Source: Variovorax sp. J22G73 (lineage in GTDB: Bacteria; Pseudomonadota; Gammaproteobacteria; Burkholderiales; Burkholderiaceae_C). From it: a stretch of 64,000 nt of DNA. Below the pieces are notes generated by a model. That model was given only the letters and a program-made list of their open reading frames with translations, searched no databases and was not told the origin of the DNA. Below, piece after piece: positions 1-64,000 of this stretch (positions are counted from its first letter, which is position 1; each line of letters starts with the position of its first letter). The translations under genes and the position numbers were made by a program. Where the stretch lies: NCBI RefSeq assembly GCF_030317035.1, contig NZ_JASZYK010000001.1, positions 1,488,001-1,552,000 on the forward strand, given 5' to 3'.

Positions 1-115
1 TTCCCCGGTGTCCATATCGTCCTCAGTGGTGATGCAGCAAAAGACCATGGTACATCTTGTTGTGCTACCTTGATCTCACTGCAAACCATTTCCAATTTTC
101 TTGACAAGCGATCTG

Positions 116-484
116 ATGAATACGCGATCAACGTTGGTTGATCGGGCTCATGCCGACAAGCGCCTTGCCGCATTGTTGAAGCAGGCTCCCCTCGAGTTTG
201 CGCGTGCCGTCTACGGCATCAACGACCATGCCGGCGGTCGCACCGAAACCATGGCGGCGCGCGAAGTGGCGCGTGCCCAGCGGCAGGGCGTACCGTTGAC
301 CGAAGAGCGCGCCGAACAGCGTGCCCGCGCCTACCTCCCGACCATCGGGCAAGAGCATTGCCCGCGTTGCTGGGTGGTCTATGGGCAAAAGACGCCCCTT
401 TATTTTCGCGATGCGGTCGATGAGCGGCCCGAAACGGGCTCCTGCCATTCGTGCGGCGCGGAGTACGCTACATCTCCGGACTGA
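116..484 (+). CDS. hypothetical zinc-ribbon protein
   Basis: A 122-residue soluble protein that I do not recognise by name. The C-terminal third carries two cysteine pairs, CPRC (C82, C85) and CHSC (C110, C113), spaced as in a zinc ribbon; the N-terminal part is helical and rich in Arg, Ala and Glu. The ATG at 116 is preferred over an in-frame TTG at 101; neither has a strong ribosome site. It ends 98 bases before phaR on the same strand. A nucleic-acid or protein-binding role is possible but is only inferred from the metal motif. Confidence 0.6.
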   Translation: MNTRSTLVDRAHADKRLAALLKQAPLEFARAVYGINDHAGGRTETMAAREVARAQRQGVPLTEERAEQRARAYLPTIGQEHCPRCWVVYGQKTPLYFRDAVDERPETGSCHSCGAEYATSPD

Positions 485-582
485 GTGCAAAACGCGCGGT
501 CAGGGTAAACCTTGTCGCGGCGCAGCAAAACCGCTCCCTAGAATCATCCGATGACATGGGCGTCCATGTGAAGGAGTCCGCA

Positions 583-1116
583 GTGCAGAGCAAGAAGTCC
601 GGGGTCAAGCCGGTACAGCGTGTGATCAAGAAGTACCCCAACCGAAGGCTCTACGACACCGAGACATCCACGTACATCACCTTGGCAGAGGTGAAGCAAC
701 TGGTCATCCAGAACGCGCAGTTCGTGGTGCGCGACGCCAAGACCGGCGACGACCTCACGCGCAGCATCCTGCTTCAGATCATTCTCGAAGAAGAGGCGGG
801 CGGCGCGCCGATGTTCACCGAGCAGGTGCTCTCGCACATCATCCGTTTCTACGGACAGGCGATGCAGGGCTACATGGGCCCTTACCTCGAGAAGAACATC
901 CAGGCCATGACCGAGGTGCAGGCGCAGTTGGCCGACAAGGCCGAGGGCCTGACGCCCGAGATGTGGTCGCGCTTCATGAGCATGCAGTCGCCGATGCTGC
1001 AGGGGCTGATGGGCAACTACGTCGAGCAATCGAAGAACGTTTTTCTCCAGATGCAGGAGCAGATGCAGAAAAACACCGAACAGGTACTGGGGGCCTTTGG
1101 CATCAAGCGTCCCTGA
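583..1116 (+). CDS. phaR: polyhydroxyalkanoate synthesis repressor PhaR
   Basis: DNA-binding repressor that senses PHA granules and controls phasin and PHA genes. The N-terminal PHB/PHA accumulation regulator domain is clear from KKYPNRRLYDT near residues 16-26, followed by a helical, Met- and Gln-rich C-terminal half typical of granule-binding PhaR. I choose the GTG at 583 because AAGGAG lies at 571-576, six bases upstream; ATG at 556 is the in-frame alternative and would add nine residues. With the GTG the protein is 177 residues. A CTAGAAT block at 538-544 could be its -10 element. No phaC or phaA is nearby, so it acts in trans. Confidence 0.93.
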   Translation: MQSKKSGVKPVQRVIKKYPNRRLYDTETSTYITLAEVKQLVIQNAQFVVRDAKTGDDLTRSILLQIILEEEAGGAPMFTEQVLSHIIRFYGQAMQGYMGPYLEKNIQAMTEVQAQLADKAEGLTPEMWSRFMSMQSPMLQGLMGNYVEQSKNVFLQMQEQMQKNTEQVLGAFGIKRP

Positions 1117-1215
1117 GCGCCGCTCGGCGCTTCGAAAGCGAGTGCACGGCAACCCGGAGGGGAGGTTGTCCAATGGTTTCCCGGCTGTCGCAGATAGCTG
1201 GGACAATAGAGGCAT

Positions 1216-2622
1216 ATGAGCGAAGTTGCCTCCCCCGAACGTACAGCCACGCCGACCGCCCCCAAGGTCGGATTCGTGAGCCTGGGCTGCCCCAAGGCCC
1301 TGACCGATTCCGAATTGATACTGACCCGGCTGAGTGCCGAGGGTTATCAAACTGCCAAGACTTTCGAAGGTGCCGATCTGGTGATCGTCAACACCTGCGG
1401 CTTCATCGACGATGCGGTCAGGGAAAGCCTGGACACCATCGGCGAAGCGCTCGCCGAAAACGGCCGCGTGATCGTCACGGGCTGCCTGGGTGCCAAGACC
1501 GGCGACCAGGGCGGTAACCTGGTGCGCCAGATGCATCCGAGCGTGCTGGCCGTGACCGGCCCTCACGCCACGCAAGAGGTGATGGATGCGGTGCACGCGA
1601 ACCTGCCCAAGCCGCACGACCCTTTCATCGACCTGGTGCCGAACACTTTCGGCGTCGCCGGCCTGAAACTCACGCCGCGCCACTACGCGTACCTGAAGAT
1701 CAGCGAGGGCTGCAACCATCGCTGCACCTTCTGCATCATTCCTTCGATGCGCGGCGACCTCGTGTCGCGGCCGGTCGGCGATGTGCTGAGCGAGGCCAAG
1801 GCCTTGTTCGAAGGCGGCGTCAGGGAGTTGCTGGTGATCAGCCAGGACACCTCGGCCTACGGTGTCGACGTGAAGTACCGCACCGGCTTCTGGGACGGCA
1901 AGCCCGTCAAGACCCGCATGCTCGAACTCGTGCGCACGCTGGGCGAAATCGCCGAGCCGTATGGCGCCTGGGTTCGCCTGCACTACGTGTACCCGTACCC
2001 GAGCGTTGACGAGATCATTCCGTTGATGGCCAGCGGCCTCGTGTTGCCTTACCTCGACGTGCCGCTGCAGCATAGTCATCCTGACGTGCTCAAGCGCATG
2101 AAGCGCCCGGCCAGCGGTGAAAAAAACCTGGAGCGGCTGGCGCGCTGGCGCGAGGTGTGCCCGGAGCTTGTGATTCGCAGCACCTTCATCGCCGGCTTCC
2201 CTGGCGAGACGGAACAGGAATTCGAGCACCTGCTCGACTTCATTCGCGAAGCCGAGATCGATCGCGCCGGTTGCTTTGCCTACAGCCCGGTCCAGGGCGC
2301 CACCGCCAACGACATTCCAGGCATGCTGCCCGAGGCCGAACGCGAAGCGCGCCGTGCACGCTTCATGGAAGTGGCCGAGGCCGTGTCGATCGCCAAGCTG
2401 CAAAAGCGCGTGGGTGCCACGATGCAGGTGTTGGTCGATTCGGCGCCGGGCATGGGCCGCAAGGGTGGAGTGGGGCGCACCTACGCGGATGCTCCGGAAA
2501 TCGACGGCACGGTTCGCCTGCTGCCGCCCGAGAAGATCAGCAAGACGTTGAAGGTTGGTGAATTCACTCGTGCGCGCATCGTGGGCGCCGAGGGCCACGA
2601 CCTGATCGCACTGCCCGTTTGA
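1216..2622 (+). CDS. rimO: ribosomal protein uS12 methylthiotransferase RimO
   Basis: Radical-SAM enzyme that methylthiolates the conserved aspartate of ribosomal protein uS12. The N-terminal UPF0004 domain starts with [15 protein letters not shown] and has the cysteines NTCGF and TGCLG that hold the auxiliary 4Fe-4S cluster. The radical-SAM motif CNHRCTFC places C166, C170 and C173 around the catalytic cluster, and a TRAM-like end follows. The 468-residue length is normal for the family. The ATG at 1216 follows a GAGG sequence. It stands alone between phaR and the tRNA pair, and reads into a palindromic terminator. Confidence 0.97.
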
Positions 2623-2640
2623 TGCGCATTCGAACGGACA

Positions 2641-2675
2641 AGAAAAAAGCCACCGGAGACCGGTGGCTTTCTTTG
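2641..2675. terminator. bidirectional hairpin terminator (rimO / tRNA-Leu copy 1)
   Basis: Perfect stem AAGCCACCGG - AGA - CCGGTGGCTT (core 2647-2669). The minus-strand transcript continues into six Us, so it is strong for tRNA-Leu copy 1; the plus strand has TTTCTTT and can end rimO. Confidence 0.85.
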
Positions 2676-2703
2676 GATGACCTGGCGGGGGTCAGCTTGA
2701 ATT

Positions 2704-2788
<85 letters not shown>

Positions 2789-2839
2789 TTCATGTCAGCC
2801 GAAGCTTTCATGTTTTTTTGCTTCTCAGCAAAGACTGCA

Positions 2840-2850
2840 ATCATATCAAA
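2840..2850 (-). promoter_or_regulatory. putative -10 region for tRNA-Leu copy 1
   Basis: On the minus strand TTTGATATGAT ends about 52 bases before the tRNA 5' end. The same 11 bases sit about 50 bases before copy 2, while the bases between differ, which suggests the block is kept as a promoter (-10 TATGAT). No clear -35 is visible. Confidence 0.45.
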
Positions 2851-2954
2851 CTTTTTGCGGCAAATTCGCTGCTGAGTTCGCTCGCGTGCACTTGTTTGTG
2901 CGTGGCGTGTTGCAACTTGGCTGCATTGTCCATTCGATGATGAATCGAGCGGGC

Positions 2955-2984
2955 ATGAAAAAAGCCACCGGAGACCGGTGGCTT
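2955..2984 (-). terminator. terminator of tRNA-Leu copy 2
   Basis: Same stem as at 2647-2669: AAGCCACCGG / CCGGTGGCTT with a three-base loop, followed on the minus strand by six Us. It lies 35 bases after the 3' end of the second tRNA gene. Confidence 0.85.
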
Positions 2985-3018
2985 CAATCGAATGACCTGG
3001 TAAAGGTCTGTTTAAACT

Positions 3019-3103
<85 letters not shown>

Positions 3104-3130
3104 CCACAGAACTGCCGAAGCAGTTATGTT

Positions 3131-5485
3131 TTGAATTTCAGGAAAGAAGGAGATCATATCAAAAATAATGTCACTTCCAGCGGCTTGCTGGATGAATTCG
3201 AAGGAACCGTTCAAGGTCATCGCGATGGCCACGGTTTCGTACAGCGCGACGACGGCGAAGCAGACATCTATCTGCCCCCGAACGAGATGCGGGCCGTGCT
3301 GCACAAGGACCGCGTCAAGGCGCGCGTCGTGCGACAAGACCGCCGCGGCCGCCCCGAGGGGCGCGTCGTGGAAATCGTCGAGCGCCCCGAGCAACCGATC
3401 ATCGGCCGCTTGCTGCATGAAGGCGGCATCTGGCTTGTCGCGCCCGAAGACAAACGCTACGGGCAAGACGTCCTGATTCCCAAGGGCGCGACCGGTCCCG
3501 CGAAGGTGGGGCAGGTCGTCGTCGTGCAGCTCACGGAGCCGCCGGCGTTGTTCGGCCAACCCGTGGGTCGCGTGAAGGAAGTGCTGGGCGAAATTGACGA
3601 CCCCGGCATGGAAATCGAAATCGCCGTGCGCAAGTACGGCGTACCGCACGAGTTTTCCGCGGAGTGCCTGGCCGAAGCCAAGGCGCTGCCCGAGAAGGTC
3701 CGCCCCGCCGACAAAAAAGGCCGTGTCGACCTCACCGACATTCCGCTCGTCACCATCGACGGTGAAGACGCGCGCGACTTCGACGACGCCGTGTACTGCG
3801 AGCCCGCGAAAGTGGGCCGCGGCAAGGGCTGGCGCCTGCTGGTGGCCATCGCCGACGTGAGCGCCTATGTGAAGACCGGTTCGCCGATCGACATCGACGC
3901 CTACGACCGCGCCACCAGCGTCTACTTTCCGCGTCGCGTCATTCCGATGCTGCCGGAGAAGCTGTCGAACGGCCTGTGCTCGCTGAACCCCGAGGTCGAA
4001 CGCCTGTGCATGGTGTGCGACATGCTGGTCGCGGCCGACGGCGAGATCTACGCCTACCAGTTCTACCCGGCCGTCATGTTCAGCCACGCGCGCTTCACGT
4101 ACACCGAAGTGGCGGCCATCCTCGGCAACACGCGCGGCCCCGAAGCGGCCAAGCGCAAGGACCGCGTGAAGGACCTGCTGAACCTCGCCGACGTCTACAA
4201 GGCGCTGCTCAAGCAGCGCGGCAAGCGTGGCGCGGTCGACTTCGAGACCACCGAGACGCAGATCATCTGCGACGACGCCGGCCGCATCGAGAAGATCGTG
4301 CCCCGCACGCGCAACGAGGCGCACCGCCTCATCGAAGAAGCCATGCTGGCGGCCAACGTGTGCAGCGCCGACTTCATCGCCGAAGGCAAGCACCCGGGCC
4401 TGTTCCGCGTGCACGAAGGCCCGACGGCGGAGAAGAAGGAAATCCTGCGCGGCTACCTCAAGGCCATGGGTGTCGGCCTGAGCATCACCGACGACCCCAA
4501 GCCGGGCGAGTTCCAGGCGATTGCAACGGCCACCAAGGACCGCCCCGACGCGCAGCAGATCCACACCATGCTGCTGCGCTCCATGCAGCAGGCGATCTAC
4601 ACGCCGTTCAACAGCGGCCACTTCGGGCTGGCGTACGAGGCCTACACGCACTTCACGAGCCCGATCCGGCGCTATCCCGACTTGCTGGTGCATCGCGTGA
4701 TCAAGGCGATTCTCACGAAGACGCGCTACCAGCTGCCGATGCTGCCCACCCCTGGCGAGGCGCATGCCAAGCTGGCCAAGCGGCTCGCGTCGCGCGTGAA
4801 GGCGCCGACCAACAAGCCGCAGAAAGCCACCATCGCGCCCAGCAAGGAAGTGCTGGCATGGGAGGCCGCCGGCCTGCACTGCAGCGCCAACGAGCGCCGC
4901 GCCGACGAGGCCAGCCGCGACGTCGAAGCCTGGCTCAAGTGCAAGTACATGCGCGAGCACCTCGGCGAGGAATACGGCGGCGTGGTCACCGCGGCCACCA
5001 CCTTCGGCATCTTCGTCACGCTCGACGCGATGTATGTCGAAGGGCTGGTGCACATCACCGAGCTCGGCGGCGAGTACTTCAAGTACGACGAGATGCGCCA
5101 GGAGCTGCGCGGCGAGCGCACCGGCATCCGCTATGCCATCGGCACGCGCGTGCGGGTGCAGGTGAGCCGCGTCGACCTGGACGGCCGCAAGATCGACTTC
5201 CGCCTCGTGCGCGAAGGCGAGGACCTGACCTCGCGCGCTATGAAGGACAAGGGCGCCACGTCATCCGGCGTGACGGTGAAGGCGTCGGCCAAGCGCGGGT
5301 CGCGCCACAAGGGCGAGGCCGGCGGCGCGGAGCCGCGCGGCGACCGCAGCGACCGCGGCGATCGCGTGGAGCGCTCGGACCATGGCGGCTCGGCCGCGGT
5401 GGGGCCGCAGTCGGCCATGCAGGCCTTCAAGTCGGCGGTCAAGAAGGCCGCCAACAAGATGAAGGGGCGCAAGCCGCGCCGCTGA
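3131..5485 (+). CDS. rnr: ribonuclease R
   Basis: Processive 3'-5' exoribonuclease of the RNase II/RNB family that degrades structured RNA and takes part in rRNA and tmRNA quality control. From the N-terminus it has a cold-shock domain (GHRDGHGFVQRD), the RNB catalytic core with DGEDARDFDDAV at residues 210-221 (the magnesium-binding aspartates), an S1 domain starting near EEYGGVVTAATTFGIFV, and a lysine/arginine-rich tail ending KGRKPRR. Length is 784 residues from the TTG at 3131. The true start is uncertain: AAGGAG at 3147-3152 precedes no in-frame ATG, GTG or TTG at normal distance, only ATC at 3158. Confidence 0.95.
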   Translation: MNFRKEGDHIKNNVTSSGLLDEFEGTVQGHRDGHGFVQRDDGEADIYLPPNEMRAVLHKDRVKARVVRQDRRGRPEGRVVEIVERPEQPIIGRLLHEGGIWLVAPEDKRYGQDVLIPKGATGPAKVGQVVVVQLTEPPALFGQPVGRVKEVLGEIDDPGMEIEIAVRKYGVPHEFSAECLAEAKALPEKVRPADKKGRVDLTDIPLVTIDGEDARDFDDAVYCEPAKVGRGKGWRLLVAIADVSAYVKTGSPIDIDAYDRATSVYFPRRVIPMLPEKLSNGLCSLNPEVERLCMVCDMLVAADGEIYAYQFYPAVMFSHARFTYTEVAAILGNTRGPEAAKRKDRVKDLLNLADVYKALLKQRGKRGAVDFETTETQIICDDAGRIEKIVPRTRNEAHRLIEEAMLAANVCSADFIAEGKHPGLFRVHEGPTAEKKEILRGYLKAMGVGLSITDDPKPGEFQAIATATKDRPDAQQIHTMLLRSMQQAIYTPFNSGHFGLAYEAYTHFTSPIRRYPDLLVHRVIKAILTKTRYQLPMLPTPGEAHAKLAKRLASRVKAPTNKPQKATIAPSKEVLAWEAAGLHCSANERRADEASRDVEAWLKCKYMREHLGEEYGGVVTAATTFGIFVTLDAMYVEGLVHITELGGEYFKYDEMRQELRGERTGIRYAIGTRVRVQVSRVDLDGRKIDFRLVREGEDLTSRAMKDKGATSSGVTVKASAKRGSRHKGEAGGAEPRGDRSDRGDRVERSDHGGSAAVGPQSAMQAFKSAVKKAANKMKGRKPRR
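3153..3163 (-). promoter_or_regulatory. putative -10 region for tRNA-Leu copy 2, overlapping the rnr start region
   Basis: The minus strand reads TTTGATATGAT, matching the block before copy 1. It overlaps the candidate ribosome site and start region of rnr on the plus strand. Confidence 0.45.
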
Positions 5486-5539
5486 AGCCTTGCCGCATGA
5501 CACATCGACAACCTGAAAAAAGAGAAAGAGACACAGAGC

Positions 5540-6304
5540 ATGAGCGCTGAAGACAACAAGGGCCGCATCGCCATCGTCACCGGAGCGGGCTCCGGCATCG
5601 GCCGCGCCGCGGCGCTGGCGTTGCTGGGCGACGGCTGGAGCGTGGTGCTGGCCGGACGCCGCCTGGAGCCGCTGGAGCAGGTGGCCGAGGAATCGGGCGC
5701 GGGCGCGCGTGCCTTCGCGGTGCCCACCGACGTGGCCAAGGCCGAGTCGGTGCAGGCCCTGTTCGCCGCCACCGTCGAGCGCTTCGGGCGCGTCGACCTG
5801 CTGTTCAACAACGCCGGCGTGGGCAACCCGCCGGGCCCGTTCGAGGACTGGACGCCCGAGCAATGGCAGGGCGTGGTCGACATCAACCTGACGGGCATGT
5901 TCTTCTGCATCCAGCAGGCGTTCCGCACGATGAAGGCGCAGACCCCGATGGGTGGGCGCATCATCAACAACGGCTCCATCTCGGCCACCGCGCCGCGGCC
6001 CAACTCGGCCGCCTACACGTCCACCAAGCACGCGGTCGAAGGCCTGACCAAGACCGCGTCGCTCGACGGGCGCAAGTACGACATCGCCGTGGGCCAGGTG
6101 GACGTGGGCAACGCCATGACCGAGCTGGCGTCGCGCATGGCCAAGGGCGTGGCGCAAGCCAACGGCGAACTCGCCATCGAGCCGCTGATCGACGTGAAGA
6201 TCGTGGGCCAGTCGGTGCTCTACATGGCGAACCTGCCGTTGGAAGCCAACGTGCTGTTCCACACGATCATGGCGACGAAGATGCCCTTCGTCGGCCGCGG
6301 CTAG
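5540..6304 (+). CDS. SDR family oxidoreductase
   Basis: NAD(P)-dependent short-chain dehydrogenase/reductase of 254 residues. The Rossmann motif TGAGSGIG is at residues 14-21, NNAG at 90-93 and the catalytic YTSTK at 159-163 with an upstream serine in NGSIS. The substrate cannot be read from sequence. It starts 54 bases after rnr, close enough to share a transcript, and converges with the NAD(P)HX repair gene, whose stop lies eight bases beyond its own. Confidence 0.9.
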
Positions 6305-6311
6305 GCGGTTT

Positions 6312-7790
6312 TCAGACGGGCGCGCGGCGGGCCAGCGTGCCCGCCGTGAGCGGGGCCGCATCGCTTGGCCACGTGTCAGCGATATGGCCGTGCTGCCAGA
6401 CCGCTTCGCGCGCCGCGTCGAATGCGGGCCGACGCGCCTCCAGTGCGGTCAGTGCGGCCAGTGCCGCGCCGATCATGCCGGCCAGCACGTCGCCGGTGCC
6501 GGCCGTTGCCAGCCGGGCATTGCCGGTGAGGTTGACGACGGGCAACGCCTTGCCTGCATCGGCAATCACCGTGCCCGACCCCTTGAGCACCGCTACCACG
6601 CCGAAGCGTGCCGCCAGCTCACGTGCCGCCGCCAGCCGGTCGGCTTGAATCTCGGATGCGGTGCACCCCAGCAATCGCGCCGCTTCCAGCGGATGCGGCG
6701 TGATCACGGTCGGCGCCGCGCGCTTGCCGCGTGACACCAGCTGCGCCTGCAGCGCGCCATCGGCCGCGATGGCATTGAGCGCATCCGCATCGAGCACCAG
6801 CGCTGCCGCCGTCGACAGCACGCGCGGCAGCAGTTCGCGCACCGCCTCTCCACCGCCGCAGCCGCAAACGGCGGTCATGGCCGACAGGTCCAGCGCGCGG
6901 GCGTCGCGCAGCATCAGCTCGGGCTGGGAGACATCGACCGGTGCCGCGCTCGCATCGAGAAGCCCGACGAACACCCGGCCCGCACCCGCATGCAGGGCCG
7001 CGGAGCCGGCCAGCAGCGCCGCACCCGCCATGCCCGACGCGCCGCCGACCACCGCCACATCGCCATAGCTGCCCTTGTGCGACGCGTGGGTGCGCGGCTG
7101 CGCCTCGGGCGCGCCGGCCAGGCGTGCGGTGGGTTGGTCCTTGGAGGTGCCGCAGCCCAGGTCGTCGAACCAGACGGTGCCTGCGGCGTCGCGGCCCTGG
7201 GCGGTGAACAGGCCGGGCTTGAGCGTGAGGAAGGTGATGCAGGAGCGGCTGGATCCTTGCGCAGGGTCGGCGCCATGGGCCAGCGTGCCGGTGTCCGCAT
7301 TCAGTCCCGAGGGCACGTCGACGCTGAGCACCGGGTGTGCACCGGCATGCATCGTCGCGAGCCATTCGGCCATCGCGCCTTCGGGCGGTCGGCTCGAGCC
7401 GATGCCGAGCAACGCGTCGATCGCCAGGTCGCAATGCGAAGGCGGCTGTGCTGCGATGGTGACGCCCGCGTCGCGAGCCCGTTGCAGCGACGCCTTGGCG
7501 TCCGGTGGCAAGCGGCCTTCGTCGCCGGCGAAGGTGACGACCGGAAAGAAGCCCCGATGCCGCAACTGCGCCGCCGCCTCGAAACCGTCGCCGCCGTTGT
7601 TGCCCGGGCCGCACGCCACCCAGATCGTCCGCGCATGTGGCGCGATCGCCATCGCGAGCCGCGCGACCGCGAGGCCTGCGCGTTGCATCAGCGTGTGGGC
7701 GGGCAAGGCGGCGGCCGCGGCCTGCTCGATGCGGCGCGTGGCGGCGATGTCGAACAGATCGGCGGCTGTGGCGGACGTGATGCGGTGCAT
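6312..7790 (-). CDS. nnrDE: bifunctional NAD(P)H-hydrate epimerase / ADP-dependent NAD(P)H-hydrate dehydratase
   Basis: Repairs damaged NADHX and NADPHX. The N-terminal epimerase domain carries GPGNNGGDG and VPSGLNADTG; the C-terminal ADP-dependent dehydratase (ribokinase-like) domain carries HKGSYGDVAVVGG, VITPHPLEAARL, LKGSGTVIA and the nucleotide-binding GNARLATAGTGDVLAG. At 492 residues it is the usual two-domain fusion (YjeF type). It begins 37 bases from a divergent small membrane protein gene. Confidence 0.96.
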   Translation of the reverse strand: MHRITSATAADLFDIAATRRIEQAAAAALPAHTLMQRAGLAVARLAMAIAPHARTIWVACGPGNNGGDGFEAAAQLRHRGFFPVVTFAGDEGRLPPDAKASLQRARDAGVTIAAQPPSHCDLAIDALLGIGSSRPPEGAMAEWLATMHAGAHPVLSVDVPSGLNADTGTLAHGADPAQGSSRSCITFLTLKPGLFTAQGRDAAGTVWFDDLGCGTSKDQPTARLAGAPEAQPRTHASHKGSYGDVAVVGGASGMAGAALLAGSAALHAGAGRVFVGLLDASAAPVDVSQPELMLRDARALDLSAMTAVCGCGGGEAVRELLPRVLSTAAALVLDADALNAIAADGALQAQLVSRGKRAAPTVITPHPLEAARLLGCTASEIQADRLAAARELAARFGVVAVLKGSGTVIADAGKALPVVNLTGNARLATAGTGDVLAGMIGAALAALTALEARRPAFDAAREAVWQHGHIADTWPSDAAPLTAGTLARRAPV

Positions 7791-7827
7791 CGAGCCATTG
7801 TGCCGCCGTGCCTCCTATCATCGAACG

Positions 7828-8256
7828 ATGATGCTCAAGACCCTTGGCTGGCTGCTGGTCCTTCTGCTGGCCTGGTTTGCCGGCTTCGCCGGCATGGGCA
7901 TGGCGCTGATCGGCGGCGCGGGGTGGGCGCTCGGTTTGCTCGCGGTGGTGTGGGGGCTGTTCCTGCTGGCCGTGACCTTGCGCCGCGTGCCGCTGCGCGA
8001 CATTGCCTGGGCCGCGAACCTCGGCTACGGCTTCGGCGTGATGCGCTGGCTCGACGTGCCGGCGGAAGCGGGTTCAGGCGCCGTGCGCTGGCTGGCGATG
8101 GGCGCCAGCCTGCTGTGCCTCGTGTTTTTCGGCCTGGTGGCTCCGGCGCTGCTGGCATGGATCGCCGGCAAGTGGATGCCGGCACCCGAGCCTGAACTGC
8201 CGGTCGAGCAGCCGGCCAGCCCGGAGCGCCTGCGCCGATGGGGCCCTAGAGACTGA
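7828..8256 (+). CDS. small predicted inner-membrane protein
   Basis: A 142-residue protein I do not recognise. Three hydrophobic stretches (about residues 3-30, 33-52 and 90-113) predict membrane helices, with a Pro/Glu-rich cytoplasmic-type tail ending in RRWGPRD. The ATG at 7828 is immediately followed by a second ATG codon. It is transcribed away from nnrDE and overlaps the end of the convergent dadA-like gene by 11 bases. Real membrane topology, rather than a GC-driven open frame, supports it being a gene. Confidence 0.6.
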   Translation: MMLKTLGWLLVLLLAWFAGFAGMGMALIGGAGWALGLLAVVWGLFLLAVTLRRVPLRDIAWAANLGYGFGVMRWLDVPAEAGSGAVRWLAMGASLLCLVFFGLVAPALLAWIAGKWMPAPEPELPVEQPASPERLRRWGPRD

Positions 8257-9499
8257 GGCGCTCGACGCCCAGGCCTTCGAGATCGACGCCCGGGTCCTGC
8301 CCGCCGATCAGGTCGCCCAGCACGCGTGCGCTGCCGCACGACAGCGCCCAGCCGCTCGAGCCGTGTCCGAGGTTGAGCCACACGCCCGGAATGCCGCTGG
8401 CGCCGAGCACGGGCGGGCCGTCCGGCAGCATCGGACGCGCGCCTTTCCATTGCTGGACGCCCGACTGCAGCGTGGCCGCGCCCGGAAACCAGTCGTGCAG
8501 CACCTTGTAGAGCGTCTGGATGGCGGCGGGACTCATGGTGTCCAGCGAACCGCCGATTTCGGCGCTGCCAGCCACGCGTACGCGCTGGCCCAGGCGAGAG
8601 ATGGCGACCTTGTAGCGCTCGTCCATCACCGCGCTGCGCGGCGCGTTGAGCGGCTCGCGAATGGGCGCGCTGACCGAATGCCCGTACACCGGCGCCATCG
8701 GAATGCGCAGGCCCAGTGGGCGCAATAGCGAAGCGGACGCCAGGCCGGCGCACACCACGACCGCGTCGTAGCGCACGGGCTCGGAGCCGCTCGCCAGCGA
8801 CAGCGAGGTGGGGGCTGCGCGGCTCAGCGGTGCGATGTCGCAGTTGAAATGAAATTGCGCGCCGAAGGCCTCCGCCTCCCACTTGAGCAGCAGCGCGAAC
8901 TGGCGGCAGTTGGCCACTTCGTCTTCCGGCAGGTGGATGGCGCCGGCCAGCGGGGTGTCGGGGTTGAGCGCGGGTTCGAGCAGGCGGGCCTCGTCGGCAT
9001 CGACCTCGCGAAACACGCTCCCGGCCTGGCGCAGCACGTCGAGCCCGGGCTGCACCAGCTTTTTCTCGCGCTTGGAGCGCAGCAGCACGAGATAGCCGTC
9101 GCTGCGCTCGTAGCTGAGCTCGCGCGCCTCGGTCACCTCGTGCAGCCGGGTGCGGCTGTAGAAGGCCAGGCGCTGCATGCGGGCGCGGTTGGCCAGGTAG
9201 GTTTCGAGCTTGCAGGCCTTCTGCCAGCGCGACATCCAGCCGATGTCGCGCGAATTCAGCGGCCAGCGCAGCTTGATGGCGCCGTGCGAGGAGAGCAGCG
9301 AGCGCAGCACCTTGCCGCGCATGCCGGGGGCGGCCCACGGCGTGACATACCCGGGTGCGACCACGCCCGCGTTGGCGAAGCTGGCTTCTTCTGCGGCGGC
9401 GCCTCGGCGCTCGAACACGGTCACTTCATGACCGTCGGAAACCAGTTCCCAGGCGGTGGTGACGCCGATGATGCCGGCGCCCACGATCGCGATTTTCAT
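8246..9499 (-). CDS. dadA: D-amino acid dehydrogenase, DadA family (FAD-dependent)
   Basis: FAD-dependent oxidase/dehydrogenase of the DAO family that oxidatively deaminates D-amino acids, feeding electrons to the respiratory chain. The FAD dinucleotide motif IVGAGIIGVTTAWEL starts at residue 5, followed by the DadA-typical FANAGVVAPGYVTPW. The C-terminal GVWLNLGHGSSGWALSCGSA closes the FAD site. At 417 residues from the ATG at 9499 it has normal length. An amidase lies just upstream on the same strand (65-base gap), so the two may be cotranscribed; substrate specificity is inferred from the family only. Confidence 0.88.
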   Translation of the reverse strand: MKIAIVGAGIIGVTTAWELVSDGHEVTVFERRGAAAEEASFANAGVVAPGYVTPWAAPGMRGKVLRSLLSSHGAIKLRWPLNSRDIGWMSRWQKACKLETYLANRARMQRLAFYSRTRLHEVTEARELSYERSDGYLVLLRSKREKKLVQPGLDVLRQAGSVFREVDADEARLLEPALNPDTPLAGAIHLPEDEVANCRQFALLLKWEAEAFGAQFHFNCDIAPLSRAAPTSLSLASGSEPVRYDAVVVCAGLASASLLRPLGLRIPMAPVYGHSVSAPIREPLNAPRSAVMDERYKVAISRLGQRVRVAGSAEIGGSLDTMSPAAIQTLYKVLHDWFPGAATLQSGVQQWKGARPMLPDGPPVLGASGIPGVWLNLGHGSSGWALSCGSARVLGDLIGGQDPGVDLEGLGVERLSL

Positions 9500-9564
9500 T
9501 GAGTGTTCTAGATAAAGGAGATGGCCGACGCCCCGAAGCCCATTGGGTGCGGCGGCGGCAGCTG

Positions 9565-10887
9565 TTATTTTTGCAGCGCTTGCTCGGTTTGGAGCGACAC
9601 GGCCAGCACGGCGTCGTCGTGCAGCGCGGCGTGCCACAGCATGAGGCCGACCGGCAATTCACCGGCAGCGTGGCAGGGCAGCGAGAGGGCGCAGCCGTCG
9701 AGCATGTTGACGATCGACGGGTTGCGCAGCAGCAGGGCGTTGACGCGGAAGAACTCGTCGTCGCGCTTGGCACCCGGTGCCACGCTGGCGATCGACGGCG
9801 CGGTGATGGGCACCGTCGGCGACAGCACGGCATCGAAGGGCGCCAGCCTGGCCTCGACGCGGGCGATCCAGTCGCGGCGGGCGTTGACGAGGTCGATGTA
9901 TTCGTGCGCCTTCATGCTGGCGCCGCGCAGGATGCGTTGCGCCACGCGCGGGTCGTAGCCGGCGCCGCTGCGCTCCAGCAGCAGCCGGTGCCAGGCGTGG
10001 GCCTCGGCAGCGGAGAAGCCGCCGGTAGCATTGATGGTGGACAGCTCGGCGAGCTCGGGCAGCTCGATTTCCTGGATGCGGGCGCCGGCGGCGCGCATCG
10101 TTTTCAGCGAACGCTCGAAGGCGTTGGCCACAGCCGGCTCGATGGCGTCGAAAAAGACGTTCTTCACCACGGCCAAGCGGTAAGCGGCGAGCGGGGCGTT
10201 GCCGGCAGTGACGCGCCGGGCGGCCAGGATTTCGTGCGCTGTGATGGCGTCGCGCACCGAACGGGTCATGGCGCAGACGGTGTCGAGCGTGGTCGACAGC
10301 GGCAGCGCGCCGTCGGCGGGGGTGAGCCTGGCCGTGTTCTTAAACCCGACGATGCCGTTCAGCGCCGCCGGAATGCGGATCGAGCCGCCCGTATCCGATC
10401 CCAGCCCGATGAAAGCGGCGCCGCTGGCGACCGAAATCGCGGCGCCGGAGGACGATCCGCCGGGAATGCGCGGCGTGGCGGCGTCGCTCACGTTGGCGGG
10501 CGTTCCGTGGTGCGGGTTGACGCCGACGCCCGAGAAGGCGAATTCGGTCATGTTGGTGCGACCGGTCAGCACCCCGCCGGCTGCACGCAGCCGTGCCACG
10601 GCGAGGGCGTCGGAACGGGCGGCGGGAGCGTGGCTCAGGACCACCGAGCCGGCCGGGGTCGGCTGGCCCTCGATGTCGAACAGGTCCTTGGCGGTGAAGG
10701 CCAGGCCGGACAGCCGGCTGTCCGGGTTCGATTCGGCGGCGGCCTGGCGGGCCTCGTCGAACATCGGGCGGGTGAAGACGTGGTCGCAGGCCGGCGACCG
10801 GGCGATGTCGATGACGCGCTCCATTTCGGTGCGTGCATCGTTGCCACCTGCCAGAAGGGTGAGACGGGTGGCGTGGAGGTCGTTCAT
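9565..10887 (-). CDS. amidase (amidase-signature family)
   Basis: Hydrolase of the amidase-signature superfamily. The Ser-cisSer-Lys triad is visible: K67 in FTAKDLFD, S145 in GGSSSGAA and S169 in SDTGGSIRIP. At 440 residues it is a free-standing amidase, not GatA, since no gatB or gatC is near. Together with the downstream DadA-like enzyme it suggests scavenging of amides or amino-acid derivatives, but the substrate is unknown. It is divergent from rpsB across a 211-base region. Confidence 0.88.
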   Translation of the reverse strand: MNDLHATRLTLLAGGNDARTEMERVIDIARSPACDHVFTRPMFDEARQAAAESNPDSRLSGLAFTAKDLFDIEGQPTPAGSVVLSHAPAARSDALAVARLRAAGGVLTGRTNMTEFAFSGVGVNPHHGTPANVSDAATPRIPGGSSSGAAISVASGAAFIGLGSDTGGSIRIPAALNGIVGFKNTARLTPADGALPLSTTLDTVCAMTRSVRDAITAHEILAARRVTAGNAPLAAYRLAVVKNVFFDAIEPAVANAFERSLKTMRAAGARIQEIELPELAELSTINATGGFSAAEAHAWHRLLLERSGAGYDPRVAQRILRGASMKAHEYIDLVNARRDWIARVEARLAPFDAVLSPTVPITAPSIASVAPGAKRDDEFFRVNALLLRNPSIVNMLDGCALSLPCHAAGELPVGLMLWHAALHDDAVLAVSLQTEQALQK

Positions 10888-10945
10888 GGGTGGCTGCAGA
10901 TGCCGCGCGGGCGGCTCGGGTTCAGGAAAGAGAGGGCGGGAGGCG

Positions 10946-10954
10946 TGCTATACT
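10946..10954 (+). promoter_or_regulatory. extended -10 promoter of rpsB-tsf
   Basis: TGCTATACT gives an extended -10 (TGN plus TATACT) about 145 bases before rpsB. No good -35 lies 16-18 bases upstream, which an extended -10 can tolerate. It would give a leader of roughly 135 bases. Confidence 0.6.
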
Positions 10955-10974
10955 CTTTGGGTTTCGCTGGTCGA

Positions 10975-10991
10975 GCAACGGCTCCCGTTGC
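10975..10991 (+). promoter_or_regulatory. leader hairpin upstream of rpsB
   Basis: GCAACGG - CTC - CCGTTGC forms a perfect seven-pair stem near the predicted 5' end of the rpsB transcript. In other bacteria rpsB leaders bind S2 for autogenous control; that role here is inferred from position alone. Confidence 0.4.
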
Positions 10992-11098
10992 ATCCAGCCA
11001 GACACATCCGCAAACCGGCCCAATCAAGGTGTTGTGACTCAGTTCAAAAGAGCACAAAACGGGCTGGATTTTAGACCCAACCTTTGGAGTAATTTCTA

Positions 11099-11854
11099 AT
11101 GTCTACCACCATGCGCGAAATGCTGGAAGCCGGTGTCCACTTCGGTCACCAAACCCGCTTCTGGAACCCCAAGATGGCTCCGTTCATCTTCGGTCACCGC
11201 AACAAGATCCACATCATCAACCTGGAAAAGTCGCTCCCGATGTTCCAGGACGCGATGAAGTACGCCAAGCAGCTCACCGCCAACCGCGGCACGATCTTGA
11301 TGGTCGGCACGAAGCGCCAGGCCCGTGAAATCGTGGCGGCTGAAGCCCGTCGCGCTGGCGTGCCTTTCGTCGACACCCGCTGGCTCGGCGGCATGCTGAC
11401 CAACTTCAAGACCGTCAAGACCTCCATCAAGCGTCTGAAAGACATGAAGGCCCAGCAAGAAGCCGGCCTCGACTCGCTGAGCAAGAAGGAGCAACTGACC
11501 TTCTCGCGCGAAATCGCGAAGCTCGAAAAGGACATCGGTGGCATCCAGGACATGGCTGCGCTGCCGGACGCGATCTTCGTGATCGACGTGGGCTTCCACA
11601 AAATCGCCGTCGCCGAAGCCAAGAAGCTCGGCATTCCGCTGATCGGCGTGGTCGACTCCAACCACTCGCCCGAAGGCATCGACTACGTGATTCCCGGTAA
11701 CGACGACTCGTCGAAGGCCGTCACGCTGTATGCACGCGGCATCGCCGACGCGATCATCGAAGGTCGCAACAGCGCCGGTGGTGATGTGGTCAAGGCCGTT
11801 GCCGAAGGCAGCAGCGACGAATTCGTCGAAGTCGAAGAAAGCGCTTCGGCCTGA
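11099..11854 (+). CDS. rpsB: 30S ribosomal protein S2
   Basis: Small-subunit protein uS2. The N-terminus [19 protein letters not shown] and the internal [15 protein letters not shown] and [20 protein letters not shown] are family signatures. It is 251 residues, with an acidic tail ending [19 protein letters not shown] before the ATG supplies the ribosome site. It heads the translation and envelope block and is followed by a hairpin with a T-run before tsf, as in other rpsB-tsf operons. Confidence 0.99.
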
Positions 11855-11876
11855 GCGGGTGCCTTCACGCGCCTGA

Positions 11877-11904
11877 AGAAGGGGCTTGGTGCCCCTTTTT
11901 TTTA
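11877..11904 (+). terminator. rpsB-tsf intergenic attenuator
   Basis: AAGGGGC - TTGGT - GCCCCTT followed by a run of Ts between rpsB and tsf. It probably ends part of the transcription so that S2 mRNA exceeds EF-Ts mRNA or allows a separate tsf level. Confidence 0.8.
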
Positions 11905-11935
11905 ACCTGATTTTTGGATTTTCGGAGATACACAA

Positions 11936-12859
11936 ATGGCTGCAATCACCGCAAGCATGGTTGGCGAACTGCGCGCTAAGACCGACGCGCCCATGATGGA
12001 ATGCAAGAAGGCTCTCACCGAGGCCGAAGGCAACATGGAAAAGGCCGAAGAGCTGCTGCGCATCAAGCTGGGCAACAAGGCTGGCAAGGCATCGGGTCGC
12101 ATCACGGCCGAAGGCGTGGTCACGGCTTTTGTCGACGGCGCTGCCGGCGGCATGATCGAAATCAACTGCGAGACCGACTTCGTCACCAAGAACGACAGCT
12201 TCCTGGCCATGGCCAACGCGGCCGCCATGCTGGTCGCGAAGAACAGCCCCGCTGACATCGCCGCCCTGGGCGCGCTGGCCTATGAGCAAGACGGCTTCGG
12301 CCCCACGCTCGAAGACGTGCGCAAGGGCCTGATCGGCAAGATCGGCGAGAACATGAGCTTCCGCCGCTTCAAGCACTTCGCCGGCAACGGCAAGCTCGCT
12401 TCGTACCTGCACGGCACGCGCATCGGCGTGATGGTCGAGTTCGAAGGCGACGACACCTCCGCCAAGGACGTGGCCATGCACATCGCCGCCATGAAGCCTG
12501 TCGCCATCCAGGCATCGGACGTGCCCGCCGAGCTGATCGAAAAAGAACGCGCCGTGGCTGCCGGCAAGGCTGCCGAAGACCGCAAGGTTGCCGAAGCCGA
12601 AGGCAAGAAGCCGCAGCCCGACGACATCGTTGCCAAGCGCATCGAAGGTGGCGTGCAGAAGTACCTGAAGGAAGTCTCGCTGCACAACCAGCCGTTCGTG
12701 AAGAACGACAAGCAGACCGTCGAGCAGATGCTCAAGGCCGCCGACACCTCGATCAAGGGTTTCACCCTGTACGTGGTCGGCGAAGGCATCGAGAAGAAGG
12801 TCGACGACTTCGCTGCCGAAGTGGCCGCGCAAGTCGCCGCTGCCAAGGCTGCTGCCTGA
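11936..12859 (+). CDS. tsf: elongation factor Ts
   Basis: Guanine-nucleotide exchange factor that recycles EF-Tu. The N-terminal UBA-like helix and the [12 protein letters not shown] signature that contacts EF-Tu are present, followed by two core subdomains ([15 protein letters not shown] and [11 protein letters not shown]) and the coiled-coil region. It has 307 residues, slightly longer than the E. coli protein. A CGGAGAT ribosome site precedes the ATG. It follows rpsB after an attenuator and ends before a GC-rich terminator. Confidence 0.99.
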
Positions 12860-12874
12860 TCTCGCAGCCACTAC

Positions 12875-12908
12875 AGCGGCGGTGCGCAAGAGCGTGCCGC
12901 CGCTTTTT
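12875..12908 (+). terminator. terminator after tsf
   Basis: AGCGGCGGTGCGC - AAGA - GCGTGCCGCCGCT with one wobble pair, then TTTTTC. It separates rpsB-tsf from pyrH. Confidence 0.8.
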
Positions 12909-12955
12909 CACCGCCACGTTTTACACTCGCCCCCGCCAACCAAAGGAAATTGCCC

Positions 12956-13678
12956 ATGTCTGATCCCCGCCCAGCCCACAAGCGAATCTTGTTGAAGCTG
13001 TCGGGAGAGGCACTGATGGGCGACGACGCCTTCGGCATCAACCGCGCCACCATCGTGCGGATGGTCCAGGAGGTGGCCGAGGTCGTGAACATGGGCGTCC
13101 AGGTGGCGGTCGTGATCGGTGGCGGCAACATCTTCCGCGGCGTCGCGGGAGGCTCCGTCGGCATGGACCGCGCCACGGCCGACTACATGGGCATGCTGGC
13201 CACGGTCATGAACTCGCTCGCCCTGGCCGACGCGATGGACAAGCAGGGCCTGGTGGCCCGCGTGATGTCCGCCATTGCCATCGAGCAGGTGGTCGAGCCC
13301 TATGTGCGCCCCAAGGCCCTGCAGTACCTCGAAGAGGGCAAGGTCGTGGTGTTCGCGGCCGGCACGGGCAACCCGTTCTTCACGACCGACACGGCCGCGG
13401 CGCTGCGCGGTGCCGAAATTGGCGCCGAGCTGGTGCTCAAGGCGACCAAGGTCGACGGTGTGTACACCGCCGATCCCAAGACCAACCCCAATGCAACGCG
13501 CTATTCCTCGCTCACGTTCGACGAGGCGATTGCGCAGAATCTCGGCATCATGGACGCCACGGCCTTCGCGCTGTGCCGCGACCAGAAGCTGCCGATCAAG
13601 GTGTTCTCGATCCTCAAGAACGGCGCGTTCAAGCGCGTCGTCATGGGCGAGGACGAGGGCACGCTGGTGCATGCCTAG
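12956..13678 (+). CDS. pyrH: uridylate kinase
   Basis: Hexameric UMP kinase making UDP, of the amino-acid kinase family. [25 protein letters not shown] and the acceptor-site region [17 protein letters not shown] are diagnostic. Length is 240 residues from the ATG at 12956, which has AAAGGA upstream; an in-frame TTG two codons earlier is less likely. It leads frr, uppS, cdsA and dxr with very short spacers, so the run is probably one operon. Confidence 0.99.
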
Positions 13679-13689
13679 GAGCCAATAAG

Positions 13690-14250
13690 ATGACCATTGC
13701 AGACATTCGGAGCACGACCGACGCGAAGATGAACCAATCACTCGCGGCGTTCCAGAACAACCTCACCAAGATCCGTACCGGCCGCGCCAACTCGGCGCTG
13801 CTCGACTCGATTCATGTCGAGTACTACGGCTCGCAGGTGCCGCTGAGCCAGGTGGCCAACGTGTCGGTGCTCGACTCGCGCACCATCAGCGTCCAGCCCT
13901 GGGAAAAGGGCATGGGCGCCAAGATCGAGAAGGCCATTCGTGAAAGCGACCTGGGGCTGAACCCGGCCTCGATGGGCGACCTGATCCGCGTGCCGCTGCC
14001 CGCCATGAGCGAAGAGCGCCGCAAGGAAATGACCAAGCTGGTCCGCAACGAAGGCGAGAGCGCCAAGATCGCCACGCGCAACCTGCGCCGCGACGCGAAT
14101 GAGTCGGTCAAGAAGCTGGTGAAGGACAAGCTGGCCTCGGAAGACGACCAGAAGCGCGCCGAAGCCGAGATCCAGAAGGTCACCGACCGCCACATCGCGG
14201 AAATCGACCGCCTGATCGCGGCCAAGGAAGCGGAGATCATGGCCGTTTGA
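13690..14250 (+). CDS. frr: ribosome recycling factor
   Basis: Splits post-termination ribosomes together with [23 protein letters not shown], the central beta domain ([22 protein letters not shown]) and the C-terminal [18 protein letters not shown] region are characteristic. It has 186 residues, the family norm. TAGGAG eight bases before the ATG at 13690 is its ribosome site and overlaps the pyrH stop codon. Confidence 0.99.
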
Positions 14251-14258
14251 GGCCTGCC

Positions 14259-14987
14259 ATGGCCTCCACATCGCCGCGCATTCCGCACCACGTTGCCATC
14301 GTCATGGACGGCAACGGCCGTTGGGCGACGCGGCGTTTTCTTCCTCGCGTGGCGGGGCACAAGCAGGGCGTGGAGTCGCTGCGCCGCTGTGTCAAGGCCT
14401 GCGCCGACCGCGGCGTGGGCGTGCTCACGGTGTTCGCGTTTTCCTCGGAAAACTGGAACCGCCCCGTCGAAGAGGTCTCCGGGCTGATGGAGCTGATGGT
14501 CGGCGCGCTCGCGCGTGAAGTGCCCCGGCTCAGCAAAGATGGCGTGCGGCTGCGTTTCGTCGGCGAACGCGCGGGCCTTTCGCCCAAGATGGTGAAGGGC
14601 CTGGTCGACGCCGAGGAAGCCACCGCGCACAACACGCGCATGCAGCTCAACGTGTGCTTCAACTACGGCGGTCGCTGGGACATCGCAAAGGCCGCAGCCA
14701 AGCTAGCGGCGCAGGGCGAGCCCATCACTGAGGCCAGCCTGGACCGCGCCATGGCGCTGGCCCATGTGCCCGACCCGGACCTGTTCATTCGCACCGGGGG
14801 CGAGCAGCGCCTGTCGAACTTCCTGCTCTGGCAGAGTGCCTACGCCGAGCTTTTCTTCAGCGCCAAGTTGTGGCCCGAGTTCGACGAAGCCGCGCTGGAC
14901 GAGGCCATTGCCGCGTTCCAGGGCCGCGAGCGCCGCTTTGGCCAGACGTCGGCACAGGTCTCGGCCCCACAAGGCCTCACGGCCTGA
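14259..14987 (+). CDS. uppS: undecaprenyl diphosphate synthase (cis-prenyltransferase)
   Basis: Condenses isopentenyl diphosphate onto farnesyl diphosphate to give the C55 carrier lipid for peptidoglycan and O-antigen. The catalytic MDGNGRWA starts at residue 16 (D17), and FAFSSENWNRP and the C-terminal DLFIRTGGEQRLSNFLLWQ motif complete the active site. It is 242 residues from the ATG at 14259, eight bases after the frr stop. Its substrate comes from the MEP pathway, whose dxr is two genes downstream. Confidence 0.98.
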   Translation: MASTSPRIPHHVAIVMDGNGRWATRRFLPRVAGHKQGVESLRRCVKACADRGVGVLTVFAFSSENWNRPVEEVSGLMELMVGALAREVPRLSKDGVRLRFVGERAGLSPKMVKGLVDAEEATAHNTRMQLNVCFNYGGRWDIAKAAAKLAAQGEPITEASLDRAMALAHVPDPDLFIRTGGEQRLSNFLLWQSAYAELFFSAKLWPEFDEAALDEAIAAFQGRERRFGQTSAQVSAPQGLTA

Positions 14988-15000
14988 CACACTTCCCCGC

Positions 15001-15846
15001 ATGCTCAAACAACGCATCCTCACGGCGATCGTGCTGCTCGCGATCCTGCTGCCGGCGCTGTTCTACCGAAACCACATTCCCTTTGCCTGCGTGATGCTCG
15101 TGCTGATCGGCGCGGCGGCATGGGAGTGGGGGCGGCTGAACGGCTATGGCCAGCGGCTCTCGGTGTTCCTGGGCATCGAGACGGTGGTGCTGTGCGGGCT
15201 GTCCTGGTGGCTGGGCCTGCTGGAGCAGCCGCTTGCGCTCATGTGGACCTTGGCCAGCGCGGCCTGGGTGCTGGGCGGCGCGGCGTTGCTGAGGGTGGCG
15301 GTGCCGGGCTGGCCGCGCATTCCGCGTGGATTGCGACTGGTCGGGGGGCTGCTGGCGCTGTGGGTCGCGTGGCTCGCGGCGGTGCAGGCCCGCATGATCG
15401 GCATCAATTTCTTGCTGTCGATCCTGGTGCTTGTGTGGGTGGCCGACGTGTTCGCGTATTTCGCCGGCCGCGCCTTCGGCCTGAAGTTCACCCGCAACAA
15501 GCTGGCTCCGGCCATCAGCCCCGGCAAGAGCTGGGAAGGCGTGTGGGGCGGGATGATCGGCGTGGTGGTGCTGGCCTTTGCCTGGGTGTGGGCCGACAAG
15601 GCCGCCGGCGCGACAGTCGCCAGCCTGTACACCCGGCTCAACGAGCGCGGCTGGTGGCTCCTGCTGCTGGGCGCGCTGTTTCTTTCTGCGATGAGCGTCG
15701 TCGGCGACCTTGTCGAATCTCTGATCAAGCGCAGCGCCGGCGCCAAGGACAGCAGCCGGTTGTTGCCGGGCCATGGCGGGGTCCTCGACCGCGTGGATGC
15801 CCTCTTGCCCGCGCTGCCCATTGCCATGATGCTGGCCTTCCTGTGA
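15001..15846 (+). CDS. cdsA: phosphatidate cytidylyltransferase (CDP-diglyceride synthase)
   Basis: Integral membrane enzyme that makes CDP-diacylglycerol for all phospholipids. About eight hydrophobic segments are visible, and the family signature near the C-terminus reads [13 protein letters not shown] followed by [12 protein letters not shown]. Length is 281 residues from ATG at 15001. Its TGA overlaps the GTG start of dxr by three bases, indicating translational coupling. Confidence 0.98.
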
Positions 15847-17030
15847 ACACTCCCAGACAACGCGTCACGGTGCTCGGATCGACCGGTTCGGTCGGCGTGA
15901 GCACGCTCGACGTCATCGCGCGGCACCCCGAGCGCTTCGAGGTTTTCGCGCTTTCCGCGGCCACCAGGGTCGACGAGCTGCTGGCGCAATGCGCGCAGTT
16001 CTCGCCACGGTTCGCAGTCATGGCAAGCCCGCCGCATGCCGCCTTGCTGGCTGAAAAGCTCAACCAAAGCGGCCTGAAGACCGTCGTGCTGACCGACGCC
16101 GATGCTCTTGAAACGATAGCGTCGCACGACGAGGTCGACGCCGTCATGGCGGCCATCGTCGGCGCCGCGGGCCTTGGCCCCTGCCTGGCGGCTGCGCGTG
16201 CCGGCAAGCGCTTGCTGCTGGCCAACAAGGAAGCGCTCGTCGTCGGCGGCGAGTTGTTCATGCGCACGGTGCGCGAGGGCGGCGCCACGCTGCTGCCCAT
16301 CGACAGCGAGCACTCGGCCATTTTCCAGTCGCTGCCCGAAGACCCGTCCACCTGGGCACGGCGCATCGACAAGATCATCCTGACGGCCTCGGGCGGCCCA
16401 TTCCGCACGCGCGCGCCCGAAACGCTGGGCTCGGTCACGCCGGAGCAGGCATGTGCCCATCCGACCTGGGTCATGGGCCGCAAGATTTCGGTCGATTCGG
16501 CCACCATGATGAACAAGGCGCTCGAGGTGATCGAGGCGCGCCATCTGTTCGGCGTGTCGCCGGAGCAGATCGAGGTGGTCATCCATCCGCAGAGCGTGGT
16601 GCATTCGATGGTGCAGTTCACCGACGCCTCGGTCATGGCCCAGCTGGGCACGCCCGACATGCGGGTGCCGATCGCCGTCGGCCTGGCATGGCCGGAGCGC
16701 ATCGAAAGCGGCGCGGCGCGGCTCGATTTCCGCGAGATGTCGGCGCTGACCTTCAACACGCCCGACCCGGCGCTGTTCCCGGGACTGGGCCTGGCCTGGC
16801 ATGCACTGCGCGCCGCGCCCGGCACCACCGCGGTGCTGAATGCGGCCAACGAGGTGGCGGTCGAAGCCTTTCTGGACCGCCGTTTGCGTTTCGATCGCAT
16901 TCATGCGGTCAACATGGAAACTTTGGAGGCGGTCTCTCCCTCCAAGCCCGCATCGCTCGCCGACCTCCTGGCGCTCGATGCCAGCGCGCGCGCGGCGGCC
17001 AATGCCGCGGCGCTGCGTTTCGCGGCCTGA
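15843..17030 (+). CDS. dxr: 1-deoxy-D-xylulose-5-phosphate reductoisomerase
   Basis: Committed step of the MEP isoprenoid pathway: NADPH-dependent conversion of DXP to MEP. The NADPH motif GSTGSVG is at residues 12-18, the metal and substrate region has DSEHSAIFQ, and the flexible loop has [19 protein letters not shown]. The start is GTG at 15843, overlapping the cdsA stop (GTGA); 395 residues. It supplies isoprenoid precursors used by uppS in the same run. Confidence 0.98.
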
Positions 17031-17057
17031 CGCTCCCCCTGGAAACCAAGGATTCCG

Positions 17058-18431
17058 ATGCTGCTCACTGTCATAGCCTTCGTGGTCGCGCTCGGTGTCC
17101 TGATTGCGGTGCACGAGTACGGCCACTACCGCGTCGCCGTGGCTTGCGGCGTCAAGGTGGAGCGTTTCTCGGTCGGCTTCGGCAAGGCGCTGATCCGCTG
17201 GCAGCCCAAGCGCCAGCATCCGGGGCAATCGACTGAGTTCGTCATCGGCGCATTTCCGCTCGGTGGCTACGTCAAGATGCTCGACGAGCGCGAAGGGCCG
17301 GTCGCGCCTGAAGAGCGCCATCGCGCCTTCAACACCCAGCCTTTGCGTTCGCGCGCGGCCATCGTGGCTGCAGGGCCTATCGCCAACCTGCTGCTGGCCG
17401 TGGTGCTCTACACGGCAGTCAACTGGATCGGCGTGCAGGAGCCGGTGGCCAAGCTGGCGCGGCCAGTGGCGGCGTCGCTGGCCGAGGCCGCGGGCTTGCG
17501 TGGCGGCGAACACATCACCCAGGCCGGCTTCGACGGCGACCTGTCGCCCGTTCAATCCTTCGAAGACCTGCGCTGGCGCATGACGCGCGGCGCGCTCGAC
17601 GGCCACGACCTGACGCTCGAAATCGCGGGAGAGGGCGGCAAGCCCGCGCGCCAGGTCGTGCTGCCCCTGAGCCGCATGGAGACCCGGGACGCCGACCCGC
17701 AGATGTTCCGCAAGATCGGAGTGCTCGCACCCCTGACGCGCCCCGAAATCGGCGAAGTCATGGCTGGCGGCGCGGCCGAGCGTTCGGGGCTGCGCAGCGG
17801 CGATGTGGTGCGCAGCATCGGTGGCACGGCCATCGTCGACGGACAGCAGTTGCGCGAAGTGATCCGGGCCTCGGTCGATGGCGACCAGCCGCGCATCCAG
17901 CCCTGGCAGCTCGAGCGTGGCGGCCAGCCGCTCACGCTCGACGTGAAGCCCGAGGTTCGGGAAGAGGGCGGCGCCAAGGTCGGGCGCATCGGTGCCTACG
18001 TGGGCACCGCCCCCGAGATGTTGACGGTGCGCCAGGGTCCGGTCGACGGCGTCTGGCGTGGCGTGGTGCGCACCTGGGAGGTGTCGGCACTGACCGTGCG
18101 CATGATGGCCAAGATGGTCATCGGCGAGGCATCGCTCAAGAATCTGAGCGGCCCGCTCACCATCGCGGACTACGCGGGCAAGTCGGCGAGCCTCGGTTTC
18201 ACGCAGTATCTGGTGTTCCTGGCGCTCATCAGCGTGAGCCTGGGCGTGCTCAATCTCATGCCGCTGCCGGTCCTCGATGGGGGGCACCTGATGTATTATC
18301 TTTGGGAGGGCCTGACCGGCAAGAGCGTCTCTGACGCCTGGATGGAACGGCTTCAGCGCGGGGGTGTCGCCCTGCTGCTGGTCATGATGTCGGTCGCACT
18401 CTTCAACGACGTCACGCGGCTCTTTGGTTAA
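17058..18431 (+). CDS. rseP: RIP metalloprotease RseP (site-2 protease)
   Basis: Intramembrane zinc protease that cleaves anti-sigma-E factor after the first site cut. The HExxH motif is HEYGH at residues 19-23 and the second zinc ligand is D407 in LPVLDGGHLMYY. Two PDZ domains lie between, the second around GSGAAERSGLRSGDVV-like sequence at residues 235-260. Length is 457 residues. It sits between dxr and bamA, as in many proteobacteria, linking outer-membrane assembly to the envelope stress response. Confidence 0.97.
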   Translation: MLLTVIAFVVALGVLIAVHEYGHYRVAVACGVKVERFSVGFGKALIRWQPKRQHPGQSTEFVIGAFPLGGYVKMLDEREGPVAPEERHRAFNTQPLRSRAAIVAAGPIANLLLAVVLYTAVNWIGVQEPVAKLARPVAASLAEAAGLRGGEHITQAGFDGDLSPVQSFEDLRWRMTRGALDGHDLTLEIAGEGGKPARQVVLPLSRMETRDADPQMFRKIGVLAPLTRPEIGEVMAGGAAERSGLRSGDVVRSIGGTAIVDGQQLREVIRASVDGDQPRIQPWQLERGGQPLTLDVKPEVREEGGAKVGRIGAYVGTAPEMLTVRQGPVDGVWRGVVRTWEVSALTVRMMAKMVIGEASLKNLSGPLTIADYAGKSASLGFTQYLVFLALISVSLGVLNLMPLPVLDGGHLMYYLWEGLTGKSVSDAWMERLQRGGVALLLVMMSVALFNDVTRLFG

Positions 18432-18469
18432 CTTTCTGCCGGCCCTTTCCGTGCCGGCTCAATTCACAG

Positions 18470-20905
18470 ATGAACAAAAACTTCAGTCGCTTTCGCCTGC
18501 GTAGCGTTGCCGCGGTGGTTGTCAGTGCGCTCGCAGCCACTGCAGCCTGGGCCGTCGAGCCTTTCACGGTGCGCGACATTCGCGTCGAAGGCCTGCAACG
18601 CGTCGAAGCCGGCACGATCTTCGCATCGCTGCCGCTGCGCGTGGGCGATACCTACAGCGACGAGCGCGGTTCGGCCGCGATCCGTGCGCTGTTCGACCTG
18701 GGGTTGTTCAAGGACGTGCGCATCGACGTGAACGGCAATGTGCTGGTGGTCATCGTCGAAGAGCGCCCGACCATCGCCGACGTCGATTTCGTCGGCACCA
18801 AGGAATTCGACAAGGCTGCGCTGCAGAAAGCTCTGCGCGAAGTCGGCCTGACCGATGGCCGTCCTTACGACAAGGCGCTGGCCGACCGCGCCGAGCAAGA
18901 GCTCAAGCGCCAGTATGTGAGCCGCAGCCTTTACAACGCGCAGGTCGTGACCACGGTCACGCCCATCGAGCGCAACCGCGTCAACCTGACGTTCACGGTC
19001 ACCGAAGGCGAGTCGGCCCGCATCCGCGAAGTGCATGTGGTCGGCAACAAGGCCTTCAGCGAATCGACCCTGCTGAGCCTGTTCGACCAGGACAGCGGCG
19101 GCTTCATGAGCTGGTACACCAAGTCGAACCAGTATTCGCGCGCCAAGCTCAACGCCGACCTCGAAACGCTGCGCTCGTACTACATCACCCGCGGTTACCT
19201 CGAGTTCCGCATCGATTCGACCCAGGTCGCCATCTCGCCGGACCGCAAGGACCTGACGGTGACGGTCAACATCACCGAAGGCGAGAAGTTCGTGGTGTCG
19301 AGCGTCAAGCTCGACGGCAACTACCTCGGCCGTGACGACGAGTTCAAGTCGCTCATCACCATCAAGCCCGGCGAGGCCTACAACGGCGACCAGGTCACCG
19401 AGACCACCAAGGCCTTCAACGACTATTTCGGCACCTTCGGCTACGCCTTCGCTCGCGTGCAGGCGCGTCCGGAGATCGACCGTGTCAACAACCGCGTGGC
19501 ACTCACGCTGCAAGCCGAACCTGCACGCCGCGTGTACGTGCGCAAGGTTTCGGTCGGCGGCAACAACAAGACCCGCGACGAAGTCATTCGCCGCGAGTTC
19601 CGCCAGTTCGAAGCCTCCTGGTACGACGGCGACAAGATCAAGCTGTCGCGCGACCGCGTGGACCGCCTGGGCTTCTTCACCGAAGTGAATGTCGATACGC
19701 AGGAAGTCCCCGGCTCGCCCGACCAGGTCGACCTGACTGTCAACGTGACCGAAAAGCCCACCGGCAGCCTGCAGTTGGGCGCCGGTTACTCGAGCGCTGA
19801 AAAGGTTGCGCTGACCTTCGGTATCTCGCAGGAAAACGTGTTCGGCTCGGGCAACTTCCTGGGCGTGCAGGTCAACACCAGCAAGTACAACCGCACGCTG
19901 TCGCTGACCACCACCGACCCGTATTTCACGCAGGACGGCATCTCGCGCACGATCAGCCTGTACCACACCACCACGCGCCCTTATTCCTCGTCGATCGACG
20001 GCGACTACAAGCTGGTGAACCAGGGCGGGTCGATCCGCTTTGGTGTGCCGTTCAGCGAAATCGACACGGTGTTCTTCGGCATCGGCCTCGAGCGCTACGC
20101 GTTCGACGCGAACAGCGCAACTGCCTTCTCCGGCCTGACCACGCCACCTTCGTACCTGCGGTACTTCCAATGCCAGAAGGACCCGACCGGCATCCTGGTG
20201 ATCGGTTGCGACCAGAAGAGCGTCTGGGGCGTTCCTTTGAGCATCGGCTGGGGCCGCGACAACCGCGACAGCGCGTTGATTCCGACCACTGGCCGCCTGC
20301 AACGCGCCAACCTCGAAGTGGGTGCGGCCGGCGACATGAAGTACGTCAAGACGAACTACCAGTACCAGCAGTTCTTCGCGATCAACAAGCAGTACACCTT
20401 CTCGATCAACGGCGAAGTTGGCTATGCCAAGGCGCTGGGCGGCAAGGTCTACCCGATCTTCAAGAACTTCTACGCGGGTGGCCTGGGCTCGATCCGTGGC
20501 TTCGAGCAGAACTCGCTGGGTCCGCGCGACGTGCCGCTGTTCGGCCAGACCGAAGGCGCGGCCATCGGCGGTACCAAGAAGGCGATTTTCAACGCCGAGC
20601 TGAGCACGCCGTTCCCGGGCGCCGGCAACGACCGCACGCTGCGGCTGTACGGCTTCTTCGACGTCGGCAACGTCTTCGGTTCGCGCTCGGCCGGTTCGAC
20701 CGACGAGCAATGGAAGGCTGAGAAGAAGCTGCGCGCATCGGTCGGCCTGGGCGTCAGCTGGATCTCGCCGCTGGGCCCGCTGCGCCTGGCCTATGCCTTC
20801 CCCATCAAGTCCCAGAAGGAAGTGACAGACCCGAGCACCGGGTTCATCACCATCCCCAAGGATAGAATCCAGCGCCTCCAATTCCAGATCGGAACGTCTT
20901 TCTAA
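18470..20905 (+). CDS. bamA: outer membrane protein assembly factor BamA
   Basis: Central subunit of the BAM complex that inserts beta-barrel proteins. A signal peptide ends at ATAAWA-VEPF (about residue 28), then five POTRA domains run to about residue 430, then a 16-strand barrel with the conserved GSIRGFEQNSLGPRD in loop 6 and a C-terminal phenylalanine (QIGTSF). Total length is 811 residues. It lies between rseP and skp and abuts skp with no gap. Confidence 0.98.
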   Translation: MNKNFSRFRLRSVAAVVVSALAATAAWAVEPFTVRDIRVEGLQRVEAGTIFASLPLRVGDTYSDERGSAAIRALFDLGLFKDVRIDVNGNVLVVIVEERPTIADVDFVGTKEFDKAALQKALREVGLTDGRPYDKALADRAEQELKRQYVSRSLYNAQVVTTVTPIERNRVNLTFTVTEGESARIREVHVVGNKAFSESTLLSLFDQDSGGFMSWYTKSNQYSRAKLNADLETLRSYYITRGYLEFRIDSTQVAISPDRKDLTVTVNITEGEKFVVSSVKLDGNYLGRDDEFKSLITIKPGEAYNGDQVTETTKAFNDYFGTFGYAFARVQARPEIDRVNNRVALTLQAEPARRVYVRKVSVGGNNKTRDEVIRREFRQFEASWYDGDKIKLSRDRVDRLGFFTEVNVDTQEVPGSPDQVDLTVNVTEKPTGSLQLGAGYSSAEKVALTFGISQENVFGSGNFLGVQVNTSKYNRTLSLTTTDPYFTQDGISRTISLYHTTTRPYSSSIDGDYKLVNQGGSIRFGVPFSEIDTVFFGIGLERYAFDANSATAFSGLTTPPSYLRYFQCQKDPTGILVIGCDQKSVWGVPLSIGWGRDNRDSALIPTTGRLQRANLEVGAAGDMKYVKTNYQYQQFFAINKQYTFSINGEVGYAKALGGKVYPIFKNFYAGGLGSIRGFEQNSLGPRDVPLFGQTEGAAIGGTKKAIFNAELSTPFPGAGNDRTLRLYGFFDVGNVFGSRSAGSTDEQWKAEKKLRASVGLGVSWISPLGPLRLAYAFPIKSQKEVTDPSTGFITIPKDRIQRLQFQIGTSF

Positions 20906-21457
20906 ATGAAGCATTTGATTCGCGCCGCGGCCGGCGCGTTGTTGATTCCCGCAGCGCTGTTCGTTGCTGCGCCCGCCCAGGCGCAAGCACAGGAAACCTT
21001 TCGCATCGGTTTCGTGAATCCGGACCGCGTGCTGCGAGAGGCACAACCGGCCAAGGCCGCCCAGGCCAAGCTCGAAGCCGAGTTCCTGAAGCGCGAAAAA
21101 GACCTGACCGGCCAGGGCGATGCACTGAAGGCCGCGTCCGAGAAGTTCGAGCGCGAAGCGCCGACCCTGTCGGAAAGCCAGCGCGTCACTCGCCAGCGTG
21201 CGCTGGTCGACCAGGACCGCGACTTCCAACGCAAGCGCCGTGAGTTCCAAGAAGACCTGAACGCGCGGAAGAACGAAGAGCTGCAGCAGGTCTACGAGCG
21301 AGCCAACCGCGTGGTCAAGCAGGTGGCCGAGGCCGAAAAGTACGATGCCATCCTCCAGGAGGCCATCTACATCAACCCGAAGCACGACATCACCGACAAG
21401 GTGATCAAGGCGCTGAACGCGTCGGTCAGCTCTTCTGCGCCTGCGGCTGGCAAGTAA
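20906..21457 (+). CDS. skp: periplasmic chaperone Skp/OmpH
   Basis: Trimeric periplasmic chaperone that holds unfolded outer-membrane proteins on the way to BamA. A signal peptide ends near [22 protein letters not shown] starts the body, and residues 55-150 form the long charged coiled-coil tentacles. 183 residues. The ATG follows the bamA stop directly (TAAATG), so the pair is almost certainly cotranscribed and translationally coupled. Confidence 0.95.
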
Positions 21458-21471
21458 CGCCGGGAGCCGGC

Positions 21472-22449
21472 GTGTCATTGCAGCTTGGAGCCATCGTTGA
21501 CGCCCTCGGGGGCGAGCTTCATGGCGATAGGGCGCTGTCCATCGCGCGGCTTGCGCCGCTGCAGAATGCACAGCCCGATGCGCTCAGTTTCCTGAGCCAT
21601 CCCAAATACCAGCAAGAGCTCGCGGCCTCGAAAGCCGCCTGTGTCATCGTGTCGCCCGCCATGCGCGAAGCTGCCGAGGCCCGCGGGGCGTTCATCGTCA
21701 CGCCCAATCCTTATTTCTACTTTGCCCGCCTGACACAGCTCTGGAAGGCGAACCACGCGCGTCCGGATGCAGACCTGGTGCACACGAGCGCGGTGATCCA
21801 TCCCGAGGCACACGTCGACCCGACGGCGCGCATCGGCGCGCTGTGCGTGGTGGAGCGGGGCGCACGCATCGGCGCGGGCACCGTGCTGAAGTCGCGTGTA
21901 ACGGTCAGCGAAGACTGCACCCTTGGCGAGCGCTGCTTGCTGCATCCCGGCGTGGTCATCGGCGCTGACGGCTTCGGCCTGGCGCTGCACGAGGGGCAGT
22001 GGGTCAAGATCGAGCAACTGGGCGCGGTGCGCATCGGCAACGACGTCGAAATCGGTGCCAACACCTGCATCGACCGCGGCGCGCTCGACGACACGGTCAT
22101 CGAAGACGGCGTGAAGCTCGACAACCTGATCCAGATCGGCCACAACGTGCGCGTCGGCAAGAACACCGCCATGGCGGGGTGCGTCGGCGTGGCCGGCAGC
22201 GCCACCATCGGCGCCAACTGCACTTTCGGTGGCGGTGCCATCGTGCTGGGCCATCTGACGGTGGCCGACGGCGTGCACGTGTCCGCCGCCACGACGGTTA
22301 CCCGTTCGATCCACAAGGCCGGGCAGTACACCGGCATGTTTCCCATCGATGACAATGTGAACTGGGAAAAAAATGCGGCAACGCTCAAGCAGTTGCACAG
22401 CCTGCGCGAACGACTGAAGGCGCTGGAGAAGGCTCCCTCGAAAAAATGA
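21472..22449 (+). CDS. lpxD: UDP-3-O-(3-hydroxyacyl)glucosamine N-acyltransferase
   Basis: Third step of lipid A synthesis, adding the N-linked 3-hydroxyacyl chain. The N-terminal uridine-binding domain is followed by a left-handed beta helix of hexapeptide repeats, with the catalytic histidine in [14 protein letters not shown]. 325 residues. Start is GTG at 21472 with CGGGAG upstream. The stop codon overlaps the ATG of fabZ (ATGA). Confidence 0.98.
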
Positions 22450-22931
22450 CGACGATGCAGGAACAGAACATCATGACAAAGCCAGCGATAGCGCTCGATA
22501 TCCACCAAATCCTCAAGCTGCTGCCCCACCGCTACCCGTTCCTGCTGGTGGACCGTGTGCTCGACATGGAAAAGGGCAAGCGCATCACGGCGCTGAAGAA
22601 CGTGACCATGAACGAGCCGTTCTTCAACGGCCACTTCCCGCACCGTCCGGTGATGCCGGGCGTGCTGATGCTCGAGGCAATGGCCCAGGCCGCTGCCTTG
22701 CTGTCGTTCCATTCGCTGGACATCGTGCCCGACGACAACACGGTCTATTACTTCGCCGCCATCGATGGCGCGCGTTTCAAGCGGCCTGTGGAACCCGGCG
22801 ACCAGCTGACGCTCGAAGTCGAGATCGAACGCATGAAAGCGGGCATCTCGAAATTCAAGGGCCGGGCCCTGGTTGGCAGCGAACTCGCTTGCGAAGCGAC
22901 GCTGATGTGCGCGATGCGCCAGATCAACTGA
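22446..22931 (+). CDS. fabZ: 3-hydroxyacyl-ACP dehydratase FabZ
   Basis: Hot-dog fold dehydratase of fatty acid elongation, competing with LpxA and LpxD for 3-hydroxyacyl-ACP. The catalytic pair is H63 in [12 protein letters not shown] and E77 in LMLEAMAQ. With the ATG at 22446 it has 161 residues, about ten more than usual; ATG at 22473 would give 152 and is a reasonable alternative. The 22446 start overlaps the lpxD stop. Confidence 0.97.
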
Positions 22932-22954
22932 TCCGGCCGCACTCACCACAAGGC

Positions 22955-23743
22955 ATGACCCAGGTTCATTCGACAGCACTCGTCGACCCCCAGGCCGAAC
23001 TCGACGCCTCGGTGTCGGTCGGCCCCTATACCGTGATCGGCCCGCATGTGCGGGTGGGCGCGGGCACCACCATCGGCGCGCACTGCGTGATCGAAGGGCG
23101 TACGACCATCGGGCGCGACAACCGAATCTTCCAGTTTTCGTCGCTTGGCGCGATTCCGCAAGACAAGAAGTACGCCGGTGAGCCGACCGAACTGGTCATC
23201 GGCGACCGCAACGTGATCCGTGAGTTCTGCACCTTCAACCTCGGCGTGCCGGGGGCGGGCGGCGTGACGCGCGTGGGCAACGACAACTGGATCATGGCGT
23301 ACACGCACATCGCGCACGACTGCCATGTCGACAACCACACCACGCTGGCCAACAACACCACGCTGGCCGGCCATGTGCACCTGGGCGACTGGGTGACGGT
23401 GGGCGGGCTCACCGGCATCCACCAGTTCGTCTCGGTCGGCGCGCATGCCATGGTCGGTTTCGCCAGCGCGGTGTCGCAGGACGTGCCCCCCTTCATGCTC
23501 GTCGACGGCAACCCGCTCGCGGTACGCGGCTTCAACGTGGTCGGCCTGCGCCGGCGCGATTTCTCGGCGCAGCGGCTCGCGGCCGTGAAGCAGATGCACC
23601 GCCTGCTGTACCGCCAGGGCAAGACGCTGGACGAAGCGCGCGCCGGCATTGCCGCGCTCGCAACCGACATGCCCGAAGCCGCTGGCGACATCGCGCTGAT
23701 GGACGCTTTCCTCGCCAGTTCGACGCGCGGCATCGCGCGTTGA
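22955..23743 (+). CDS. lpxA: acyl-ACP--UDP-N-acetylglucosamine O-acyltransferase
   Basis: First committed step of lipid A synthesis. A left-handed beta helix built of hexapeptide repeats fills residues 1-190 ([20 protein letters not shown] and onward), with the active-site histidine region [16 protein letters not shown] at 119-134. 262 residues, the same as E. coli LpxA. Spacing of 23 bases from fabZ and one base to lpxB supports one operon. Confidence 0.98.
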
Positions 23744-23744
23744 C

Positions 23745-24902
23745 GTGACGGCGATGCAGCAAGACGGACAGCGGCGGTTCGCGCTGGTCGCGGGCGAAGC
23801 GTCCGGCGACCTGCTCGCCGGGCTGCTGCTCGATGGGCTGCAGGCCCGCTGGCCCGGACTCGAAACCGTGGGCATCGGCGGCCCGCGCATGCTGGCCCAT
23901 GGTCTGCAGAGCTGGTGGCCGCAAGAAAAACTTGCCGTGCGCGGCTACGTCGAGGTGCTGCGGCACTACGCCGAGATCGCCGGCATCCGCCGCCAGCTCA
24001 AGGCGCGGCTGCTGCGCGAATGGCCGGAGCTGTTCATCGGCGTCGACGCGCCCGATTTCAATCTCGATCTCGAAGCCGGCCTGCGCAGCCGTGGCATGAA
24101 GACGGTGCATTTCATTTGCCCGTCGGTCTGGGCATGGCGGCCGGAGCGCATCGAAAAAGTCCGTGCCGCGGCCGACCATGTGCTGTGCATCTTTCCGTTC
24201 GAACCGGCGTTGCTGGCCGAGCACGGCGTGGCGGGCAGCTATGTGGGCCATCCGCTGGCCAACGTGATTCCGATGACGCCCGACCGCGCCGGCGCACGCG
24301 CCGCAATCGGCCTGGCGCCCGATGCCCAGGTCGTCGCCTTGCTGCCCGGCAGCCGACGCTCCGAAGTGCGCTACCTGGCTGCGCGCTTCTTCGCGGCTGC
24401 CGCGCTCATGCACAAGCAGCGCCCGGGCATCCAGTTCGTCGCGCCCCTCATTCCGAGCCTGCGCGCCGAAGTCGAAGCGCTGCTGCAAGCCAGCGGCATG
24501 GCGGGCCAGGTCAAATTGCTCGATGGCCAGTCGCACACCGCGCTGGCCGCCTGCGACGCCACATTGATCGCCAGCGGCACCGCCACGCTCGAGGCCGCGC
24601 TGTTCAAGCGGCCGATGGTCATCGCCTACAACATGAACGCGCTGTCGTGGCGCCTCATGCAGCGCAAGCAGCTTCAGCCCTGGGTGGGGCTGCCGAATAT
24701 TTTGTGCCGCGACTTCGTGGTGCCCGAGCTGTTGCAGGAAGCCGCGTCGCCCGAGGCGCTGGCCCAGGCCACGCTGGCCTGGCTCGACGCCCCCGAGAAG
24801 ACGCTGGCCCTGCAACAAAGATTTTCAGAGCTGCATGTGCAATTGCAGCGCGATACGCCGACACTTTGCGCCGATGCGATCCAGAAAGTTCTTGAAGGCT
24901 GA
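23745..24902 (+). CDS. lpxB: lipid-A-disaccharide synthase
   Basis: GT19 glycosyltransferase that joins UDP-2,3-diacylglucosamine and lipid X. The N-terminal [13 protein letters not shown] motif, [13 protein letters not shown], and the C-terminal [20 protein letters not shown] are family signatures. The GTG at 23745 gives 385 residues; ATG at 23754, three codons in, is equally possible. The 3' end overlaps the likely rnhB start. Confidence 0.97.
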
Positions 24903-25623
24903 GCAGGCCCCGCTGGTGTGGGACGCGCCCGGCTTGATGGCGGGCGTCGACGAGGCCGGCCGCGGGCCGCTGGCCGGCCCTGTGGTCGCCGCCGCCGTCA
25001 TCCTGGACGACCTGCGGCCCATCCGCGGGCTGGCCGACTCCAAGACCCTGACCGCCCTGCAGCGAGAGCGCCTGCACGACCAGATCCTGGCCAAGGCGCT
25101 GTGCTGCTCCATCGCGCAGGCCACGGTCGAAGAAATCGACACGCACAACATCCTGCAGGCCACCATGCTCGCGATGCGTCGCGCGGTCGAAGGCTTGCGG
25201 CTGAAGCCCGTGAAGGTGCTGGTCGACGGCAACCGCCTGCCCACGCTCGACGTGCTGGCCGAGGCCATCGTCAAGGGCGATGCGCGGGTCAAGGCGATTT
25301 CCGCCGCGTCGATCCTGGCCAAGGTGCACCGCGACCGACTCTGCGAGCAGCTGCATACCGAATTTCCGCACTACGGTTTTGCCGGCCACAAGGGCTACGG
25401 CACGCCGGAACACCTGGAGGCGCTGCAGCGCCACGGCGCCTGCGTGCACCACCGCCGGTCTTTCAGTCCGGTGGCGGCGGCGCTGGCGCGCACCGGTGGC
25501 GTGCTGAACGTGATGCTGCCTGTGCAGGTCGTGGACGGCATGAATGGCGTGAGCGGCGTGACTGCGGACATGGTGATCGGCGTCGCCGAGCCCGTGCGGC
25601 TCGACCTGCGCGCGGCGCCTTGA
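24874..25623 (+). CDS. rnhB: ribonuclease HII
   Basis: Removes ribonucleotides from DNA and RNA from RNA-DNA hybrids. The metal site is in [21 protein letters not shown] with further acidic residues in LVDGNRLP and the [19 protein letters not shown] block. I take the ATG at 24874, which overlaps the lpxB end by 29 bases and gives 249 residues. About 40 residues after RRSFSPV form a C-terminal extension ([11 protein letters not shown] to DLRAAP) longer than in E. coli RNase HII. Position after lpxB is conserved in proteobacteria. Confidence 0.95.
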
Positions 25624-25636
25624 ACATTCTCTTTCG

Positions 25637-26419
25637 ATGACCTCCGACACCGGCGCGAGCCACATCAGCTCGCGCGACAACCCCTTGCTCAAGGATCTGC
25701 GCAAGCTCGCGCAGGACCCGGGCGCCTACCGCAAGCTGGGCCGGATCTGGCTCGAGGGCGACCACCTCTGCCGCGCGGCGCTGGCACGGGGCGTCAAGCC
25801 TGCGGTGGCCGTGTTTTCGGAGTCTTTCTGGCCGGGTGCGCCGGCCGAGTGGTCGAAGAGTGCCGCCAAGACCGTGGTGGTGAGCGACGACCTGCTGCGC
25901 GGCGTCAGCGGACTCGAGTCGCCTGCGCCCATGGGTTTCGTGCTCGACCTGCCGTCGCGGCCCGAGCTGATTCCCGACGCCCCCAGCGTCGTGCTCGACC
26001 GCCTGCAGGACGCCGGCAATGCCGGCTCCATCCTGCGCAGCGCCGCGGCTTTCGGCTTCACCCAGGTGATCGCGCTCAAGGGCACGGCCGCGCTGTGGGC
26101 GCCCAAGGTGCTGCGCGCGGGCATGGGCGCCCATTTCGGGCTGCGGTTGATCGAGGGCCTGGACGCGGAGGCGCTTGATGCGCTGCAGGTGCCGCTGGTC
26201 GCGACCAGCTCGCACCGTGGCGAGTGGCTGCACAAGGTCGCGCTGCCGTACCCGTGCGCCTGGCTGATGGGCCACGAGGGGCAGGGTGTTTCGGCCGCGC
26301 TGGAGGCCCGGGCGACGCACCACATCCGCATCGCGCAGCCGGGCGGCGAAGAGTCGCTCAACGTGGCCGCCGCCGCGGCCATCTGCTTGCATGCAAGCGG
26401 GGCGGCTCGCCAGGCGTAG
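25637..26419 (+). CDS. TrmH/SpoU family RNA 2'-O-methyltransferase
   Basis: SAM-dependent rRNA or tRNA ribose methyltransferase of the SPOUT superfamily. An N-terminal substrate-binding domain ([22 protein letters not shown]) precedes the knotted catalytic domain with [30 protein letters not shown] and the C-terminal [14 protein letters not shown]. 260 residues. The exact nucleotide modified cannot be told; the arrangement resembles RlmB-like or TsnR-type enzymes. It begins 13 bases after rnhB. Confidence 0.9.
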
Positions 26420-26537
26420 GCCCACGCGGCAGGTCCGCCAACGGCCAGATTGCCGCTGCGCGCTTGTTGCCGATGCCTTTCACGCATGAACACGTAACGT
26501 TCAGCCCCCTTGCGGCAGGAGGGCGACGCGGCCGAGC

Positions 26538-26661
26538 TACAATCGGGGGCTTACTCGCAATAGCGTCGCCCGGCCGCCTTCAACGCCAAAATCCCCTTAA
26601 GCAGCAGTCCGCAGGCAACGCGCCTGGGGCTCCGGGCGACCGTAACCATTCGGAGAACCCA
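26538..26661 (+). promoter_or_regulatory. carA promoter and leader
   Basis: TACAAT at 26538-26543 is a plausible -10, giving a leader of about 112 bases before carA. No convincing -35 lies at 16-18 bases. I see no clear terminator-antiterminator pair or arginine box, so control by pyrimidines or arginine is not shown by the sequence. Confidence 0.4.
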
Positions 26662-27847
26662 GTGCTTTTGTCTCTCAAGGGAAGTTTCCCGCCCGCCATC
26701 CTGGCGCTCGCAGACGGCACGGTCTTTCAAGGCAATTCGATCGGAGCCGCCGGCTCCACGACCGGCGAGGTGGTGTTCAACACCGCCATGTCCGGTTACC
26801 AGGAAATCCTCACCGACCCGAGCTACTGCCAGCAGATCGTCACCCTGACGTATCCGCACATCGGCAACTACGGCGTCAACGGGGAAGACATCGAAGCCGA
26901 CAAGATCCATGCCGCGGGCCTGATCATCAAGGACCTGCCCCTCGTCGCCTCCAACTTCCGCAAGACCGCCACGCTGAGCGAGTACCTCGTGTCGGGCAAC
27001 ACCGTGGCCATCGCCAACATCGACACCCGCAAGCTCACGCGACACCTGCGCACCCACGGCGCGCAGAACGGTTGCATCCTGGGCCTGGCGCAGGGCGAGA
27101 CCGTGACGCAGGCGTTGATCGACAAGGCCATCGCCGCCGCCAAGGCCGCGCCGAGCATGTCCGGCCTCGACCTGGCCAAGGTGGTGTCGGTCAAGCAGAC
27201 CTACGAATGGACCGAAACCGAGTGGAAGCTCGGCGCGGGCTACGGCGTGCAGATCACGCCTCGGTTCCACGTGGTGGCCTTCGACTACGGCGTCAAGAAG
27301 AACATCCTGCGCATGATCGCCCAGCGCGGCGCGCGCATCACGGTGGTGCCGGCGCAAACGCCCGCGGCCGACGTGCTCAAGCTGAAGCCCGACGGCATCT
27401 TCCTGGCCAACGGCCCTGGCGACCCGGAGCCCTGCAACTACGCCATCAGCGCGGTCAAGGAACTGATCGAGACCGGCATTCCCACCTTCGGCATCTGCCT
27501 GGGCCACCAGATCATGGCGCTGGCCTCGGGCGCGAAGACCTTCAAGATGAAGTTCGGCCACCACGGCGCGAACCATCCGGTGAAAGACCTCGACAACGGC
27601 CGCGTGAGCATCACCAGCCAGAACCACGGCTTCGCGGTCGACGAGAAGTCGCTGCCGGCCAACCTGCGTCCCACCCACATCAGCCTGTTCGACAACACGC
27701 TGCAGGGCCTGGCGCGCACCGACAAGCCCGCGTTCTGCTTCCAGGGCCACCCGGAAGCCTCGCCGGGTCCGCACGACATCGGCTACCTGTTCGATCGCTT
27801 CACGGCACTCATGGAAAAGAACAAGACGGAAAAGACGGAGAACAAGA

Positions 27848-27855
<8 letters not shown>
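26662..27855 (+). CDS. carA: carbamoyl-phosphate synthase small subunit
   Basis: Glutaminase subunit that feeds ammonia to CarB for carbamoyl phosphate (arginine and pyrimidine synthesis). The N-terminal CarA domain has [11 protein letters not shown]; the class I amidotransferase triad is C279 in GICLGHQ, H363 and E365 in [14 protein letters not shown] at 26662 with CGGAG upstream gives 397 residues. Its end overlaps the carB ATG by eight bases. Confidence 0.98.
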
Positions 27856-31102
<3,247 letters not shown>

Positions 31103-31110
31103 GCGCCCCC

Positions 31111-31980
31111 ATGGAAACGCAGCTCGTTGAACTCGGCCTGACGGACTGGGCCGCGGCCACGCCGAACGAGGCGTGGATCGCGGAGCTCGAAGCGGGCAAG
31201 GTGCTGTACTTTCCGCGCCTGGGCTTCGAGCTGCTGCCTGAAGAGCGCAGCCTGCTCACGCCCAGCCTGCTGTCGCCCGACGTGCGCAACATCAGCCTCG
31301 ATGCCAACGGCAAGCTCAAGGGCGCCGTGGGCGACGAGGCGGTGCAGCGCGCGACAGCGGCGATGGTGGGGCGCTTTCGGGCGCAGGCGCAGCAGCTCAT
31401 CCATGGGCTGCTGCCTCACTACACGCCGGCCTTGCGGCTGGCCCCCACCAGCTACCGGCCGGCCCAGGTCGAAACGCGCGTGCAGTCGTGGCGCGCGGAC
31501 GACCGGCGCTTGCACGTCGATGCGTTCCCCTCGCGGCCCAACTACGGCGAACGCATCCTGCGTGTGTTCACGAATGTGAATCCGGAAGGCGCGCCGCGCG
31601 TGTGGCGCGTGGGTGAGCCTTTCGAGGACATCGCCAAGCGCTTTCTGCCGCGCGCCAAGCCCTACGCGCGCTGGCAGGCCAAGCTGCTGCGCGCACTGCG
31701 CGTGACGAAGTCGTTCCGCAGCGAGTACGACCACTTGATGCTGCAGCTGCACGACGGTATGAAGTCGGACATTGCGTACCAGGAAACGTCGCTCCAGGAA
31801 ACCGCGAAATTCCCTCCGGGTTCGGTGTGGGTGTGCTTCTCGGACCAGACCTCGCACGCCGTGATGGCGGGGCAGTACATGCTCGAGCAGACGCTTCATC
31901 TGGCTGCATCGAAGCAATACAATCCCGACTCGAGCCCGCTCGCGATCCTGAGCCGGCTGACCGGACGCACGCTCGTCTGA
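31111..31980 (+). CDS. kdoO: Kdo hydroxylase family protein (Fe(II)/2-oxoglutarate dioxygenase)
   Basis: Matches the KdoO type that hydroxylates C3 of the outer Kdo of lipopolysaccharide to make Ko. The likely iron ligands are H135 and D137 in LHVDAFPSRPNYGERILRV and H249 in CFSDQTSHAVMAGQ, with conserved NVNPEGAPRVWRVGEPFE between. 289 residues, no signal peptide, consistent with an inner-leaflet cytoplasmic-side enzyme. It starts eight bases after carB, so it probably rides on the carAB transcript. The family call is from recognised sequence pattern; activity is inferred. Confidence 0.8.
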   Translation: METQLVELGLTDWAAATPNEAWIAELEAGKVLYFPRLGFELLPEERSLLTPSLLSPDVRNISLDANGKLKGAVGDEAVQRATAAMVGRFRAQAQQLIHGLLPHYTPALRLAPTSYRPAQVETRVQSWRADDRRLHVDAFPSRPNYGERILRVFTNVNPEGAPRVWRVGEPFEDIAKRFLPRAKPYARWQAKLLRALRVTKSFRSEYDHLMLQLHDGMKSDIAYQETSLQETAKFPPGSVWVCFSDQTSHAVMAGQYMLEQTLHLAASKQYNPDSSPLAILSRLTGRTLV

Positions 31981-31996
31981 TCCTGTCCCTCACTCG

Positions 31997-32030
31997 ACCG
32001 CCGAACGGCAGCGTTCGGCGGTTTCGCTTT
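31997..32030 (+). terminator. terminator after the carA-carB-kdoO run
   Basis: Perfect 11-pair stem ACCGCCGAACG - GCAG - CGTTCGGCGGT, followed by a weak TTCGCTTTAT tract. It lies just before greA, so read-through or a greA promoter nearby is possible. Confidence 0.7.
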
Positions 32031-32046
32031 ATGGAGAAACAACAAC

Positions 32047-32523
32047 ATGGCAACCGTACCTGTCACCAAGCGCGGCGCTGAAAAACTGCGCGCCGAACTG
32101 CACCAGCTCAAGACGGTGGAGCGTCCCTGGGTCATCAATGCAATTTCCGAAGCACGCGCGCAGGGCGACCTGAGCGAAAACGCCGAGTACGAGGTTGCCA
32201 AGGACCGCCAGGGCTTCATCGAAGGCCGCATCCAGGAAGTCGAAGGCAAGCTGTCGGCCGCGCAGATCATCGACCCGAGCGAGCTCGATGCCGGCGGCAA
32301 GGTGGTGTTCGGCTCGACCGTCGAGCTCGAGGAAGAAGAGTCGGGCGAGGCGGTGAAGTACCAGATCGTCGGCGAGGACGAAGCCGACCTGAAGCTCGGC
32401 CTGATCAACATTTCCAGCCCCATCGCGCGTGCGCTCATCGGCAAGGAAGAGGGCGACACCGCCGAAGTGCAGGCGCCCGGCGGCCTGAAGCGCTACGAAA
32501 TCGTGGCCGTCCGCTACATCTGA
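32047..32523 (+). CDS. greA: transcription elongation factor GreA
   Basis: Rescues backtracked RNA polymerase by stimulating transcript cleavage. The N-terminal coiled coil (LRAELHQLK ... [24 protein letters not shown]) with the two acidic tip residues and the C-terminal FKBP-like domain are complete. 158 residues. GGAG sits 11 bases before the ATG. It follows a hairpin and precedes a DUF4149 gene by eight bases. Confidence 0.98.
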
Positions 32524-32531
32524 TCCGCTCG

Positions 32532-32948
32532 ATGAAGGACCGTATCGCGCTGATGCTGGCTGCCTTCTGGTGGGGCAGCCTAACCACGATCGGCTTTCTG
32601 GTCGTGCCGATGCTGTTCGCCAGGCTCGGCAACCCGTCGGTGGCCGGCAACTTTGCCGGCCAGCTGTTCGAGGCGCAGAGCTGGATCGCGATTGCCTGCG
32701 GGCTGATCCTGCTGATTCACTACCGGACCAAGGCGGACGAGCGCATGGACGGGCCGGTCATGACGTCGATGTTCCTGATCCTGGCCGCGCTGCTGCTGGC
32801 GCTGCTTCAGCAATACGCCGTGGCGCCGCGCATCCTGGCGCGCGACAACCTCAAGCTGTGGCATGCCGTGGGAAGCGGCATGTACCTGGTGCAATGGGTT
32901 TGCGCCGGCGTGCTGCTGTGGCGCATGGGCTCGCGCAAGCCCGCCTGA
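32532..32948 (+). CDS. DUF4149 domain-containing membrane protein
   Basis: 138-residue inner-membrane protein with four hydrophobic segments (about residues 5-30, 48-66, 77-95 and 112-132). The WWGSLTTIGFLVVPMLF start and the C-terminal LWHAVGSGMYLVQWVCAGVLLW fit DUF4149 (TMEM205-like). Function unknown. It is a close neighbour of greA in betaproteobacteria and is eight bases downstream here, so it is probably cotranscribed. Confidence 0.85.
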   Translation: MKDRIALMLAAFWWGSLTTIGFLVVPMLFARLGNPSVAGNFAGQLFEAQSWIAIACGLILLIHYRTKADERMDGPVMTSMFLILAALLLALLQQYAVAPRILARDNLKLWHAVGSGMYLVQWVCAGVLLWRMGSRKPA

Positions 32949-32954
32949 ACGACA

Positions 32955-32974
32955 GAGGCGGCAGCTGCCGCCTC
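32955..32974. terminator. perfect palindrome between convergent genes
   Basis: GAGGCGGCAG immediately followed by CTGCCGCCTC, a 20-base perfect palindrome between the DUF4149 stop and the stop of the minus-strand glycosyltransferase. There is no T-run on either side, so it may be a weak bidirectional terminator. Confidence 0.5.
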
Positions 32975-32979
32975 CACCC

Positions 32980-33738
32980 TTACTCTTTCCAGTATTTGGC
33001 GACCCACGTCGCCGGCCGGATGGACCGGAAGGCGCGGTTGCGGCGACCCGCCAGCGCGTCCGGCGGATTGCACTCGCCATGGAACACCATGATGCGTGCG
33101 CCCTCGGGCACGAAGGGCTCTTCCCAGTAGTTGGTCGGCCAGGTGGGAATGCCGTGGTACTTGAAGCTGGGGCACCAGCCGTCGGGCCAGTAGGCGAGCT
33201 TGCCTTGCTGGTGGAGCACGTCCGACAGGTAGGCCTGCTCGTTGCGGTACTCCGCCTGCACCTTGTCCATGTTGGCGCGAAAGTACGCCAGCACGTCGGC
33301 ATGCGCGCCCAGCTCGAAGCGGTAGACCGACGAATTGCCCGTGATCCGGCCGCGGCGCCAGGGGCGCGCATAGTCGTGAATGATCAGGAACTCGCCGGGC
33401 TGCTCGAAGAAGGCGTCCAGGCTGCCCACGACCACCACGTCCAGGTCGAGGAACAGTGCGGTGCCCCGCAGGCCATGCAGGTCCTGCTCGAAGGTGGTGA
33501 GCTTCTTCCAGGCGCCGTCGCGCTGGCCGGGGGCCAGTTGCAGGTTCAGCGGCGGAATGGGGAGGCAGGTCACCTCGGGGTGGATGCCGTTGCCGTCGTC
33601 CGTCAGGCACACGAACTTGAAGTCGCCGCGGAGGTTGCGGCGCACCATCGCGTAGAGCCGGTTGACGTATTCGGGGCCGTATTTCGTGCCCCACTTCATG
33701 CAGAGGATATGGCGCTGGGCGCCTTGCACTGCCGCCAA
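32980..33738 (-). CDS. putative glycosyltransferase
   Basis: 252-residue protein with an N-terminal [20 protein letters not shown] strand-helix, an acidic [16 protein letters not shown] motif that fits the DxD metal/sugar-nucleotide site of GT-A folds, and a C-terminal [10 protein letters not shown] segment. The donor and acceptor are unknown; a role in surface polysaccharide is plausible. The TTG at 33738 keeps the first beta strand; ATG at 33699 would cut into it. It follows the CRM-domain gene by two bases. Confidence 0.75.
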
Positions 33739-33740
33739 GC

Positions 33741-34220
33741 TCAGTCTGCCTGGTTGCGCTTCTTGGCCGACAGCGGCCGCTTGGCCTTGGCGCGCTTGAT
33801 GGTGCCGCCGGGGGTCAGGCGCTGGTTGCCGAGCACGCGCAGGGTCTTGATTTCGGGGCGTTGGCCGCCGCGCTTGCTGTACTTGACGATCTTGACGTCG
33901 CGCGGGCCGGGCATGCGGTCTTCATCGACCACGCGTTCCTTCTCGGGCTTCGGGCGCCACAGCACCAGCAGCTTGCCGATGTGCTGGATGGGGGCGGCGT
34001 CGAGTTCGTCAGCCAGTTCGCGCAGCATGGCGTCGCGGGCGAGGCGGTCGTCGGAGAAAACGCGGACCTTGATCAGGCCGTGGGCCTTCAGCGCCGCGTC
34101 GGCTTCTTTTTTTACGGCAGGGGTGAGCCCGTCTCCACCGACCATGACGATCGGATCCAGGTGGTGAGCTTCGGCGCGGTGCACCTTGCGCTCGGCAGGG
34201 GTAAGTTGAATGGCGGGCAT
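33741..34220 (-). CDS. yhbY: YhbY-like CRM-domain RNA-binding protein
   Basis: 159 residues: an N-terminal CRM domain of about 95 residues ([44 protein letters not shown], with the GxxG loop) and a basic C-terminal extension ([19 protein letters not shown]). CRM proteins bind pre-50S ribosomal particles. It is divergent from rlmE with 33 bases between starts, a classic arrangement next to rlmE-ftsH. Confidence 0.9.
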
Positions 34221-34253
34221 CCCCGTATTATCGACGCGTACACGAAGACCCTC

Positions 34254-34922
34254 ATGAGCACCAAAGCCAAAAGCAAAAAAGTCAATAAAGCGTGGCTTCA
34301 CGACCATATCAACGACCCCTACGTGAAACTCGCCACGCGGGAGGGATACCGGGCGCGCGCCGCCTACAAATTGAAGGAAATCGACGAGTCGCTCGGTCTC
34401 GTCAAGCCGGGGCAGCTGGTGGTGGACCTCGGCTCCACCCCCGGCGCCTGGAGCCAGTACCTGCGCCGGCGCATGTCGCCCGACGGCGCTGCCGCCGGGG
34501 CGCTGAACGGCACCATCGTCGCGCTGGACATGCTGGCCATGGAGCCGATCGAGGGCGTGACCTTCCTGCAGGGCGATTTCCGGGAAGATGCGCTTCTGCA
34601 ACAGTTGCTCGGCGTGCTGGCAGGCCGCAAGGCCGACCTGGTGGTTTCGGACATGGCACCCAATCTTTCAGGCATCCATTCGGCCGATGCGGCCCGGGTG
34701 GCCCACCTGATCGAACTGGCCATCGACTTCGCGCAGCACCACCTGAAGCCCGAAGGGGCGCTGGTGGCCAAGCTCTTCCACGGCAGCGGGTATGACGACC
34801 TGGTGAAGCTCTTCAAGGCGAATTTCCGCACCGTGAAGCCCTTCAAGCCCAAGGCGTCGCGGGACAAATCGTCCGAGACCTTCCTCGTCGGCACGGGCTT
34901 GAAGGCCCAGGATACGCATTGA
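34254..34922 (+). CDS. rlmE: 23S rRNA (uridine2552-2'-O)-methyltransferase RlmE (FtsJ)
   Basis: SAM-dependent methyltransferase acting on U2552 in the 23S A-loop, late in 50S assembly. SAM motif [26 protein letters not shown] and the K-D-K-E catalytic lysine region [13 protein letters not shown] are present. 222 residues. It precedes ftsH, as in E. coli, but with a 178-base spacer rather than tight coupling. Confidence 0.97.
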
Positions 34923-35100
34923 TACCTTGCCGAATCAGGCGTCCAAAGGGTGCGCCCGGGGCGCAAACCCCTGTCAGCCTATGGCTGCATTAGGGAAATG
35001 CCCGCTTTTCGCAGCTTGAAAAGCCTAAAATGGGGCGCAATTGCGTACCCATAGCGCGTTTTTTCATATCCTCGTCACGCGCTTTCGACTGGAGCTTCGT

Positions 35101-37017
<1,917 letters not shown>

Positions 37018-37039
37018 GGTGGGTTTGCAAGCAAGCAAC

Positions 37040-37063
37040 AACGGGGCCTCTGGCCCCGTTTTT
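37040..37063 (+). terminator. terminator between ftsH and folP
   Basis: AACGGGGCC - TCT - GGCCCCGTT followed by TTTT. It falls between the ftsH stop and the folP start, so folP-glmM may depend partly on read-through. Confidence 0.8.
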
Positions 37064-37090
37064 CATGGCGAGCCGACCGCCGCCGCGCCG

Positions 37091-37954
37091 GTGTGGCAAA
37101 CCTCGCGCTTTCGCATCGACCTGTCCCTGCCGCGGGTGATGGGCATCGTCAACGTCACGCCCGATTCCTTTTCCGACGGTGGCGCCCACGCCTCCACCGG
37201 CACCGCGCTGCGGCACTGCGAACAGTTGCTGGAGGAGGGCGCCGACATCCTCGACATCGGCGGCGAATCGACCCGTCCCGGCAGCCCGGCGGTGTCGCTC
37301 GACGACGAGCTTGCCCGCGTGCTGCCCGTGGTGCGCGAGGCGGTGAAGCTGAACGTGCCGGTCTCCGTCGACACCTACAAGCCCGAGGTCATGCGCGCGG
37401 TGCTCGACCTGGGCGCGGACATCGTCAACGACATCTGGGCGCTGCGCCGACCGGGCGCGCGCGAGGCCGTGGCGGCGCACCCTTCGTGCGGCATCTGCCT
37501 GATGCACATGCACCGCGATCCGCAGACCATGCAGGCCGTGCCGATGGCCGGCGATGTGATTCCCGAAGTGCTGTCCTTCCTGCAAGCGCAATTGCAGCTG
37601 CTGCGTACGCTCGGAGTGGATGCGTCGCGCATCACGCTCGACCCGGGCGTGGGCTTCGGCAAGACCGTGGCGCAGAATTTCGCCTTGCTCGCGCGCCAGC
37701 GCGAACTGCTCGCGGGCGGTTTGCCGCTGCTGCTGGGCTGGTCGCGCAAGTCGTCCATCGGCGCGGTCACGGGCATCGAGTTGGCAGGTGAGCGCATCGT
37801 GCCCAGCGTGGCCGCGGCGCTGCTGGCCGTGGACCGCGGCGCGGCCGTGGTGCGCGTGCACGACGTGCACGACACGGTCGCCGCCATCGCCGTATGGCGC
37901 GCCATGAAGGCGCAAGAACCACAACAAACAAAAAACGAGATCGGACAACCATGA
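37091..37954 (+). CDS. folP: dihydropteroate synthase
   Basis: Joins p-aminobenzoate to dihydropterin diphosphate in folate synthesis; target of sulfonamides. [35 protein letters not shown] and [11 protein letters not shown] mark the TIM barrel and substrate loops. GTG at 37091 (reading [11 protein letters not shown]) gives 287 residues, near the normal 280; no strong ribosome site is visible, so the start is tentative. Its stop overlaps the glmM ATG (ATGA). Confidence 0.96.
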
Positions 37955-39288
37955 CCCGCAAATATTTCGGCACCGACGGCATCCGTGGCACGGTCGGCCA
38001 GGCCCCCATCACCCCCGACTTCGTGCTGCGCCTGGCGCACGCCGTGGGCCGCGTGCTGAAGAAAACCCAGGCCCGCCCGACGGTGCTGATCGGCAAGGAC
38101 ACCCGCATTTCGGGCTACATGCTGGAGTCGGCGCTCGAATCGGGCTTCAACTCGGCTGGCGTCGACGTGGTGCTGCTCGGGCCGCTGCCCACGCCCGGCG
38201 TGGCATACCTCACGCGGGCCCAGCGCGCCAGCCTCGGCGTGGTGATCAGCGCGAGCCACAACGCCTACCCCGACAACGGCATCAAGTTCTTCAGCGCGCA
38301 GGGCACCAAGCTCGACGACGCCTGGGAACTGGCGGTGGAAGCCGCGCTGGAAGAAGCCCCGGTGTGGGCCGACTCCGCCGCCCTGGGCAAGGCCCGGCGC
38401 CTCAACGACGCGGCCGGCCGCTACATCGAGTTCTGCAAGAGCACCTTCGCCAACGACCTCACGCTGCGCGGCATGAAGCTGGTGGTCGACGCGGCGCACG
38501 GCGCGGCCTACCAGGTGGCGCCCAACGTGTTCCACGAGCTGGGCGCCGAGGTGACCAGCATCGGCGTGTCGCCGGACGGCCTGAACATCAACAAGGGCGT
38601 GGGCGCCACGCACCCGCAGGCGCTGGTGAGTGCGGTGACGGCGCAGCGGGCCGACTACGGCATCGCCCTCGACGGCGACGCCGACCGCCTGCAGCTGGTC
38701 GACGCCAGCGGCCGCCTGTTCAACGGCGACGAGCTGCTGTACCTCATGGTGGCCGAGCGCATCGCGCGCGGCGAAAAGCCGGTCGGCGTGGTCGGCACGC
38801 TGATGACCAACAAGGCCGTCGAGGTCGCGCTGCGCAAGCAGGGCATCGAGTTCGTGCGCGCCAAGGTGGGCGACCGCTATGTGCTCGAAGAGCTCGACAA
38901 GCGCGGCTGGATCCTGGGCGGCGAGGGCTCCGGCCACCTGCTGGCCCTCGACCGCCACACCACGGGCGACGGCATCGTCAGCGCGCTGCAGGTGCTGCAG
39001 GCCTGCGTGCGCAGCGGCAAGACCGTGGCGCAGCTACTCGACGGCGTCACGCTGTTCCCGCAGACGCTCATCAACGTGCGCCTCGCGCCCGAGCAGAACT
39101 GGAAGGACAACCAGGCCCTGGCCAGCGAAACCGAGCGCATCGAGGCCGAGTTGGGCGACGCGGGCCGTGTGCTCATCCGCGCGAGCGGCACCGAGCCGCT
39201 GGTGCGCGTGATGGTCGAGGCGCGCGACGCGGCCCAGGCCGAATCGAGCGCGAAGCGGCTGGCGGCCACGCTCGAACCGGCGAAGTGA
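37951..39288 (+). CDS. glmM: phosphoglucosamine mutase
   Basis: Interconverts glucosamine-6- and -1-phosphate for UDP-GlcNAc, feeding peptidoglycan and lipid A. FGTDGIRG starts the protein, the phosphoserine is S102 in [12 protein letters not shown], the magnesium loop is DGDADR and the sugar-binding loop GEGSGH. 445 residues. It overlaps folP by four bases; the folP-glmM pairing is conserved across proteobacteria. Confidence 0.98.
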
Positions 39289-39295
39289 TGTGGTG

Positions 39296-39778
39296 ATGCC
39301 GATCGACGTCCGTCTCGTCGACTACCGCGACGCGGCGCAGGCCGCCGCCCTGGTCGGCCTGCTCGATGCCTATGCCCGCGACCCTGCTGGCGGCGGCACG
39401 CCGCTCGATGCGGCGGTGCGCCAGGGGCTCCCCACCGCGTTGGCGGCGCGTCCGCAGGCTTTCAGCGTGCTGGCCTATGACGGCGAACATGCGGTGGGCC
39501 TGGTCAACTGCATCGAGGGGTTCTCGACCTTCGCCTGCAAGCCGCTGGTGAACGTGCACGACGTGGTGGTGCTGGCCAGCCACCGCGGCCAGCGCGTGGC
39601 CCAGCAGATGTTCGCGCTGGTGGAGCAGGAGGCGCGCCGCCGTGGCGCCTGCAAGCTCACGCTCGAGGTGCTGTCGGGCAACGCGCCCGCATTGCGCGCG
39701 TACGAGCGCGAGGGATTCGCGGGCTACCAGCTCGACCCGGCCTTCGGCCACGCTGTCTTTCTCCAGAAGAAGCTCTGA
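39296..39778 (+). CDS. GNAT family N-acetyltransferase
   Basis: 160-residue acetyltransferase. The acetyl-CoA loop is in VVLASHRGQRVAQQMFALVEQEA, followed by CKLTLEVLSGNAPALRAYEREGF typical of motif B. Substrate unknown. It begins seven bases after glmM; in-frame GTG codons at 39290 and 39293 are alternative starts. It is followed by a terminator facing the minus-strand catabolic genes. Confidence 0.88.
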   Translation: MPIDVRLVDYRDAAQAAALVGLLDAYARDPAGGGTPLDAAVRQGLPTALAARPQAFSVLAYDGEHAVGLVNCIEGFSTFACKPLVNVHDVVVLASHRGQRVAQQMFALVEQEARRRGACKLTLEVLSGNAPALRAYEREGFAGYQLDPAFGHAVFLQKKL

Positions 39779-39786
39779 CAAAGAAA

Positions 39787-39820
39787 AAGGGCCGGGGCGT
39801 GTTGAACGCCGTCGGCCCTT
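39787..39820. terminator. bidirectional terminator between GNAT and acyl-CoA dehydrogenase genes
   Basis: AAGGGCCG pairs with CGGCCCTT around a GGCGT...ACGCC inner stem. The minus strand then reads TTTTTC, ending the catabolic transcript. Confidence 0.7.
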
Positions 39821-39863
39821 GTCGCAAGCCTCTCCCCGCAAGGGAGAGGGAGCAATACAACGA

Positions 39864-41135
39864 TCAGAAGCGCGTCACCGGCATGTCGGCGTCGGCCTTG
39901 TTCGGCGCGTAGCGGCCCAGCTCCCACTTGGCGATCGCGTTGCGGTGCACTTCGTCCGGACCGTCCGCGAAGCGCAGCGTGCGTGCGTGGGCATAGGCGT
40001 TGGCCAGCGGAAAGTCGTCGCACATGCCGCCGCCACCATGCACCTGCATGGCCCAGTCGATCACCTGGCAGGCCATCGTCGGAGCGACGACCTTGATCAT
40101 GGCGATCTCGTTCTTGGCGACCTTGTTGCCGGCCACGTCCATCAGCCAGGCGGCCTTCAGCGTGAGCAGGCGCGCCATGTCGATCTTGCAGCGCGCTTCG
40201 GCGATGCGCTCCTGCGTCACGGTCTGCGAGGCCACGGTCTTGCCGAAGGCCACGCGCGACGAGGCGCGCTTGCACATCAGCTCGAGCGCGCGCTCGGCCA
40301 GGCCGATCAGGCGCATGCAGTGGTGGATGCGTCCCGGGCCAAGGCGGCCTTGCGCAATTTCGAAACCGCGGCCTTCGCCCAGGAGGATGTTGCCCACCGG
40401 TACGCGCACGTTCTCGAAGTACATCTCGACGTGGCCGTGCGGCGCATCGTCGTAGCCCATCACGTTGAGCGGGCGCACGATGCGGATGCCCTTGGCGTCC
40501 GCCGGCACGATGACCATGCTCTGCTGCGAATGGCGGGGTGCGTCGGGGTCGGTCTTGCCCATGGTGATGTAGACCGCGCAGCGCGGGTCGGCCGCACCGG
40601 AAATCCACCACTTGTGGCCGTTGATGACGTACTCGTCGCCCTGGCGTTCGATGCGCGTCGCGATGTTGGTGGCGTCGCTGGAGGCCACGTCGGGCTCGGT
40701 CATCGCGAAGGCCGAGCGAATTTCGCCTTCGAGCAGCGGCTTGAGCCAGCGTGCCTTGATTTCCTCGGAGCCGTAGCGCGCGATGGTTTCCATGTTGCCG
40801 GTGTCGGGCGCCGAGCAATTGAAGGCTTCGCTCGCCCATGGCACCGCGCCCATGATTTCGGCGAGGGGCGCGTATTCCTGGTTGGTCAGGCCGGCACCGG
40901 CATAGCCGGACGCCGAGGCGCTGTCGACCGGCAGGAACAGGTTCCACAGGCCCTGGGCCTTGGCCTTTTCCTTGACCTTCTCGACGGTCTTCAGCGCGCT
41001 CCAGCGCTTGCCGGCGACCGTGTTGGCGGCCAGCTCGGCGCTGTACTCGGCTTCGGCCGGGTAGATGTTCTCGTCCATGAACGCCTTGACGCGTTTCTGG
41101 AGGTCTTTGGTTTTGGCCGAGTATTCGAAGTCCAT
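39864..41135 (-). CDS. acyl-CoA dehydrogenase family protein (ACAD10/11-like)
   Basis: FAD-dependent acyl-CoA dehydrogenase of 423 residues. [16 protein letters not shown] is the flavin/substrate signature, [13 protein letters not shown] and [16 protein letters not shown] fit the C-terminal helical domain. GGAG precedes the ATG at 41135. Directly upstream (53 bases) is an APH-fold kinase; in mammals ACAD10 and ACAD11 fuse these two domains and act on 4-hydroxyacyl-CoAs through a phosphorylated intermediate, so a split bacterial version is a fair inference. The precise substrate is unknown. Confidence 0.9.
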
Positions 41136-41188
41136 CTTGTGTCTCCTGGTGGGTCCTGTGTGAGTGGGGTGGCGCTGAAGGACGGCGG

Positions 41189-42277
41189 TTACGCCTTTTG
41201 GGCGAACTGCCAGGCCATTTCGGCCATGGGGCGTGCACCGCGGCCCGAGGCCACGGCTTGCTCGCTCGATGCGGTGCCGGCCTCGACCCGCTTGGCAATG
41301 CCTTGCAGGATCGCGGCCATGCGGAACAGGTTGTAGGCCTGGTAGAAGTTCCAGTCGGGCGCCAGCGCCTCGGGCGTGGTGAGGCCGGTGCGCTCGCAGT
41401 ACTTGCGGATGTATTCGCTCTCGGTCGGAATGCCCAGGCTCTTGTGGTCCAGGCCGCCGATGCCGCGGAATGTGGCGCCCGAGATGTGCCACGACATGCA
41501 GTGGTAGCTGAAGTCGGCCAGCGGATGGCCCAGCGTCGACAGCTCCCAGTCGAGCACGGCGATGGCGCGCGGCTCGGTGGCGTGGAACATGATGTTGTCC
41601 AGGCGGAAGTCGCCGTGCACGATCGACACCATGCTCTCGTCACGCGCGCTGGCCGGCATGTGCGCGGGCAGCCATTCCATCAGCTTGTCCATCTCGGGAA
41701 TGGGCTGGGTGATGGACGCCACGTACTGCTTGCTCCAGCGGCCGATCTGGCGTTCGAAGTAGTTGCCCGGCTTGCCGTAGCTGGCCAGGCCGCGCTCGGC
41801 GAACTTCACCGAGTGCAGCGCGGCGATCACGCGGTTCATCTCGTCGTAGATGGCCGCGCGCTCGTCGTTGCCCATGCCCGGCAGCGACTGGTCCCACAGC
41901 ACGCGGCCCTGCATGAATTCCATGACATAGAAGGCCCGCCCGATGACGCCTTCGTCCTCGCACAGGCAGTACATGCGCGGCACCGGCACGTCGGTGCCGG
42001 CCAGGCCGCTCATCACCTTGAACTCGCGCTCCACCGCATGGGCCGAGGGCAGCAGCTTGGCGACCGGGCCCGGCTTGGCGCGCATCACGTAGCTTTGCGA
42101 CGGCGTGACCAGCTTGTAGGTCGGGTTCGACTGGCCGCCCTTGAACATCTCGACCGTCAGCGGCCCCTTGAACCCCTCGAGGTTCTTCTCGAGCCAGGCG
42201 GCAAGCGCGTCGACGTCGAAGGCGTGCTGTTGCGAGACGGCACGGGTGCCGATGAAGTTGGAGAAGTCCTGGCTCAT
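41189..42277 (-). CDS. APH-fold phosphotransferase family protein
   Basis: 362-residue kinase-like protein of the aminoglycoside phosphotransferase/choline kinase fold. The catalytic loop is [13 protein letters not shown] and the metal-binding aspartate is in [29 protein letters not shown] begins the nucleotide lobe. Its partner is not an antibiotic: the adjacent acyl-CoA dehydrogenase points to a hydroxyacyl-CoA kinase role like the N-terminal half of ACAD10/11 or LvaA of levulinate catabolism. It is 55 bases after the Crp-type gene. Confidence 0.88.
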
Positions 42278-42332
42278 GTCGGTGCTTGTCTTTTGTCTGT
42301 TCTTGTCGGTGGTCTTCTTGCAGGTGCGCGTT

Positions 42333-43052
42333 CTAGTCTTCAGCTTCCGACACGCGCATGAGCGCCGCGCGGTCCAGGATGACGAGCCCGCTCGTCTCGA
42401 TGCGGATGGTGCCCTCGCGCTCCATGGTCTTCAGCTCCTGGTTGACCCGCTGGCGCGACGCGCCCAGCAGCTGCGCCAGTTCTTCCTGCGCAAGCTGCAG
42501 CCCGATGCGCATCTGGCTGCCGTCGTCCAGGTTGGGCACGCCGTAGCTGCGCACCAGGTGAATGAGCTGCTTGGCCAGCCGTGCCCGCAGGGGCAGGGTG
42601 TTGAGGTCTTCCACCAGCCCGAACAGCGTGCGGATGCGCCGCGCCTGCAGCCGCATCAGCGCCTCGTACAGCTCCACGTGCGACGCCAGGATCTTCTGGA
42701 AGTCGGCGCGAGCCACGCACAGGATGGTGCTGTCCCCATGCGCATACGCATCGTGCGTGCGCCGGTCCCCGTCGAACATTGCCACGTCGCCGAACCAGAT
42801 GCCCGGCTCCACGTAGGTCAGCGTCACCTGCTTGCCCGAGACGGCCGTCGAACTCACGCGCACCGCGCCCTTGGCGCAGGCGATCCAGTGTTCGGGCGGG
42901 TCGCCGCGGGCAGCGATCAGGTCGCCGTCCTTGTAGCGTTTGACGAAAGCGCATCGGAGGATGTCGTGCCGTAGCGATGGGGATAGGGAAGAAAACCAGC
43001 GACCACTGTTGATCGCTTCACGTTCTTCGATAGTAAGAATGGGGTCGTCCAT
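42333..43052 (-). CDS. Crp/Fnr family transcriptional regulator
   Basis: 239 residues: an N-terminal cyclic-nucleotide-binding beta-roll (YKDGDLIAARGDPPEHWIACAKGAVRVSS, WFGDVAMFDG), a dimer helix, and a C-terminal helix-turn-helix (LAQEELAQLLGASRQRVNQELKTMEREG). No N-terminal cysteine set for an FNR-type cluster is visible. Placed inside the catabolic run, it may control these genes; its ligand is unknown. Confidence 0.92.
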   Translation of the reverse strand: MDDPILTIEEREAINSGRWFSSLSPSLRHDILRCAFVKRYKDGDLIAARGDPPEHWIACAKGAVRVSSTAVSGKQVTLTYVEPGIWFGDVAMFDGDRRTHDAYAHGDSTILCVARADFQKILASHVELYEALMRLQARRIRTLFGLVEDLNTLPLRARLAKQLIHLVRSYGVPNLDDGSQMRIGLQLAQEELAQLLGASRQRVNQELKTMEREGTIRIETSGLVILDRAALMRVSEAED

Positions 43053-43112
43053 TGGTCTGTCCTCTCGGCGACTGAAAAGGCGGGGGGTGTCACGGGAGCG
43101 ACGCGGGGGGCG

Positions 43113-43892
43113 TCACTCGTATTGCGGTGGCTTCTTGTCGAGAAACGCGGCAATGCCGATGCCTGCGTTCGCGTGGTGCAGGTTGCGCACGAAGTGGTCG
43201 CGCTCCTGCGTGAGCTGCGAGGTGAGCGTGGCGCCGCGCGCATCGCTCAGCAGCTCCTTGATGCTCGCCAGCGAGTTGGGCGCGCGCGCGTTGAGCTTGG
43301 CGGCCAGGGCCAGCGCGCCTTGCAGCGCCTGCCCGGTCTCGGTGAGCTCGTTGACCAGGCCCAGCGCATGCAGGCGCTGCGCGCCGATGCGTTCGCCGTT
43401 CATGAGCCATTCGCTGGCCAGCTGGCGCGGCAGCTGCTGCCCCAGGTGCCAGCTGAGGCCGCCGTCGGGCGACAGCGCCACGTTGCTGTACGAGGCCGCG
43501 AACACCGCGTCGCGCGCCGCGACCACGAAGTCGCAGGCCAGCGCGAGCGAGAAGCCCGCGCCGGCGGCAGCGCCTTCGACCGCCGCGATGATCGGCTTGG
43601 GGAAGGTACGGATCGAATCGATCCAGTTGTGCAGGCCCTCGATGCTCTCGGCCTGCACCGAGCGGTCGAGCTGCCGGTTGGCCAGCAGCCGCTGCAGCGA
43701 GCCGCCGGCGCAGAACCATGCGCCTTCGCCCACGATGACGACGCTGCGGATCTCGGCGCTGCCCTCGGCGCCGTTGAGCGCCTCGATGCCGGCGGCGTAG
43801 ATCTCGGGGCCCAGGGCGTTGCGCTGGGTCGGGTTGGCGATGGTCAGCACCATGGTGCTGCCTTCGCTCGTGCTCTTCAGTTCGGCGGTCAT
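43113..43892 (-). CDS. enoyl-CoA hydratase/isomerase family protein
   Basis: Crotonase-fold protein of 259 residues. The oxyanion-hole strands are GAWFCAGGSLQRLL and AVEGAAAGAGFSLALACDFVVA, with SYSNVALSPDGGLSWHL in the active-site region. The third position of the first loop is glycine-serine rather than the usual GGD, so isomerase activity cannot be excluded. It starts 20 bases after the 3-hydroxyacyl-CoA dehydrogenase stop, so the two are cotranscribed. Confidence 0.9.
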   Translation of the reverse strand: MTAELKSTSEGSTMVLTIANPTQRNALGPEIYAAGIEALNGAEGSAEIRSVVIVGEGAWFCAGGSLQRLLANRQLDRSVQAESIEGLHNWIDSIRTFPKPIIAAVEGAAAGAGFSLALACDFVVAARDAVFAASYSNVALSPDGGLSWHLGQQLPRQLASEWLMNGERIGAQRLHALGLVNELTETGQALQGALALAAKLNARAPNSLASIKELLSDARGATLTSQLTQERDHFVRNLHHANAGIGIAAFLDKKPPQYE

Positions 43893-43912
43893 TGCGTGGT
43901 GGTCCTCGGCTT

Positions 43913-45433
43913 TTATTCTTCTTCGTGCAGCAGGCTCAGGCCCAGCGCGCCGCGGCGGCGCAGCCACGGGCTCGGGCGATAGCGCGGGTCGCCGTACACC
44001 GTCTGCAGGTTGAACAGCACCTCGAGCATGTTGGTCGGGCCGTACAGGTTGCCCATGGCGAGTGGGCCACGCGGGTAGCCCAGGCCCAGCTGCACGGCGG
44101 TTTCCAGGTCGGCTGGCGTGCACACGCGCTGCTGGCACATGTCGGCGGCGATGTTCACGATGGCGCCGATCACGCGCTGCGTGACGAAGCCGCCGCTGTC
44201 GCGGATCACGCTCACAGCCTTGCCGTCGCGCGCGAACAGGGCGTGCGCGGTGTCGCGCATGTCGCGGCGCGTGGCCGGGTTGGTGGCGAGCACGCGGCGC
44301 TTGGTGGCGGCGTCGTCGATCAGCATGTCGATGCCCACGGTGCGCGTGGCGTCCAGGCGCTCGACCGCGGCCACCGTGGTCACGTCGAAGCCCAGCGGGG
44401 CCACCAGGATCAGCGAATGCGCGGCGGGCGTGGCGCCGCTGTCGATCTGCGCGCCCAGCGTGTTCACCAGGCGCAGCAGCTCGGCGCGGCGCGCGGCACG
44501 CGGCGACACCCAGACCGAGGGCGTGCCCTCGACCACGGGTGCGGCCGCCTCGGGCGTCTGCTGTATCACGCCGTCGGTGTAGCGGTAGAAGCCTTCGCCG
44601 GTCTTGCGGCCCAGCGCGCCCGCGGCCAGGCGCTGCGCGGTGATCACGCTGGGGCGAAAGCGCGGCTCTTCGAAGTACTGGTGGTAGATCGACTCCATCA
44701 CCGGGTGCGACACGTCGAGCGCGGTCAGGTCCAGCAGCTCGAACGGGCCGAGGCGAAAGCCGGCCTGGTCTTTCAGGATGCGGTCGATGGTCGCGAAATC
44801 GGCCACGCCTTCGCCCACGATGCGCAGCGCCTCGGTGCCGTAGCCGCGGCCGGCGTGGTTCACGATGAAGCCGGGCGTGTCCTGCGCCTGCACGGCGCTG
44901 TGGCCCATCTGCTTGGCGTAGCCCGCGAGCTGCGCGCAGACCTCGGGCGAGGTCTTGAAGCCCGCCACCACCTCGACCACCTTCATCAGCGGCACGGGGT
45001 TGAAGAAGTGAAAGCCCGCGAAGCGCTCGGGGTGCTTCAGGCCGGCGGCAATGGCCGTGACCGAGAGCGACGAGGTGTTGGTGACCAGCGTGGCCGTGTC
45101 GCCCACGATGCCTTCGAGCTCGCGGAACAGCGTGCGCTTGACTTCGAGGTCTTCGATGACGGCCTCGACCACCAGGTCGCAACCGGCCAGCGCCTGGGCC
45201 GAGTCCACGGCCTTCACGCGGGCGATGTACGCGTCGCGCGTGGCGGCGTCGATCTTGTTCTTCTCGTGCAGCTTGTTCCATTGGGCGGCGAGGGCTTCGC
45301 GCCCGCGCTCGGCGGCGCCGGCGAAGCTGTCGAGCAGCAGCACTTCGCTGCCTGCCTGGGCGGCGATCTGCGCGATGCCGCGACCCATGGCGCCGGCGCC
45401 GATGACGCCGATTCGGGTGTAGTTCACTGTCAT
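43913..45433 (-). CDS. 3-hydroxyacyl-CoA dehydrogenase (PaaH/PaaC-like)
   Basis: 506-residue NAD-dependent beta-oxidation enzyme. The NAD motif GVIGAGAMGRGIAQ starts at residue 9; VTNTSSLSVTAIA, FAGFHFFNPVPLMKVVEVV and GFIVNHAGRGYGTEALRI complete the first dehydrogenase unit. A second C-terminal 3HCDH domain (VIRDSGGFVTQRVIGAIVN) makes it the long form seen in phenylacetate catabolism. No other paa genes are in the window, so a general or hydroxy-fatty-acid route is as likely. Confidence 0.93.
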   Translation of the reverse strand: MTVNYTRIGVIGAGAMGRGIAQIAAQAGSEVLLLDSFAGAAERGREALAAQWNKLHEKNKIDAATRDAYIARVKAVDSAQALAGCDLVVEAVIEDLEVKRTLFRELEGIVGDTATLVTNTSSLSVTAIAAGLKHPERFAGFHFFNPVPLMKVVEVVAGFKTSPEVCAQLAGYAKQMGHSAVQAQDTPGFIVNHAGRGYGTEALRIVGEGVADFATIDRILKDQAGFRLGPFELLDLTALDVSHPVMESIYHQYFEEPRFRPSVITAQRLAAGALGRKTGEGFYRYTDGVIQQTPEAAAPVVEGTPSVWVSPRAARRAELLRLVNTLGAQIDSGATPAAHSLILVAPLGFDVTTVAAVERLDATRTVGIDMLIDDAATKRRVLATNPATRRDMRDTAHALFARDGKAVSVIRDSGGFVTQRVIGAIVNIAADMCQQRVCTPADLETAVQLGLGYPRGPLAMGNLYGPTNMLEVLFNLQTVYGDPRYRPSPWLRRRGALGLSLLHEEE

Positions 45434-45622
45434 TTGCTGGAGGGTTTCAATGGTTGAGTGGTATCCGGGGCCGCCGCACGGGGCACCGGTGCGGGTGCCG
45501 CGATGTGGCTGGCGAAGCCCCGATTTTGCAGCCCCGCGCGCAAGGGGCGTGACGGGTGTTACGAGGAGGCGCTGGCGGGGACACTGTTCCGGGGTCCCGG
45601 GAGGGGCAGCGGCTCGGCAGGT

Positions 45623-46792
45623 TCAGGCCGTGCGGCCGCTGCGGTCGATGGCCACGCTCAGCACCATGGCGACCAGCAGCACGCCGAAGCCGACCCAGCT
45701 CATCCATGCGTCCGCGTCGTTGGCCAGCAGCCAGCCGCCCAGCGCCGCGCCCACCGCTTGGCCGGTGTAGATGCCCGAGCTGTTCAGCGCCACCGAGCCG
45801 GGCGCCAGCGCCGGCGCCAGGCCCACGAGTCGGGCCTGCTGGGCCGAGTTGGTCGCGAAGCAGCCCAGCCCCCAGGGCACCAGCACCACGGCCAGCCAGG
45901 CGAGCGAGGAGGCCAGCGGCCACAGCAGCAGGCTCAGCGTGATCAAGGCAGTCGTCGCCAGCACCATGCGCCCGGCGCCTACCCGGTCGATGTAGCGGCT
46001 GACCACCATGTTGCCGATCAGGCCGAAGGCACCGAACAGCGCCCACACCACGCTCAGCGAGGTCGCGTCCGCGCCGTAGTTCTGCTTGAGGATCGGCCCG
46101 AAATAACTCGACAGCACGAACTGCCCCGTGCCCTGCAGCGCGGTGACGCAGACGATGCCCATCAGCACCGGGCTGCGCAGCACACGCGACCAGGCGGCGG
46201 CGCTCAGCACGGCGGGACGAATGGCGTTCGGCAGGGTGAGCCAGATCGATGTCGCACTCGCGACACTGAGTGCCGCGATCACCATGAACGCCACGCGCCA
46301 GCCCAGGTGCCCGCCGATGAGCGCGCCAATGGGCAGGCCCAGCACCGACGCGATCGACCAGCCGAGAAAAACGAAGGTCACGGCGCGCCCGCGCTGCTCG
46401 GGCGGCACCAGCAGGCCGGCACAGGCCGCCGCCTGCGGCGTGAAGATGGCCGGTGCGATGACCGTGAGCATGCGAACCGGGAGCAGGGCGCCAAAGCTCG
46501 GCATCAGCGCGGCGAGCATGTGCCCGGCGGCGTACCAGAGCATGGTGAGCGCGAGCAGCTGGCGGCGGTCCCAGCCCGCGACCGCGGCGGCCAGCAGCGG
46601 CGCGCCGACGCACATCACCGCCGCGGCGGCCGTGATCAACTGGCCCGCCGTGGCAACGCTGACGGACAGCGAACTGCTGATTTCGTTGAGCGTGCCCGGC
46701 ACCACCATCACACCGGTGCCGATCACGAAATTTCCCACGAGCAGCGCCCAGAGCGCGCGTTGCGACGCGCGCCGTGGCGCGGCCGGGCTCAA
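45623..46792 (-). CDS. MFS transporter
   Basis: 389-residue major-facilitator protein with about twelve predicted membrane helices. The DHA1/AraJ-type loop between helices 2 and 3 is AGWDRRQLLALTML and the amphipathic central loop lies near residues 185-205. Likely an efflux carrier; substrate unknown. Its start overlaps the stop of the D-2-hydroxyacid dehydrogenase by four bases, so the two are cotranscribed. The 189 bases between it and the 3-hydroxyacyl-CoA dehydrogenase hold nothing I can identify. Confidence 0.9.
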   Translation of the reverse strand: MSPAAPRRASQRALWALLVGNFVIGTGVMVVPGTLNEISSSLSVSVATAGQLITAAAAVMCVGAPLLAAAVAGWDRRQLLALTMLWYAAGHMLAALMPSFGALLPVRMLTVIAPAIFTPQAAACAGLLVPPEQRGRAVTFVFLGWSIASVLGLPIGALIGGHLGWRVAFMVIAALSVASATSIWLTLPNAIRPAVLSAAAWSRVLRSPVLMGIVCVTALQGTGQFVLSSYFGPILKQNYGADATSLSVVWALFGAFGLIGNMVVSRYIDRVGAGRMVLATTALITLSLLLWPLASSLAWLAVVLVPWGLGCFATNSAQQARLVGLAPALAPGSVALNSSGIYTGQAVGAALGGWLLANDADAWMSWVGFGVLLVAMVLSVAIDRSGRTA

Positions 46793-47796
46793 CGGCGGAC
46801 CTGCAGCGCGCCCGGGTTCACGATGTTCGTGGGGTTGCCGTTGATGTAGCTCACGACGTTGTCGAACGCCTGGCCGAAGTAGCTCTCGTAGCTTTCCTGC
46901 TCGACGTAGCCGATGTGCGGCGTGCAGATGCAGTTCTCCAGGCGCAGCAGCGCGTGGCCCTGCAGCGGCGGCTCGCTTTCGAACACGTCGATGGCGGCGA
47001 GGCCGGGGCGGCCGCGGTTGAGCGCGGCGAGCAGGGCATCGGCTTCGACCAGTTCGGCGCGCGAGGTGTTGACGAACAGCGCCGTCGGCTTCATGCGCGA
47101 GAGGTCTTCCAGCGTGATGAGGCCGTTGGTTTCATCGTTGAGCCGCAGGTGCACCGACAGCACGTCGGCGGCGGCAAAGAATTCGTGCCGGTTCTGCGCC
47201 ACCTGGAAGCCGTCGGAGCGCGCCTTGGCGCAGCTGGCTTCGCGGCCCCAGATGACGACCTGCATGCCGAAGGCCTGCCCGTAGCGCGCCACCAGCTGGC
47301 CGATGCGGCCGTAGCCCCAGATGCACAGCGTCTTGCCCTTGAGCACCGAGCCGAGCCCGAAGTTGGGCGGCATCGACGCCGACTTGAGCCCCGACTGCTG
47401 CCAGGCCCCGTGCTTCAGGTTGCTGATGTACTGCGGCAGCCGGCGCATGGCGGCCATGATGAGCGCCCAGGTGAGTTCGGCCGGGGCCTGCGGCGAGCCG
47501 GAGCCCTCTGCTACGGCCACGCCGCGTTCGGTACAGGCCGCGACATCGATGTGACCGGCGATGCGTCCGGTCTGAGAAATGAGCTTGAGCTTGGGCAGCT
47601 TTTCGATGAGCTGGCGCGAGATCTGGGAGCGCTCGCGAATCAGCACGATCACGTCGGCGTCTTTCAGGCGGACCGACAGCTGCCCGATGCCCTTCACCGT
47701 GTTGGTATAGACCTTGGCCGCGTACGCGTCCAGCTTGGCTGCGCAGCGCAACTTGCGCACCGCGTCCTGGTAGTCGTCGAGGATCACAATGTTCAT
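46789..47796 (-). CDS. D-2-hydroxyacid dehydrogenase family protein
   Basis: 335-residue NAD-dependent 2-hydroxyacid dehydrogenase. The Rossmann loop is IWGYGRIGQLVARYG, with the catalytic arginine in NTSRAELVEADALL, the glutamate in FESEPPLQG and the histidine in CTPHIGYVEQES. The substrate cannot be told from sequence. The ATG at 47796 is the first residue of the beta strand MNIVILDDYQD. Confidence 0.92.
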   Translation of the reverse strand: MNIVILDDYQDAVRKLRCAAKLDAYAAKVYTNTVKGIGQLSVRLKDADVIVLIRERSQISRQLIEKLPKLKLISQTGRIAGHIDVAACTERGVAVAEGSGSPQAPAELTWALIMAAMRRLPQYISNLKHGAWQQSGLKSASMPPNFGLGSVLKGKTLCIWGYGRIGQLVARYGQAFGMQVVIWGREASCAKARSDGFQVAQNRHEFFAAADVLSVHLRLNDETNGLITLEDLSRMKPTALFVNTSRAELVEADALLAALNRGRPGLAAIDVFESEPPLQGHALLRLENCICTPHIGYVEQESYESYFGQAFDNVVSYINGNPTNIVNPGALQVRR

Positions 47797-47965
47797 GGCG
47801 TGCCATTGTGCCTCGCAGCATCGGCATGACGCACCTGTGAACGTTTGGATACCCGGCCCGCACGCCTTGCCAAGCGGCTTGCCGTGCGCCTTCACGGGCG
47901 CTTGCGCTGCGGATTTGGCGGGCAGTGCCGCCCAATGCCGGGCCGAGTGCTGGCTCGGTGCCAGC

Positions 47966-48343
47966 TCAGTGCAGGCGCGTCGAGCGGTGGGCCGTGGCCA
48001 GGGTTTCCGCGGTCTCGAGCGCGGCCAGTCGGTCGAGTTCGGCGCAAACGTCGGCCATGCGGCCCGAGATCACCACGCGGTCATTGCGTTGCTGCCCTTT
48101 GCCGTCGACCACGCGAACCACGCGCAGCGGACGCGCAGGGGCGGTGGCCACCGCAGGCGTGGTCATGCCGGCACCGTTGCGAGAGGCACAGGCAGGGCGC
48201 ACCGCAACGTAGCGCAAGCCGGCGGAGCTGTCGTTGTGGTCGAGATGGTCCCTGGCGTGGGGCCGGCGTGCCGGGATCAGTCTGTTGGCCAGCGATTGCA
48301 GCGGCATCCAGAAATCAGCGATGGCGAGGAGGGCGATTCCCAT
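47966..48343 (-). CDS. hypothetical protein
   Basis: 125-residue protein without a recognisable domain. The N-terminus MGIALLAIADFWMPLQSLAN is hydrophobic and could be a single membrane or signal segment; the rest is basic and polar, with RVVDGKGQQRNDRVVISGR and a short C-terminal helix. TTTGGAGTTCAC directly before the ATG is a good ribosome site, which is the main support for a real gene. The 169 bases on its 3' side to the dehydrogenase start show no feature. Confidence 0.65.
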   Translation of the reverse strand: MGIALLAIADFWMPLQSLANRLIPARRPHARDHLDHNDSSAGLRYVAVRPACASRNGAGMTTPAVATAPARPLRVVRVVDGKGQQRNDRVVISGRMADVCAELDRLAALETAETLATAHRSTRLH

Positions 48344-48481
48344 GTGAACTCCAAAAAAGTATGAGGTTGAACACAGGCAGGATTTCTTGAATCGGCTGCG
48401 ACAGGGTGATGGCGACTCTTCGCCATACGCCCGCCACCTGTCGCGGCCGGATGAGGTGCAGCTGGCAGCAAGCCGTGAGGC

Positions 48482-49165
48482 CTACATCAGCATGGTGTTG
48501 CGAATGAGCCCGACAGCGAGGCCTTCGATTTCGAAAGGCTCGCCCGGCTGGACGATGATGGTCGGGTAGTCGGGGTTCTCGGCGTGCAGCTCGATGACCT
48601 GCTTGTTGCGCTTCAGGCGCTTCACGGTCACTTCTTCGCCCAGCCGCGCCACCACGATCTGGCCGTTGCGCGCTTCTTTGGTGGCCTGCACGGCGAGCAG
48701 GTCGCCGTCCATGATGCCGGCGTCGCGCATCGACATGCCGCGCACCTTCAGCAGGTAGTCGGGCTGGCGCTGGAACAGCGTGTTCTCGACGTAGTAGGTC
48801 TGGTCGACATGCTCTTGCGCGAGGATGGGGGAGCCGGCTGCGACGCGGCCGATGAGCGGAAGCGCCAGCTGGGCCATGCCGGGCAGCGACAGCGAGAACT
48901 GGCTGCCTTCACGATGGCGTGTTTCGTTCAGCGAGCGCAGAGCGTCACCCTTCAGGCGAATGCCGCGCGAGGTGCCGCTGACGAGCTCGATGACACCCTT
49001 GCGCGCCAGCGCCTGCAGGTGTTCTTCGGCGGCGTTGGCCGACTTGAATCCGAGCTCGTTGGCAATTTCGGCGCGCGTGGGTGGCGCACCGGTGCGTGCG
49101 ATGGCGCTCTGGATCAAGTCCAGGATCTGCTGCTGGCGGGCTGTAAGCTTCACTGCGAACTGCAT
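48482..49165 (-). CDS. lexA: transcriptional repressor LexA
   Basis: SOS repressor of 227 residues. The N-terminal winged helix ([38 protein letters not shown]) binds CTG-N10-CAG. The self-cleavage site is A110-G111 in GRVAAGSP, with catalytic S145 in RGMSMRD and K182 in VTVKRLKR. It is autoregulated: two operators lie within 53 bases of its start. The ribosome site is AAGGAA. Confidence 0.98.
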
Positions 49166-49183
49166 ATGTGGTTCCTTGCGGCA

Positions 49184-49199
49184 CTGGCTAGATATCCAG
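49184..49199. promoter_or_regulatory. LexA operator 1
   Basis: CTGGCTAGATATCCAG fits CTG-N10-CAG and is itself nearly palindromic. It lies 19 bases before the lexA start and between the putative lexA promoter and its ribosome site. Confidence 0.8.
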
Positions 49200-49202
49200 T
49201 AC

Positions 49203-49218
49203 CTGTATTTTTAACCAG
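49203..49218. promoter_or_regulatory. LexA operator 2
   Basis: CTGTATTTTTAACCAG fits CTG-N10-CAG and differs at one position from CTGT-N8-ACAG. It covers the putative -10 of lexA on the minus strand and is 21 bases before the asparaginase start on the plus strand. Confidence 0.85.
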
Positions 49219-49235
49219 TTTTTTAAAGTTGACAA
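49207..49235 (-). promoter_or_regulatory. putative lexA promoter
   Basis: On the minus strand TTGTCA (49235-49230) and AAAAAT (49212-49207) are 17 bases apart, and the -10 sits inside LexA operator 2, as expected for an autorepressed promoter. Confidence 0.55.
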
Positions 49236-49238
49236 GTG

Positions 49239-50201
49239 ATGGTCAATTCCCTTTCGCCTGAAGTGCGTCGCGTGGTGGTCCTGGGCACAGGCGGCACCAT
49301 CGCCGGCAAGGCCGCCAGCAGCGGCGACAACATCGGCTACACGGCGGGGCAAGTGGGTGTTGCGGACCTGCTGGGCGGCATCGATGCACCCACGGGCGTG
49401 GCATTGGTGGCGGAGCAGGTGGCGCAGCTCGACAGCAAGGACATGTCCTTCGATACCTGGCAGAAGCTGGCGCAGCGTTGCGCGCATTGGCTGGCGCAGG
49501 CTGACGTGGCGGGCATCGTCATCACGCACGGCACGGACACCCTGGAGGAGACCACGTTCTTCCTGCACTCGGTGCTCTCCGCGACCAAGCCGGTGGTCCT
49601 CACCTGCGCGATGCGGCCCGCGACGGCGCTGGCGCCCGACGGGCCTCAGAACGTGCGCGACGCTATCAGCGTCGCATCCACGCCGGGTGCGCGGGGCGTG
49701 ATGGCTGTGTGCGCCGGAACGATCCACGGCGGCCTGGACATCCAGAAGACGCACACCTACCGGCTCGATGCGTTCGCGTCAGGCGATGCCGGGCCGCTGG
49801 GCTACGTGGAAGAGGGCGAGGTGCGGTTGGTTCGCGCGTGGCCCGAGGCTGCTGCATCGCAGGTGTCGAAGATCTTCGATGCCGCCGCCGTGCAATGGCC
49901 GCGCGTGGAAATCGTGATGAGCCACGCCGGTGCGAGCGGGGCCGTGGTCGAGGCGCTGGTGCAGGCTAAGGGCGTCGATCCGCTGCGAGGGCTGGTGTTG
50001 GCCGCCACCGGCAACGGCACGGTGCATCACGCGCTGGAGGAAGCGGCATTGAAGGCGCAGGCCGACGGAATTGCCATCGTTCGTGCGACGCGTTGCGTGA
50101 ACGGGCGCATCCTGCCGAAGGCAGGCGACCAGTTCCGCGATGCGGGCGCGCTGACGCCCGTGAAGGCGCGCATCGCGCTGATGCTGGAACTGCTCGGGTA
50201 A
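49239..50201 (+). CDS. L-asparaginase family protein
   Basis: 320-residue asparaginase/glutaminase-fold hydrolase making aspartate and ammonia. The first catalytic threonine is in GTGGTIAGKA and the second in VITHGTDTLEETTFFL; VLAATGNGTVH is also conserved. There is no signal peptide, so it appears cytoplasmic, although family type II members are periplasmic. It is divergent from lexA over a 73-base gap that holds both SOS boxes. Confidence 0.93.
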   Translation: MVNSLSPEVRRVVVLGTGGTIAGKAASSGDNIGYTAGQVGVADLLGGIDAPTGVALVAEQVAQLDSKDMSFDTWQKLAQRCAHWLAQADVAGIVITHGTDTLEETTFFLHSVLSATKPVVLTCAMRPATALAPDGPQNVRDAISVASTPGARGVMAVCAGTIHGGLDIQKTHTYRLDAFASGDAGPLGYVEEGEVRLVRAWPEAAASQVSKIFDAAAVQWPRVEIVMSHAGASGAVVEALVQAKGVDPLRGLVLAATGNGTVHHALEEAALKAQADGIAIVRATRCVNGRILPKAGDQFRDAGALTPVKARIALMLELLG

Positions 50202-50204
50202 CGA

Positions 50205-50232
50205 AAAAAAGCCGCCCTGCGAGAGGGCGGCT
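50205..50232 (-). terminator. terminator of the adk end
   Basis: AGCCGCCCT - GCGAG - AGGGCGGCT; the minus strand then reads seven Ts. It ends the exbB-to-adk transcript and lies directly after the convergent asparaginase stop. Confidence 0.85.
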
Positions 50233-50238
50233 GCGAGA

Positions 50239-50913
<675 letters not shown>

Positions 50914-51031
50914 TTAGATTTTGTGTCGCACCCAGCGTCGGCCTCATGGCTGGGCCAGGCGGAATTGCTTCGAGGATAGCATGCGTGCCCTCGAGAAAAT
51001 CTCCGCACTTCCCGCAGGCCGGGCGGCTTTC

Positions 51032-51805
51032 TCAGGCGCTGGTCCGAGCGGCAAAGACGGCGCGCACGCGCGCGAGGTCTTCTGGCGTGTCGATGCCCGG
51101 GCCGGGCGCGACATGGCTCACATGCACCGCGATCCGGTGCCCGTGCCACAGCGCGCGCAGCTGTTCCAGCGCCTCGGTGCCCTCGACGGGCGCCGCCGGC
51201 AGCAACGGAAACTTGCGCACGAAGCCCGCGCGATAGCCGTAGATGCCGATGTGACGCAGCGGCGCCGGCGTGGGCAGCACGGCGGGCGCATCGCCCTGCG
51301 TCGAGCCGTCGCGCCACCACGGAATGGGGGCGCGGCTGAAGTACATGGCGTTGCCTTGTGCGTCGAGCACGGCCTTCACCACGTTCGGGTTCATGAAGTC
51401 TGCGATCGAATCGATCTCGTGCGCCGCGGTGCTCATGGCCGCTTCGCTGTGCGAGGCCAGCGTGGAGGCGACCGCGTCGATCAACGCCGGGTCGATCAGC
51501 GGTTCGTCGCCCTGCACATTCACCACGATGTCGTCGCCGTCGAGGCCCAGTTGCTCGCAGGCTTCGGCCAGCCGGTCGGTGCCGCTGGGGTGATCCTGGC
51601 GGGTGAGGACGGCTTCGACGCCGTGCGCCTTGCAGGCTTCGATGATCGAGGCGTCGTCGCCGGCGACCACCACGCGCGCGGCGCCCGATTCGGCCGCGCG
51701 CTGCGCCACGCGCACCACCATGGGCAGGCCGGCGATATCGGCCAGGGGTTTGTTGGGAAGCCGTGTCGACGCCAGGCGCGCCGGCACCAGGACGGTGAAG
51801 CTCAC
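51032..51805 (-). CDS. kdsB: 3-deoxy-manno-octulosonate cytidylyltransferase
   Basis: Activates Kdo as CMP-Kdo for lipopolysaccharide core. [17 protein letters not shown] is the nucleotide loop, [11 protein letters not shown] the metal site, and [10 protein letters not shown] the sugar site. 257 residues. Its start overlaps the Trm112-like gene by four bases. Cooperates with lpxK upstream and with the Kdo hydroxylase at 31.1 kb. Confidence 0.98.
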
Positions 51806-51984
51806 AGGCCGAGCTCTTCGTCGGACAGCGTGCGTGCCTCGTTTTCGAGCAGCACCGGAATGCCGTCGCGCACCGGGTAGGCGAGACGCGCGCTGCGCGA
51901 GCAGAGCTCCTGCTTCTCGGGGTTCCAGGTCAGCGGACCTTTGGTGACGGGGCAGACGAGCAGTTCAAGCAGCTTGGTATCCAT
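51802..51984 (-). CDS. Trm112 family protein (YcaR-like)
   Basis: 60-residue protein with the conserved [14 protein letters not shown] start and [19 protein letters not shown] body. The usual CPxC zinc pair is reduced to CPVT, leaving C11 and C28 as the only cysteines, so a full zinc site is doubtful. It lies between lpxK (20-base overlap) and kdsB (4-base overlap), its standard place in proteobacteria. Confidence 0.92.
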
Positions 51985-52993
51985 CGGGCGATGATAGCTT
52001 TGCGTCGAGCGCGTTGAAGAATTCCGGGGAGGGCGCGAACTCCAGCGGCACGGCCAGCGCGTCGGGCGCCCGGCGCCAGAGTTTGACGGCGTCCTTTTCG
52101 GTGCAGACGAGCGTGTGGCCGGGTGCGTCCGGGCGTTGCCAACCGTCGAAGTCGTGGTGGTCGGGCAAGGCGATGGTCTCGGCGAGCGTCAGGCCGCGTG
52201 CGCGCAGCATGTCGAAGAAAGCCTCGGGCCGCGCAATGGCCGCCAAGGCAATCACCGGGCGCCCGACGAGTGAATCCAACGGCACGCGCGAGCCGTCGTG
52301 TGCCAGCGCCTCGTTCGCCAGGCGCCTCGTCGCGGTGAACCCGCCGGCAAAGGCTGGCCGCGCGCCGCTGTGCAGCACCAGGTCGACCTTGCGCGGCCAG
52401 GCTTCGCGCAACGGCCCGGCAGGCAGCCGCCAGCCATTGCCGATGCCCCGGTCGTCGAACACGCAAATCTCTATGTCGCGCGCCAGCGCCAGGTGCTGCA
52501 GCCCGTCGTCGCTGACGATCACCTGCGTGGCCGGATGCCGGGCAAGCAGCGCACGCGCCGCTTCGATGCGCTTGCGCGCCACGAACACGGGCGCTCGGGT
52601 TGCGTGATGAATCAGTGCGGGCTCGTCGCCCACGTCCAGCGGATCGCTGTCGCCGAGCACTTCGCGGCAGTCGTCGGTGCGTCGCCCGTAGCCGCGCGAG
52701 ACCACGCCCACCTGCAGCCCGCGTGCACGCAGGTGCTGAACCACGGCCATCACCACCGGCGTCTTGCCCGCGCCGCCCGCGATCACGTTGCCGACCACGA
52801 TGACGGGCACCGGCACCCGCTCCGTTCGCAGCCACCCGAGGCGATAGAGCCCCGTGCGGACAGCGAAGATGGCGGCGTACAGCAGCGACAGTGGCCACAG
52901 CAGGCAGGCCATGGGGCCACGCCGCAGCCAGGCACTCTGCAACCGCGAGGCCGGCGGCGCGGCGCTGCTGCCGTGGCCTTCGGAAGACGGCAC
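51965..52993 (-). CDS. lpxK: tetraacyldisaccharide 4'-kinase
   Basis: Phosphorylates the 4' position of the lipid A precursor at the inner membrane. An N-terminal membrane segment (about residues 30-48) is followed by the P-loop [30 protein letters not shown] and [11 protein letters not shown] at 52993 directly follows the exbD stop. 342 residues. Confidence 0.97.
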
Positions 52994-53434
52994 TCAGTGC
53001 CCGGCTTGTGCCGTCGACTGGGCGGCGAAGGTGATCTGCATCAGGCCGGCACGGCGTGCGGCCTCCATGACCGTGATCACGGCCTGGTGCGGGCTGGTGG
53101 CGTCGGCGCTGATGATCACCACGCTGTCCTTGCCGCCGGTGGCTGCTGCGGCGAGCGCGGCGGCCACGGTCTCGACATTGCGGTCGGGCAGCGGGGTCTT
53201 GTTGATGGCGTAGCGGCCGTCGGCCGACACCGTCACGATCACTTCCTTCGGGTAGTCGCGCTGCGCATCGACATCCGCCGTCGGCAGCCGCAGCTGCATT
53301 TCCGTGAACTTGCTGTAGGTGGTCGACAGCATCAGGAAGATCAGGATGACCAGCAGCACGTCGATGAACGGGATCAGGTTGATCTCGGGCTCGTCGCGCG
53401 CGCCGTGGCGGAACTGCATGCGGGCACGGGTCAT
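52994..53434 (-). CDS. exbD: ExbD/TolR family biopolymer transport protein
   Basis: Inner-membrane protein that with ExbB uses the proton motive force. One transmembrane helix with the essential aspartate is in INLIPFIDVLLVILIFLML (residues about 18-36), followed by a periplasmic domain. 146 residues from the ATG at 53434. No tonB is next to it; genome context (exbB-exbD-lpxK) is common in betaproteobacteria. Confidence 0.93.
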   Translation of the reverse strand: MTRARMQFRHGARDEPEINLIPFIDVLLVILIFLMLSTTYSKFTEMQLRLPTADVDAQRDYPKEVIVTVSADGRYAINKTPLPDRNVETVAAALAAAATGGKDSVVIISADATSPHQAVITVMEAARRAGLMQITFAAQSTAQAGH

Positions 53435-53519
53435 GACAGGCCCCCGCCAAGCTGCCCCAAGGAGGCGGCGGCCCCTTCGCAGGGCAGCGCGGCACACGCG
53501 GTGGCGAGCATGGACGTCG

Positions 53520-54152
53520 TCATTTGCGCAGTGCGTTCAGGTGCCGGGCAAAGCGCTCGCCCGAGAGTTCGAGGTTCAGCAGGTATTCGTCGACGCGGCT
53601 GCGAAAGTAGCGCCAGAAGATCAGCGTCGGAATGGCCACGATCAGGCCGAAGGCCGTGTTGTACAGCGCAATCGAGATGCCATGCGCCAGCTGCGCCGGG
53701 TTGCCCGCGCCGACGGCACCGCTGCCGGGCGACTGCGACCCGAAGATCTCGATCATGCCGATCACCGTGCCCAGCAGCCCGAGCAGCGGGGCGGCGGAAG
53801 CGATGGTGGCCAGGGCAGGGAGATAGCGCTCCAGCTTGTGCGCCACGGTGCGGCCCGAGGCTTCCATGGCCGCGCGAAGGTCGTCTTCAGTGCAGCGCGG
53901 GTTCGCGTTCAGCGCGCGCAGGCCGGCGGCCAGCACCTGGCCGAGCATCGAGTTGCGTTCCAGCTTGGTCACCACGTCGGGCCCCGGAATGGCGGTATGC
54001 GACACGGTAATGGTTTCGTCGAGCAACTTCGGTGGCAGGACCTTCACGGTTTTCAGACTCGTGAAACGTTCTATAACCAGCGCGAGCGCAATGACCGAAC
54101 AAGCGAGCAAGGGCCAGATCGGCCAACCCGCGGCAACTATGATGGAAAACAA
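53520..54152 (-). CDS. exbB: MotA/TolQ/ExbB proton channel family protein
   Basis: 210-residue channel subunit with three transmembrane helices: residues about 7-26, about 108-130 (LPALATIASAAPLLGLLGTV) and about 150-172. Start is TTG at 54152, supported by GGAGG six bases upstream and by the first helix following at once. It heads the minus-strand run exbB-exbD-lpxK-trm112-kdsB. ExbB versus TolQ cannot be settled, but no pal or tolA is adjacent. Confidence 0.92.
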   Translation of the reverse strand: MFSIIVAAGWPIWPLLACSVIALALVIERFTSLKTVKVLPPKLLDETITVSHTAIPGPDVVTKLERNSMLGQVLAAGLRALNANPRCTEDDLRAAMEASGRTVAHKLERYLPALATIASAAPLLGLLGTVIGMIEIFGSQSPGSGAVGAGNPAQLAHGISIALYNTAFGLIVAIPTLIFWRYFRSRVDEYLLNLELSGERFARHLNALRK

Positions 54153-54465
54153 GAAAATCCTCCGGCCCGTAGACTGCAAATGCGCGGCGATTATCCACTG
54201 AGCCCACCATCGGCACGCGCCTTGTTTGGATGTCGGCACAGACGCACAGATTCTGTGGATAACTTTGTGACTAACCTGCTGCGCAAGGCGTCCGAACCCG
54301 CATGGGACGGCCTTTTCGCTAGAACGACTGAATTTTGAGCAGCACTTTTTTCAATGAAATCAATGGCTTGCACGTGGAACCGTGCGCCTGTTCCGCCGCA
54401 AGCGCGCAAAGCACGCGTCTTGAGGCGCGTTGTGGAAGAGTGGCTTTGGGCCGTGCGTGCGCGTC
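54153..54465. other. 313-base divergent region exbB / xseA with two DnaA-box-like sites
   Basis: No gene is visible. TTATCCACT at 54191-54199 is one mismatch from the DnaA box, and TGTGGATAA at 54254-54262 is a perfect box in the opposite orientation. A short A/T-richer stretch near 54320-54360 could hold the xseA promoter, but no -35/-10 pair is convincing. Confidence 0.5.
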
Positions 54466-55779
54466 ATGAACCTGCGTGAACCGAATTCCGCGCCAGGCCC
54501 TCGCGTGTGGGCCGTGGGCGCGCTGTGCCGCGCGGTGGCGGATGCGCTCGACGCGCGTTTCAATCCGGTCACGGTTCGTGGCGAGATTTCGGGGTTTTCG
54601 CGCGCTACGAGCGGACACTGTTATTTCTCGCTCAAGGACGAATTCGGTCAATTGCGTTGCGCGATGTTTCGCCGCGCAGCCGGCCTGCTCGACTTTTCGC
54701 CGCGTGACGGCGACCAGGTCGAGGTGCGCGGCCGGCTCGCGGTCTACGAGCCGCGCGGCGATCTGCAACTGGTGGTCGAGAGCCTGCGGCGCGCGGGGCA
54801 GGGCGCGCTGTTCGAGCAGTTCATGCAGCGCAAGGCACGGCTGGAAGCCGAAGGCCTGTTCGATCCCGCGCGCAAGCGGCCGTTGCCGGCCATGCCGCGC
54901 GCCGTCGGCGTCGTCACGTCGCTGGGCGCGGCGGCCTTGCACGACGTGGTCACGGCGCTGCGACGTCGCGTGCCGCACATTCCGGTCGTGCTGGCGCCGG
55001 CGGCCGTGCAGGGTGCCAACGCGCCGGCGGACCTGGTGCGTGCATTGCAATCGCTCTATGAACTCGAGCCGGCTGTGGACGTCATCCTGCTGGTTCGAGG
55101 CGGCGGCTCCATCGAAGACCTTTGGGCTTTCAACGACGAAACGCTGGCGCGTACGATCGTGCAGAGCCCGGTGCCGCTCATCAGCGGCGTGGGGCATGAA
55201 ACCGACTTCACCATCGCGGATTTTTGTGCCGACCTGCGCGCGCCCACGCCCACGGCGGCCGCCGAACTCGTCAGCGCGCCGCGCGACCTGTGGCTCGGGG
55301 CCATCGACCTGCTCGACGAACGGCTGAGCGATGCGCTGGGCGGGCGGCTCGATGCATTGGGCCAGCGGCTGGACCAGGCGGCGGGCCGGCTGGGCCGTCC
55401 GTCGAACCTCGTCGCGCGCCAGCAGCTTCGCCTGGCGCACCACGCGCAGCGGCTGCACTACGCGGTGTTGTCGCGGCGCGAGCGGCTGGCGCAGGTGCCG
55501 CGCTCCATCGCCGCGGACTTTCCCGTGAAGTTCGACCGGGCGTTGACGCAGCGTCGCGAGCGCCTCGAGCGCGTCGCGCTGCGCCTGCGGCTGCTCGACC
55601 CGGCGCTGGTGCTGCAACGCGGCTATGCATGGCTCACCGATACAGACGGTCATGCGATCGTCAGCGCGACGCAACTGGCGCCCGGCGATGCGGTCACCGC
55701 ACGGCTCGCCGACGGCGAGGTCGACATGACCGTCACGCCGGGCGACGCGACGGGAACGCGTCCGACGCGTCCTCGATGA
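54466..55779 (+). CDS. xseA: exodeoxyribonuclease VII large subunit
   Basis: Single-strand exonuclease subunit for mismatch and cross-link repair. The N-terminal OB fold (VRGEISGFSRATSGHCYFSLKD) is followed by the catalytic domain with GVVTSLGAAALHDVV, LLVRGGGSIEDLWAFND and GVGHETDFTIADFCADLRAPTP, then coiled coils ending LDPALVLQRGYAW. 437 residues from ATG at 54466; GTG at 54430 would add twelve. The small subunit xseB is not in the window. Confidence 0.97.
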   Translation: MNLREPNSAPGPRVWAVGALCRAVADALDARFNPVTVRGEISGFSRATSGHCYFSLKDEFGQLRCAMFRRAAGLLDFSPRDGDQVEVRGRLAVYEPRGDLQLVVESLRRAGQGALFEQFMQRKARLEAEGLFDPARKRPLPAMPRAVGVVTSLGAAALHDVVTALRRRVPHIPVVLAPAAVQGANAPADLVRALQSLYELEPAVDVILLVRGGGSIEDLWAFNDETLARTIVQSPVPLISGVGHETDFTIADFCADLRAPTPTAAAELVSAPRDLWLGAIDLLDERLSDALGGRLDALGQRLDQAAGRLGRPSNLVARQQLRLAHHAQRLHYAVLSRRERLAQVPRSIAADFPVKFDRALTQRRERLERVALRLRLLDPALVLQRGYAWLTDTDGHAIVSATQLAPGDAVTARLADGEVDMTVTPGDATGTRPTRPR

Positions 55780-55829
55780 TTAATTCCTAGAATCCTTGAT
55801 TCCCCACAACCAACCCACGAGAAAAAACC

Positions 55830-56411
55830 ATGGAACATGTGCTCCCACCCCTGCCGTACGCCCTAGACGCACTGGCACCCGAGTATTCGAAGGAAACCCT
55901 CGAGTACCACTACGGCAAGCACCACAACGCCTATGTGGTGAACCTCAACAACCTGCAGAAGGGCACCGAGTTCGAATCGATGACGCTCGAGGAGATCATC
56001 AAGAAGTCGAGCGGCGGCATCTACAACAACTCGGCCCAGATCTGGAACCACACCTTCTTCTGGAACTGCATGAAGCCGCAAGGCGGCGGTGCACCGACCG
56101 GCGCGCTGGCCAAGGCCATCGATGCCAAGTGGGGCAGCTACGACGCCTTCAAGGAAGCCTTCGTGAAGTCGGCCGTGGGCAACTTCGGCTCGGGCTGGAC
56201 GTGGCTGGTGAAGAAGGCCGACGGTTCGGTGGACATCGTGAACACCGGCGCCGCCGGCACGCCGCTGACGACTGCGGACACCGCGCTGCTGACCGTGGAC
56301 GTCTGGGAACACGCCTACTACATCGACTACCGCAACCTGCGCCCGAAGTTCGTCGAGACCTTCCTGGCCAAGCTGGCCAACTGGGACTTCGCGGCCAAGA
56401 ATTTCGGCTGA
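55830..56411 (+). CDS. sodB: superoxide dismutase (Fe)
   Basis: Cytoplasmic superoxide dismutase of 193 residues. The metal ligands are H27, H74, D157 and H161 ([21 protein letters not shown]); [19 protein letters not shown] and GSGWTWLV favour iron over manganese. GAGAAAAAACC precedes the ATG. A TAGAAT at 55788-55793 may be its -10. It ends before a strong palindromic terminator. Confidence 0.97.
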
Positions 56412-56444
56412 AAAGACCGTGGCTGAGCACACGCTCCGCCAATG

Positions 56445-56473
56445 AAAAAGCCGACCCGCGGGTCGGCTTTTTT
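56445..56473. terminator. bidirectional terminator sodB / DUF192
   Basis: AAAAAGCCGACC - CGCG - GGTCGGCTTTTTT, a near-perfect palindrome with T-runs on both strands. It ends sodB on the plus strand and the DUF192 gene on the minus strand. Confidence 0.9.
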
Positions 56474-56495
56474 GCGGGCTGCAGCCAGCGAATGC

Positions 56496-56954
56496 TCAGC
56501 GTTTGGTGGCTGCGAACAGCTCGCCACCCAGCTTCGCACCCTTCTTGATGTTCTTCTTGGCGAACCAGCCCTGGTTCATTTCGAGCACGTAGCGCACGGG
56601 CTCCAGCGAGCAATGCGAGTTCTCGGTCATGGGCTGCATGTCGACCAGGTTCACGATGCGGCCGTCGTCGGCCACGAAGGCGGCGGTGAGCGGCAGGATG
56701 GTGTTGCGCATCCAGAAGCACTGGGTGGCGGGCTGCTCGAACACGAAGATCATGCCCTCGGCCTGCGGCATTTCCTTGCGGAACATCAGGCCGATCTCGC
56801 GCTGCTGAGGCGTTTGCGCAATCTGCGTGTCGATCTTGTAGAGGCCGACCGACAACTGCGTGCGTGGCAGGTCGGTCTGGGGTTGCTGCTGGGCTTGCGC
56901 CGACATCATGAACGACGCGGACACGAGGAGCAGGGCGGCGAGACGCTGGAACAT
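56496..56954 (-). CDS. DUF192 domain-containing exported protein
   Basis: 152 residues with a signal peptide ending near SAQA-QQQP, then a DUF192 domain (QREIGLMFRKEMPQAEGMIFVFE, CFWMRNTILPLTAAFVADDG, VRYVLEMNQGWF). Secreted or periplasmic; function unknown for the family. Minus strand, ending at the terminator shared with sodB. A GA-rich AAAGAGT lies before its ATG. Confidence 0.9.
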   Translation of the reverse strand: MFQRLAALLLVSASFMMSAQAQQQPQTDLPRTQLSVGLYKIDTQIAQTPQQREIGLMFRKEMPQAEGMIFVFEQPATQCFWMRNTILPLTAAFVADDGRIVNLVDMQPMTENSHCSLEPVRYVLEMNQGWFAKKNIKKGAKLGGELFAATKR

Positions 56955-57027
56955 CGGACAACTCTTTCAGGGTGGGGTCGGTGCCCGGCCCGTAGTCAAA
57001 ATTGAAGCTGATTGAAAGCCAAATGAA

Positions 57028-57049
57028 AATGCCCGCTGATGCGGGCATT
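57028..57049 (-). terminator. terminator of the small Lys/His-rich protein gene
   Basis: AATGCCCGC - ATCA - GCGGGCATT on the minus strand followed by TTCATTT, 19 bases past the stop of the gene at 57068-57265. Confidence 0.75.
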
Positions 57050-57067
57050 GCCGGAGAGCGAGAAAGC

Positions 57068-57265
57068 TTACACCTTCTTGGCGGTGGCCGTGTGGGCCTT
57101 GGCCACGTGGCGAACCTTGTGCTTCTTGGCGGCAACGTGCTTCTTGGCAGAAGCGTGCTTGGCAACCTTCGCGGCGGCGGGAGCGGCCGTGGTGGGTTCG
57201 GCTTGTTGAGCAAAAGCACCGGCAGCGAAGAGACCGGCGACCAGGGCTGCGAGCAGCTTGTTCAT
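57068..57265 (-). CDS. small exported Ala/Lys/His-rich protein
   Basis: 65 residues: a signal peptide MNKLLAALVAGLFAAGAFA, then a mature chain of about 46 residues made almost only of Ala, Lys, His, Val and Thr (AKKHVAAKKHKVRHVAKAH). AAAGGA precedes the ATG at 57265. Composition resembles acid-shock protein Asr, though it is not alignable by eye. The signal peptide is nearly the same as that of the gene at 57417-57740, so the two appear to be paralogues at the N-terminus. Confidence 0.8.
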   Translation of the reverse strand: MNKLLAALVAGLFAAGAFAQQAEPTTAAPAAAKVAKHASAKKHVAAKKHKVRHVAKAHTATAKKV

Positions 57266-57374
57266 GAAGAGATCCTTTGAAATTCGTTGATTTGGATTGC
57301 CCTTCCCGCGGAAGGTAGACATTCAACGGAAGCCGCGGCGCGTGGTTGACAGTCGGACAACGACTACAGGCGAA

Positions 57375-57403
57375 AAAAAAGCGCCCCGAGGAGCGCTTTC
57401 TTT
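57375..57403 (-). terminator. terminator of the second small exported protein gene
   Basis: AAGCGC - CTCCTCGG-type loop - GCGCTT, followed on the minus strand by eight Ts, 14 bases past the stop at 57417. Confidence 0.8.
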
Positions 57404-57416
57404 TGAGCAGGCCGAA

Positions 57417-57740
57417 TTACTTCGGGGTGCCGCCTTGGGTCGACTTGCGCTTCACGCTGCCGTCCTTGTTACGACGACGTTGGTCGCGCGATTCAGCGCG
57501 CTTCTCGCCGGAAGCAGCAGCCTTGTCGCCACCGATGGCGCCGCCTTCGGGCGTCTTGGCTTCGTCGCCAGCGGGAGCTGCAACCTTGCCAGCGGGCTTG
57601 GAAGCCTTCTTGGCTTCGGCACGTTGCTGCGACTTGCTGTTGGTGGCGTTACCTTGTTCGGGCGTGGTGCCGGCCGGGTTTTGTGCATAGGCGCCAGCGG
57701 CAAACAGGCCAGCGATCATGACTGCGAGAATTTTGCTCAT
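57417..57740 (-). CDS. small exported charged protein
   Basis: 107 residues with signal peptide MSKILAVMIAGLFAAGAYA, then a disordered, highly charged chain rich in Lys, Glu, Ala, Gly and Arg with RDQRRRNKDGSVKRKS near the end. AGGAA precedes the ATG. No domain recognised. It is divergent from icd and lies just upstream of the similar 65-residue gene, separated by its own terminator. Confidence 0.8.
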   Translation of the reverse strand: MSKILAVMIAGLFAAGAYAQNPAGTTPEQGNATNSKSQQRAEAKKASKPAGKVAAPAGDEAKTPEGGAIGGDKAAASGEKRAESRDQRRRNKDGSVKRKSTQGGTPK

Positions 57741-57853
57741 TGAAGATTCCTCTATCGAGAATTGGTTGGAAACGCCTCCCGGCGAGCAGAAGGTCAGCCA
57801 CTAACGAGGCCGATGGCCCTACGGTTGACAAACGCTTGCTGATGGGTTGCGTC

Positions 57854-57926
57854 TAAAATGTACAGCGATTTGTTCACGGGCTGTACAGCGAATCCACCCC
57901 GTGTCTGAATTCGCTGACAGTTGTCA
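57854..57926 (+). promoter_or_regulatory. icd upstream region with repeats and palindromes
   Basis: TAAAAT at 57854-57859 is a possible -10. TGTACAGCGA occurs twice as a direct repeat (57859-57868 and 57882-57891), the second within palindrome CTGTACAG. TGACAGTTGTCA at 57915-57926 is a perfect palindrome 32 bases before icd. These look like binding sites for one or more regulators; none is identified. Confidence 0.5.
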
Positions 57927-57958
57927 AAATTAAGTCAATCCCGGAGTCAATCCCCCAC

Positions 57959-59218
<1,260 letters not shown>

Positions 59219-59257
59219 TTGCCCCTGCATTTGCCGACACCTTCGGGTGTCCGCCGA

Positions 59258-59298
59258 GCCCCTGAATTCCCGAAAGGAAATTCAGGGGCTTTTTCTTT
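59258..59298 (+). terminator. terminator after icd
   Basis: GCCCCTGAATTCC pairs with GGAAATTCAGGGGC (one bulged base) around CGAAA, followed by TTTTTCTTTT. Confidence 0.88.
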
Positions 59299-59574
59299 TG
59301 CTGCTCGACTGTCTCGTTTTGCATTGAAACAGTACTTTAGTGATAGGTCGGAAGGGGCGGAAATGGGCAAACGTCACAGATCGATTTGCTCCCGGCCTGA
59401 GGACACTATTGCTTGAAATTGTGCATGGTTTGCACCACCGGAAGACCACCAGAATCGCGCTCATTCCAGAAAGCATAGGGAGCGCGGAGTGGACAAGAAA
59501 AGCGAAAACGCAGGTTCGTCGGTGCGGCGTTCGACCGGCATGCCGACCCGGGTCGCCGTGTCGGGAATCGCCCC
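59299..59574. other. 276-base region between icd terminator and T6SS fragments
   Basis: More A/T-rich at its left end (about 59299-59345) than the surrounding genes. No convincing gene. A 29-codon open frame from GTG 59489 ends at 59578 with ATGA overlapping the clpV start; it may be the tail of a lost upstream gene or chance. Possible edge of the type VI locus. Confidence 0.4.
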
Positions 59575-59872
59575 ATGACGATCGCGCGCCGAGCCTTGTT
59601 CGGCAAGCTCAACCTCACCTTGTTTCGCGGCATCGAATCCGCGACGGCGTTCGCGAGGCTGCGAGGCAATCCCTACGTTGAACTGACGCATTGGATCCAC
59701 CAACTCTGGCAGCTCAACGACAGCGATCTGCATCGGATGTGCCGCCACTACAAGGTCGATTCGCAAACGGTCGAGAAAGACCTGGCGTCTTCACTGATGA
59801 CGCTGCCTTCGGGGGCGACCTCGCTGAGTGACTTCTCGCATCACATCGAAGCCGCCGTGGAGCGCGCGTGGG
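59575..59872 (+). pseudogene. tssH: tssH/clpV, 5' fragment only
   Basis: The first 99 or so residues match the N-terminal domain of ClpV, the AAA+ ATPase that disassembles the contracted type VI sheath: RRALFGKLN, ESATAFARLRGNPYVELTHW, DSDLHRMCRHY, SDFSHHIEAAVERAW. After W99 the ClpV frame should continue with about 780 more residues including both ATPase modules; instead the sequence switches at about 59870-59875 to the 3' end of tssC in another frame. The ClpV frame then runs on without meaning to 60171. Inactive as written. Confidence 0.85.
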
Positions 59873-60166
59873 TACCTGAAGTGCATCGTGCGCGACAAGA
59901 TCGGTTCGTTCAAGGAGCGCGAGGACATGCAGCGCTGGCTCAACGAATGGATCATGCATTACGTCGATGCCGACCCCGCCAATTCCTCGCAGGAAACCAA
60001 GGCGCGGAGGCCGCTCGCCGCCGCCGAGGTCGTGGTGGAGGACATCGAGGGCAACCCGGGCTACTACAGCGCCAAGTTCTTCCTGCGGCCTCACTTCCAG
60101 CTCGAAGGCCTCACCGTCTCGCTGCGACTCGTCGCCAAGCTGCCGTCGCTCAAGGAAGCGGCCTGA
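59873..60166 (+). pseudogene. tssC: tssC (sheath large subunit), 3' fragment only
   Basis: The frame beginning YLKCIVRDKIGSFKERED and ending VSLRLVAKLPSLKEAA is the last 97 residues of TssC (VipB), the large contractile-sheath protein, out of about 490-500. The N-terminal 80 percent and the usual tssB are missing. It is one base out of frame with the ClpV fragment before it, so no fusion protein forms. The next gene, hcp, is the normal neighbour of tssC, so the tssC-hcp joint is native. Confidence 0.87.
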
Positions 60167-60291
60167 GCTGATCTCAGGCACCGCACGTCATTCGAGGAAG
60201 AGGCACGCAGATGCCTCCGACCCAACCGCTCAGTGCGCCGACCAGAGCGCTCGAGCATCTGTCACATCACAACAAAGTTCAGGGAGTTTTC

Positions 60292-61578
60292 ATGGCACAA
60301 GACATTTTTCTGAAGATCAACGGCATCGAGGGTGAGTCGCAGGACAGCGACCACAAGAACGAGATCGAGGTCCTGGCCTTTAACTGGAAGGCCTTCCAGG
60401 AATCAACCATGCATGCCGGCTCGGGCGGCGGCGCCGGCAAGGCCACGGTGGAAGACCTGGAGTTCGACCACTACGTGGACCGGTCAAGCCCCAACCTCAT
60501 GAAGTACTGCCTCACCGGCAAGCACGTGCAGGAAGCGAAGCTCACTGTCCGCAGTGGCGAGGAGACCTCCTTCGACGATGCGACGGCGTCGCTCGCACGC
60601 TTTTCGGTGTTCGACACCGAACTGCGCGATGCGAACTCGCTCGGGCAAGGACCGAAGACGGTGCAGCTTTCCAGGCTGCGCCTGCGGCTGTTGCCGCAGC
60701 GGGAACTCACCGACGCCTGGATCGGCCTTCCGCTCGCCAGGATCACGGTGCTTCGCTCCGACGGCAGCGTCGCCATCGATCCGCACCTGATTCCTCCGGT
60801 CGCAGGCTACGGAGCAAGCCCGTTGTTGACGGACTGGGTCACCAACCTGCACGGCCTGTGCCGGCTGCGCGCCCAGTCGCTGGCGGCCCGGCTCAGCGGC
60901 AACGATGGCAAGTCGAGTGAATCGGCGGAGGTGTCCGACTTCCTGCTGCTGCAGATACTCAATCGATACGAATCCTTGTTCGAGCACTGGCTACGCGTTC
61001 GGGAGACTTCTCCGGAAGCGGTCTACACGGCACTGCGGACGCTGAGTGCGGAACTTGCCACCTTCGTGCGACCGAGCACGCGACGGCCCGCTGCGCATCC
61101 GGCCTACCAGCATGCGGACCCGTACCTGTCTTTCCGGGAGCTGATCGGCGACGTGCAGGCCATGCTGAACGACGTGCTGGTGCGCAGCGCTCAAAGCATT
61201 CCTCTGGCCAACCGTGCGAATGGCGTGCGTGTTGCCAGTGTCGAACCGTCCGAGCTTCAGAGCTTCTCGAGCCTGGTTTTCGCAGTGGCGGCACACACGC
61301 CTCCCGAGCAACTTGCAAGCCAGTTTCCTGACCGCTGCAAGGTCGGTCCGAGCGACCGGCTCGCCGAGCTCATCCGCTCGCACCTGCCGGGGATTCCGCT
61401 GCAGACGCTCCCTGTGCCGCCGCGCCAGATTCCTTTCAACGCGGGCTTTGTCTACTTCCAGATCGACCCGCGGGGCCCGCTCTGGGAGCACATGGTCAAG
61501 CACGGTGGCCTGGCATTGCATGTCGCGGAAGAGTTCCCGGGACTGCGGCTGGAGCTCTGGGGCGTGCGAGAGAAATGA
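60292..61578 (+). CDS. chimeric Hcp (N-terminus) - TssK (C-terminus)
   Basis: An uninterrupted 428-residue frame. Residues 1-88 are the N-terminal half of Hcp (MAQDIFLKINGIEGESQD, GKATVEDLEFDHYVDRSSPNL, KHVQEAKLTVRSG); residues from about 93 on are the baseplate protein TssK without its first roughly 110 residues (FDTELRDANS, LRLRLLPQRELTDAW, FLLLQILNRYESLFEH, LPGIPLQTLPVPPRQIPFN). The joint is near 60553-60570. CAGGGAG precedes ATG 60292; an in-frame ATG at 60211 lacks a site. The Hcp part lacks the strands needed to close its ring, so neither function is expected. Confidence 0.85.
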   Translation: MAQDIFLKINGIEGESQDSDHKNEIEVLAFNWKAFQESTMHAGSGGGAGKATVEDLEFDHYVDRSSPNLMKYCLTGKHVQEAKLTVRSGEETSFDDATASLARFSVFDTELRDANSLGQGPKTVQLSRLRLRLLPQRELTDAWIGLPLARITVLRSDGSVAIDPHLIPPVAGYGASPLLTDWVTNLHGLCRLRAQSLAARLSGNDGKSSESAEVSDFLLLQILNRYESLFEHWLRVRETSPEAVYTALRTLSAELATFVRPSTRRPAAHPAYQHADPYLSFRELIGDVQAMLNDVLVRSAQSIPLANRANGVRVASVEPSELQSFSSLVFAVAAHTPPEQLASQFPDRCKVGPSDRLAELIRSHLPGIPLQTLPVPPRQIPFNAGFVYFQIDPRGPLWEHMVKHGGLALHVAEEFPGLRLELWGVREK

Positions 61579-61594
61579 CGGAGCAAAGACGCCA

Positions 61595-63667
61595 ATGACG
61601 ACCCCCATCACCAGCCTGCAGAAGGAATACATCCGTCTGCTCGACGGCAGCGCCGCTGCCATGACGATTGCCGGCGCGGACATCGCCCCCGGGGCCTTCG
61701 TCGGCGTTGCCTGGCGGAACCTCACGTTCACCGGATGCGACTTCGCGGGTGACGGAAACATCAAGCTGAGCTCGATGACCGACTGCACGTTCATCGACTG
61801 CAGGTTCCTGGCGCCGAGGCACGACTTCGGCGTGATGGCGAATGTGCGTTTCAGCCAATGCAGATCGACGGGCCGCTCGATCTTCGGCGGTCGCGACGGA
61901 AGCACCGGCGTGGCGTTCGAGGGTTGCACCTTTGCCGGCGGTGACGCTACGCCGGCCGGCTACGAGGGAATCGGCTGCACTGGCGAGGTGGTGTTCCGCA
62001 ACTGCGTTGGCGCCGGAGACCTGCTGGTGGCCGGCACGCGGCTGACCATCGAGGCCTTTCAAGGCATGAAGGGACAGCGTTCTGCAGCGCAGGGTCGGGA
62101 GGGCTTGAGAGCCCAGGTCGAAACCGAACTGGCGTTGCTCAACGACCGACTGGCCGCCGGGTTGCATTCGCGGCTGAACGAGGAATTCGACGTCGACCGC
62201 CGCAAGCGATTGTTCGCCTTACCGCAAGAACTCGCCGGCCTGGCCGAGCCGCTGGTGCTCATGCTCGACGAAATTTTCCTGGCCTCGCGCTTCGACCGCA
62301 CGCAGGTGCAGGACATGCTGCGAGGTGTTTATTTCACCAGCGGCTCGCAGGCCGAATCGGACCTGCCGGCCGTGCCGGGCACCGTGTTCCAGCGGCTTCA
62401 ACGCGGCTTGGGTATTTCGTCGTCGCGAGCCGATGGCGCGACGCCTGCGCGCGGCGGGCAGAGCTACTTTCTCCAGGACGTGCTGACCAAGGTGATCATT
62501 CCCGAGGCTCATCTCGTGAGGCCGAACCTGCGCTGGGAGTTCCGGTTTCGCCTGTTGCGCTTCACGGGGCACGCGCTTTGCATCGTGATTTTTCTGTGGT
62601 TGGCCAGTGCGCTCGCGCTGAGCTTCGGCAACAACAAGCAATACCTGAGCACGGTGGGCCAACGCGTCGACTTGCTGTCCGGTCAGGTTCGCGCGCTGTT
62701 CGCCAGCTTCAAGCCGATGGGCGTTCCCGATGTGCTCAACGGCGCCAGCGAGCTGCCGGGCTACCCAGGCCTCGACATCGCGCATCCGCCGGGTGGCTTT
62801 CTGTACGGCCTGTACACGGTGCCGCCGGTGCTCGAGGCGACGCATGAAACCTACGCCCAGTTGCAGGACCACATGCTGATGCCCTCGATCCTGAAGCGCA
62901 TGGAGGCGGTGTTGACGCAGAGCGTGAAAGACGGCGACGCCAAGACGGCTTATGAAGCGCTGCGGGTCTACAAGCTGTTGCACGACCGGGATCGGTACAT
63001 GAGTGGTGGCGCGCGAGACGTTCGCAACTGGGTGCTCAAGGACTGGGAGGCGGCCGACAGCGCCGCAGCATTCGGCGGGCGCGCGTCGATGGTCGGCCAT
63101 GTGACGGCCCTTTTCTCCGGCGAGCGTCCCGCACAGTCGGTGTCGCTGCCCAACGAAGCCTTGGTGGACGACCCGACGCGCAAGCAGCAGAACGATCTCT
63201 TGCTGGAAGATGTCCGCCGCCAGTACCTCACCGAGTACGCCCGCCATTGGGAGGCTTTCCTCGAGTCGGTGCGCACCGTGAGCGGTAGCGACACCACCGG
63301 TACCAGCCTGGGCTTCGATCTGAACGTGCTGCGGCAGTTTGCCGCGCCCGATTCGCCGTTGGCGCGGCTGGTGCGCGCGGCCGCCCGGGAGACCACACTG
63401 TCGCGGCCATTGGCTGTTCGGGCGCAGGAGGAGAAGGGCTTTCTCGACAAGGCCACGGACGAGCTCAACAAGCAGACCAGCGCCATCGGCGGGGGTCTTG
63501 GCATTCGTGCCGAAGAGCGGCTCGAAAAGCAGATCGTGGACAACCGCTTCGCCGCGCTTCGCGAAGTCGTCACAGGGCAAGCCGACATCGGCGCGAGCAG
63601 CGTCGGGCAGCCATGTGCGTATCGGTCCGCCGCGCGTCCGCTCCGGCGAAACGAAAACCTCCGATAG
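61595..63667 (+). CDS. chimeric beta-helix-like protein - TssM fragments
   Basis: A single 690-residue frame of several pieces. Residues 1 to about 160 form a repetitive right-handed beta-helix or pentapeptide-like protein (LTFTGCDF, CTFIDCRFL, VAFEGCTFAGG, VVFRNCVGAGDLLV). From about 161 it is TssM (IcmF-like inner-membrane complex): RLNEEFDVDRRKRLFALPQEL, PEAHLVRPNLRWEFRFRLLR, one membrane helix (CIVIFLWLASALAL, about 330-346). The TssM N-terminal helices and NTPase P-loop are absent. At about V524 (63164-63167) an internal stretch, about 100 residues in relatives, is missing; the text resumes at RRQYLTEYARHWEAFLES. After GQADIGA (about 63595) the frame is foreign and stops at 63667. Confidence 0.82.
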   Translation: MTTPITSLQKEYIRLLDGSAAAMTIAGADIAPGAFVGVAWRNLTFTGCDFAGDGNIKLSSMTDCTFIDCRFLAPRHDFGVMANVRFSQCRSTGRSIFGGRDGSTGVAFEGCTFAGGDATPAGYEGIGCTGEVVFRNCVGAGDLLVAGTRLTIEAFQGMKGQRSAAQGREGLRAQVETELALLNDRLAAGLHSRLNEEFDVDRRKRLFALPQELAGLAEPLVLMLDEIFLASRFDRTQVQDMLRGVYFTSGSQAESDLPAVPGTVFQRLQRGLGISSSRADGATPARGGQSYFLQDVLTKVIIPEAHLVRPNLRWEFRFRLLRFTGHALCIVIFLWLASALALSFGNNKQYLSTVGQRVDLLSGQVRALFASFKPMGVPDVLNGASELPGYPGLDIAHPPGGFLYGLYTVPPVLEATHETYAQLQDHMLMPSILKRMEAVLTQSVKDGDAKTAYEALRVYKLLHDRDRYMSGGARDVRNWVLKDWEAADSAAAFGGRASMVGHVTALFSGERPAQSVSLPNEALVDDPTRKQQNDLLLEDVRRQYLTEYARHWEAFLESVRTVSGSDTTGTSLGFDLNVLRQFAAPDSPLARLVRAAARETTLSRPLAVRAQEEKGFLDKATDELNKQTSAIGGGLGIRAEERLEKQIVDNRFAALREVVTGQADIGASSVGQPCAYRSAARPLRRNENLR

Positions 63668-63683
63668 CGAAGGCGCAGCGTGA
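63606..63683 (+). pseudogene. 3' end of the gene preceding tssG (probably tssF)
   Basis: In a different frame from the TssM fragment, about 25 residues (GSHVRIGPPRVRSGETKTSD to EGAA) end at TGA 63681-63683, which overlaps the GTG of tssG as GTGA. Tight coupling to tssG and usual cluster order suggest this is the tail of tssF. The body of the gene is missing. The identity is inferred from position, not from a recognised motif. Confidence 0.5.
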
Positions 63684-64000
63684 GTTCCGACGCCACGCAC
63701 GTTCTTTCACCGATGTTGGCTCGGTTGCGTCAGGCGCCGTGGCGGTTTGGCTTTTTTTCCTTGTTGCGGCGATTCGGCGCGTCGAACGCCCAACATCCTC
63801 CCATCGGGCTGGCGAGCCGCCCGCAGCAGGAGCCGTTCAGGCTGGGGCAGGCGGCTGCCTTGATCTTCGCGCCTCGCGAGATTGCCGAGGCCGTGCTGCC
63901 CGGCGAGGCAGACGACCGGCCCCCCGGCAGCGCCAGTCGGCGATCAGGAAACAACCCGCTGCTTCCGATGGTGCGCGTGTACGGCCTGGGCATGCTGGGA
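63680..64000 (+). CDS. tssG: type VI secretion baseplate subunit TssG, partial
   Basis: The window ends inside this gene; 107 codons are visible. GTG at 63680 overlaps the preceding stop. LRQAPWRFGFFSLLRRFG followed by GLASRPQQEPFRLGQAAALIFAPREIAEA and, after a Pro/Asp-rich insert, VRVYGLGMLG is the standard TssG N-terminal pattern. TssG forms the baseplate wedge with TssF and TssE. Whether it is intact cannot be seen. It is the only type VI gene here with a normal N-terminus and no visible break. Confidence 0.85.
   Translation, partial: MSSDATHVLSPMLARLRQAPWRFGFFSLLRRFGASNAQHPPIGLASRPQQEPFRLGQAAALIFAPREIAEAVLPGEADDRPPGSASRRSGNNPLLPMVRVYGLGMLG

What the first reader, a model, noticed from the sequence alone, without database searches (positions are those of the whole stretch)
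59575..64000. A type VI secretion locus reduced to a chain of joined gene fragments
Within 4.4 kb the plus strand reads ClpV start, TssC end, Hcp start, TssK end, beta-helix protein, TssM middle, TssM later part, tail of a gene, TssG start. The order is that of a normal cluster with several blocks cut out; each joint is abrupt and without filler. At least five separate deletions are needed. Surrounding genes are intact. Three of five joints stay in frame, which is not far from the one-in-three expected by chance, so I do not claim selection for the fusions. Either this strain has lost its apparatus by repeated deletion, or the assembly is wrong here.
Basis: partly seen in the sequence, partly recalled or inferred. 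Interest (0 to 1): 0.88.

Follow-up and report, generated by a model that had tools for sequence, protein, structure and literature searches.

The report
Type VI secretion cluster with internal deletions
In this bacterium (genus Variovorax), one of three toxin-injecting machines has been cut down to a row of joined gene pieces, most likely by several recent deletions sealed by end-joining repair; it is a vivid but basically ordinary case of gene loss, unless raw reads show an assembly error.

Summary
Between icd and tssG the window carries, in order, the start of clpV, the end of tssC, the start of hcp joined in frame to most of tssK, a cut pentapeptide/beta-helix-like gene joined in frame to the middle of tssM, a second tssM piece, and the last ~23 codons of a tagK-like gene; tssG and tssA follow full length. 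Five joints remove about 11 kb that intact Variovorax clusters keep, and that DNA is not elsewhere in the assembly. tssE and tssF of this system sit intact at a second site. No match in congeners runs across the joints. In 618 kb compared with a complete congener, 3 of 3 close-up breaks seen in this locus cut genes; 0 of 11 elsewhere do. There are no Ns; shared bases at the joints are 0-6 nt; the genome has five Ku and three LigD genes. Two other T6SS clusters keep their core genes. The pieces have no stops or frameshifts and only slightly raised dN/dS, so the loss is very recent, perhaps one burst. I judge real deletion by end joining most likely (0.72), an assembly fault possible (0.2), functional fusions unlikely. 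Raw reads would decide.

The parts
57959..59218 (+). icd (isocitrate dehydrogenase; name recalled, no family search run), intact left flank
   Evidence: 419-aa ORF; 91% DNA identity over 58001-59219 with G014
59575..59872 (+). clpV/tssH, first ~99 codons
   Evidence: TIGR03345 positions 2-110 of 852; 86% aa identity with E3 over 99 aa
59872..59873 (.). Joint 1: clpV to tssC; 4.23-4.26 kb missing against E3, IB41, 770b2, PgBe293 and EL159 (rest of clpV, tssB, start of tssC); ~1 nt shared; out of frame
59873..60166 (+). tssC, last 97 codons
   Evidence: TIGR03355 positions 384-473 of 473; 96.9-100% aa identity in 10 of 11 relatives, 92.8% in G014
60292..60553 (+). hcp/tssD, first 87 codons
   Evidence: PF05638 positions 1-86 of 129; 98.9% aa identity with E3
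60553..60556 (.). Joint 2: hcp to tssK, in frame; 1.2-1.3 kb missing in eight of nine relatives, 0.68 kb in G024 (end of hcp, tssJ as seen in E3, start of tssK); ~2 nt shared
60556..61578 (+). tssK, about the last three quarters (340 codons)
   Evidence: PF05936 positions 92-429 of 429; 90% aa identity with E3
61595..62056 (+). pentapeptide/beta-helix-like gene, first 154 codons of ~220
   Evidence: 80% aa identity with OK212, 68% with G024, where the protein has 226 aa
62053..62057 (.). Joint 3: pentapeptide-like gene to tssM, in frame; 2.7-2.8 kb missing against OK212, NBRC103145 and G024 (end of that gene, tssL, start of tssM); 0-1 nt shared
62057..63163 (+). tssM, middle part
   Evidence: TIGR03348; 79% aa identity with E3
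63162..63166 (.). Joint 4: internal tssM deletion of 0.29-0.34 kb, in frame; 5-6 nt shared
63164..63607 (+). tssM, later part
   Evidence: 83% aa identity with E3 over 148 aa
63600..63612 (.). Joint 5: tssM to the tail of a tagK-like gene, out of frame; ~2.8-2.9 kb missing in eight of nine relatives, 6.3 kb in G024 (end of tssM, tagF, most of tagK); ~3 nt shared
63612..63683 (+). tagK-like gene, last 23 codons and stop, overlapping the tssG start
   Evidence: DNA match to PgBe293; both peptides begin HVRIG, and the PgBe293 and IB41 proteins carry the TagK domain NF033419
63680..64000 (+). tssG, intact; runs past the window to window-equivalent 64798, followed by full-length tssA (64819-65817), then genes named clpS and clpA from memory of the sequences
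   Evidence: TIGR03347 positions 2-300 of 300; TIGR03363 for TssA, below its cut-off as also for G024's TssA

Best explanation
This is a real, very recent loss of one of three type VI secretion systems in a Variovorax strain. Five internal stretches (0.3-4.3 kb each, about 11 kb in all) were cut out of the main cluster and the ends sealed directly, as bacterial Ku/LigD end joining or microhomology joining would do, leaving an ordered chain of gene pieces. The machine should not work: tssB, tssJ and tssL are gone and clpV, tssC, hcp, tssK and tssM are cut. Its tssE and tssF, at a second site on contig C34, and tssG and tssA remain whole. The strain tolerates the loss because two other T6SS clusters keep their core genes. 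Shown: gene identities, joints, absence of the missing DNA from the assembly, confinement to this locus within 618 kb, intact flanks. Inferred: that the DNA really looks like this in the cell, the end-joining mechanism, the age, the assignment of the C34 genes to this system, and tolerance through redundancy.
For: Collinear intact clusters in congeners. Missing stretches of the E3 cluster match elsewhere in the assembly only at 65-79% identity, apart from matches of about 50 bases or fewer. Over 618 kb against complete congener G014, 3 of 3 close-up breaks in this locus cut genes at both ends and 0 of 11 others do; 349 of 355 G014 ORFs with an orthologue are full length and 4 of the 6 partial ones are here; no Ns. 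No match in 24 other genus genomes runs more than a few bases across joints 3-5. Joints share 0-6 nt. Five Ku and three LigD genes over cut-off. C4 and C32 hold homologues of ClpV, TssB, TssC, Hcp, TssK, TssL, TssM, TssE, TssF and TssG. tssE and tssF on C34 are open over 172 and 626 aa, the latter 86% identical to the TssF inside G024's cluster.
Against: No reads could be examined. Five large deletions with no stop or frameshift in the ~3.9 kb of pieces is unusual for ordinary decay and is also what an assembly fault would give. Own-branch dN/dS is 0.113 (bootstrap 0.084-0.149) against 0.063-0.089 in nine relatives, a weak rise; that of the full-length tssG and tssA is also slightly the highest (0.207 against 0.093-0.185). 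Ku and LigD are general in the genus, so they do not single this strain out.
Confidence: 0.72

Rival explanations
1. Assembly fault: the cluster is whole in the strain, but poorly covered stretches were dropped and contig ends joined without gap letters.
For: No secondary decay in the pieces; clean joints; tssE, tssF, tssG and tssA all still whole; reads not available.
Against: Five breaks in 4.4 kb, while none of the 11 other close-up breaks in 618 kb cuts a gene, and no Ns. Missing parts have G+C 0.63-0.70 in E3, overlapping the retained parts at 0.60-0.69. Shared bases at joints are 0-6 nt, shorter than overlaps assemblers normally need (recalled). Completeness 99.99%.
Confidence: 0.2
2. 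The in-frame joints (Hcp::TssK, pentapeptide-like::TssM) are kept because the fusion proteins have a use.
For: Three of five joints are in frame and the fused ORFs are open over 428 and 690 aa.
Against: 3 or more of 5 in frame is expected with P = 0.21. No match in other species runs across the joints, and own-branch dN/dS is not lowered.
Confidence: 0.04
3. Slow decay of an old dead cluster by many independent deletions over a long time.
For: Multiple deletions; slightly raised dN/dS on the own branch.
Against: The TssC piece is 96.9-100% identical in protein in 10 of 11 relatives and the Hcp piece 97.7-98.9% in 8 of 11; no stops or frameshifts; estimated neutral share of the branch only ~4% (0.6-8%), my arithmetic.
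Confidence: 0.04

Closest known systems
Loss of T6SS loci in bee gut symbionts (PMC8125069; passages read)
   Same: T6SS clusters are lost by deletion; [quoted passage not shown]
   Different: Here five internal deletions leave pieces in order with no visible pseudogenization of the rest
Loss of H1-, H2- and H3-T6SS clusters in Pseudomonas aeruginosa (PMC11751169; passages read)
   Same: Loss of one of several T6SS clusters in strains with redundancy
   Different: In the passages read the missing H1 and H3 clusters are part of deletions of over 100 kb and the H2 deletion takes almost only T6SS genes; no chain of retained pieces is described there
Disabled T6SS of classical Vibrio cholerae (PMC8578542; passages read)
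   Same: Inactivation of structural T6SS genes, partly by deletions
   Different: There small (8-12 nt) deletions and frameshifts; here cuts of 0.3-4.3 kb only

Membership tests
Decayed type VI secretion cluster | Homologues of core tss genes in cluster order | tested here: met
Decayed type VI secretion cluster | At least one essential core gene missing or truncated | tested here: met
   tssB, tssJ, tssL absent from the locus; clpV, tssC, hcp, tssK, tssM truncated
Decayed type VI secretion cluster | Secondary decay (stops, frameshifts) in the remaining genes | tested here: not met
   None in the pieces. Common in decayed loci but not required, so membership stands
Functional type VI secretion system | Complete core set TssA-M plus ClpV | tested here: not met
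   Main cluster broken; no third full-length ClpV or tssB/tssL copy of this system found. tssE and tssF are whole on C34
Ku/LigD end-joining scars | Joints with little or no homology in a genome that encodes Ku and LigD | tested here: met
   0-6 nt shared; five Ku and three LigD over cut-off
Ku/LigD end-joining scars | Dependence of the deletions on Ku or LigD | not testable with these tools
   Needs mutants
Assembly artefact | Joints not supported by reads | not testable with these tools
   No reads held

The most novel reading that the evidence does not exclude
All five deletions arose in one local event, a small bacterial counterpart of chromosome shattering: a stretch of about 15 kb was broken at several places and only some pieces were religated, in the original order and orientation, by an enlarged Ku/LigD end-joining set (five Ku over cut-off, tied with G015 for the most among 61 Variovorax genomes searched).
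Probability: 0.2. Interest if true: 0.65.

Novelty: new member of a known kind. Interest (0 to 1): 0.33.

Why it matters
If real, it catches the loss of a large secretion machine so early that the deletion scars are readable before point mutations have blurred them, while the system's separate parts (tssE, tssF, tssG, tssA) are still whole; and it offers a natural case for asking whether bacterial end joining makes clustered deletions in one step. If an artefact, it warns against reading fused T6SS genes such as Hcp::TssK from this assembly as new proteins.

Tried and rejected
Searches showed that five close relatives have no tssE or tssF between tssM and tssG (of the clusters looked at, only G024's has them there) and that the own genome has a third, whole tssF on C34; two searches showed that the tail belongs to a tagK-like gene.

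Functional fusions: no statistical or comparative support. Repeat-mediated deletion: the two sides of each joint share only 0-6 nt; the repeat scan of the own region shows no long repeat at a joint but cannot see a copy lost with the deletion. No IS search was run; the pieces abut without filler. G+C-driven coverage gaps: missing and retained parts overlap in G+C. A first count of private amino-acid changes gave more changes in the own TssM (23) and TssK (8) and TssA (12) than in the nine relatives, which speaks for relaxed constraint, but it is confounded by branch length and synonymous saturation, and its pooled row was empty because some relatives lack pieces; I used the branch-wise dN/dS. 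An ORF list by length alone picked wrong frames and was replaced by codon-scored ORFs. The excess of shared bases (P = 0.011 for a sum of 11 or more) is weak: the joint ends are inferred from relatives that differ at about 15-25% of bases, and the sum is my own reading. The Fisher value (0.003) uses only the 3 joints visible against G014. The promoter/terminator scan and PADLOC search found nothing.

Results that blur the control: 2 of the 6 partly matched G014 ORFs and 6 of the 7 partly matched own ORFs lie outside this locus; of 11 mirror events (gap in G014) two cut one own ORF at one end; gene cutting was judged by codon-scored ORFs with a 60-base margin. I did not examine these cases.

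Literature: the listings (titles and starts of abstracts) show no paper describing such a chain of joined T6SS pieces; passages only were read in PMC11481896, PMC11751169, PMC8125069 and PMC8578542.

Full report
Where it is. The window is contig C1:1488001-1552000 of an 8.39-Mb genome in 35 contigs (99.99% complete). Of 16 named relatives of the tssM part, 13 are labelled Variovorax, two Pseudacidovorax and one Leclercia; Variovorax sp. E3 is handle G007, by its 33,475-base contig 76.

The observation. Profile searches identify the T6SS pieces: ClpV start, TssC end, Hcp start fused to most of TssK, a weakly recognised pentapeptide/beta-helix-like gene fused to the middle of TssM, and the TssG start. 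Taken together the intact relatives show the order clpV, tssB, tssC, hcp, tssJ (E3), tssK, pentapeptide-like gene (some), tssL, tssM, tagF (E3), tagK-like gene, tssG, tssA. Aligned to E3, the own sequence jumps at five places and is otherwise collinear from icd past tssA. About 4.25, 1.2, 2.7, 0.33 and 2.8 kb are missing; the third figure is from OK212, NBRC103145 and G024, since E3 lacks the pentapeptide-like gene there. Joints 2, 3 and 4 are in frame, joints 1 and 5 are not. tssG and tssA are full length beyond the window's end.

The rest of the system. In E3, OK212, PgBe293, IB41 and 770b2 no tssE or tssF was found in the held stretch of the cluster with G024's proteins as queries. The own genome has three tssF genes over the cut-off, on C34, C32 and C4. 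The C34 copy has tssE beside it; both are open (626 and 172 aa) and are 86% and 72% identical to the proteins inside G024's cluster. I infer that they belong to the cut system and have outlived its main cluster.

Is the missing DNA elsewhere? Searching the own assembly with the E3 cluster in two halves found the retained pieces and flanks at high identity; within the missing stretches it found only paralogues at 65-79% identity, mainly on C4 and C32, and matches of about 50 bases or fewer. The C4 and C32 clusters have ClpV genes over the cut-off and homologues of TssB, TssC, Hcp, TssK, TssL, TssM, TssE, TssF and TssG (tblastn with G024 proteins); TssA matches over most of its length in C32 and in part in C4. 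TssJ, VgrG and PAAR were not tested there.

Is it local? I compared 618 kb of contig C1 with 640 kb of complete congener G014. Of 519 G014 ORFs of at least 100 aa, 349 have a full-length orthologue, 6 a partial one and 164 none or a low one; 4 of the 6 are tssC, hcp, tssK and the pentapeptide-like gene. Of 14 places where the own sequence closes up (gap up to 60 bases) while G014 has 150 bases or more extra, 3 are joints 1, 2 and 4, each cutting genes at both ends; the other 11 cut none. Joints 3 and 5 did not register because of divergence. Neither stretch holds an N. In the mirror direction 342 own ORFs are full, 7 partial (one of them Hcp::TssK) and 156 none or low.

Is it private? In one search, 24 of 41 genomes (own included) match the region and no match outside the own genome crosses joint 1 or 2. 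In one search, 25 of 101 genus genomes (own included) match the tssM part at E up to 1e-20 and no match runs more than a few bases across joint 3, 4 or 5; two of these (G101, G111) show one-sided fragments only. In one search, 14 of 16 loci match only from residue 155 (joint 3) on; in the other two (L056, L059) the match starts 27 and 11 residues earlier but runs on in TssM itself, so neither has the fusion.

How old? The pieces contain no stop and no frameshift against 4 to 12 relatives, depending on the piece. Own-branch dN/dS over the TssC, Hcp, TssK and TssM pieces (1041 codons) is 0.113, bootstrap 0.084-0.149, against 0.063-0.089 on nine relatives' branches. Taking their mean of 0.078 as the constrained value, about 4% (0.6-8%) of the branch was neutral (my arithmetic). 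With 2.8% of substitutions making a stop, the absence of stops alone is compatible with some tens of neutral substitutions. So the event is recent, and five large cuts stand against no small disabling change. That fits a burst, a single complex event, or an assembly fault better than slow decay.

How made? Bases shared at the joints are about 1, 2, 0-1, 5-6 and 3, slightly above random joints (mean 0.78 each; P about 0.011 for a sum of 11 or more). The genome has five Ku genes over the cut-off and one weak match; among 61 Variovorax genomes searched G015 also has five, and 58 of 61 have at least one. It has three LigD genes over the cut-off, G015 five, and six other genus genomes in that call one or two. 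End joining is thus general in the genus; the larger number here is a lead, not proof.

Verdict. The finding is accurate and its cautious interpretation is supported. I hold real, recent deletion of a redundant T6SS cluster by end joining as most likely, an assembly error as the main rival, and useful fusions as unlikely. T6SS loss by deletion is documented (PMC11751169, PMC8125069, PMC8578542; passages read); the chain of several fresh internal cuts is the unusual part.

Noticed in passing
G000 C34:106899-109396 (L131 10899-13396): A whole tssE-tssF pair away from the main cluster, most similar to the tssE and tssF inside G024's cluster: in this genus the system seems split over two sites in some species and joined in others.
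   Followed up: partly
G000 C4:113411, C13:92876, C15:44150, C23:621181, C5:106066 (Ku); C4:110453, C5:86965, C15:40512 (LigD): Five Ku and three LigD genes over cut-off in one genome; five Ku is tied with G015 for the most among 61 Variovorax genomes searched.
   Followed up: partly
window 61595-62056; L031 12435-13115: A pentapeptide/beta-helix-like gene found after tssK in OK212, NBRC103145, G024 and G014 but not in the held stretches of E3, IB41, 770b2, KBW07, PgBe293, ZS18, EL159 or the YR752 MAG; a variable accessory gene of unknown role, with a weak match of the own frame to anti-phage HalA.
   Followed up: partly
L029/L030 (Variovorax sp. E3 contig 76): The clpA and clpV reading frames appear broken in this draft contig, so E3 may carry sequencing errors; other relatives were used beside it.
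   Followed up: no
L059 (record labelled Leclercia adecarboxylata MAG UBA3338): A TssM relative (43% identity in the best segment) in a record labelled as an enterobacterial MAG, unexpected among Variovorax hits; possibly a mislabelled bin or another T6SS type.
   Followed up: no
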